Shown here piece after piece: positions 1 through 40,583 of a stretch of DNA of 40,583 nt; position 1 is the first letter of the stretch, and every line of letters starts with the position of its first letter. The DNA is from Magnetococcales bacterium HCHbin5 (GTDB taxonomy: Bacteria > Pseudomonadota > Magnetococcia > Magnetococcales > Magnetaquicoccaceae), in assembly GCA_002753505.1 (NCBI GenBank), contig PEAG01000028.1, positions 1 to 40,583 of the forward strand, read 5' to 3'. A model generated the notes under the pieces. The model was not told the origin of the DNA. It made no database searches and saw nothing but the letters and a program-made list of their open reading frames with translations. A program made the position numbers and the translations under genes.

Positions 1-118
1 CGCGTTGCGCAAATTTTCTGCGAAAATTTGCTTTGGGAAAACGCGCCGTTCATGCAGGGGCTTTGCCCCTGCACCCCACCGGGGACCGTGACGGTCCCCG
101 GACCCCTGCAATAGTTTA
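1..118 (-). repeat. Right arm of a composite hairpin repeat (copy E1, cut by window edge)
   Basis: This is the outer part of the inverted arm found in full at four other places in the window. Read left to right it holds a hairpin with arms CAAATTTTC/GAAAATTTG, then GCAGGGGC/GCCCCTGC, then GGGGACCGT/ACGGTCCCC, and ends in CCCCTGCAATAGTTTAAA. The last sequence is the terminal motif of the family. It ends about 10 bp from the aroA stop codon, so its hairpins could act as the aroA transcript terminator. The rest of the element, if complete, lies to the left of the window. Confidence 0.8.
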
Positions 119-128
119 AAAAAAACAA

Positions 129-1469
129 TCAGGGGACGGTCAATGACGCCCCCAACCCGGTCATCTTGTCCAGAAAAGCGGGGAACGAGGTTTGGATATT
201 GGCACACCGCTCCACCGTCACCGGAGCCCGACAACACAAACCAGCCACCAGCAAACTCATGGCAACCCGATGATCGGTAAAAGAGTCGACAGTGACACCA
301 CCCGCCAAACCATCCGGCTGCCCCACAATGCGCACACCATCCGCCTGCTCAGTCACCCGGGCCCCCAAAGCAGCCAACCCCACAGCCATGGCATGGATGC
401 GATCACTCTCCTTGACCCGCAGCTCGGCAGCACCGGTCAATACCGTCTCCCCCTCCGCCAAGGCGGCAGCGACAAAAAAGATGGGAAATTCATCGATGGC
501 GCGGGGAATCAGCTCGGGCGGTACGGTAATACCCCGCAACGCACTGTGCTTGACCCGCAAATCCGCAATGGGCTCCCCACCCTGTTGACGTGGATTGAGA
601 GCCTCAATACTCCCGCCCATGGCGGCCAGCAACTCCAACAGACCCACACGGGTGGGATTCATGCCAACCCCCTGCAACAACAGATCGGAACCGGGCACCA
701 ACAGAGCGGCCACCAGCGGAAAGGCGGCGGAAGAGATGTCACCCGGCACGGCCAACAGCTGCCCGGTCAGGGTGGGCCAACCCTCCACCCGCACCCGCAA
801 CCCTTCCCGCTCCACCTCTGCCCCGAAGGCGGTCAACATCCGCTCGGTGTGATCCCTGGACTGCTCCGGCTCCTGAACCGAACTGCCACCGGCAGTATTG
901 AGAGCAGCCAACAAAATGGCACTCTTGACCTGGGCCGAGGCCACCGGGGATTGATAATCAAGCGGAATCAGCTCGGTACCCTGAATAACCAACGGGGCTC
1001 TGCCCTGGGCCCGGCTCAGAATGCGGGCTCCCATCTGCGACAACGGGGCGACAATGCGCCCCATGGGCCGCTGTCGCAAACTGGCATCCCCGGTCAGAAT
1101 GGAAAAAAAAGGCTGACTGGCCAGCACACCGGCCAGCAACCGCATGGCGGTGCCGGAGTTGCCCATATCCAACACATCATCCGGCTCCCGAAGACCGTCA
1201 AGGCCAACCCCCTGGATTCGGTAGATACCGTTCGGATCCCGCTGAATATCGACCCCCATGGCGCGAAAGGCGGCCACGGTGCGCAGCACATCCTCCCCCT
1301 CCAACAGGTGATGGACAGTGGTCTCTCCTTCGGCCAGAGCCCCCAGGATAATGGCACGGTGGGAGATCGATTTATCCCCGGGCAGGGCGATGCTGCCCCG
1401 CAGGGCTCCTCCCGCCGTGGCGGTCAGACGGTCCGGGCTGGCATGGTTGCTCATGATTGACTGGCTCAT
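129..1469 (-). CDS. aroA: 3-phosphoshikimate 1-carboxyvinyltransferase (EPSP synthase)
   Basis: Cytoplasmic enzyme of the shikimate pathway that joins phosphoenolpyruvate to shikimate 3-phosphate. The 446-residue protein has the family motifs in order: PGDKSISHRA near residue 31, GNSGTAMRLLAG near 103, GDASLRQRPMGR near 127, SRDHTERM near 204, NPTR near 270 and DHRVAMSL near 401. The GDKSISHR, RPMGR and NPTR signatures resemble class II (CP4-like) enzymes rather than the E. coli type; however, the GNSGTA glycine is of the E. coli type, so inhibitor sensitivity cannot be predicted. The ATG overlaps the tyrA stop codon as ATGA, which suggests translational coupling. A second in-frame Met at residue 6 could also be the start. 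It is last in the operon and is followed directly by hairpin repeat E1. Confidence 0.96.
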   Translation of the reverse strand: MSQSIMSNHASPDRLTATAGGALRGSIALPGDKSISHRAIILGALAEGETTVHHLLEGEDVLRTVAAFRAMGVDIQRDPNGIYRIQGVGLDGLREPDDVLDMGNSGTAMRLLAGVLASQPFFSILTGDASLRQRPMGRIVAPLSQMGARILSRAQGRAPLVIQGTELIPLDYQSPVASAQVKSAILLAALNTAGGSSVQEPEQSRDHTERMLTAFGAEVEREGLRVRVEGWPTLTGQLLAVPGDISSAAFPLVAALLVPGSDLLLQGVGMNPTRVGLLELLAAMGGSIEALNPRQQGGEPIADLRVKHSALRGITVPPELIPRAIDEFPIFFVAAALAEGETVLTGAAELRVKESDRIHAMAVGLAALGARVTEQADGVRIVGQPDGLAGGVTVDSFTDHRVAMSLLVAGLCCRAPVTVERCANIQTSFPAFLDKMTGLGASLTVP

Positions 1470-2383
1470 CCCTTTAAAAATTTATTGTCTGCCAGGATGC
1501 GATCCCGGGTTGTTTTGGAGCGGGCAAAGATGCCATACAAGGCATCGCCGTTGCCGGCCTCAATCTGTGCCATCAGGCGGTCCAGGTCGTTGCGAAAGCG
1601 TGCCAGAATGTCCAGGATGGCGGCAGGATTTTCCAGGCAAATATCGCGCCACATGGTGGGGTCGGAGGAGGCGATGCGGGTAAAATCGCGGAATCCGCCG
1701 GCAGCATAGCGAAACACCTCCGCCCGGATATGGTCCTCCAGGTCGGACAGGGTATTGACCACGTTATAGGCCATCAGATGCGGCAGGTGGCTGGTGGCGG
1801 CCAGCACCTGGTCGTGGTAACTGGCCTCCATCAGCTCCACCTGGGAACCGGCGGCCTCCCAGACCAGTCGCACCAGCTCCAGGGCGTCGCTGGCGGTGCG
1901 GGGGGTTGGTGTCAAAATGGTGCGACTGCCGGCAAACAGGGAGGCAAAAGAGTGTTCCACCCCCACATGCTCTCGGCCGGCGATGGGGTGGCCGCCGACA
2001 AAATTGACCTTGTCGGCACCCTTGCCGCCAGATGCGGCGGCGGGCATGAGCTGTTCGCAGGCCTGCACCACCGATTGTTTGACGCTGCCCACATCGGTCA
2101 CCACGGCACCAGGGGCCAAAAAGGGGGCCAGGTAACCCACCACCGGGGCAATGGAGCGCACAGGTGTGGCCACCAAAACCAGGTTGGCGTTCTGAACCGC
2201 CTCGGCGGCATCGGTGCTGCCCTGGTCGATAACCCCCAACGCCAGGGCCTTTTCCAGAGCGGTACGGCTGCGGTTGACCCCCGCCACCTCCCCCACCAGC
2301 CCCTGTTCCCGCAGCGCACGGGCCAGGGAGCCACCGATCAAACCGACGCCGATCACGGCTAACTTCTTGATATAAAATGACAT
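1466..2383 (-). CDS. tyrA: Prephenate dehydrogenase (tyrosine branch)
   Basis: NAD(P)-dependent oxidative decarboxylation of prephenate (or the related dehydrogenation of arogenate), the tyrosine branch after chorismate. The Rossmann nucleotide-binding motif GVGLIGGSLARAL lies at the N-terminus, followed by GGHPIAGREHVGVEHS (prephenate site) and SHLPHLMAYN in the helical C-terminal domain. I chose the Met of MSFYIKKLAVIGVG because it places the Rossmann fold at the N-terminus; an upstream in-frame start would add 18 residues overlapping the end of pheA. The start lies 7 nt after the pheA stop and the stop overlaps aroA by 4 nt, so pheA-tyrA-aroA is one operon. No chorismate mutase or ACT domain is fused here. 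Prephenate versus cyclohexadienyl specificity cannot be read from the sequence. Confidence 0.93.
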   Translation of the reverse strand: MSFYIKKLAVIGVGLIGGSLARALREQGLVGEVAGVNRSRTALEKALALGVIDQGSTDAAEAVQNANLVLVATPVRSIAPVVGYLAPFLAPGAVVTDVGSVKQSVVQACEQLMPAAASGGKGADKVNFVGGHPIAGREHVGVEHSFASLFAGSRTILTPTPRTASDALELVRLVWEAAGSQVELMEASYHDQVLAATSHLPHLMAYNVVNTLSDLEDHIRAEVFRYAAGGFRDFTRIASSDPTMWRDICLENPAAILDILARFRNDLDRLMAQIEAGNGDALYGIFARSKTTRDRILADNKFLKG

Positions 2384-2390
2384 AGTATCT

Positions 2391-3500
2391 TTATAACACC
2401 TTGCGGGGATAAGAGCCAAGAATTTTAGCCACCACACCGGCTGTCTCGGTCAACTCGGCCAGGGCAGCGGCCACGGGGGGATCGGTCTGATGTCCTTCCA
2501 GGTCGATAAAAAAGAGGTAGTCCCAGGCTTTTTTCAGGGAGGGTCTGGATTCGATCCGGGTCAGGTTGATGTCCCGACGGGCAAAGATGCCCAGCACCTG
2601 ATGCAAAAAGCCTGGTTGGTCGCGGAAGGAGAACATCAGGCTGGTTTTGTCCTGGCCGGAGCGGGCGGGCATCTCGCGGCCAATGACCAGGAAGCGGTTT
2701 TCGTTATCGGCCCGGTCCTCGATGTGGGGTGCCAGCAGGTGAAATTCGTAGGAATCGGCGGCCAGTTCGCAGGCGATGACCGCGGCTCCGGCGGTCTGGC
2801 GGGCCTCCCAGACAGCGGCAGCGGTGGAGGGGCACTCCTTGATGGCGACGTGGGGCAGGTGGTCGGTCAGCCATTGTTGGCACTGGGCGATCACGGTAGG
2901 TTGGCCGCAGAGGGTGCGAACGGCTGTCAAGCTGGGCTCTTTTGAGAGCAGGTTATGGGTCACCGGCAGGTATATTTCGCCCCAGATGCGGAGTGGGGAG
3001 TCCACCAGGCGGTCCAGGGTATGGTTGATCATCCCTTCGGTGGAGTTTTCGATCGGGGTGACGCCAAAGTCGGCGCGGCGCAGCTCCACCTCATGAAACA
3101 CGTCGTCGATGGTGCGGACGGGAAAGACAAAGGGAGAGGAGCCGAACTGTTTGATGGCAGCCTGGTGGGTAAAGGTGGCTTCCGGGCCCAGGTAGACCAC
3201 GGTCAATTTGCGTTCCAGGTTCAGCGAGGCTGAGATGATCTCCCGGTAGATGCGGTGCAGGGCGGCGATGGGCAGGTCGCCCTGGTGTCGGGCTTCCAGG
3301 CGGCGGTGGATGCGGGCCTCTCTTTCGGGTCGATAGAAGGAGGTATCGTCGCCGCTGCGCTCTTTCAGGGCTCCCACCTGTTGCACCCGTCGTGTACGTT
3401 CCATGAGCAGGTCATGGATGGTATCGTCAATCCGGTCGATGGCCTGGCGCAGTTCATCGAGGCTGGTTTCGGGACTGTTCTCTTCTGCCGTGCTGCTCAT
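2391..3500 (-). CDS. pheA: Bifunctional chorismate mutase / prephenate dehydratase (P-protein)
   Basis: Makes phenylpyruvate from chorismate in two steps. The 369 residues hold an AroQ-type chorismate mutase helix bundle (about residues 12-95, with DELRQAIDRIDDTIHDLL and IYREIISASLNLE), a prephenate dehydratase domain (about 98-275, starting VVYLGPEATFTHQAA and containing FGVTPIENSTEG), and a C-terminal ACT domain (about 285-365) with the conserved ESRP motif that normally senses phenylalanine. Feedback inhibition by phenylalanine is therefore likely but inferred. It is first in the pheA-tyrA-aroA operon. No clear Shine-Dalgarno site precedes the ATG. The upstream region is filled by composite repeat E2, so its promoter must lie inside or next to that element. 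Confidence 0.95.
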   Translation of the reverse strand: MSSTAEENSPETSLDELRQAIDRIDDTIHDLLMERTRRVQQVGALKERSGDDTSFYRPEREARIHRRLEARHQGDLPIAALHRIYREIISASLNLERKLTVVYLGPEATFTHQAAIKQFGSSPFVFPVRTIDDVFHEVELRRADFGVTPIENSTEGMINHTLDRLVDSPLRIWGEIYLPVTHNLLSKEPSLTAVRTLCGQPTVIAQCQQWLTDHLPHVAIKECPSTAAAVWEARQTAGAAVIACELAADSYEFHLLAPHIEDRADNENRFLVIGREMPARSGQDKTSLMFSFRDQPGFLHQVLGIFARRDINLTRIESRPSLKKAWDYLFFIDLEGHQTDPPVAAALAELTETAGVVAKILGSYPRKVL

Positions 3501-3597
3501 GGATCTGCCGGAAGGGGGTGGGGTTGGGGGTTGACGGTAAAATCATGCAAAGGATTACCTGATTGGTATCGTAATGGCAATGGATTTTATGCAAACC

Positions 3598-3735
3598 ATT
3601 GCCGGGGCTTTGCCCCATATGCGCCAACAGGATTGCGGTTTTCCTTTACGATTGCAGGGGGCTGGGGACCGTGACGGTCCCCAGCGGGGTGCAGGGGCTT
3701 AAGCCCCGTATGCGCCAACAGGATTGCGGTCCTTC
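3598..3735. repeat. 90-bp tandem partial repeat modules flanking E2
   Basis: Two outer fragments of the composite repeat family stand in tandem with a 90-bp period: the GGGGCTTTGCCCC hairpin at 3604 recurs as GGGGCTTAAGCCCC at 3694. Each is followed by TATGCGCCAACAGGATTGCGG and by the hairpin GGGGACCGT.ACGGTCCCC (at about 3664 and again inside E2). Changes between the two hairpin copies keep the stem. The block sits between pheA and copy E2, in the divergent space between pheA and the deacetylase gene. Confidence 0.75.
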
Positions 3736-4193
3736 TTTAAACGATTGCAGGGGGCTGGGGACCGTCACGGTCCCCAGCGGGGTGCAGGGGCAGAGCCCCT
3801 GCTGAACTGCGCGTTTTCCCAAAGCCCATTTTCGCAGAAAATGGGCGCAACGCGCACAAAACCGCCCCGCAGGGGCGACCTTGGGAGGGCGGCAGCCCGA
3901 CTCGCACGACTATGTCGTGGAAAATATTTGGATAAAAAACCAGAACCTTCGGATATTCGGCTTCTCGTTTGATACAAGGCCAGGAACGTTTTTTTTTCAA
4001 ACCCTCCCAAACTTGGCCAGCTTTCGGTCGGGCTGCCGCCCTCCAGCAGTGCCCCTGCGGGGCGTTTTGGGCGCGCTGCGCCCATTTGCTGCGCAAATGG
4101 GCTTCCGGGAAAGCGCGCCCTTGCATGCAGGGGCTTTGCCCCTGCACCCCACCGGGGACCGTGACGGTCCCCGGACCCCTGCAATCGTTTAAA
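3736..4193 (+). repeat. Composite hairpin repeat element E2
   Basis: Complete 458-bp copy bounded by the inverted ends TTTAAACGATTGCAGGGG and CCCCTGCAATCGTTTAAA. The left arm (about 3736-3903) carries successive hairpins: GGGGACCGT/ACGGTCCCC, GCAGGGGC/GCCCCTGC, CCCATTTTC/GAAAATGGG, CGCCCCGCAGGGGCG and GGGCGGCAGCCC. The right arm (about 4022-4193) carries the same set inverted, but its third stem reads CCCATTTGC/GCAAATGGG. The core between the arms begins CGACTCGCACGACTATGT and includes GATACAAGGCCAGGAACG followed by a T-run. The space between pheA and the deacetylase (3501-4455) holds this element, its satellites and no gene I can support. Confidence 0.85.
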
Positions 4194-4229
4194 AAAGATT
4201 AGAAAAAGAATGGGATTGGTCAACATGTT

Positions 4230-4280
4230 GGCGCATACGGGGCTTTGCCCCTGCACACCGAACCCCTGCAATTATTCAAA
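4230..4280 (-). repeat. Detached outer fragment of the composite repeat
   Basis: A partial copy of the arm end: GGCGCATACGGGGCTTTGCCCC, an inverted match to the 3604 module, then a short link and AACCCCTGCAATTATTCAAA, which matches the family terminal motif. The GGGGACCGT hairpin is missing from it. It lies 37 bp beyond the right end of E2, upstream of the deacetylase gene. The remaining 175 bp up to the deacetylase start show no clear gene or strong promoter. Confidence 0.6.
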
Positions 4281-4455
4281 AGAACAACAAGGCTTGCCAG
4301 CCTGTCAAGCGGCCATGGGACCATCTTTTCCCTTTTACAGCAACCGGAAGGCTCTGGTACAATGTTCCTTGTCGGTGGCCTGTGCTGGAGTACTCAGAAT
4401 GACCACACTATACACTTGACGGTCCTTCTGATTGACGCCGAACCCGTGGATTATT

Positions 4456-5307
4456 ATGCCTTCTGCCACTCTCCTCTTCTGCCTTCTGCTGACGGTCCTG
4501 TTGTATGCCGTGCCAACGGCGGTGGCCACCCCGTCCAGTGGCAGCCCGCCTGCTGCTGTCAAACAAGATATTCTCCCGTACAACCCCCATGATCTCTACC
4601 CGAGCAGCGGGGTCTCCCTGTCGACCCGATGGCTCTCCCAACCAGAAGAGCGCATCATGACGCTCACGTTCGATGACGGACCGGAGGAGCGGGATCTGGC
4701 CATCGCTGCCCTGCTGAAACAGTACCATGCCCCCGCCACCTTTTTTTTCCTGGGCCACAAAGTGGAAGCCAGGCCGGAAGTTGTCGAGTCGTTGTTGAGT
4801 GACAACTATGAGATCGGCTACCACTCCTACCGCCATCAGCGGTTGAGTTTGTTTTCACAAAACAGATTGTCTGAAGATTTTCGGCAAGGTGTGGCGGCTT
4901 TTAACGGTTTGGGCATTCTGGTGACCTGGTTTCGCCCTCCCTATGGCGAGTTCAACCGGGAAATTGTGCAAACCGCCAAAACCCAGGGGATGGAGACCAT
5001 TTTGTGGACAATCGATTCCAGAGACTGGACCGGGGTCGGGCCCGTGACCCTGGCCAGGGATGTGATACGACGCTTCCACCCCGGTGCCATTTTGCTGTTT
5101 CACAGCAATCAGGCGGTCTCGCTGCAGGCCCTGCCCACCATATTGGAGGCGGCCATCCAGAAGGGGTATCGGTTGGTCTCTTTGACAGAGTGGCGCACCA
5201 TGATCCAGACAGCCCAACGGCGCATGGAGGCAAAAAACCTGAAAACACCCCAGCCCTGCACCATCCAACAGGTACCGGAACACCCCACCCTCAGCGAGTG
5301 CAAGTAA
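4456..5307 (+). CDS. Secreted polysaccharide deacetylase (NodB / carbohydrate esterase 4 family)
   Basis: Predicted metal-dependent deacetylase of N-acetylated polysaccharides such as peptidoglycan or exopolysaccharide. An N-terminal hydrophobic segment (MPSATLLFCLLLTVLLYAV followed by PTAVA) looks like a cleavable Sec signal. The NodB core then shows its motifs in order: TFDDGP (catalytic Asp and metal Asp), HSYRH (the HxxxH metal ligands), RPPYGEF, DSRDW and LLFHSN. I chose the ATG at 4456 because the signal peptide begins there; an in-frame TTG 24 nt earlier is the alternative. It is a single-gene unit, divergent from pheA and convergent with pheS, and sits between repeat copies E2 and E3. 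The substrate cannot be told from sequence. Confidence 0.88.
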   Translation: MPSATLLFCLLLTVLLYAVPTAVATPSSGSPPAAVKQDILPYNPHDLYPSSGVSLSTRWLSQPEERIMTLTFDDGPEERDLAIAALLKQYHAPATFFFLGHKVEARPEVVESLLSDNYEIGYHSYRHQRLSLFSQNRLSEDFRQGVAAFNGLGILVTWFRPPYGEFNREIVQTAKTQGMETILWTIDSRDWTGVGPVTLARDVIRRFHPGAILLFHSNQAVSLQALPTILEAAIQKGYRLVSLTEWRTMIQTAQRRMEAKNLKTPQPCTIQQVPEHPTLSECK

Positions 5308-5318
5308 AAAATCAAGCC

Positions 5319-5429
5319 ATTGCAGGGCGATGGGGACCGTCACGGTCCCCGGGATCATCGCGTCGTTCTTTTGAACAATTGCAGGGCTATGGAAACCGTC
5401 ACGGTCCCCGGGATCATCACGTCGTTCTT
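5319..5429. repeat. 59-bp tandem partial repeat modules before E3
   Basis: The sequence ATTGCAGGG, then the hairpin with ACCGTCACGGTCCCC, then GGGATCATC(A/G)CGTCGTTC, occurs at 5319 and 5378, and its start recurs at 5437 where copy E3 begins: a clean 59-bp period. In the middle unit the left stem has decayed (GGAAACCGT). The array starts 11 bp after the deacetylase stop codon and could terminate that transcript. Confidence 0.8.
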
Positions 5430-5899
5430 TTGAACAATTGCAGGGGTCTGGGGACCGTCACGGTCCCCAGCGGGGTGCAGGGGCGGAGCCCCTGCTGAAC
5501 TGCGCGTTTTCCCAAAGCAAATTTTCGCAGAAAATTTGCGCAACGCGCACAAAACCGCCCCGCAGGGGCGACCTTGGGAGGGCGGCAGCCCGACTCGCAC
5601 GGTTATGTTACGGAAAATGTTTGGATAAGAAAGCAAAACGTTCGGATATTGCGCTTTGATTGTATTACGCTTCTTGTTTGATACAAGGCCAGGATCGGTT
5701 TTTTTTCCAAACCAAATAACCTTTGGCCAGCTCTCGGTCGGGCTGCCGCCCTCCAGGAGTGCCCCTACGGGGCGTTTTGGGCGCGCTGCGCCCATTTGCT
5801 GCGCAAATGGGCTTCTGTGAAAGCGCGCCCGTTACATGCAAGGGCTCCGCCCCTGCACCCCGCCAGGGGGATGATCCCCCTGGACCCGCAATCATTCAA
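5430..5899 (+). repeat. Composite hairpin repeat element E3
   Basis: Complete copy of about 470 bp with the same order of hairpins as E2: left arm about 5430-5600, right arm about 5743-5899. The left third stem is CAAATTTTC/GAAAATTTG and the right is CCCATTTGC/GCAAATGGG, each self-complementary but different from each other. The right outer part has decayed (GATGATCCCC in place of the GGGGACCGT hairpin). The core (about 5603-5742) shares CGACTCGCACGGTTATGT and GATACAAGGCCAGGATCGG plus a T-run with E2, and closely matches the reverse complement of the E5 core. It fills the convergent space between the deacetylase and pheS, where pheT would be expected. Confidence 0.85.
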
Positions 5900-5947
5900 C
5901 AGCAACGGAAATCAGTAAAGCGAAGCGAAGTAAAGCGAAGAACAAGA

Positions 5948-7365
<1,418 letters not shown>

Positions 7366-7401
7366 CGCCGTGTCTCCCTTGGATGATCGTGAACAATTAA
7401 A

Positions 7402-7605
7402 TTACAAATTAAGATTGGGCAACATACGGCGCACAGCCGCCTGGTCCACAGCCGCTACCATGTCAACACCACACATGTTGCGCTTCCGCTTGGAACTCTT
7501 CTTGGTGAGGATGTGCCGCTTGTACGCCTTGTTGCGCAACAATTTACCGGAGCCGGTCGTCCGAAAACGCTTGGCCGCCCCCCGATGGGTCTTGATCTTA
7601 GGCAT
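7402..7605 (-). CDS. rpmI: 50S ribosomal protein L35
   Basis: Small basic protein of the large ribosomal subunit. The 67 residues start [24 protein letters not shown] and continue with [17 protein letters not shown], the conserved L35 pattern. It lies between infC (88 nt upstream) and rplT (36 nt downstream), the usual place. The length is normal for the family. Confidence 0.96.
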
Positions 7606-7693
7606 GATTCTCTGTTAACTCCTCGAACTGTCACGGCAACGCCAATAACCACCCGGCATTGCACAGCAAAAAAAAACAACGCTCGTCAAAAAC

Positions 7694-8329
7694 CTACGAC
7701 TCCGACTCGCCACCCCCAGCCTTCTTGGGAGCCGTCCCCGGTGCCAGAACCATGGTCATCTGCCGCCCCATCAACTTGGGCACCTGCTCCACCTTGGCCT
7801 CCTCCCCCAGTACATCCCGCACCCGATGCAACAAAGCCATCCCCAAATCCTGATGGGCCATCTCCCGACCACGAAAACGCAAGGTGCACTTCACCTTGTC
7901 CCCATCATCCAAAAATTTGCGAATACTCCTGAGCTTGACGTCAAAGTCATGCACATCGGTCGCCGGACGAAACTTGATCTCCTTGATGTCAATCCGGGTC
8001 TGCTTTTTGCGCGCCAACCGCTCACGCACCGCCTTCTGATACTTGAACTTGGTGTAGTCCATGATCTTGCAGACCGGAGGCTTGGCCTGCGGGGCCACCT
8101 CCACCAAATCCAGACTGGCCTCAATCGCACGAGACAAGGCTTCCTGGCGGCTGACAATGCCGACCTGTTCCCCCTTCTCATCAATCAAACGCACCTCGGG
8201 CACTCGAATCTGCTCGTTGATGCGTGCGGTATCCGCAGCCGCTGCAGGCGCAGTCGGCGCAGAAGGTGCAGCCGGCGCGTGATGAGGCGTGGGCGACGGC
8301 GGTCTCGGTTTTAACGGTGGTTTGGCGAT
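7694..8329 (-). CDS. infC: Translation initiation factor IF-3, probably from an AUC start codon
   Basis: IF-3 binds the 30S subunit and checks start-codon pairing. The core runs from [24 protein letters not shown] through [25 protein letters not shown] to a C-terminal domain with [27 protein letters not shown], as in the family. A Pro/Ala-rich stretch of about 30 residues precedes it. No ATG or GTG precedes the conserved core. A TTG at 8342-8344 is possible, but the only good ribosome binding site (GGGAGAG, 8336-8342) overlaps that codon and lies 6 nt before the second of two ATC codons (8327-8329). Rare AUU/AUC starts are a known feature of infC that lets IF-3 repress itself, so I chose ATC. 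It lies close behind thrS. Confidence 0.9.
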
Positions 8330-8344
8330 GATATTCTCTCCCAA

Positions 8345-10258
8345 TTAATGTTTGTTGGTCTCTTCCAGCAGCAGTTGATCCGCAAAAGCCGCCACCGGCA
8401 TACTGCCCAGACTCTTGCCGGCTCGATTGCGCGGGTTGACCGCCCCCTCTCTCTTTTCCTGCTCTCCCACAATCAACAACCAAGGCACCCGCTTCAAGGT
8501 GTGCTCGCGAATCTTGTAGCCCACCTTCTGGCTGCGCAAATCCGCATCCACCCGCAAACCCAGGGCTCGCAAACGGTCCCGCACCTCAGTTGCCCAATCG
8601 TTCTGATCATCGGTAATGGTCAACACAACCGCCTGCACCGGAGCCAACCATACCGGAAAATTGCCCGCATAGTGCTCGATCAGGATGCCAAAAAACCGCT
8701 CCAGCGAACCCATCAGGGCACGGTGAATCATGATGGGCCGTTTTCGCCCGCCATCCTCACCAATGTAGTATATATCAAATCGCTCCGGCAAATTAAAGTC
8801 TAATTGAATGGTGGAACATTGCCATTTGCGGCCAATCGTGTCGGTAATCTTGACATCAATCTTGGGACCATAGAAGGCACCCCCCCCCACATCCTCCACG
8901 AAGGCCAGCCCGCGCTGGCTGATCGCCTGCTTCAACGCCGCCGTGGCCTGGTTCCATATCGCATCCGATCCCACCGATTTGGCGGGTCGGGTCGAAAGAT
9001 TGATCTCGAATTCGCTGAAACCAAACGCCTGCAAGGTGGAGAGGGTCAACTCCAGAATGCCGCTGATCTCCGCCTCGATCTGATCCTCACGGCAAAAGAC
9101 GTGGGCATCATCCTGGGTAAAGCCCCGCACCCGGAACAACCCATGCAGCACACCCGACATCTCATAGCGGTAGACGGTACCCAACTCCGCCCAGCGCAAG
9201 GGAAAATCCCGATGCGAATGGAGATGGGTATTGTAAATCAAAATATGAAACGGGCAGTTCATCGGCCGGATCTGGTAGGGTTGCTCATCCACCAGCATCG
9301 GGCTGAACATGGACTCCTGGTAAAAATCCAGGTGACCGGAGGTGCGCCACAGATCCAGGTTGGCGATATGGGGGGTGAACAGCAGTTCATAGCCCGCCGC
9401 CACATGCACCTTTTTCCAGTAGCTCTCGATCACCTGCCGCACCCTGGCCCCCATGGGGTGCCAGAACACCAGTCCGCCGCCGGCTTCCTCATGGAGCGAA
9501 AACAGATCCAGCTCCCGCCCCAGACGGCGATGATCCCGCTTTTCCGCCTCCGCCAACTGGTGCAGATAGCCGTCCAACGCCTTTTTGTCCGGCCAGGCGG
9601 TGCCATAAATCCGTTGCAACTGTTTGTTGCGGGCATCCCCGCGCCAATAGGCCCCCGCCACCGACAGCAGCTTGAACGCCTTCAAATAGCTGGTATTCGG
9701 CACATGGGGACCACGGCAGAGATCCACAAACGCCCCCTGCTGGTACAGGGAGATGGTCTGCTCCTCCGGAATGGCGGCAATAATCTCCGCCTTGAACAGC
9801 TCCCCTTGCGCCTCAAAAAAGCTGAGGGCTTCGTTGCGTTTCATCTCCGTCCGCTGCACCGGCAGAGCCTGCTGGCTGAGTGCCTGCATCTCGGCCTCGA
9901 TCGCCGCCAGATCGTCCGGGGTGAAGGGACGCTCAAAGTCAAAATCATAATAAAAGCCGTTCTCCACCGCCGGACCAATGGTCACCTGGGCCGTCGGGAA
10001 CAGCCTTTTCACCGCCTGGGCCATCAGGTGGCTGGTGGAGTGTCGCACAATTTTCAGACCAGCCTCTGACTGGGCGGTCACAATGGTCACCTGGGTATCC
10101 CGTTCCAGCAGATGGTCCAGGTCCACCAACTCTCCGTCCACGGTGCCCGCCAACGCCGCCTTGGCCAGCCCTTGTCCAATGGCGGCTGCCACCCCGGCCA
10201 GTGTCACCGGTTGTTCAAATGTTTTGACCGAACCGTCCGGCAATGTTACCTGCACCAT
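8345..10258 (-). CDS. thrS: Threonine--tRNA ligase
   Basis: Class II synthetase charging tRNA-Thr. Domains in order: N-terminal TGS domain ([20 protein letters not shown], about 1-60), editing domain with [16 protein letters not shown], then the catalytic core with [12 protein letters not shown] (zinc Cys), [17 protein letters not shown] and [21 protein letters not shown], and the anticodon-binding domain ending near the C-terminus. I chose the Met of MVQVTLPDG because it fits the family N-terminus and has a strong Shine-Dalgarno sequence (GGGAGGAG) 5 nt upstream; an earlier in-frame start would add 16 residues. It starts 2 nt after the glmM stop and is followed at once by infC, so glmM is joined to the translation-gene operon. 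Confidence 0.97.
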
Positions 10259-10260
10259 CG

Positions 10261-11661
10261 TCACTCCTCCCTGACCATCCCTGCAACACGTTGGATCAGT
10301 TGGCACAGCTCAGAGGCCATCCCCTCAATCCGAGCCTGATTATCCCCTTCCACCATCACCCGTACGATCGGCTCGGTGCCCGACTTGCGCACCAGTATGC
10401 GACCGTTGCCTGTCAGTGCCTGCTCCGCCTCTGCAATCGCTGCCTGCACCTCCGGGTTGCTCAGCGGATCCCGGTTGGGTGGAATCGCGACGTTCTGCAA
10501 GACCTGAGGCACATCCTCCATGCCTGTGATCAGCTCGGACAGCGGCCGTCGGTTGGAGGCCATCAGTTCCAATATTTTCAAGGCTGAGACGATGCCGTCA
10601 CCGGTGGTGTTTTTGTCCAGAAAAATCATGTGTCCAGACTGTTCACCCCCCAGGTTGTAGCCCTGTTGCACCATGTGGTCCAGCACATAGCGGTCCCCCA
10701 CCTGGGTACGGACCAGTGCCAAGTCATGCTGGGCCAGGAAGCGTTCCAATCCCAGGTTGGACATCACGGTCGCCACCACGCCGCCGCCCCGCAGGCTGCC
10801 CTCTTTTTTCATCGCCAGCGCGCTCATCGCCAGCACGTGGTCGCCGTTCAAAATCTTGCCCTTTTCGTCGCAGACCAGCAGTCGGTCCGCATCGCCATCA
10901 AAGGCAACCCCGATGTCGGCCCGCACCTCCAGCACCTTTTTCTGGATGGTGCCAGGGTGCAGGGCTCCAAAGCCGTCATTGATGTTAAAACCGTTGGGGG
11001 CGTTGCCGATCGGCACCACCTCCGCCCCCAGTTCCCAAAAGACCGCCGGGGCCACCTTGTAGGAGGCACCGTGGGCGCAGTCCACCACCACCCGCAGTCC
11101 GTCCAGTCGCAGCTCTTTGGGGAAACAGTTTTTGCAAAATTCAATATAGCGGCCGCCAGCGTCTTCGATGATGGTTGCCTTGCCCAGGTCGTAGGCCGAC
11201 GGTTGATAGTGGTCCAGTTGGCCTTCAAACAGCAGGCGTTCTATCTCCGCTTCCACGTTGTCTGGCAATTTCATCCCGTTGGCACTGAAAAATTTGATGC
11301 CGTTGTCGTAAAACGGGTTGTGGGAGGCAGAGATCATCACGCCAGCGTCTGCCCGCAGGGCCCGGGTCAGGAAGGCGATGGCGGGGGTTGGCAGTGAGCC
11401 CACCTGGATGCAGTGAATGCCCATGGAGGTAAAGCCGGCCCGCAGGGCCGACTCGAACAGGTAGCCCGACAGTCGGGTATCCTTGCCGATCACCACCGAG
11501 TGCCGTCGTTCCCGCAGTTGTCGTTCCCCGCCGCGAAAGACCACGCCCGCAGCGCGTCCCAGTTGCAGGACCAGTTCCGCGGTCATGGGATAAACATTGG
11601 CTCGACTGCGCACCCCGTCGGTGCCAAACAGTTTGCGCACATGTTTTTTGGGTTCACTCAC
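10261..11661 (-). CDS. glmM: Phosphoglucosamine mutase
   Basis: Converts glucosamine 6-phosphate to glucosamine 1-phosphate for peptidoglycan and LPS precursors. The 466 residues show [10 protein letters not shown] at the N-terminus, the phosphoserine loop [17 protein letters not shown], the metal loop FDGDADRLL, the sugar-binding GGEQSGH and the phosphate-binding [15 protein letters not shown] near the C-terminus. The order ftsH-folP-glmM is the usual proteobacterial one, but here composite repeat E4 (about 600 bp) separates folP from glmM and ends 45 bp upstream of the glmM start. The downstream gene thrS follows after 2 nt. Confidence 0.96.
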
Positions 11662-11705
11662 CTTGCGACATCCTCAATCAACTGGGTTCCTTGTCGTTTC
11701 AACGC

Positions 11706-12300
11706 TTGTAACAATTGCAGGGGCCTGGGGACCGTCACGGTCCCCAGTGGGGTGCAGGGGCAAAGCCCCTGCATGTAACGGGCGCGCTTTCCCAAAAGCC
11801 CATTTGCGCAGCAAATGGGCGCAGCGCGCCCAAAACGCCCCGCAGGGGCACTCCTGGAGGGCGGCAGCCCGACCCAACGCCGACCAAACAGGGAAAGAGA
11901 TTGAAAAAAAAACAGCCCCCGCCCTGCCGGATAAATGGCTTAACTATACGAAAAGCATTTGGAAAAACACACCGTCGGACCAATGACCGAATATCCAACC
12001 GGGGCGGTTTTTTTTCCAAAGCCGCTCAACAACATAACCGTGCGGGGCGGTTTCTTTTCCAAAGCCGCTCAACAACATAACCGTGCGGGGCGGTTTCTTT
12101 TCCAAAGCCGCTCAACAACATAACCGTGCGAGTCGGGCTGCCGCCCTCCCAAAGTCGCCCCTGCGGGGCGGTTTTGGGCGCGTTGCGCCCATTTTCTGCG
12201 AAAATGGGCTTTGGGAAAACGCGCCCGTTACATGCAGGGGCTTTGCCCCTGCACCCCACTGGGGACCGTGACGGTCCCCAGACCCCTGCAATTGTTTAAC
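11706..12300 (-). repeat. Composite hairpin repeat element E4
   Basis: Complete copy of about 595 bp placed between folP and glmM. The left arm (about 11706-11873) has GGGGACCGT/ACGGTCCCC, GCAGGGGC/GCCCCTGC and CCCATTTGC/GCAAATGGG; the right arm (about 12128-12300) has the inverted set with third stem CCCATTTTC/GAAAATGGG and ends CCCCTGCAATTGTTTAAC. The core is longer than in other copies because of a 43-bp triplication and has diverged, though its right margin still matches the others in reverse (CCGTGCGAGTCGGG). The space 11662-12342 holds this element and no gene. Confidence 0.85.
12001..12129. repeat. Three tandem 43-bp units inside the E4 core
   Basis: Units 12001-12043, 12044-12086 and 12087-12129, each beginning GGGGCGGTTT and ending ACATAACCGTGC. 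The second and third are identical; the first differs by one base in the T-run (TTTTTTTT against TTTCTTTT). Each repeats the junction between the element core and the right arm, so it probably grew by slippage or unequal exchange. Confidence 0.95.
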
Positions 12301-12348
12301 GGTAGTTGGAGGCCGTGACGCTCCCCAGACCCCTGCAATTGTTTAACG
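12301..12348. repeat. Decayed extra terminal module of the repeat family at the folP 3' end
   Basis: The sequence from GACCCCTGCA at 12281 recurs at 12328 (47-bp period), with a decayed hairpin GGCCGTGACGCTCCCC between. The folP stop codon (TAA on the minus strand, 12343-12345) lies within the terminal GTTTAAC motif of this module, so repeat and gene meet with no gap. Confidence 0.7.
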
Positions 12349-13482
12349 GCACCACCCCTGCGCCACCGCCACCGCCTGCCGAGCCCCCGCCACATCATGC
12401 ACCCGCACAATCCGCGCCCCACTCAATACCCCCAGGGCCGCCAACACATGACTGCCCACATCCCGCCGGGCCGGCTCCTCCTCAGCCACCAACATCCCCA
12501 CCAACCGCTTGCGGGAAACCCCCAACAAAACCGGCAAACCCAAGCCGCGAAACACCCGTAAATGCCGCAACAACGCCAAATTATGGGCCGAACTCTTGCC
12601 AAACCCAATCCCGGGATCCACCACCAGACGGCAACGGGCAATCCCCTGGGCCACACACGCATGGACCCGCTGGGCCAAAAAACCATACACCTCCGCCACC
12701 ACATCCTGATAACGAGGGTCCAACTGCATGGTGCGCGGAGCCCCCTGCATGTGCATCAACACAATCGGCTCCTCCCCAGCCAGCAACCACGACGGCAACG
12801 GCCCGCTCAAACCACGCAAAGCATTAATATCATTAATAATCGATCCACCAGCCGCCAAAGCCGCCTGCATCACCTCCGGCTTGCAACTGTCCACCGAAAC
12901 AGGCCGGTCCACCAGCTGGGCCAACGCCCGCACCACCGGCACCACCCGCGCCATCTCCTCCTCAACGGAGACCGCTACCGCCCCCGGCCGACTGGACTCC
13001 CCCCCCACATCCAAAATATCCGCCCCCTGCGCCACCATGGCCACCCCCTGCGCCACCGCCGCCGCCACCGAACGGTCCAAACCATCACCGGAAAGAGAGT
13101 CCGGCGTGACATTGATCACCCCCATCAACCGGGGCCGGGCCAGATCCAACCGCCACCGCCCCCAGGCCAACACCGGCTCCGCTGCCAAATGGGCCGCCAA
13201 CGTCCGGCCCAACTCCACCGCCAAAGCACCATCCCCCAACCGCTCCAGCCACCGCTCCAACACCCGCCGCGACAACAGACCCACCACCTGCAACCCGACA
13301 CCCTGCCCCACCACCGCCAACCCCGCCGGCAAATCGGCAAGCCACGCCCCCTCCGGCCAACCCAACAACCGCAACGACCAAAGCCCCTCCATCCCCGCCA
13401 ACCCACCAGCCACCCCGGCAGCATCCGGCGGCCAACCGGCCGCCAATCCTGCATAAGGCTCCAACAGACAACAACCGGTCAT
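12343..13482 (-). CDS. folP: Dihydropteroate synthase with N-terminal extension
   Basis: Condenses p-aminobenzoate with the pterin diphosphate in folate synthesis. The TIM-barrel domain starts near residue 110 with RPRLMGVINVTPDS and continues with GADILDVGGESSRPGA, PVSVDSCKPEVM, GGSIINDINALRG, VDPGIGFGKSSAHN, GVSRKRLVG and the C-terminal RVHDVAGARQAV. At 379 residues it is about 100 longer than the common form; the extra N-terminal part is Leu/Gly/Ala-rich and I cannot assign it. The ATG overlaps the ftsH stop by one base (TGATG), so translation is probably coupled. The stop codon is embedded in a repeat module. Confidence 0.94.
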   Translation of the reverse strand: MTGCCLLEPYAGLAAGWPPDAAGVAGGLAGMEGLWSLRLLGWPEGAWLADLPAGLAVVGQGVGLQVVGLLSRRVLERWLERLGDGALAVELGRTLAAHLAAEPVLAWGRWRLDLARPRLMGVINVTPDSLSGDGLDRSVAAAVAQGVAMVAQGADILDVGGESSRPGAVAVSVEEEMARVVPVVRALAQLVDRPVSVDSCKPEVMQAALAAGGSIINDINALRGLSGPLPSWLLAGEEPIVLMHMQGAPRTMQLDPRYQDVVAEVYGFLAQRVHACVAQGIARCRLVVDPGIGFGKSSAHNLALLRHLRVFRGLGLPVLLGVSRKRLVGMLVAEEEPARRDVGSHVLAALGVLSGARIVRVHDVAGARQAVAVAQGWCR

Positions 13483-15437
13483 CAGTCTGGAAGGTTCCCG
13501 GAACGGTCCACAGGGGAGGAAGGGTCCAGGCCGGTAAAAGGCTTGGCAGGAGAAGATTTACGACCTTTTTTCTGCAGATCAATGCCCGGCTTCTCCACCC
13601 GCCGCGGGTTGAGAGCCTCCTCAGTGGGCAACCCCTGCACCAGCCGCATCACCTCATCGGCATCCAGGGTCTCCCGCTCCAACAACGCCTCAGACATGCG
13701 GTGCAACACATCCATCCGCTCGGTCAAAATCTGCTCGGCACGCGCATGATTGGACTCGATAATACTGCGAATTTCCGCATCAATGGCCCGCGTGGTCTCC
13801 TCGGAAACATTCTTGTGCTGGGTGATCTCCCGCCCCAAAAATATCTCCTCCTCCTTGTGGCCATACGTGAGCGGACCCATCCGCTTGCTCATGCCATACA
13901 GGCAAACCATGTTGTAGGCAATCTCGGTGGCCCGCTTGATGTCATTACCCGCCCCGGTGGTCATCTGCCCCAGCACCAACTCTTCCGCCAGGCGTCCACC
14001 CATCAAAATGGCAATGTTGTCATCCAGTTGCTGCTTGGAATAGGTGTGACGGTCCTCGGTCGGCAACTGCATCGTCAACCCCAACGCCCGCCCCCGTGGA
14101 ATAATGGTCACCTTGTGCACCGGATCGGTCCCCGGAATCACACTGGCCACAATGGCATGACCCGCTTCATGGTAGGCGGTCGTGCGCCGCTCCAACTCGG
14201 AGATGACCGCCGACTTCCGCGGCTTGCCCATCATCACCTTGTCCTTGGCCGTCTCAAAGTCCTCCATGTCCACCAACTGCTTTTCGCCCCGCGCCGCCCC
14301 CAGAGCCGCCTCATTGACCAGATTGGCCAGATCCGCCCCGGAAAATCCCGGCGTGCCACGGGCAATCACCTCGGCATCCACACTCTCCGCCAACGGCAAC
14401 TTGGCCATGTGCACCGTCAAAATCTGCGTCCGACCCCGAATGTCCGGGTTGGGCACCGCCACCTGACGATCAAAACGACCCGGACGCAACAAAGCCGGAT
14501 CCAACACATCCGGCCGGTTGGTGGCCGCTACCAGAATCACCCCTTCGTTGGACTCAAAACCATCCATCTCCACCAGCAACTGGTTGAGGGTCTGCTCCCG
14601 CTCATCATGCCCCCCACCCAAACCGGCCCCCCGATGGCGGCCCACCGCGTCAATCTCATCGATAAAAATAATGCAAGGAGCATTTTTTTTGCCCTGCTCA
14701 AACATGTCCCGCACCCGCGCCGCCCCCACCCCGACAAACATCTCCACAAAGTCGGAACCGGAAAGATTGAAAAACGGCACATTGGCCTCACCGGCAATCG
14801 CCCGCGCCAGCAAGGTCTTGCCCGTCCCCGGCGGACCAATCAACAACACCCCCTTGGGAATCTTGCCCCCCAGCCGTTGAAACTTTTGCGGGCTTTTCAA
14901 AAATTCAATGATCTCCTGCAACTCCTCCTTGGCCTCATCAATCCCGGCCACATCGGCAAAGGTCACCTTGCTCTGCTGCTCGGAAAGCACCCGGGCCTTG
15001 GACTTGCCAAAAGACATCGCCCCCCGGCCACCACCCCCCTGCATCTGCCGCATGAAAAAAATCCAAACCCCGATCAGCAGCAACATCGGAAACCAGGAGA
15101 TCAATACCGTCAACAGCAACGGGGTCTCCTCCGGTGGCCGCGCCGAAATGTTGACCTTTTTCTCCCGCAACATCCGCATCAGATCCGGATCTTCCGGCGT
15201 ATAGGTGGAAAAAGAGGCACCATCCGCAAGCACACCCGTCAGGGTCCGCCCCTGCACGACAACCTCCGTGACACGCCCCTGCTCCAACTGATAAAGAAAA
15301 TCAGAGAAAGGTATGTGACGGTCGCGCCCGGTCGGCTGGTTGAACAGATTGAACAACATGACCAACAACAGACCCACAACCATCCACATCGAAAGATTTT
15401 TATAGAACCCGTTCAAAAACTTCCTCCCAGACACCAT
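13482..15437 (-). CDS. ftsH: ATP-dependent zinc metalloprotease FtsH
   Basis: Membrane-anchored AAA+ protease that degrades misfolded membrane proteins and selected cytoplasmic regulators. Two N-terminal membrane segments (about 16-36 and 107-126) flank a short periplasmic domain. The AAA+ domain has Walker A GPPGTGKT (about 203), Walker [12 protein letters not shown] and the second region of homology [20 protein letters not shown]. The protease domain has the HEAGH zinc site near residue 424. Length (651 aa) is typical. AGGA precedes the ATG by 5 nt. It follows tilS by 59 nt and overlaps folP. Confidence 0.98.
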
Positions 15438-15496
15438 CCGTGTCCTGGCAAGTGATCACTATGACAGGCTAAAGATAGGTATATAGCCAAAAAAGT

Positions 15497-16597
15497 TCAA
15501 TGGTTTCCCGCGTCACGATCCAAACCCGGCGGTTTTTCCCGTCTGAAAGCCATTTTTCCCACAGAGCGGGCCGAAACCCCCTCCAGGGCATGAAAAAAAA
15601 TACGCCCCTGCTGCCGTTCCACCCGCAACCCCTGCACCACCAGCAACCAGTGGCTCCTGCGACTGCGCACCCTCTGCACAAACCCCGCCACCGCCCGCTC
15701 CCCCGGTGGTCGTCCATGACCGTGCAGATACTGGTGACACCGGTGCAGACAACGGCACAACAGCTCCTCCGGCAATACCGGCAAAGGCTCCGAGGCCAGG
15801 GAAAGGCACCCCTCCCCCTCCCAGCGGGGATCCCACTGCGGCCATAACCGCTCCAGCATCCACTCCAGAGCGGTCGACGCCTGGGCCATCCGTCCGGCGG
15901 TGGCCGCCAACCGCTGGGAGAGATCCCCATCAGCCACCTGCTGCAAACAGGGCAGAGCCTGATGCCGCAACCGATTGCGCCGCGCCGTCAGCTTGCGGTT
16001 GCTGGCATCCTCCCGCCAGGGGTGACCAACCGCCTCCAGCCAGGCCCGCAGCTCCCCCCGGGAGAGGCCCAACAAAGGCCGAACCAACGCCACCCCGGCC
16101 GACAACGGCCGACTGACCGCCATGGCACCCAGCCCACCAACCCCGCTGCCACGCAACAACCGTTCCAAAAATGTCTCGGCCTGATCGTCCCGATGGTGCC
16201 CGGTGGCGACCCGCTCCGCCCCCCACGCCTCGGCACACTCCAGCAAAAATTGATAGCGCGCCGCTCGCGCCTGCGCCGCCAATCCCCCCGTTGGAGCCGC
16301 AACAGCCCGCTCCCAACACCCCACCGTACAGACCAGTCCCCGTTCCGCCGCCGCCGCCGCCACAAAGCGGGCATCCGCCGCCGAGTCGGGCCGCAGGCCG
16401 TGGTCAAAGTGGGCCACCTGAATGGCCGCCAGCGGCAGCAGCTCACTGGCCAGCAGCAGCTGCAGCAGTGCCATGGAGTCGGCCCCACCGGAAACCGCGA
16501 CCACCAACCGGCTGGCAGGCGGCAACAACGGACCAGCCTGCTGCCGAAACCGGCTCACCAGCGTCGACGCAGCACCCCCCCGACCGCCACTAGCCAC
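15497..16597 (-). CDS. tilS: tRNA(Ile)-lysidine synthetase
   Basis: Modifies the wobble cytidine of the CAU-anticodon tRNA-Ile to lysidine so that it reads AUA. The PP-loop ATPase motif [13 protein letters not shown] lies near residue 34, followed by [36 protein letters not shown] and [14 protein letters not shown] with the WREDASNR segment. The C-terminal substrate-binding region is shorter than in E. coli (366 aa in total against about 430). The start is GTG and overlaps the end of queC by 8 nt. It is followed after 59 nt by ftsH, a common neighbour. Confidence 0.93.
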
Positions 16598-17273
16598 CCG
16601 GTCGCTCGCCGTAAGGCAACGGGTCTACCAATCCAAGGGCGGCAAACCCCTCCAGTCGCAGGCGGCAAGCGGCGCACTCCCCACACGCCAGCCCCTCCCC
16701 GCCCGGATCATAACAGGAGTGGGTGCGGCCAAAATCAACCCCCAGCTCCAGCCCCCGCTGGATGATCGCCGCCTTGGACAGATACTGCAAAGGGGCGTGA
16801 ATACGGTAAGGACCATCCCGGGTGGCCACATTGGCCAGCCGTTCAAATGCCGCGATAAACTCAGGCCGACAGTCCGGATAACCGGAATAGTCGACGGCAT
16901 TGACACCAATAAACAGATCCTGCGCCCCCAACGTCTCGGCCCAGGCCAGGGCCAACGATAAGAATACAGTATTGCGAGCAGGCACATAGGTGACGGGAAT
17001 ACCAGACCCGGCCACCCCCTTGGGTACCGGCACGGCATCGGTAAGGGCAGAACCAGCAAACGCCTCGGCAGCGAGGTCAAAAACAAGGTGGCTCTGTACC
17101 CCCAGAGCCTGGGCCTGGGCTGCGGCCGCCTGCAACTCCAAACGATGCCGCTGGCCATAGCGGAAACTGAGCGCGTACAGCGCAAACCCCTCCGCGTGCG
17201 CACCATGCAGGCAAACCGCCGAATCCATCCCCCCGGAGAGCAGAACAACCGCCTTGGCGCGCGCCTCTTTCAC
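16590..17273 (-). CDS. queC: 7-cyano-7-deazaguanine (preQ0) synthase
   Basis: Makes preQ0, the precursor of queuosine in tRNA, from 7-carboxy-7-deazaguanine. The PP-loop [15 protein letters not shown] lies at the N-terminus, then [29 protein letters not shown] and [17 protein letters not shown]. The C-terminal zinc site has the Cys pattern HSCY...[11 protein letters not shown]. The start is GTG, 3 nt after the cpoB stop, with a G-rich Shine-Dalgarno sequence inside the cpoB end. Other queuosine genes are not in the window. Confidence 0.96.
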
Positions 17274-17276
17274 CCA

Positions 17277-18479
17277 CTACTCCCCCGCCAGCCGCCTTAT
17301 CCGCTTGCTGCCGGGGGTCTCCGGCTTGACCTCCGCCTTGTCGGCAGCAGCCTCTTTCTCTTTGGCAGCAGCCCCTTTCAGATCGATGGCCCCTTTGACA
17401 GGGGCATGCCCCTTCACATCCACCGCCGCAGGGGACTCTTTCTCTTTTTGGTCGATCTCCTGCAACCGCTGGCGGGCCAACGCCACCGCCGATGAGTCGG
17501 GATAGTCATTGACCAGTTTTTTCAGGCTGGTACGGGCATTGGCCATGTCACCCAGTTCATAAAAGGCAAAGCCAATCTTTAACAAACTGGGGGGAACCTT
17601 GGCACTGGTCGGCCACCGCACCAACACCTGGTTGAAGGCCAACAGAGCCTCCCGATACTGCTTCTGCACCGAATAGAGTTCGCCAATCCAATACTGGGCG
17701 TTATCGGCAAGGGTATCCTCCGGAAATTTTTCCAGAAATTTTTCAAACCCCTCACGGGAGGCCTTGTACTGGCCGCCTTTCATCAACAGATAGGCCGCAT
17801 CATACATCTGTTGCGGGGTGAGCTTGGCCGCCTGCGCCGCCTCCTTGCTCGCCGCCGCCGACGGCTTGCTCTCCGGCTTTTTCTCCGCTGGCGGCGCAGC
17901 AGGCTTGGCAACCGGAGGCAACGCATCCGGCTTGGCCGGTGAAGCGGCTGGCGGTGCCGCAGCGGCTGGCGGTGCCGCAGCTGCTGGCGGTGCCGCAGCT
18001 GCTGGCGGTGCCGCAGCGGCCTGTGCCGGAGCCGGCTGCCCGGCCATTGGAATGGAAGCTCCCGCAGTCGACTGCCCAGCCATCGGAATGGAAGCTCCCG
18101 CAGCTGGCTGCGCGTGAGCGGGCAGATCCACCGTCTGCTGCTCCACCATCGGTTTTTCCTGCACCTGCTCCTTCAGCATTTGGTTTTCGTGTTGCACCAC
18201 CTCCAGGTTGCCACGCAACAGGCGCATCTCCGCCTCTTGTGCGGCCAGCCGCCGCTGCACCTCGGCCAGTGCCGCCCGGCTGGCATCCGGGGAAGCCTCC
18301 GGGGATTTGTCCCGTTCGGCCGCAGGTCGCTGATCCTCCCCCTGCCGCACGGGGGCATTACGGTCGCTGGCACAACCGGCCAGCAGGAGCAGTAGCAACC
18401 AGGGCAACACCGAACCGACCCAACGGCGACTTGTGGGATACAAAGCGGAGGTATGGTGAGTGATTGCCCTGGCTTTCAT
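17277..18479 (-). CDS. cpoB: Tol-Pal system coordinator CpoB (YbgF), lipoprotein form
   Basis: Periplasmic TPR protein that links outer-membrane constriction by Tol-Pal with peptidoglycan synthesis. The N-terminus has a hydrophobic segment ending in a lipobox (LLLLAGC), unlike the soluble E. coli form, then a coiled coil (about 68-110), a long low-complexity Ala/Pro linker with repeats of AAAAPP and of SIPMAGQ (about 125-205), and three TPR units (about 218-345). A charged Lys/Glu-rich tail (about 345-400) follows. The repeated linker DNA (about 17940-18110) may vary in length between strains. It lies 19 nt after pal, the usual order tolB-pal-cpoB. Confidence 0.9.
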   Translation of the reverse strand: MKARAITHHTSALYPTSRRWVGSVLPWLLLLLLAGCASDRNAPVRQGEDQRPAAERDKSPEASPDASRAALAEVQRRLAAQEAEMRLLRGNLEVVQHENQMLKEQVQEKPMVEQQTVDLPAHAQPAAGASIPMAGQSTAGASIPMAGQPAPAQAAAAPPAAAAPPAAAAPPAAAAPPAASPAKPDALPPVAKPAAPPAEKKPESKPSAAASKEAAQAAKLTPQQMYDAAYLLMKGGQYKASREGFEKFLEKFPEDTLADNAQYWIGELYSVQKQYREALLAFNQVLVRWPTSAKVPPSLLKIGFAFYELGDMANARTSLKKLVNDYPDSSAVALARQRLQEIDQKEKESPAAVDVKGHAPVKGAIDLKGAAAKEKEAAADKAEVKPETPGSKRIRRLAGE

Positions 18480-18498
18480 GGTCTGTTACCCGTTTCGA

Positions 18499-19041
18499 TT
18501 AACGCAGTACAATTTCGCCGCGACGGTTTTTGCTCCAGGCACTGTCGTCATGGGAGGGGACCAGAGGCCGCTCCTTGCCATAGGAGACCGCTTTCAAGCG
18601 ACCGGCTTCCATCCCCTGACCGACCAGAAAGCGCACCACGGCATCCGCCCGCTGCTGCCCCAGGGCCAGGTTGAACTCCCGCGTGCCGCGCTCGTCGCAG
18701 TGGCCTTCGATGGTGATCTGGACCTTGGGCCGATGGGCCAGAATCCAGCCGGCATTGTGGGCCAGCACCTGGGCCGATTTGTCATTGATCAGGGCGGAAT
18801 TATAGTCAAAATAGACCCGATGCTCCGGCTCGACGTTGACATCATACCGGTACGCACCAGCCCCACCCCGCCGGGAAGGGTCATCCAGACTGGACGAAGA
18901 ACCGCCCAGGCGACCGACGCCTCTGCCACCGCTACCATCTGCGCCGGCCTGATCATCCGCGCCCCCCTTGGGGGTGGAACCGCACCCGGACAGCAGGCCC
19001 AAAGACAACAGAACGACTGCCAACCAACCGAAACGTTTCAT
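18499..19041 (-). CDS. pal: Peptidoglycan-associated lipoprotein Pal
   Basis: Outer-membrane lipoprotein that binds peptidoglycan and TolB. The signal MKRFGWLAVVLLSLGLLSGC ends in a lipobox. A Gly-rich linker with several Gly-Gly pairs (about 23-60) leads to the OmpA-like domain with VYFDYNSALI, ITIEGHCDERGTREFN, LGQQRADAV and SYGKERP. The Asp and Arg of the ERGTREFN region are the usual diaminopimelate-binding positions. It lies 39 nt downstream of tolB. tolQ, tolR and tolA are not in the window. Confidence 0.96.
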   Translation of the reverse strand: MKRFGWLAVVLLSLGLLSGCGSTPKGGADDQAGADGSGGRGVGRLGGSSSSLDDPSRRGGAGAYRYDVNVEPEHRVYFDYNSALINDKSAQVLAHNAGWILAHRPKVQITIEGHCDERGTREFNLALGQQRADAVVRFLVGQGMEAGRLKAVSYGKERPLVPSHDDSAWSKNRRGEIVLR

Positions 19042-19080
19042 AGAAACCTCACCTCAAAACGAGAAATCCAACCCATATCC

Positions 19081-20466
19081 TTAACGAATCAGGGGTGACC
19101 ACGATGGGTCAGAGCCGTCTGAATCGCCTCCTACTGATACCAGCCTCTCATTGTAGCCTGTTAAATCTATACTGTAAAGCTGCGACTGACTGCCCTTTTG
19201 TCGGGAAAAGAGGATCACCCGGCCATTGGGGGACCAGGTGGGGGACTCATCCATCCAGGAGTCGGTCAGGACGCGCATGTTTTTGCCTTCCGGTGTAGCG
19301 ACAGCGATACGAAAGCGACCTCCGCCGCCGTGGACAAAGGCGATCAGATCGCCACGGGGCGACCAGGAGGGAGCGGCGTTATAGGTGCCCTCGAAGGTGA
19401 TACGTTTGGGCTCCCCGCCGGCTGCGCTCATCACGTAGAGCTGGGGGGAGCCGGCCCGGTCGGAGTTGAATACCAGTTTTTGGCCATCGGGGGACCAGGA
19501 GGGCGAGGTGTCGATGGCGGTATGGTTGGTCATCCGGGTCAGGTGTCCGCTGCTCAAGGTTTTGACATAGATCTCCGGGTTGCCATCCATGCTCAGGGTG
19601 AAGGCCATGCGGCTGCCGTCCGGGGACCAGGAGGGTGCGCTGTTGAGGCCGGGATAGTCCCCCTGCAGGTGGCTGCTGCCATTCAGCAGGTCCAGCCGGA
19701 AAATACGGGGTGCGCCGGTCTCGTAGGACATATAAAACAGGTGGTCCCCGTTGGGGGAAAAGCGGGGCGTCAGCACCAAGTTGTTGCCCTGGGTCAATTC
19801 GATCCGGTTGGCACCGTCCTGATCCATCATGGCAATCTTTTTGTTTTCGCCCTTTTGGGTGACATAGGCGATGCGGGAGGTAAAGTAGCCGGTTTCGCCG
19901 GTCAAGCGGGTATAGATCTCATCGGCCACCCGGTGGGCCACATGCCGCCAGTTGCGGCTGGAGGCACTGAACCGTTTGCCTTTACCGATCAGGGTGCCCT
20001 GGAAAACATCGTAGAGAAAAAAGTCCACCACCACCTGATCCCCTTCCTGGCGCACGGCACCCGAGGTGACCGCTTCGGCTCCGATCAACCGCCACTCCCG
20101 GAACTGGGGACCGGTGCGCCAGAGGGTATCCGGCATTTGCAAAAAGGCACTGCGGCTGATGGGGCGAAAGAGGCCGGAGCGTTCCAGATCGGCGGTGATC
20201 ACCTCGGAAATCTGGCTGCCCATCACGCCGGACTCCTGGATCTGCCCGGCCCCGGAAAGGTTGACAAAGGCCGGAATGGCGATGGGCAGCGGGGAGAGGC
20301 CGCCCTTGGTAATATCGATGCGCACGCCGGCCCAGGCCGATCCGTTGCCCAGCAGGCCGATGCCCACCAGCAGGGCCAACCACAGGTGCAGCCGCAGCAT
20401 GGCGCGGACCGGGGGACCGCCAGCGGAGCCAACAGGGCGCAAACATGTCATAAGAACCATTTTCAT
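19081..20466 (-). CDS. tolB: Tol-Pal system beta-propeller protein TolB
   Basis: Periplasmic protein that interacts with Pal. I chose the Met of MKMVLMTCLRP, which gives a signal region with hydrophobic core LWLALLVGIGLLGN and cleavage after AWA; an in-frame start 13 codons earlier is possible. The N-terminal TolB domain (from GVRIDITKGG) is followed by a six-bladed propeller built from repeats with the motif PSWSPDG (variants FSPNGDHL, PSWSPRG, PTWSPNG), ending in DPSWSPLIR. It is preceded by gap (47 nt) and followed by pal and cpoB. Confidence 0.95.
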   Translation of the reverse strand: MKMVLMTCLRPVGSAGGPPVRAMLRLHLWLALLVGIGLLGNGSAWAGVRIDITKGGLSPLPIAIPAFVNLSGAGQIQESGVMGSQISEVITADLERSGLFRPISRSAFLQMPDTLWRTGPQFREWRLIGAEAVTSGAVRQEGDQVVVDFFLYDVFQGTLIGKGKRFSASSRNWRHVAHRVADEIYTRLTGETGYFTSRIAYVTQKGENKKIAMMDQDGANRIELTQGNNLVLTPRFSPNGDHLFYMSYETGAPRIFRLDLLNGSSHLQGDYPGLNSAPSWSPDGSRMAFTLSMDGNPEIYVKTLSSGHLTRMTNHTAIDTSPSWSPDGQKLVFNSDRAGSPQLYVMSAAGGEPKRITFEGTYNAAPSWSPRGDLIAFVHGGGGRFRIAVATPEGKNMRVLTDSWMDESPTWSPNGRVILFSRQKGSQSQLYSIDLTGYNERLVSVGGDSDGSDPSWSPLIR

Positions 20467-20513
20467 TGCGATGCCTTGCCTTATCAGGGGTTGCACGAAG
20501 CTCAAGTGGCCGA

Positions 20514-21749
20514 TTATAAAATTTTGTCCGCGATGTGGGCGGTCAGTTTGCCCAGCATGTTGGCGTAGCTGCCCAATTCGTTGTCGTACCAGCCATAGAC
20601 GACCGCCTGGGTCACCGGCACCTCCAGGGTATGGGAGAGCATGGCGTCCCGCACCGCCTGGGGCAGGTTGGGGATATGGTCCAGGTTGACGCGGGTGTAG
20701 GCGGTCCGGGTATGGGTTTCCGTGCCTTCGATGATGGCTGCGGCCAGGGGCAGTCCCACCATGTCGGCCGAGACATTCTGGGCCGCACTGTACACCAGGT
20801 AGCCCTGGCAGGCCCCTTCGGCGGCCTCCTGGTAGATGGTGTTGATGTCGGTGCGGTTGACCGGGTTGTCGCGGCTTTCCGATTGCAGGTTCAGGGTCAA
20901 AATGATCAATGAACCGGCGGCGACGGGCACCCGCACCGATTCAGCCATCATGCCGATGTCGGCCATCTCCGGCAGCACCAGGCGCAGGGCCTTGGCGGCT
21001 CCGGTGGTGGTCAGGATCAGGTTGTTCATCACGCTGCGGTTTTTGCGCAGGTCGCTTGCGTTGGCGGCGGGCAGTGCATCCAGTACCACCTGGCTGCTGG
21101 TGGTGGCGTGGACGGTGACCATGGAGGCAGAGAGTATGCGATCCGCCCCGAAGTGGTCCAACATGGGTTTCATCATGTAGGCCAGGCAGGTGGTGGTGCA
21201 GGAGGCGGCGGAGATCAGGTTGTGTTGGCCGGGAATGTACATTTCGTCGTTGATGCCCATCACGGTGGTGACGGCGTCGTCCGGCATGGAGAGACCGCTG
21301 GTCTTGATTTTGAAGGGGGCTGACAGCAGCACCTTTTCGGCACCGGCCTCCAGGTGGCCGCGCAGGGAGCCATTGCTGGCGTCGGCGGCGAGGGTGGGGT
21401 CGGTGAAGACGCCGGTGCAATCCACCACCAGTCGCACCCCGTGGCTGCGCCAGCCGATCTCCCGGGGGTTCCGGTGGCTGCGCAAAAAGTGTACGGGGGT
21501 GCCGTTGATCACCATCCGGCCACGCTCTTCATCCAGCTCTTCGATCACCCGTTGGCCGTGGTAGCCGTTCAGAAAGTGGGTCAAGCGTCCGTAGGAGCTG
21601 TCGTGTTCCACTGCGTGGGCCAGATCTTCCAGGCTTTTGCCGACCGGTCGTCCCACGTTGACCACCAGTTCAGAGAAGGTTTTATTGGCTAGGTGGTGCC
21701 AAAGGGTCAGTTTGCCGATACGGCCCATGCCGTTGATGCCGAGTTTCAT
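20514..21749 (-). CDS. Divergent glyceraldehyde-3-phosphate dehydrogenase family protein
   Basis: The protein (411 aa) keeps the GAPDH plan: LGINGMGRIGKL at the N-terminus, ASCTTTCLAYMMKPM with the catalytic Cys about residue 187, the catalytic His in TVHATTSSQ, TTGAAKALRLVLPEM and the C-terminal WYDNELGSYANM. It is about 80 residues longer than classical GAPDH and lacks the usual Asn-Asp after the second strand (it reads VNVGRP), so cofactor choice may differ. The Met of MKLGINGMG is preceded by AGAGG at a good distance. A promoter is visible upstream (21821-21850). It could be a second GAPDH used in a particular direction or with another substrate. It is the first gene of the run leading to tolB. 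Confidence 0.85.
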   Translation of the reverse strand: MKLGINGMGRIGKLTLWHHLANKTFSELVVNVGRPVGKSLEDLAHAVEHDSSYGRLTHFLNGYHGQRVIEELDEERGRMVINGTPVHFLRSHRNPREIGWRSHGVRLVVDCTGVFTDPTLAADASNGSLRGHLEAGAEKVLLSAPFKIKTSGLSMPDDAVTTVMGINDEMYIPGQHNLISAASCTTTCLAYMMKPMLDHFGADRILSASMVTVHATTSSQVVLDALPAANASDLRKNRSVMNNLILTTTGAAKALRLVLPEMADIGMMAESVRVPVAAGSLIILTLNLQSESRDNPVNRTDINTIYQEAAEGACQGYLVYSAAQNVSADMVGLPLAAAIIEGTETHTRTAYTRVNLDHIPNLPQAVRDAMLSHTLEVPVTQAVVYGWYDNELGSYANMLGKLTAHIADKIL

Positions 21750-21820
21750 GTACGCCTCTTTGCTGTTGATGATAAACCCCCGCACGACCGCGTCGTAAGT
21801 ACAGCGTGCTGAAATTTTTT

Positions 21821-21850
21821 ATTGTATGTTAGAAAGCCTGCCCTGTGCAA
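21821..21850 (-). promoter_or_regulatory. Predicted sigma-70-type promoter for the GAPDH gene
   Basis: On the minus strand, TTGCAC (21845-21850) and TACAAT (21821-21826) are separated by 18 bp and lie about 70 bp upstream of the chosen start. The stretch between here and repeat E5 (21851-22007) contains no gene I can support. Confidence 0.5.
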
Positions 21851-22007
21851 CGGCGAATAGCCTTGTGGTCACAAAAATGTGTGCCGTGCGGCGTACCGCA
21901 GGGAATGTTTTATCTGCAATCGATCATTGATGGTTTTTTATACCAGCTGTTGCGGGGCTTGGGGGCGTGTTGTATTTGACGGAGATGCCCATGCTTTTTT
22001 TTAATCT

Positions 22008-22115
22008 TTTCAAACAATTGCATTGGCAAGGGGAGCGTGACGCTCCCCGGTGGGGTGCAGGGGCAAAGCCCCATATGCGCTCACATAATGACGATACCCT
22101 TTATTCTGTTAATCT
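22008..22115. repeat. Partial outer module next to E5
   Basis: A fragment with AACAATTGCA, the hairpin GGGGAGCGT/ACGCTCCCC and the shortened GGGGCAAAGCCCC followed by ATATGCGCTCAC. It corresponds to the 90-bp tandem module beside E2, in the same position relative to its complete element, but carries the AGCG/CGCT variant of the stem. Confidence 0.7.
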
Positions 22116-22590
22116 TTTAAAACGATTGCAGGGGCCTGGGGAGCGTCACGCTCCCCAGTGGGGTGCAGGGGCAAAGCCCCTGCAGGTAACGGGCGCGCTT
22201 TTACCGAAGCAAATTTCCGCAGGAAATTTGCGCAGCGCGCCCAAAACGCCCCGCAGGGGCACTGCTGGAGGGCGGCAGCCCGACCGAGAGCGGGCAAAAG
22301 GTTATTTGGTTTGGAAAAAAAACCGTTCCTGGCCTTGTGTCAAACAGGAAGCGTAATACAATCAAAGCGTAATATCCAAACGTTCTGGTTTTTTATCCAA
22401 ACATTTTCGATGACATAACCGTGCGGGTCGGGCTGCCGCCCTCCCAAGGTCGCCCCTGCGGGGCGGTTTTGGGCGCGTTGCGCAAATTTTCTGCGAAAAT
22501 TTGCTTTGGGAAAACGCGCCGTTCATGCAGGGGCTTTGCCCCTGCACCCCACCGGGGAGCGTGACGCTCCCCGGACCCCTGCAATCACTT
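22116..22590 (-). repeat. Composite hairpin repeat element E5
   Basis: Complete copy of about 475 bp with left arm about 22116-22283 and right arm about 22424-22590. All its outer hairpins read GGGGAGCGT/ACGCTCCCC in place of GGGGACCGT/ACGGTCCCC; the paired change keeps the stem. The third stems are CAAATTTCC/GGAAATTTG on the left and CAAATTTTC/GAAAATTTG on the right. The core is closely related to the reverse complement of the E3 core, including the T-run region and the GGCCAGGA motif. It ends 25 bp from the terminase stop codon. Confidence 0.85.
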
Positions 22591-22614
22591 TGACAAAATA
22601 CCAACCGGACGGCC

Positions 22615-24297
22615 TCAATACCCATCCATCTCAATCCGCCCCCCCCACTCCCCAAACCCCTTTTGCGCAAAAGAGTGCTCGACCGACGACCCCAACTCCT
22701 GCCCAACCCGACTGCCAGCGGAACGAACATCCCCCAAACTCCCCCCCTCATGCACCGCCCTCCACAACATCTCCAACGCATCCGGACCATCATCATGACT
22801 GTCATTGCCCTCCCCCCAATGACGCAACTGCTCAATCAGAGTACCCTGACCGGGATGAAACCGAATCAAACCATTGGCAATGTGCGGCTGCAAACTGCTG
22901 ATGCGCAACCCCTTGTCCCGGGAAGGCTTGATCCCGCGCGCCGGAACGGGAACACCCTGCCGGGCCGAACGCCGAATCAACTCATCCTTGAAAAATTCCT
23001 GAAACTGCACCGACTCCACTACCCATAACCGACACCCATACCGCAGCTGATAAGCCATCACATCCTCAATGATGCGATCCGGCAACCGGTGCCGAATGTC
23101 CGCCTCCAACAGATCCAATACCCCACTCTGCCGGTCAAACCCACCCACCAGAATGGCCGAAGGATCCCCCCGCCCCGCCGATTTCCCCATGGAAGGATCC
23201 ACCGCACCAAACATGACCCAGTTGGGATTGCGCTGCCCCCAAAAACTCAACTGCTGAAAAACCGCATTCTCACTCAACGGCTGATTCTGCAACTCGGCAT
23301 CAAAAGCCACCGTCCCATCCCGCGCCCGTATCTTCATCAGAGACTCCAGACTGCGAACCTTGGGCCAGGAGAGCTTGGCCCCCGCCTCCATCTGATTGCG
23401 ATGCTGCCGGAAAAAGGCATCCGCCGCCCCCTCCCCCTCGTTGACCAGACAAGCCTGCCACTGATCCCACAACGCCATATCCTGCGGCCACTGCAAAATG
23501 GCCTGAAAACGGATACTCTCCCACAACGGATTGTGCATCAAACGGGCCAGCAGCGAGTCATGATGCAAAATGGTACCCACCACCAACAGATCCATCGAAT
23601 CATCCGCCGCCCCCAACTTTAACACCGTGGTCCGCAACCACTCCTCCAGCTTGTCCCGCTGACTCCGACTGCGCACATTGACATCATTCTCCAGATCATC
23701 ACAAATCACCATATCCGGTCGGTGCGACCCATGCCGCAACCCCCGCATCCGCCGACCCGAACCAAACGCCTGAATCTTGGTGCCCCCCGCCGTCACCATC
23801 ACCCCCGACTTCCAAACCGACCCCACCCCGCACGCCGCCGGAAAATCCAACAACAAACGGCTGTTGCTCTCCAACTCCGCCTTGATCGCCTCCACCATGG
23901 CCGCCGCCTGATGCTGACTGTCCATGATGATGGGAATATATTTGCGCTGCCCGGTCACCGCACACCACAAGGTAAAAATCTGGGTCACCAGGGTCGACTT
24001 GGCCTCGCCACGCGGTGCCGCAATGGCCAGCTTGACCCCCCGCCGAGCCTGAATCAGCCGAGGCAAACGATCATACAAATAGCTGTGCAACACACTGTCA
24101 TGACGGGAGATATAATGGGGAAAATAGGTCTTGGCAAAAAACTGGAACTCTTTGCGGGCCCGCTGCTGGCGTCGCCGCTGCTCCTCCGGCCGGGTGCCCA
24201 ACCCGGCCAAATGCAACTCATGATGCTGCCGTAACCGTGCAGCCAACCCGGTCAATTCGGTCTGAAAAGCCTTGGGAGTCAACCTGGAATGGGTCAT
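22615..24297 (-). CDS. Phage terminase large subunit, orphan
   Basis: Motor and nuclease that packages DNA into phage heads. The 560 residues contain a Walker A-like APRGEAKST (about 114), Walker B MVICDDLEND (about 196), the coupling region VVGTILHHDSLL, and an RNase H-like nuclease domain starting at GAVDPSMGKSAGRGDPS (about 366), with VVESVQFQEFF and HDDGPDALEM supplying later acidic residues. A Shine-Dalgarno sequence (AGAGG) precedes the ATG. No small terminase, portal, capsid or tail gene is near; neighbours are a repeat element and a sensor kinase. It is full length, so it is either a recently isolated prophage remnant or a domesticated gene. Confidence 0.88.
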   Translation of the reverse strand: MTHSRLTPKAFQTELTGLAARLRQHHELHLAGLGTRPEEQRRRQQRARKEFQFFAKTYFPHYISRHDSVLHSYLYDRLPRLIQARRGVKLAIAAPRGEAKSTLVTQIFTLWCAVTGQRKYIPIIMDSQHQAAAMVEAIKAELESNSRLLLDFPAACGVGSVWKSGVMVTAGGTKIQAFGSGRRMRGLRHGSHRPDMVICDDLENDVNVRSRSQRDKLEEWLRTTVLKLGAADDSMDLLVVGTILHHDSLLARLMHNPLWESIRFQAILQWPQDMALWDQWQACLVNEGEGAADAFFRQHRNQMEAGAKLSWPKVRSLESLMKIRARDGTVAFDAELQNQPLSENAVFQQLSFWGQRNPNWVMFGAVDPSMGKSAGRGDPSAILVGGFDRQSGVLDLLEADIRHRLPDRIIEDVMAYQLRYGCRLWVVESVQFQEFFKDELIRRSARQGVPVPARGIKPSRDKGLRISSLQPHIANGLIRFHPGQGTLIEQLRHWGEGNDSHDDGPDALEMLWRAVHEGGSLGDVRSAGSRVGQELGSSVEHSFAQKGFGEWGGRIEMDGY

Positions 24298-24404
24298 GCG
24301 GCCTCTTGTCTGCTACAATGGGGAACGGAAACGGTACCCAACAACCCGTCCCACCACTATGACACCGATTGACAACCAAACAAAATATGAACAGATTCAT
24401 CCTG

Positions 24405-26918
24405 TTATAAAATTTCAGACAGATGATCCAACACGTTGAGCAGGGCCTTCTTGCGAATGGGCTTGGTCAAAACATGGTTACAGCCAGCCGCCATGATCTC
24501 CTCGGAAACATCCTTCATGGCATGGGCGGTAAAGGCGATGATGGGCGTGGCAGGGCGATGGTTTTCCGCTTCCCACTGGCGCATGGCCCGGGTGGCCTCA
24601 TAGCCATTCATGCCGGGCATCTGAATATCCATCAACACCAGATCAAACGGCTGGTTTTGAAACAGCGTCACCGCCCGACTCCCCTCAGCAACCGTGGTCA
24701 ACGTATGGGCGGTGGGTTTCAAAAAGGCCTCCAGCAGACTCAAATTGTCCTCCGCATCATCCACCGCCAAAATACGCAACCTCTCCTGAGTAACCGGAGG
24801 AGAGAGCAGATCCGATACCGGCAACGGCAACGGTTGCGCCGTCACCGGCTCCATGGGTAGCACAAAGGTAAAGGCACTGCCTTCAAACGGTACACTCTGT
24901 ACCCGAATCTCCCCCCCCATCAAGGCAACCAACCGTTGACAGATGGAGAGCCCCAGTCCCGTGCCACCAAACCGCTTGAAGGTATTTTTTTCGGCCTGTT
25001 CAAACGGTTCAAAAATGGCCGCGAGACGATCTGCCGCCACCCCAATACCGGTGTCAATGACCGTGAACTGGATCATCGGGGGAGCCAGGCCAACCACCTT
25101 CAGGGTAACCTGCCCCTGGCGGGTAAATTTGATGGCGTTTTCCAACAGATTGAACAACACCTGTTTGAGACGTTGGGTGTCCCCCCGCACCACCGGCGGC
25201 AGATCCGCGGCCAGCTCCATCTGGAGCCCAATCCCCTTGACCGTCGCCGCATGGCGCAACAGTTCGACGGACTCTTCCAGCACCACCGACAGCTCAAAGG
25301 GATGCAGCTCCAGCTCCATCTGTCCGGCCTCGATTTTGGACAGATCCAGAATATCGTTGATCAATCCCATCAAGGTATTGCCGGCATTGATCATGATCTG
25401 CAGGCAGTGCCGCTGCTCGGCATCCAGCCCCTGCTCCCGGAGTACATCTCCCATGCCGATGATGGCATTCATGGGGGTACGGATTTCATGACTCATGGCG
25501 GCCAGAAAGTTGCTTTTGGCGCGATTGGCCTGTTGGGCCTCCTCCTTGGCACACCGCAACGCCTCCTCCACCCGTTTGCGCTCGGTGATGTCGGTGGCAA
25601 TGCCACAGACCGCATAGGGCTCGCCGTCTTTCTCCCGCAGGGAAAATTTGACGGCAATGTAGGTGTGGAGCCCATCATCCTGGGGCACCTCCTCCTCCAC
25701 CATGATGCTGTTTTGGGAGAGAGCCAGCCGATCGTTGGCCTGCAACCGGGCAGCCACCTCCGCTGGAAACAGCTCATAGTCGCTCTTGCCCTGTATCTCC
25801 TGGCTGGTCGTGTGAATCAGCGTTTCATAGTGTCGATTGATAAACAGGTAGCGACCCTGCAAATCTTTCATGAAGACGACAGCCGGGGTATGGTTGAGTA
25901 TCTCCCGTTGTTGCTGGTCGCTCTTGTTCAGAGCCTCTGCAGCCTGTCTGCTCTCCTGATCAAAGCGGCGAATCCGGGACTGGGTGATCAGCAGCAGCCC
26001 GCAGGCCAGCAGAATCATGGCGACAAACAGGCCGCTATACCGTTGCACATCCCGATACCAATCCGCCTGTACAACCGACAGGGAACGGCTGACAGCCACG
26101 AACAGCGGCCGGTCCATATGCAGCGAGGGCGGTTGAATTCTGTCCACCACCCCCAACCGCTCCCCATCGGCAGAGTGAAGGATCGCCTCATCCCCCTGCC
26201 ACTGTTGCTCCTGCTGTGGGGGCACGGCAGCGGCCGTTGTCGGCCCGGCCAGCTGGGGAGATTGCAACGGCCGGGGCATTTGCAAAAACAGCACGCCCTC
26301 GCCGTGGGCAATCGATACCTGCATATCCGGTGCGTAGAGCACGGAGTCCATCACCGTCTGAAAATAGCCAGGCTCCAGGGAGAGGGAGACAATACCGGCA
26401 AACCGCCCATCCGCTCCGATAATGGCACGGGTGAGATTCATGACCTGGACACCAAGTACCGACAGAAAAGGGGGAGAAAGGTAGAGGGTATCCCGGTCAG
26501 GATGCTGACGCGGGCGTTGAAAATAGGCGCGGTGACTAAAATTTTTCTGCAACAGTGCCGGACGGTTGGAAAATTGCACCACCCCACGGGCATCGGTCAC
26601 CAGCAGGGTACGCAGCCCGGGAATGACCAGAAAAGCATCCCAGTGCTCGGCAAGTGAAACCGGATCCGCCGCCCTGTAGGATCCACTGGGCAGTGCATCC
26701 AGTATGTGCTGCAAAACCTTATGGGCAGATTGAAACAGCATGCCCACATTTTCCGTCATCACCCGGGATTGGGCCTGCAAGCGGTCCCGTTCAAGCTTTT
26801 CCCGCTCAAGGCGGTCCTGGTAAAATTCAAAGACAAACACCATACCCAGCAGCAAGGTCACCATGCCCAGGATAAGCCATTGTATCAAAAAAGGACGGTT
26901 GGCATAATGTCGTGTCAT
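24405..26918 (-). CDS. Membrane-bound hybrid sensor histidine kinase with PAS and receiver domains
   Basis: Signal-transduction kinase. Two membrane segments (FLIQWLILGMVTLLLGMVFVF near the N-terminus and SGLFVAMILLACGLLLI about 300 residues later) enclose an extracytoplasmic sensor region of the Cache type. A PAS domain follows (HTPAVVFMKDLQGRYLFINR), then the HisKA domain with the phospho-His in MSHEIRTPMNAIIG, the ATPase domain with DTGIGVAADRLAAIFEPFEQ and GGTGLGLSICQRL, and a receiver with VDDAEDN, phospho-Asp in LMDIQMPGMNG and LTKPIRK. I place the start at MTRHYANRP; in-frame Mets up to 27038 exist and none has a clear ribosome site. The ligand and output regulator are unknown. Confidence 0.87.
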   Translation of the reverse strand: MTRHYANRPFLIQWLILGMVTLLLGMVFVFEFYQDRLEREKLERDRLQAQSRVMTENVGMLFQSAHKVLQHILDALPSGSYRAADPVSLAEHWDAFLVIPGLRTLLVTDARGVVQFSNRPALLQKNFSHRAYFQRPRQHPDRDTLYLSPPFLSVLGVQVMNLTRAIIGADGRFAGIVSLSLEPGYFQTVMDSVLYAPDMQVSIAHGEGVLFLQMPRPLQSPQLAGPTTAAAVPPQQEQQWQGDEAILHSADGERLGVVDRIQPPSLHMDRPLFVAVSRSLSVVQADWYRDVQRYSGLFVAMILLACGLLLITQSRIRRFDQESRQAAEALNKSDQQQREILNHTPAVVFMKDLQGRYLFINRHYETLIHTTSQEIQGKSDYELFPAEVAARLQANDRLALSQNSIMVEEEVPQDDGLHTYIAVKFSLREKDGEPYAVCGIATDITERKRVEEALRCAKEEAQQANRAKSNFLAAMSHEIRTPMNAIIGMGDVLREQGLDAEQRHCLQIMINAGNTLMGLINDILDLSKIEAGQMELELHPFELSVVLEESVELLRHAATVKGIGLQMELAADLPPVVRGDTQRLKQVLFNLLENAIKFTRQGQVTLKVVGLAPPMIQFTVIDTGIGVAADRLAAIFEPFEQAEKNTFKRFGGTGLGLSICQRLVALMGGEIRVQSVPFEGSAFTFVLPMEPVTAQPLPLPVSDLLSPPVTQERLRILAVDDAEDNLSLLEAFLKPTAHTLTTVAEGSRAVTLFQNQPFDLVLMDIQMPGMNGYEATRAMRQWEAENHRPATPIIAFTAHAMKDVSEEIMAAGCNHVLTKPIRKKALLNVLDHLSEIL

Positions 26919-27120
26919 GGAGGTTCGTGACAATACCGGGCAAGGGGTGAAAAACAGGACACAATGGCACGCACGGCACATATTATTAACGGCCTCAAGC
27001 CGTTCTGCATTGTACCTCCATAAGAACAGGAATACCATCCCTAAATGGCCTTACCAAGCGTTGCTGCAAGATACGCTTTTTTGACAAAACGTCAACTCAC
27101 ACCTAAACAAAGAAAAAACC

Positions 27121-28122
27121 ATGCAAATTTACCGGCATGCGCGCTGGTTTTGGCCCGTGATAAAGGCTGTGGTGGCCGTTGGCATGCTCTGGTGGCTGTT
27201 GCAGCAGGGGGCACTGGATTTTGGCGTGCTTTGGCAGGGGGGGCTTCATCTGCCACTGTTGGGGCTGGGGTTGCTCTGCAATCTGGCCATGATCTCCCTG
27301 GGGGCTCTGCGTTGGCAGCTGCTGCTGGGAGGCCAGGGCATCCATTGGCCGTTTGCCTGGGTGCATCGGATGATCTATTTGACGGTCTGTTTTAACCTGC
27401 TGGCTCCGGGTTCCGTGGGTGGGGATGCGTTGCGGATGGGATATGTGGTGCGACGGTGTCAGGGGGCGCAAAACGGGGCGGCCATTCTCACCATTCTGGT
27501 AGATCGTCTGACCGGCCTTTATGCCCTGTTTGTGATCGCCCTGTTGGCCGCTTTGGGCAATCTTGAGCCGTTGTTGGCCTTGTGGCCGACCCAAATTTTG
27601 CTCCTCTCTCTGGCTCTGGTGGTGGTGGGTCTGCCGCTGTTGCTGGTTTTGCTCTTTTGGGGCATTGAGCGGATACCGGGGGTGCGAGAGCGACTGGAAA
27701 GCCCGGGGAGCCCACCTGACCGTTGGCTGGCGGTGGCATTGGATCAAACGGCGTTGGCCATCCGGCTGTTTCGGCGTGCCAAAGTTCGGTTGATTGCGGC
27801 CGTCGGGGTCTCCATGCTGGCCCAGGCCATCGAGATTATTGCGTTGTTATTGATCGCCCAGGGGTTGGGATTGTTGAGCGGTTCGGCAAGCCATTTTTTT
27901 GTGGCGGCTCCGGTGGCCTGGGTGGCCAATCTGTTGCCCATCTCTCCGGGCGGATTGGGGGTGGGGGAGGCGGCATTTGCCCAGGTCTGTCAGTGGCTGC
28001 AACCGACCGCTGCGCTGACCGCCCTGGGAACCCCTTTTTTGATCAATCGTCTCTTGCAGATGGTTGCCAGTTTGCCTGGTTTATGGGTTTATCTTCTCTA
28101 TCGTCATGATGCCCCCGACTGA
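27121..28122 (+). CDS. YbhN-like polytopic membrane protein (lysylphosphatidylglycerol synthase transmembrane family)
   Basis: An integral inner-membrane protein of 333 residues with about eight hydrophobic segments. It begins with a short basic N-terminus and helix (VIKAVVAVGMLWWLL) and contains the family features NLLAPGSVGGDALRMGYVVRR, VDRLTGLYALFVIALLA and the late LLPISPGGLGVGEAAFAQ. Family members include the flippase part of lysyl-PG synthase and proteins implicated in lipid or glycan transport; the soluble aminoacyl-transferase domain is absent, so lysyl-PG synthesis itself is not supported. It is divergent from the sensor kinase (about 200 bp apart) and convergent with the SUMF1-domain gene. 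Confidence 0.8.
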   Translation: MQIYRHARWFWPVIKAVVAVGMLWWLLQQGALDFGVLWQGGLHLPLLGLGLLCNLAMISLGALRWQLLLGGQGIHWPFAWVHRMIYLTVCFNLLAPGSVGGDALRMGYVVRRCQGAQNGAAILTILVDRLTGLYALFVIALLAALGNLEPLLALWPTQILLLSLALVVVGLPLLLVLLFWGIERIPGVRERLESPGSPPDRWLAVALDQTALAIRLFRRAKVRLIAAVGVSMLAQAIEIIALLLIAQGLGLLSGSASHFFVAAPVAWVANLLPISPGGLGVGEAAFAQVCQWLQPTAALTALGTPFLINRLLQMVASLPGLWVYLLYRHDAPD

Positions 28123-28152
28123 CCCGGAAGCCCGTTTGTGCAAATCTTTCAA

Positions 28153-28206
28153 AACGATGGCGGGGGTTTGGGGGGGCGTCGCACTCCCCAAACCCCCGCC
28201 ATCGTT
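28153..28206. terminator. Perfect long hairpin between convergent genes; solo member of the repeat family
   Basis: Two perfectly complementary 21-bp arms (28153-28173 and 28186-28206) are separated by 12 bp. The arms begin AACGATGGCGGGGGTTTGG. It lies between the stop codons of two convergent genes, ending 9 bp before the SUMF1-domain stop, so a two-way terminator is likely. The arms resemble the composite repeat ends (AACGATTGCAGGGGGCTGG), and the centre resembles a decayed GGGGAGCGT/ACGCTCCCC hairpin. Confidence 0.75.
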
Positions 28207-28214
28207 AAACAGGC

Positions 28215-29087
28215 TTACGGAAAGGAGCGTGCAAGGCGCGCGCCCACCGCATAGTAGCGATAGTTTTTATCGTCATAGCTCCGAAAGCTGCAACGCACCA
28301 GAGCGGGGAGGACTCCCCAACAACCGCCCCGCACAACCCGGTTGAAGCCCCAGGCGGCTCCTGGCGGATTTTCTGCGGGAGACTTGGCGTAATAGTTTTC
28401 GTCATACCAATCTGCCACCCACTCCCACAGATTGCCACTCATGTCATGCAACCCCAGACCGTTGGGATCTTTTTGACCGACCGGATGGGTGGTATTGTCG
28501 CTGTTATCCTTGTACCAGGCCACACGATCTATATCGTCTCCACCGCTATATTTTTCATTCTTGCCACCGCTTCGGCAGGCATACTCCCACTCTGCCTCGG
28601 TTGGCATCCGATATTTGCCATCCCCTCGTGCATTCAACTCCGCCAAATAGTGCCGGACATCCACCCAGGAGATGTTTTCCATCGGATATTGCGCCCAATT
28701 GCCCGGACGTCTTTTGCCAAAGCCGAAGAGGCTCCTCTGTTCTTCTGGAAAATAGGCCGTATTGTTGGGCATGAGTTTGATCCATTCCCCTTGGGTCAAG
28801 GGATATTTGCCGATCCAGAATCCATTCAGCGTCACCTTGTGTACCGGCCTTTCGTCGGAGCTGGCATCACTTTGATGGCTTCCCATCAGAAAACTCCCCC
28901 CGGGAACCCAGACAAACACCATGCCTGTGATGGGGCATTGCCAAAGCGTACCGGCTGGCGGCTCACGGGCAGCATCTGCAGGCAGCGGGTTGGACTCCTG
29001 TTCTGGCAGGCACGACTCCGCCGATGGCCCGACCCCAACCGCCGGGCACGCCTGCTGGGCGACTTCGCCTTCAGAGCATTGGGACAT
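28215..29087 (-). CDS. SUMF1 / formylglycine-generating-enzyme-like domain protein
   Basis: A C-type-lectin-fold protein of about 290 residues. The domain starts at GMVFVWVPGGSFLMGS, continues with DERPVHKVTLNGFWIGKYPLTQGEW, PMENISWVDVRHYLAELN, YRMPTEAEWEYACRSGG and GLGLHDMSGNLWEWVADWYDENY, and ends with VVRGGCWGVLPALVRCSFR and VGARLARSFP. The Cys pair placement of true sulfatase-activating enzymes is not kept, so enzyme activity is doubtful. I chose the ATG at 29087 because GGAGGG lies 9 nt upstream; a GTG 24 nt earlier also fits. The N-terminal 45 residues are low-complexity with scattered Cys. No sulfatase gene is near. The C-terminal segment resembles the variable region of diversity-generating retroelement targets. 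Confidence 0.8.
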   Translation of the reverse strand: MSQCSEGEVAQQACPAVGVGPSAESCLPEQESNPLPADAAREPPAGTLWQCPITGMVFVWVPGGSFLMGSHQSDASSDERPVHKVTLNGFWIGKYPLTQGEWIKLMPNNTAYFPEEQRSLFGFGKRRPGNWAQYPMENISWVDVRHYLAELNARGDGKYRMPTEAEWEYACRSGGKNEKYSGGDDIDRVAWYKDNSDNTTHPVGQKDPNGLGLHDMSGNLWEWVADWYDENYYAKSPAENPPGAAWGFNRVVRGGCWGVLPALVRCSFRSYDDKNYRYYAVGARLARSFP

Positions 29088-29277
29088 TTCGCCACACCCT
29101 CCACCGCTCACACACAGTCCAGAAAAACAGTTGATGCTACAAAAAAACGCTCTTCCGGTCCAGGCATGTCAATCGTAACGGAAAGCAACGGGCAGGACGG
29201 CTCTCTCCCCTTGCAAAACAGTGGGGGTGCCGAAACAAAAACGGCCACCAAACAGGCACCGTCAATGATTAAAAAAC

Positions 29278-29319
29278 ATGGTGTCCCCGGCGCGATTTGA
29301 ACGCACGGCCTGCGGATTA
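29278..29319 (-). repeat. att-like direct repeat: 3' half of tRNA-Arg (left border of defence island)
   Basis: This stretch is the reverse complement of a tRNA 3' half: CCA end, acceptor strand CGGGGAC, T arm with GTTCAAAT loop and a 5-nt variable region. It matches 37534-37575 over 42 bp with one mismatch (29312). No matching 5' half (a GTCCCCG start on the minus strand) occurs beyond it, so it is not a complete tRNA gene. The match stops in the anticodon loop, a typical crossover point of tyrosine integrases. The stretch 29088-29476 contains only this repeat and the hsdR leader. Confidence 0.85.
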
Positions 29320-29476
29320 TCTATCCGTTGATCGTGGGTAAACCTGCATGTAGCTACCCATCGCCTGACCTGCGGGTGCCCGATGAGTGTGAAGCATTGC
29401 GACTCAGAGAGAAATGGCTAAAATGGCTCCAACTGTGGTTCTGAAGCAGCAGGTGCATATTAAACGGATATTCTCA

Positions 29477-32400
29477 ATGACCGAACAGGAAATAGAACAA
29501 AAGTTGATTGAGAGGCTGGGCGATCTCAAATACACCTATCGCTCGGATATTCGTGATCGCACCTCACTTGAAGGTAATTTCCGTCAAAAATTCGAGATGC
29601 TCAACCGTGTCCGCCTGACCGATGCCGAGTTTGCCCGGCTGCGCGATGAGATCGTCAACGCCGATGTCTTCCAGGCCGCCAAGGCACTGCGCGAGTACGG
29701 CTATATCGAGCGCGAAGACGGCACTCCGCTGCACTACATGTTGGTCAACCTCAAGGACTGGTGCAAAAACGAGTTCGAGGTCATCCATCAGCTGCGCATC
29801 AACACCGACAACAGCCACCATCGCTATGACGTAATCCTGCTCATCAATGGTCTGCCGCTGGTGCAGATTGAGCTGAAGAGCGTCGGTATCAACCCGCGTC
29901 GAGCCATGGAGCAAATTATCGAGTACCGCAACGCCCCCGGAAACGGCTACGCCAACACGCTGCTCTGCTTCATGCAGCTCTTCATCGTCAGCAACCGCAA
30001 TAACACCTGGTATTTCACCAATAACCACAACCAACACTTTGCCTTCAACGCCGATGAGCGTTTCCTGCCTGTCTACCAATGGGCCGAGGAAGACAACCGC
30101 AAGGTCACCCACCTGGACGACTTCGCCGAGAGGTTTCTGGCCAAGTGTGCGCTGGGCCAGATGATCAGCCGTTACATGGTGCTCGTCGCCAGCGAGCAAA
30201 AGCTGTTGATCATGCGCCCGTACCAAATCTATGCGGTCAAGGCCATTGTCGACTGCATCCACCAGCACCGTGGCAACGGCTTCATCTGGCATACCACCGG
30301 CAGCGGCAAGACTCTCACCTCCTTCAAGGCGTCAACCCTGCTCAAGGACAACCCGGACATTGAAAAATGTCTGTTCGTGGTGGATCGCAAAGACCTCGAC
30401 CGCCAGACCCGCATCGAATTCAATAAGTTTCAAGAAGGCTGCGTCGAAGAGAACACCAGCACCGAAACCCTCGTGCGCCGCCTGCTCTCGGAGGATTATG
30501 CCGACAAGGTGATCGTCACCACCATCCAGAAACTCGGCTTGGCCCTGGATGAAAACAGTAAAAGTGCCCAGCAGCACAAGGAGAGGGGCAAACTCACCTA
30601 CAAGGAGCGGCTCGCCCCGTTACGCGGGCAGCGCGTCGTCATCATCTTCGACGAATGCCACCGCTCCCAGTTTGGCGAGAATCACAAAGCCATCAAAGAG
30701 TTTTTCCCCAATGCGCAACTGTTCGGCTTTACCGGCACGCCCATCTTCGAGGAGAACGCCAGCTACACCCAGGTCGACGGCACTCTTGGCTCCTACCGGA
30801 CCACCCAAGACATCTTTGAAAAGCGGCTTCATGCCTACACCATCACCCACGCCATTGATGACAGCAACGTGCTGCGTTTTCACATCGATTATTTCAAACC
30901 AGAGGGCAAAGCCGAAGGCGACAAGCCAGCCAGCGACAAGGCAAAGAAGGGCAGCACCAGGCCCCCTCGGCCCGTGGCCCAGCGCGCTGTGGTCGATGCC
31001 ATCCTGGCCAAGCATGACGCTGCCACCGATCATCGCCGCTTCAATGCCCTTCTGGCCACCGCCTCCATCAACGATGCCATTGACTTTTACGAGCTGTTCA
31101 AGCAGGTCCAGGCCGAGCATCGGGGCCAAGATTCCAACTTCATCCCGCTCAACATCGCCTGCATCTTCTCGCCCCCGGCGGAGGGCAACAGGGACGTCAA
31201 GCAGCTCCAGGAAGATCTGCCCCAGGAACGGGCGGACAACCAGCAGGAGCCGGAGCGGAAGAAGGCCGCGTTGCAACAGATCATCGCCGACTATAACGCC
31301 CAATATGGCACCAACCACAAGCTCGGGGAGTTTGACGGCTACTATCAGGACGTGCAGCAGCGCATCAAGGATCAGAAGCATCCCAACAGCGACTTTCCGC
31401 GTAAGAACAAGATCGACCTCACCATCGTTGTCGATATGCTGCTTACCGGTTTCGACTCCCAGTACCTCAACACTCTGTACGTGGACAAGGATCTCAAGCA
31501 CCATGGTCTGATTCAGGCCTTTTCGCGCACCAACCGCGTGCTCAACGACACCAAACCCTACGGCAACATTCTCGACTTTCGCGCCCAGGAAAAGAGCGTG
31601 GACGAGGCCATTGCCCTTTTCTCTGGCGAGGATGCCGATCGCTCCCGCGAAATTTGGCTGGTGGACCCGGCCCCCAAGGTCATCGACCAGTTCGATGCCG
31701 CCGTCCGGCAACTGGAAGCGTTCATGGAAGCCCAGGGCCAGCCCTGTACACCCGATGCGGTCAACAACCTCAAGGGCGATACCGCCCGCGCCGAGTTCAT
31801 CAACCGCTTCAAGGAGGTTCAGCGGCTCAAGACCCAGCTTGACCAGTACACCGACCTGAGCAACGCACAAAAAGAACAGATCGAGCAGCGACTACCGGAA
31901 GAGCAACTGCGCGGCTTCAAGGGCATCTACCTGGAGACCGCCCAACGTCTCAAGGCACAGCAGGGCAAGAGAGGTGACGAGGCCAGCGACGACCGGGAGG
32001 TCATCGAGCAACTGAGCTTTGAATTTGTCCTCTTCTCCTCGGCCATGATCGACTACGATTACATCATGGGCCTGGTCGCCCGTTTCACTCAGGAAAAGCC
32101 CGGCAGGCAGACCATGAGCCGCGAACAGCTCATCAACCTCCTCGCCGCCAACAGCAACCTGATGGACGAGCGCAGGGATATCATCGCCTACATCAACACT
32201 CTGGAGGCCGGCAAGGGCCTCAGCGAAGAGAGCATCCGCGACGGCTATCAGAGCTTCAAGGCACAAAAGGCCGAGGGTGAACTCAGCGATCTCGCCAAGC
32301 GGCACCGGCTGGAACGCGACGCCCTGCAAGCCTTCGTCGCTGGCATCCTGGACCGCATGATCTTCGACGGTGAACGGTTGAGCGACCTGTTTGAACCGCT

Positions 32401-32518
32401 GGATCTGGGCTGGAAGGCCCGCAGCGGGGCCGAGGTGGCACTGATGGAAGAGTTGGTGCCCTTTCTGAAAAAGCAGGTCGGCGGGCGCGATATATCGGGG
32501 TTGGCGGCATATGAGTAA
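29477..32518 (+). CDS. hsdR: Type I restriction enzyme R subunit (ATP-dependent translocase and nuclease)
   Basis: Motor and endonuclease subunit of a type I restriction-modification complex. The N-terminal nuclease domain carries YDVILLINGLPLVQIELKSV (about residues 116-135), which fits the D...E-x-K site. The helicase core has Walker A HTTGSGKTLT (about 273), the DECH box (about 392), GFTGTPIF, and the motif VI region with GLIQAFSRTNRVLND (about 678). The C-terminal helical part ends near residue 1013, a normal length. I chose the Met of MTEQEIEQKL; the in-frame ATG at 29414 would add 21 residues with no support. The last 8 nt overlap hsdS. It is the first gene of the island operon. Confidence 0.95.
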   Translation: MTEQEIEQKLIERLGDLKYTYRSDIRDRTSLEGNFRQKFEMLNRVRLTDAEFARLRDEIVNADVFQAAKALREYGYIEREDGTPLHYMLVNLKDWCKNEFEVIHQLRINTDNSHHRYDVILLINGLPLVQIELKSVGINPRRAMEQIIEYRNAPGNGYANTLLCFMQLFIVSNRNNTWYFTNNHNQHFAFNADERFLPVYQWAEEDNRKVTHLDDFAERFLAKCALGQMISRYMVLVASEQKLLIMRPYQIYAVKAIVDCIHQHRGNGFIWHTTGSGKTLTSFKASTLLKDNPDIEKCLFVVDRKDLDRQTRIEFNKFQEGCVEENTSTETLVRRLLSEDYADKVIVTTIQKLGLALDENSKSAQQHKERGKLTYKERLAPLRGQRVVIIFDECHRSQFGENHKAIKEFFPNAQLFGFTGTPIFEENASYTQVDGTLGSYRTTQDIFEKRLHAYTITHAIDDSNVLRFHIDYFKPEGKAEGDKPASDKAKKGSTRPPRPVAQRAVVDAILAKHDAATDHRRFNALLATASINDAIDFYELFKQVQAEHRGQDSNFIPLNIACIFSPPAEGNRDVKQLQEDLPQERADNQQEPERKKAALQQIIADYNAQYGTNHKLGEFDGYYQDVQQRIKDQKHPNSDFPRKNKIDLTIVVDMLLTGFDSQYLNTLYVDKDLKHHGLIQAFSRTNRVLNDTKPYGNILDFRAQEKSVDEAIALFSGEDADRSREIWLVDPAPKVIDQFDAAVRQLEAFMEAQGQPCTPDAVNNLKGDTARAEFINRFKEVQRLKTQLDQYTDLSNAQKEQIEQRLPEEQLRGFKGIYLETAQRLKAQQGKRGDEASDDREVIEQLSFEFVLFSSAMIDYDYIMGLVARFTQEKPGRQTMSREQLINLLAANSNLMDERRDIIAYINTLEAGKGLSEESIRDGYQSFKAQKAEGELSDLAKRHRLERDALQAFVAGILDRMIFDGERLSDLFEPLDLGWKARSGAEVALMEELVPFLKKQVGGRDISGLAAYE

Positions 32519-33728
32519 GACGATGAAAGAGGAACAGAAGGCATTGGAACCTCGGTTGCGGTTTCCTGAGTTTCGGGATGCGGGGGGGTGGGAAGCTCAG
32601 AGAATTGGTAAATACCTTACGGAGAGCCGGATAAAGGGTAGCAAGGGTGATGTAGCAAAAAAACTGACCGTTAAACTATGGGGAAATGGTGTTTATGAAA
32701 AGAATGAAGCCGTACAGGGAAGTGCTAACACTCAATACTATCGCCGCAAGGCTGGACAGTTTATCTATAGCAAGTTAGATTTTCTCAATCAGGCATTTGG
32801 GATAATTCCAGAACACTTAGACAATTGCGAGTCGACGGTTGATTTGCCGTGCTTTGATGCGAGCACACAGCTTGATGTGCGGTTCCTGCTTGAGTATGTA
32901 CAACGTAAGGAATTTTATAAGAGGCATGGTGAGGTTGCGGACGGCGGAAGGAAGGCAAAGCGAATCCAAGTAGGAACGTTTTTAGGCTTCCCGATATTCC
33001 TGCCAATACCAGAAGAACAACAAAAAATCGCCGATTGCCTCTCCTCCCTCGACGCCCTGATTGCCGCCCACATCAAAAAGCTTGAAGCCCTCACGACCCA
33101 CAAAAAAGGGCTGATGCAGCAACTCTTCCCCCGCGAGGGCGAAACCGTTCCCCGCCTGCGCTTTCCCGAGTTTCGGGATGCGGGGGAGTGGGTGGTGAAA
33201 CCGCTAAAAAATCTCGTTGAGAATTTAGACTCTAAAAGGGTTCCGATAACAGAAGCGGATCGCGCAAAAGGGACTATCCCTTATTATGGTGCTTCTGGGG
33301 TTATCGACTTTGTTGATAGCTATATTTTTGATGAAGACCTGCTCTGTATTTCAGAGGATGGCGCAAATTTAGTTGCGAGAACATCTCCTATCGCTTTTTC
33401 TATAACTGGCAAGACATGGGTAAATAACCATGCGCACGTTCTGAAATTTAGACACAAATTCACACAGACGATAGTCGAGAACTACTTGAACGCCATAAAT
33501 CTTGAGGATTTTCTTACAGGTATGGCCCAGCCTAAACTGAACCGGGCGAAGCTGGATACAATTCCTATCTTCCTTCCTGGCGAAGGTGAACAACAAAAAG
33601 TCGCCGATTGCCTCTCCTCCCTCGACACGCTGATCACCGCCCACACCAAAAAACTCGAAACTCTCAAGACCCACAAAAAAGGTCTGATGCAGCAACTCTT
33701 CCCCAACCCGGAGGCGGTGGGCGCATGA
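32511..33728 (+). CDS. hsdS: Type I restriction-modification specificity subunit
   Basis: Sets the target sequence for both methylation and restriction. The 405 residues hold two target-recognition domains. Each is introduced by the same phrase PRLRFPEFRDAG (about residues 14 and 215) and closed by a near-identical helix: ADCLSSLDALIAAHIKKLEA...THKKGLMQQLFP (about 174-206) and ADCLSSLDTLITAHTKKLET...THKKGLMQQLFP (about 365-398). The recognition parts are AT-richer than neighbouring genes, as is usual for exchanged domains. The ATG lies inside the hsdR end (8-nt overlap) and the stop overlaps rhuM by 4 nt. The target sequence cannot be predicted. Confidence 0.94.
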   Translation: MSKTMKEEQKALEPRLRFPEFRDAGGWEAQRIGKYLTESRIKGSKGDVAKKLTVKLWGNGVYEKNEAVQGSANTQYYRRKAGQFIYSKLDFLNQAFGIIPEHLDNCESTVDLPCFDASTQLDVRFLLEYVQRKEFYKRHGEVADGGRKAKRIQVGTFLGFPIFLPIPEEQQKIADCLSSLDALIAAHIKKLEALTTHKKGLMQQLFPREGETVPRLRFPEFRDAGEWVVKPLKNLVENLDSKRVPITEADRAKGTIPYYGASGVIDFVDSYIFDEDLLCISEDGANLVARTSPIAFSITGKTWVNNHAHVLKFRHKFTQTIVENYLNAINLEDFLTGMAQPKLNRAKLDTIPIFLPGEGEQQKVADCLSSLDTLITAHTKKLETLKTHKKGLMQQLFPNPEAVGA

Positions 33729-34732
33729 GCGACCTGATCCTCTACGCCACGGAAGACGGCCAGAGCCGGATACAACTGCGGGCCGACGGCCAAACCGTTT
33801 GGCTGACTCAATTGGAAATGGCCGAGCTTTTTCAGACCACCAAGCAGAATATCGCCAAGCACCTGAAGGCCATTTTTACCGAGGAAGAATTGAGCGCGAA
33901 ATCAGTTGTCAACCAATGGTTGACAACTGCCGCCGACGGCAAGAACTATCGGATCGCGCACTACAACCTGGACGCCATTCTGGCGGTGGGCTACCGGGTG
34001 CGTTCACCGCGTGGCGCGCAGTTCCGCCGCTGGGCCTCCACCGTGCTCGGCGAATACCTGCGCAAGGGCTTTGTGATGGACGACGAGCGGCTGAAGAACC
34101 CCGATGGCCGCCCCGATTATTTCGACGAGATGCTGGCGCGCATCCGCGATATTCGTGCTTCGGAAAAGCGTTTTTATCAGAAGGTGCGCGATCTGTTCGC
34201 CCTCTCCAGCGACTACGACAAGAGTGACCACGCCACCCAGCAGTTTTTCGCCACCGTGCAGAATTTATTGCTCTATGCCGTCACCGGGCAGACCGCCGCC
34301 GAACTGGTCAGCGCGCGAGCCAATCCCGCCGATCCCCATTTTGGCCTGCTTAATTGGAAGGGGGCGATGGTGCGCAAGCAGGATATCCTCATCGCCAAGA
34401 ACTACCTGACCGAAGACGAGATCGACACCCTCAATCGGTTGGTGGTCATCTTCCTGGAAACCGCCGAGTTGCGCGCCAAACGCCAGACCCTGACCTCCAT
34501 GGAGTTCTGGCGGGATAATGTGGGGCAGATCATCACCACCAACGGCTTTCCCCTGTTGGCGAACGCCGGTTCCATCAGCCATGCCCACATGGAACAGCAG
34601 GTCGGCAGGCAGTTTCAGGATTACGACCAGCACCGCAAAACCCAGGAGGCGCAAGCGGCGGATGCCCAGGACGAGGCCGAACTGAAAGCGTTGGAAAGCA
34701 GGATCAAGAATCGCAAAGGAACAGCGTCATGA
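33725..34732 (+). CDS. rhuM: RhuM family protein
   Basis: A 335-residue protein of the RhuM family, named after a gene of Salmonella pathogenicity island 3, with no established biochemical role. The N-terminus has a helix-turn-helix-like segment (VWLTQLEMAELFQTTKQNIAKHLKAIF), followed by SVVNQWLTTAADGKNY, YNLDAILAVGYRVRSPRGAQFRRWA and LGEYLRKGFVMDDERLKN, all typical of the family. The C-terminal part is helical and ends in a charged tail. I placed the start at the ATG overlapping the hsdS stop (ATGA); the stop in turn overlaps the next gene by 4 nt. Members are often found inside type I restriction loci, so a regulatory or defence role is possible but not shown. Confidence 0.88.
   Translation: MSDLILYATEDGQSRIQLRADGQTVWLTQLEMAELFQTTKQNIAKHLKAIFTEEELSAKSVVNQWLTTAADGKNYRIAHYNLDAILAVGYRVRSPRGAQFRRWASTVLGEYLRKGFVMDDERLKNPDGRPDYFDEMLARIRDIRASEKRFYQKVRDLFALSSDYDKSDHATQQFFATVQNLLLYAVTGQTAAELVSARANPADPHFGLLNWKGAMVRKQDILIAKNYLTEDEIDTLNRLVVIFLETAELRAKRQTLTSMEFWRDNVGQIITTNGFPLLANAGSISHAHMEQQVGRQFQDYDQHRKTQEAQAADAQDEAELKALESRIKNRKGTAS
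33903..33929. repeat. 27-bp perfect inverted repeat inside rhuM
   Basis: CAGTTGTCAACC and GGTTGACAACTG are perfect 12-bp inverted arms around AAT. The site lies in the rhuM coding region, encoding part of SVVNQWLTTA. It could be a protein-binding site or an mRNA hairpin, or simply chance aided by the protein sequence. Confidence 0.6.
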
Positions 34733-35856
34733 ATGCCCCCCAAACCTTTACCAGCCTGGACGAACTGGCCCGGCATCTGCGCGATGTGCTGACGAAAAAG
34801 TATGTCCTGCTCTTTGCCTTCAATGGCACAGGCAAAACGCGCCTCTCCATGCTCTTCAAGGAATTGGGCAAGAGAACTGTCGAAGATGATGAGGGCAATG
34901 AAGAGACAACCCGCGACACCCTCTATTTCAACGCCTTCACCGAAGACCTGTTCCACTGGGACAATGACCTGGAGGGCGATTCCCGGCGCGTGCTGCGCAT
35001 GAATACGGATTCGCGCTTCTTCGATGGTCTGCAAGAGCTGGAGATGGAGAACCGCATCCGACCGCTATTACGTCGCTATGCTGACATCGATTTTTTTATC
35101 GATTACGAGCAAGGTGCGGTGAACTTTGTCCGAGAAGTCCAGTCCGGAGAAAATACCGAGACCATCGAGCATATCAAGGTGTCCCGTGGTGAGGAGAATA
35201 TCTTCGTCTGGTGCTTCTTTCTCGCCGTCGCCCAGTTGGCGGTGGATGGGCAGGAGGCCTACCGCTGGGTCAAATACCTCTATATCGACGATCCCATCTC
35301 CTCGCTGGATGACAACAACGCCATCGCTGTGGCCAGCCATCTGGCGCAACTGCTGAAGAGTGCCAACGGACAGATCAGAATAGTGATCTCGACCCACCAT
35401 CATCTATTCTTCAATGTCATGTGCAACGAGCTGAGCAACGCCGCTCGATACTTCCTGAGCAAGGAGGCGGATCAATTCCTGCTGACAGACACCGGCGATA
35501 CCCCGCGCTTCCACCACATAGCACTGCTCAAACAGCTGCATGAAGTGGCGGAATCGGGCCAGATTTACACCTACCATTTTAATATCCTGCGCAATCTTCT
35601 GGAAAAGACAGCCACCTTTCACGGCTTCCGAAGGTTCTCCGACTGCATCAACAGGGACATCGACGACCCGGACGGCATTTTGCACACCCGCTTGGTGAAC
35701 GTGCTCAGCCACGGGAATTATTCCCTCTTTGAGCCCCAGGAGATGCTGCCGGAGAACAAGGAATACTTCCGCAAGATCCTGCGGGACTTTATGAACAATT
35801 ACCGGTTCAATCCGGAACTCTTCCCGGAACCGCGACAAGAGAGTGTGAGCGCATGA
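34729..35856 (+). CDS. PrrC-like anticodon nuclease (ABC ATPase plus nuclease domain)
   Basis: A 375-residue protein with the motif set of an ABC-type ATPase: Walker A FNGTGKT (31-37), signature VSRGEEN (151-157), Walker B YLYIDDPISSLD (183-194) and H-loop STH (221-223). The C-terminal part has Arg288-x3-Glu292 and His328, matching in order and approximate spacing the Arg-x3-Glu...His catalytic triad of the tRNA-cleaving nucleases PrrC and RloC. Length is close to PrrC (about 396). PrrC is also encoded within a type I restriction locus, held silent by the complex and released when a phage blocks restriction. The gene overlaps rhuM and hsdM by 4 nt each. Function is inferred; no substrate tRNA can be named. 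Confidence 0.78.
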   Translation: MNAPQTFTSLDELARHLRDVLTKKYVLLFAFNGTGKTRLSMLFKELGKRTVEDDEGNEETTRDTLYFNAFTEDLFHWDNDLEGDSRRVLRMNTDSRFFDGLQELEMENRIRPLLRRYADIDFFIDYEQGAVNFVREVQSGENTETIEHIKVSRGEENIFVWCFFLAVAQLAVDGQEAYRWVKYLYIDDPISSLDDNNAIAVASHLAQLLKSANGQIRIVISTHHHLFFNVMCNELSNAARYFLSKEADQFLLTDTGDTPRFHHIALLKQLHEVAESGQIYTYHFNILRNLLEKTATFHGFRRFSDCINRDIDDPDGILHTRLVNVLSHGNYSLFEPQEMLPENKEYFRKILRDFMNNYRFNPELFPEPRQESVSA

Positions 35857-37481
35857 CCAAAGACCAACTCAACCAACTGGGCAAGACCCTTTGGGCCATC
35901 GCCGACGACCTGCGCGGCGCGATGAACGCCGACGACTTCCGCGACTACATGCTCTCGTTCCTGTTCCTGCGCTATCTCTCCGACAATTACGAGGCAGCCG
36001 CGAAAAAGGAATTAGGTCCAGACTATCCGGACCTTCCACAAGACGTATTGCGGAAGACCGACGCAACGACCCAGCTTCATGTCTGGTATGAAGAAAACGC
36101 CAATGACGTGGAGCAATTCGAAAAGCAGATGCGCCGCAAAATACACTATTGCATCCACCCCGACTATCTCTGGAGCAGCATCTACGAGCGTGCCCGTACT
36201 CAGGACGGTGAGTTGCTGCAAACCCTGCAACGGGGATTCAAGTATATCGAAAATGAATCCTTTGCCAGCACCTTCCAGGGTCTCTTTTCCGAGATCAACC
36301 TCAACTCGGAAAAGTTGGGCAGAACCCCCACCGACCGCAACAAGAAACTCTGCACCATCATCACCAAGATTGCCGAAGGGATCGCCCAGTTTTCCACCGA
36401 CAGCGACATCCTCGGCGATGCCTACGAGTATCTGATCGGCCAGTTTGCCGCCGGCTCTGGCAAGAAGGCCGGGGAGTTCTACACCCCGCAAACAATCTCC
36501 ACCATCCTCTCGCGCATCGTCACACTGGACAGCCAGGAGCCCGCCACCGGCAAAAAAAAGAAGCTCAGCTGCGTGCTCGACTTCGCCTGCGGTTCCGGCT
36601 CGCTGCTGCTTAATGTGCGCAGCCAGATGGGGACACACGGCATCGGCATGATTTACGGCCAGGAAAAAAACATCACCACCTACAACCTGGCCCGCATGAA
36701 CATGCTATTGCATGGCGTTAAGGACAGCGAGTTCCAGATCCATCACGGCGACTCCCTAACCAACGACTGGGACATGCTCAGCGAGATGAACCCGGCAAAG
36801 AAACTCAAATGCGATGCCGTAGTCGCCAATCCGCCGTTCAGCTACCGCTGGGACCCCACCGAAGAGTTGGGCAAAGACTTCCGTTTTAAAAGCCACGGCT
36901 TGGCACCCAAATCCGCCGCTGATTTCGCCTTCCTGCTGCACGGCCTTCATTTCCTCAGTGATGAGGGCGTCATGGCGATCATTCTGCCCCACGGCGTGCT
37001 GTTCCGCGGTGGCGTCGAGAGCCACATCCGCACCAAGCTCCTCAAAGACGGCCATATCGATACCGTGATCGGCCTACCCGCCAATCTTTTTTTCTCCACA
37101 GGGATACCGGTCTGCATCCTGGTGCTGAAAAAGTGCAAAAAACCGGATGACGTGCTTTTCATCAATGCCAGTGAACATTTCGAGAAGGGCAAGCGGCAAA
37201 ATCAGCTCCTGCCGGAGCACATCGACAAGATTGTCGAAACCTACCAATTCAGGAAGGAAGAAGAGCGGTATGCTCGACGGGTGGGCATGGCGGAAATCGA
37301 GAATAACGACTTCAACCTGAATATCTCTCGCTACGTCAGCACGGCCAAGTCGGAGGAAGAGATCGATCTTGCCATGGTGAATAAGGAGCTTGTGGCATTG
37401 GAAAAGGACATTGTAGCTGCCACGGAAAGGCACAACGGTTTCCTTGAGGAGCTTGGCTTACCTCCTTTGCCTCTGGGTTGA
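35853..37481 (+). CDS. hsdM: Type I restriction-modification DNA methyltransferase M subunit
   Basis: N6-adenine methyltransferase that protects host DNA as M2S1 with HsdS. The N-terminal helical domain (KTLWAIADDLRGAMNADDFRDYMLSFLFLRYLSD) is followed by FYTPQTISTILSRIV, the SAM motif VLDFACGSGSLLLN (about 240) and the catalytic NPPFSY (about 326). Length (542 aa) is typical. The ATG overlaps the preceding stop as ATGA, and it is the last gene of the operon. The order R-S-rhuM-nuclease-M places the methyltransferase last, which is uncommon. It ends 52 bp before the right tRNA-derived repeat. Confidence 0.96.
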   Translation: MTKDQLNQLGKTLWAIADDLRGAMNADDFRDYMLSFLFLRYLSDNYEAAAKKELGPDYPDLPQDVLRKTDATTQLHVWYEENANDVEQFEKQMRRKIHYCIHPDYLWSSIYERARTQDGELLQTLQRGFKYIENESFASTFQGLFSEINLNSEKLGRTPTDRNKKLCTIITKIAEGIAQFSTDSDILGDAYEYLIGQFAAGSGKKAGEFYTPQTISTILSRIVTLDSQEPATGKKKKLSCVLDFACGSGSLLLNVRSQMGTHGIGMIYGQEKNITTYNLARMNMLLHGVKDSEFQIHHGDSLTNDWDMLSEMNPAKKLKCDAVVANPPFSYRWDPTEELGKDFRFKSHGLAPKSAADFAFLLHGLHFLSDEGVMAIILPHGVLFRGGVESHIRTKLLKDGHIDTVIGLPANLFFSTGIPVCILVLKKCKKPDDVLFINASEHFEKGKRQNQLLPEHIDKIVETYQFRKEEERYARRVGMAEIENNDFNLNISRYVSTAKSEEEIDLAMVNKELVALEKDIVAATERHNGFLEELGLPPLPLG

Positions 37482-37533
37482 TAACTTTACCATGTATATT
37501 ACGGAATTTTTCATATTGAAAATAAATAGTTAA

Positions 37534-37575
37534 ATGGTGTCCCCGGCGCGATTTGAACGCACGGCCTACGGATTA
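37534..37575 (-). repeat. att-like direct repeat: 3' half of tRNA-Arg(CCU) (right border of island)
   Basis: Reverse complement of a tRNA 3' half with CCA, acceptor strand, T arm and anticodon-loop sequence TTCCTAA, giving anticodon CCU. The 5' anticodon strand expected beyond the loop (ACGGA) is absent; the sequence reads TCAGA. It is thus an att fragment and not a gene. Together with 29278-29319 it frames the defence island, and it lies immediately before the integrase promoter. tRNA-Arg(CCU) is a known integration target (argW in E. coli). Confidence 0.85.
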
Positions 37576-37649
37576 GGAATCTGAGGTTCTGCGTTTTATG
37601 GCCTTTCCGCACGATCTATAAAGATTCATAAATCCAATATATTGCTTGC

Positions 37650-37678
37650 TTGACGTTTCCGGAAATTTCCGCTATTTT
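37650..37678 (+). promoter_or_regulatory. Predicted integrase promoter with embedded palindrome
   Basis: TTGACG (37650-37655) and TATTTT (37673-37678) are separated by 17 bp, a good sigma-70 fit. The spacer contains the palindrome CCGGAAATTTCCG, a possible operator placed where a bound protein would block polymerase. It lies about 75 bp downstream of the att-like repeat and about 70 bp before the integrase start. Confidence 0.6.
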
Positions 37679-37687
37679 CTCTCCAAG

Positions 37688-37726
37688 TGGGTACTATGTG
37701 GGTACTGGAATCGGTTCCAGTACCCA
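37688..37726. promoter_or_regulatory. Palindrome and repeated TGGGTACT sites in the integrase leader
   Basis: Perfect 12-bp arms TGGGTACTGGAA and TTCCAGTACCCA around TCGG (37699-37726), preceded by a further direct copy of TGGGTACT at 37688. It lies between the predicted promoter and the ribosome binding site, so it could be an operator, an mRNA hairpin limiting translation, or an integrase arm-binding site. Confidence 0.55.
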
Positions 37727-37750
37727 GAACAACAGGGGGAGGCGCGAACC

Positions 37751-38980
37751 ATGGCAATCAAGCTGGCCAAACGAACCGTAGACGCGGCACAACCGGGGGA
37801 ACAGGACGTTTTCCTGTTCGATTCCGATTTGACCGGGTTCGGTCTCAAAGTCACCCCGACCGGGCGCAAGGTCTATCTGGTCCAGTACCGTATCAACGGG
37901 GCCAAGCGGCGGGTGACAATCGGGGTACATGGTTCCCCCTGGACGCCAGAACAGGCACGGCAGGAGGCTGCCAGACTGTTGGGGTTGGTAGCCAATGGCA
38001 AAGACCCGGCTGAGGCCAAAGCAATGGCCAAGACAATCCCCACCGTTGCCGAGGTGGTCGAGCGATTCTTTACCGAGCACGTCAACGCCAAGAACAAGCC
38101 AAGCACGTTTGCTGAATACCGGCGGCAAGCAGATAAGATTATTATTCCCCAATTGGGAAAATATCGGATTGATGCCATCCAGAGGAGTCACATTGCCAAG
38201 CTGCATCATGGTATGCAAAAGACTCCCTACACGGCTAACCGGGTGGTGGCGTTGCTTTCCAAGATGTTCAACTGGTGTGAGATGGTTGGTTTACGTCCAG
38301 ACCGGACCAACCCGGTTCTGCACATCCAGAAGTACCGGGAAGAGAAACGAGAACGGTTGCTGAGTGACTCGGAACTGGCACGCTTGGGGCAGGCGTTGGC
38401 CGATGCTGAACGGAGTGGCAAGGCATCCCCCTACGCCGTGACGGCCATTCGGTTGATTATTCTGACTGGGGCAAGACTAGGGGAAATTCTCTCTCTGCGA
38501 TGGGATGAGGTAGACTTTCAACATGGAGCGTTGCGGCTGTCCGACTCCAAGACAGCAACAACGACCGGAACAGCAAGCGGGGCAAAGGCCATCCCGTTGA
38601 ATCCTCCGGCATTGGAGCTGCTCTCTTCCCTTCCGCGTATTGAAGGCAACCCCCACGTGATCGTGGGCAAGATCGAAGGTCACGCTATGGTGAACATCAA
38701 CAAACCCTGGCGGGCCATCCGGGCCAATGCGGGATTGGAGACCTTGCGTATTCACGACCTGAGGCACGCCTTTGCATCGGTGGGGGCCAGCATGGGCATG
38801 AGTTTGCCTGTTATTGGCAAGTTATTGGGACACACCCAGGCGGCCACAACGCAACGATATGCACATCTGTCAGATGATCCACTCCAGAAGGCAACCGCGT
38901 TGATTGGAGAGCATATAGCGGCGGCCATGAAGGGCAGTGAAGTCGATAACATCATCCCCCTCCGATCCAACCAGGGATAA
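37751..38980 (+). CDS. int: Tyrosine-type site-specific integrase
   Basis: Catalyses integration and excision at the tRNA-Arg att site. The N-terminal part (to about residue 95) with FLFDSDLTGFGLKVTPTGRKVYLVQYR is the DUF4102-like arm-binding domain of P4-type integrases, then a core-binding domain and the catalytic domain. Catalytic residues are visible: Arg in TGARLGEIL, His-x-x-Arg in HDLRHAFAS, the LLGHTQAATTQRY motif with the nucleophilic Tyr, and AHL after it. The Met of MAIKLAKRTV is preceded by GGGGGAGG; the longer frame from 37646 would start inside the promoter. It reads away from the att fragment 37534-37575. Confidence 0.95.
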   Translation: MAIKLAKRTVDAAQPGEQDVFLFDSDLTGFGLKVTPTGRKVYLVQYRINGAKRRVTIGVHGSPWTPEQARQEAARLLGLVANGKDPAEAKAMAKTIPTVAEVVERFFTEHVNAKNKPSTFAEYRRQADKIIIPQLGKYRIDAIQRSHIAKLHHGMQKTPYTANRVVALLSKMFNWCEMVGLRPDRTNPVLHIQKYREEKRERLLSDSELARLGQALADAERSGKASPYAVTAIRLIILTGARLGEILSLRWDEVDFQHGALRLSDSKTATTTGTASGAKAIPLNPPALELLSSLPRIEGNPHVIVGKIEGHAMVNINKPWRAIRANAGLETLRIHDLRHAFASVGASMGMSLPVIGKLLGHTQAATTQRYAHLSDDPLQKATALIGEHIAAAMKGSEVDNIIPLRSNQG

Positions 38981-39019
38981 TCAGACCGGCGCACCCTTCC
39001 GAGTGATGCGCCAAACGAA

Positions 39020-39076
39020 TGCCCGGCCTATCGCGACGGCGAGAAAAAAGGAAACCTTTTACCTTCTGGCCGGGCA
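39020..39076. other. Nested hairpin downstream of the integrase
   Basis: Outer arms TGCCCGGCC (39020-39028) and GGCCGGGCA (39068-39076) enclose an inner hairpin AAAAGG-AAA-CCTTTT. It lies between the integrase stop and the next gene, so it could terminate the integrase transcript or form the leader of the next gene. There is no T-run after the outer stem. Confidence 0.55.
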
Positions 39077-39116
39077 CTTACCTTAAAGGTTGTTGCATAA
39101 AAAGGATGCAATTTCA

Positions 39117-40016
39117 ATGGCGACAGACACGCGCTATACCAGCCTGAACTCCCTCCTTCAAAGGCTGATGGAAACCTGCTTGCGAGATCCAGACAGCAAT
39201 AGGTCTGCTTTGGAAGTTGTTACCGAGCTGCATGAAAAAAGAAAACGAATTCAAAACGAAATCAAAACATCCCAGTACGACTTGCGCATCAAATATCTTT
39301 TGGAGCAAGAAAATACGCTAATTGAACAAAAGATCGGTGACTATTTGGCTCATTGCAGAAAAGGCGCACTTGAAAGTCTGCGCAAAGGTATTTGCATCGG
39401 GTTCGGATACAAGGGAATTCATGAAAAACCGTCGGTGATTCTCCAAAAGCATTGGTTGTTTTTGGATGCGGATTTTGAGCAAAACACGGCGACTGGAGAG
39501 GGGTTGCTTTATCGTGGGCTATATTTTTTTATTGCTCAAGAAATGTCCGCCCCACTCAGGGAGTGGGTCGGTGACGAATTGAGGGGGGAGGAACGGCGAA
39601 GCACGCCGCCAGAAGCGGTCGCTGGTTCTCAAAACAAGCCAGATCCCATCTTGCGGAAAACAAACACATCTGCCGCCAGCAAAGCAAAAACCGAAAAGGC
39701 GGCTACCAGGAGAACTGCTGCCCTAGTAGCCATGGGCCGCGTTTTGAAGATTGACCCGACGTGGAAGGCCGGCGGCATCCCTTACAGCAAGAGAGAGGTT
39801 GCCGAGGCTATCAAAAAATCCTTTAACTCTTTAGGGTTGACCGAGACCGATGCCATGGCACTTCGGGACGACACGACAAAACACGGTATCGAGAGTGACC
39901 TCGAGACACTTGCCAAGGAAAGGCACTTTTTTTTCAAAGGCGGCAATTCATCCAGTTTGAAACCACTCCTTCAAGTTATCGGCCAACAGAATACCCCGGG
40001 TTCGCGCACGAAATAG
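39117..40016 (+). CDS. Hypothetical protein, unrecognised
   Basis: A 299-residue soluble protein that I cannot assign. The N-terminal third is helical and charged, with coiled-coil-like ELHEKRKRIQNEIKTSQYDL and RIKYLLEQENTLIEQKI. The middle has hydrophobic aromatic stretches (HWLFLDADFEQN and YRGLYFFIAQEM). A low-complexity Lys/Ala/Thr linker follows (about 185-215), and the C-terminal part (MGRVLKIDPTWKAGGIPYSKREVAEAIKKSF) resembles a small helical domain. ATG at 39117 is preceded by AAAGGA; an in-frame TTG 27 nt upstream is weaker. No signal peptide or membrane segment. GC is lower than in the chromosomal genes. Its position after the integrase suggests an accessory gene of the second element. 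Confidence 0.75.
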   Translation: MATDTRYTSLNSLLQRLMETCLRDPDSNRSALEVVTELHEKRKRIQNEIKTSQYDLRIKYLLEQENTLIEQKIGDYLAHCRKGALESLRKGICIGFGYKGIHEKPSVILQKHWLFLDADFEQNTATGEGLLYRGLYFFIAQEMSAPLREWVGDELRGEERRSTPPEAVAGSQNKPDPILRKTNTSAASKAKTEKAATRRTAALVAMGRVLKIDPTWKAGGIPYSKREVAEAIKKSFNSLGLTETDAMALRDDTTKHGIESDLETLAKERHFFFKGGNSSSLKPLLQVIGQQNTPGSRTK

Positions 40017-40257
40017 GGTATGTTCGATAAAATCACTGCAATATCAATCTAGTAAACAATTTAAACCTACCCTATTACGTCACGGAACACCCCAGGTTCC
40101 CAACGGAATAGAGGAGGTTAAAATCATCAAAATCAATGACTTCGCGTCGATCTTTGTTTTTTTTAAAATATTTTCGGGTACGATACCCCTTGTCATGACG
40201 TTTCAGCCCGCTGGAGTCGCTCTCTGGCAGGCGTTTCAGAGTCGCAGGGGATTTTTT
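40017..40257. promoter_or_regulatory. Intergenic region with several inverted motifs
   Basis: 240 bp without a gene. It contains the inverted pair AATAGGGTA (40012-40020) and TACCCTATT (40068-40076), and the short palindrome GGGTA-CGA-TACCC (40176-40188) after an AT-rich run. An imperfect direct repeat of about 33 bp (39986-40018 and 40081-40112) is also visible. These could be operators for the regulator gene that follows. Confidence 0.4.
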
Positions 40258-40569
40258 ATGGATGCAAAATTTGTCAGAACACAGGTGGCGGCACAATTTA
40301 TCGGGGTTTCCAAATCTCTGCTGGAAAAACTTCGTATCACTGGCGGGGGGCCGCGTTTTGCCTTATTGGGTAGCGCAGTTGTTTATGCAATACCCGACCT
40401 GGAATCATGGGTTGCAAGTCGCACTGTTGCTTCAACGAGTGAGGGGGGCGGCTTGCCAAATATCTCCACCGATGCTCGAAGCCGCAAGCTAAAAAATCAG
40501 CTACCCACCACAACAAGCCGTCGTGGCCGTCCACGCAAAGCCGCTACTGCCAACCCGGCGCAGGGTTAA
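40258..40569 (+). CDS. AlpA-like excisionase-type DNA-binding protein with C-terminal AT-hook-like tail
   Basis: A 103-residue protein. The N-terminal winged-helix segment (VRTQVAAQFIGVSKSLLEKLRITGGGPRFALLGSAVVYAIPDLESWVASR) fits the MerR-like helix-turn-helix of AlpA/excisionase proteins, which often regulate integrase genes and excision. The tail contains SRRGRPRKAA, an AT-hook-like GRP core in a basic setting. ATG at 40258 is preceded by AGGGGA at 6 nt; an earlier in-frame start (40195) would add 21 residues without support. It ends 14 bp before the window edge. Confidence 0.8.
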   Translation: MDAKFVRTQVAAQFIGVSKSLLEKLRITGGGPRFALLGSAVVYAIPDLESWVASRTVASTSEGGGLPNISTDARSRKLKNQLPTTTSRRGRPRKAATANPAQG

Positions 40570-40583
40570 GGGGGGGGGCACAT

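Follow-up and report, generated by a model that had tools for sequence, protein, structure and literature searches.

One inverted-repeat element, E5, in the 40,583-nucleotide stretch analysed here (the window, a contig of Magnetococcales bacterium HCHbin5) raises the question of why all of its outer hairpins carry the same sequence variant. An earlier note had seen one variant in the three outer stems of E5 and another in every intact copy at the elements E1-E4, and had taken this as a change concerted within a locus, brought about by gene conversion between the arms or by duplication from a separate subfamily. Three perfect GGGGAGCGT-N-ACGCTCCCC stems (the G variant, named after pair 8 of the nine stem pairs) are indeed present at E5, starting at 22030, 22138 and 22554 (the last placed at about 22556 before), but their flanks differ further out, as is seen when the satellite (AAGGGGAGCGTGACGCTCCCCGG, with the outermost pairs broken) and the right arm (CCGGGGAGCGTGACGCTCCCCGG) are both written with flanks on the + strand. 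Read from outer to inner, the centre base of the satellite stem is G, a rare type found in 4 of 218 oriented copies. Conversely, all eight perfect copies of the outer palindrome (P1) at E1-E4 (starts 81, 3664, 3757, 4154, 5332, 5450, 11727 and 12261) read GGGGACCGT, but the right arm of E3 ends in a hairpin that is intact and yet unlike P1 (CCAGGGGGATGATCCCCCTGG, 5863-5883), so that the contrast holds for P1 and not for every intact outer hairpin. In the degenerate E4 satellite at 12308, just one side carries the G-type ACGCTCCCC. Overall, the window contains 24 half-sites versus 1.04 expected from shuffles.

Table 1. Elements of the family in the window and parts of E5 (window coordinates).
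Feature	Position	Strand	Remarks
E1, one arm only	1..122		cut by contig end
E2, complete, one tandem satellite on left (3664)	3648..4214, boundaries approximate		
E3, two 59-bp satellites on left; right outer hairpin of other sequence	5319..5896		
E4, complete, degenerate satellite at 12308	11710..12341		G variant on one side only
E5 left satellite outer hairpin (H1/P1)	22028..22050	+	G variant, flipped centre base, outermost pairs broken
E5 type A arm	22121..22300, boundaries approximate	+	hairpin chain H1, H2, H3, H4, H5
E5 left-arm outer hairpin CTGGGGAGCGTCACGCTCCCCAG	22136..22158	+	pair 8 = G-C, pair 2 = T-A
E5 type B arm	22414..22594, boundaries approximate	-	hairpin order as in A, inverse orientation
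E5 right-arm outer hairpin	22552..22574	-	pair 8 = G-C, pair 2 = C-G

The P1 palindrome is present in 826 copies in the genome (4.19 Mb in 200 contigs, one of which is the window) and a reversed control pattern in none. We analysed in detail 80 stretches, picked non-randomly, partly by known hits and partly by contig number, which together with the window amount to 982,910 bases; these 983 kb hold 262 P1-like sites (at most two mismatches) and 55 complete elements with inverted arms. From outer hairpin through outer hairpin the complete elements measure 381-653 bp, with 32 of the 55 sampled at 416-421 bp and E5 at 435 bp. Their two arms, A and B, are unlike: 51 of the 55 elements are AB, and the other four have one arm that is unclassified. 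Each arm, whether A or B, is a chain of five hairpins, and in the A arm of E5 H2 reads TGCAGGGGCAAAGCCCCTGCA and H3 reads GGGCGCGC..GCGCGCCC around GCAAATTTCCGCAGGAAATTTGC. When folded as single-stranded DNA, the E5 stretches 22120-22260 and 22450-22590, which cover most of the A and the B arm, gave z values of -7.0 and -7.4, respectively. Satellites are copies of the end module (the outer hairpin, often with part of H2) and are often tandemly repeated. P1 is flanked on its inner side mostly by GGTGGGGT or AGTGGGGT, the ends of the element are ATTGCAGGGG, and beyond the stem the outward-reading end has GGACCCCTGCAAT, which gives way to AT-rich sequence with no sharp edge. Within window positions 22120-22190 the left half of H2 recurs as the element end TGCAGGGG; the right half of H2 thus has two possible partners, and the fold may have two states. 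The element is non-coding and holds no gene, as judged from its length; an Rfam cmscan of the window at gathering scores placed no family over it (the sole match being int-alpA at 39021-39089), and a search of openly licensed papers returned no description of such repeats for Magnetococcales. E5 is best read as a member of a family of non-coding inverted repeats that lie between genes, of the palindromic REP/BIME/MITE-like kind.

In this family change is concerted at the level of the single hairpin, where the two partners of a stem pair vary jointly. Among 65 B arms, most of the strongest links join stem partners: pairs 2-22, 8-16, 75-93 and 76-92 and a paired insertion at columns 138 and 152 (both inserted in 14 arms, neither in 51) are matched in all but one cell (T.G), and the closing pair of H3 (57-105) is matched in 58 of 65 arms and unmatched in seven. 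No link at p 0.01 was detected between the variable pairs of H1 and those of H3 in B arms, nor is pair 2 linked to the unpaired base two positions off. Similarly, across 66 distinct B arms 99.2% of cells are paired and 117 are changed on both sides versus 43.5 in shuffles, for a structure written by hand from the same alignment on which it was counted and with related copies entering repeatedly; the covariation score was 0.097 versus at most 0.024 with slid partners. (The linkage counts omit three truncated arms of the 68 B arms, and the covariation count, with 66 distinct of 68, keeps them.) The inner stem of H3, which occurs in the variants AA, CC, AC and CA, is matched in all 131 scorable A and B arms, 10 of 141 arms lying outside the search expression. 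The variable stem pairs are few, each with two main states. Two columns of the B-arm alignment that are unpaired in our model, 24 and 39, are also fully linked (T-A in 45 and C-G in 20 of 65 arms), which would point to shared descent within a subfamily or to a contact that the model misses; columns 156-159 vary as a single block together with the H4 insertion, and this block looks like the A arm. At two congener loci (L177 and L183), the order of hairpins is kept and, by eye, their sequences are other but still complementary. The outer hairpins at the E3 site, AGGGGCGATGATCGCCCCT in the congener (L177, about 1370-1500) and AGGGGGATGATCCCCCT in E3 (window 5863-5883), share their core and differ by a matched change on both sides of the stem. 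Hundreds of parallel copies, with stem pairs that are near-unlinked to one another yet locked to their partners, offer a direct test of how compensatory changes originate, that is, by selection on a folding strand or by copying of one side onto the other.

The perfection of the outer stem depends on its context. All nine pairs are intact in 146 of 149 P1 copies in arms, in 59 of 69 satellites that include the start of H2 and in 20 of 44 isolated copies, and pair 8 is one-sided in 13 of the 44 isolated copies versus 6 of the 218 others. This dependence is easier to reconcile with selection, or with loss of elements that do not fold, than with an automatic correction, unless the isolated copies are simply of greater age; they may be, and their one-sided stems would then need no selection to account for them. 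The intermediates at pair 2 are asymmetric as well: read from outer to inner, T.G occurs 20 times and C.A five times genome-wide (p 0.004, in a tally in which duplication-related copies may count more than once); in four of the 20 T.G cases pair 8 is one-sided too. The excess of T.G over C.A suggests that one strand, read from outer to inner, folds as RNA or as single-stranded DNA. As between these two, the orientation of the wobble sites is in the direction that a 3'-UTR RNA predicts, with 15 of the 19 placed T.G sites (one of 20 unplaced) in arms facing gene 3' ends versus a baseline of 132/214, a difference that is not significant (p 0.14); for C.A the count is three of five. We propose that copies whose arms cannot fold would be lost or not propagated and that isolated hairpins outside an element would decay, selection thus probably being the force that keeps the stems paired.

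The most serious alternative is a hairpin-templated correction, in which template switching during replication copies one side of the stem from the other, so that mutation and not selection would maintain pairing. One-sided intermediates at transversion pairs are in fact nearly absent from arms (0/65 for pair 8 and 0/65 for the H3 pairs), a paired insertion exists, and inversions occur occasionally, at 4 of 218 P1 centres (including that of the E5 satellite) and in three H3 loops of A arms, paired changes and loop inversions being named as footprints of template switching in passages of PMC8794818. However, a mutational process should correct isolated hairpins too, and these are often one-sided (13/44 versus 6/218); moreover, only few pairs vary, with two main states each, centre inversions are rare, and more T.G than C.A is expected of selection on one folding strand but not of template copying alone. 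On balance we regard it as unlikely that the stems are perfect mainly by templated copying in element arms, allowing for paired insertions and loop flips. If it were so, the genome would be a natural record of the speed of correction, written in hundreds of parallel copies with near-unlinked positions.

The clustering of variants by locus, which the earlier note had called for determining, proved to run through tandem neighbours and not through the arms. Neighbouring hairpins less than 130 bp apart (96 pairs, of which 80 could be used for pair 8 and 78 for pair 2) are concordant at pair 8 in 70 of 80 cases, versus a shuffle mean of 45.0 and with 0 of 5000 shuffles as high, and at pair 2 in 69 of 78 cases versus 42.3 expected. 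By contrast, the opposite arms of one element do not match beyond chance: with unscorable hairpins dropped, 33 of 53 elements are concordant at pair 8 (mean 29.8, p 0.22) and 33 of 52 at pair 2 (28.3 expected, p 0.11), out of 55 in each case and both slightly above expectation. The same was found genome-wide for arm pairs defined by a start-to-start spacing of 379-409 bases (a range outside which E5 itself lies), where 63 CC, 8 GG and 32 mixed pairs compare with 60.6, 5.6 and 36.8 predicted by independence (chi-square 1.76, p 0.18). Within the power of the sample, the arms therefore carry their variants independently. At the level of whole loci the outcome is borderline with respect to mixed variants in most loci, the finding that had been named as refuting a concerted change: among 50 loci with at least three hairpins, 24 are uniform, 16 are mixed and 10 hold a one-sided hairpin. 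In the 40 fully scorable loci, 24 are uniform versus 10.2 expected and six are uniformly G versus 1.4 expected. This excess can be explained by the tandem repetition of the end module, as a result of which adjacent hairpins on the same side of an element share variants.

We also considered a subfamily origin of the G variant and rejected it, as arms that are nearly identical in body carry either variant, a comparison of which only the trend was used because some of the zero-distance pairs are probably truncated arms with few compared bases. What linkage there is between the variant and the rest of the arm is weak (V 0.17, p 0.04 with arm type; V 0.27, p 0.02 with H3 type; p 0.046 for nearest-neighbour concordance among A arms), and the proposed duplication from a separate subfamily is accordingly without support.

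Arms could also appear independent if the assembly had joined the arms of different copies. Such chimeric arms are possible because the assembly is fragmented and its contigs frequently begin within the element: element sequence is found at 21 of 71 contig starts, versus one of the 71 stretches at positions 1001-1150 of the same contigs. But variants that lie 2-50 nt apart inside one arm are also nearly unlinked, and chimeric arms are an unlikely cause of this weak linkage within single arms; tandem concordance, too, is preserved. An artefact of this kind is, in our judgement, distinctly improbable as the source of arm independence.

The elements are located near the 3' ends of genes and seldom at divergent promoters. 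Using genes called by a purpose-made codon model, we placed 70 of 109 hairpin blocks (leaving out those less than 200 bases from the end of a stretch and those not flanked on both sides by called genes) and found 44 between tandem, 24 between convergent and two between divergent genes, compared to 460, 78 and 78 among all adjacent gene pairs (p 3e-5 for convergent versus divergent). The median distance from blocks to flanking stop codons is 24.5 bp, and for two of the 70 the overlap with a called gene exceeds 150 bases.

The version of the element with the P1 outer hairpin is far more numerous here than in congeners, six of which have 28, 10, 0, 0, 0 and 0 strict P1 copies. Some congeners free of strict P1 carry the family with other outer hairpins (G006 at the E3 site and G004 near pheA); no element was seen at the E3 site in the fetched loci of G002, G003 and G004, and at the E4 site of a relative (L013) the element is absent. 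Because a related element occupies the E3 site in congener G006, some copies may be old. In G030, from another family of the order, six of eight copies are of the G type, and the two variants are therefore old or recurrent. The element may, we propose, have been propagated by some enzyme as a palindromic, REP/BIME/MITE-like mobile element that is not autonomous. Window positions 22105-22600 had no match at E 1e-5 in plasmid and phage collections, and among 14 clean elements, whose edge in the AT-rich flank is not sharp, flanking direct repeats were not in clear excess as target-site duplications.

As to its surroundings, E5 is adjoined by a homologue of the phage terminase large subunit (22615-24297), and the window ceases to resemble the GAPDH regions of four relatives (L013, L014, L016 and L026) at about 21850, near E5. 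The best 16 named loci for the GAPDH-like protein of the window are from Magnetococcales, with 68-86% identity (60-86% for the 80 kept). Further on, a type I restriction-modification locus (HsdR, HsdS, an AAA_13 protein and HsdM) is followed by a phage-type integrase (37646-38980) and then by the int-alpA RNA (39021-39089), and the region 29414-39089 looks like a genomic island.

High-copy inverted pairs of palindromes with compensatory changes in their hairpins are described for REPINs too, in passages of PMC3116915, and the elements might accordingly be REPINs moved by a RAYT (REP-associated tyrosine transposase). A PF01797 search of the genome and 40 relatives, including inspection of the contig of the single gene found, gave no link, and RAYT mobilisation was rejected: the contig of this sole Y1_Tnp gene is without P1 or any palindrome of at least 8 bp, and the search found no RAYT gene flanked by P1, in a fragmented assembly in which a gene may be missed. 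Among relatives, Y1_Tnp matches (frames of 225-234 aa, E about 1e-13 to 1e-15) are present in congeners or family members with 0 strict P1 (G001 and G006-G009) and absent in the P1 carriers G005 (10 P1), G023 (1) and G024 (3). By eye, a GTAG-type tag was not seen beside the stem, nor was a conserved unpaired GTAG or CGTC in its outer or inner flanks. We give the REPIN reading little credence.

Returning to E5, gene conversion between its two arms would account for the pair 8 that all three stems have in common, but we consider it very improbable, as the arms differ at pair 2 of that same stem, six stem pairs further out, and arm pairs fit independence both genome-wide and in the sampled elements. 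The uniform G variant of E5 is most likely a duplicated left side and a right arm that matches by coincidence. G in both arms occurs in five of 53 scored elements, and E5 is therefore not unusual. With moderate confidence, we favour an explanation of E5 as a whole that combines tandemly repeated end modules, independent arms, stem-wise covariation, selected foldability and a palindromic, mobile-like element.

These observations add a family of hairpin-chain elements to Magnetococcales, with hairpins that differ between species. The element has the high-copy intergenic palindromes, often in inverted pairs, that are a feature of REPINs and REPs. Passages of PMC3116915 depict REPINs as two inverted palindromic ends in high copy number with compensatory hairpin changes, and in these respects the element is like them; unlike REPINs, it has five hairpins per arm, is hundreds of base pairs long, has A and B arms that differ, and showed no RAYT association. 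Similarly, the element shares with REPs and BIMEs, as portrayed in parts of PMC8266576 and PMC3733652, a mosaic of palindromes with tandem copies between genes. It departs from them in that, by eye, no GTAG or terminal CGTC tag is seen outside the stem and in that H1 forms a perfect palindrome around a single central base. Bacterial MITEs are non-coding, have long inverted repeats and a high copy number, produce a target-site duplication and share their ends with an autonomous parent transposon. The element may differ from MITEs in that target-site duplications did not emerge clearly among the 14 clean elements and no transposase could be tied to it in a search with PF01797 only, and it resembles them in its terminal inverted repeats without coding capacity, in the length of these repeats, in its many copies and in the element-free site of a relative.
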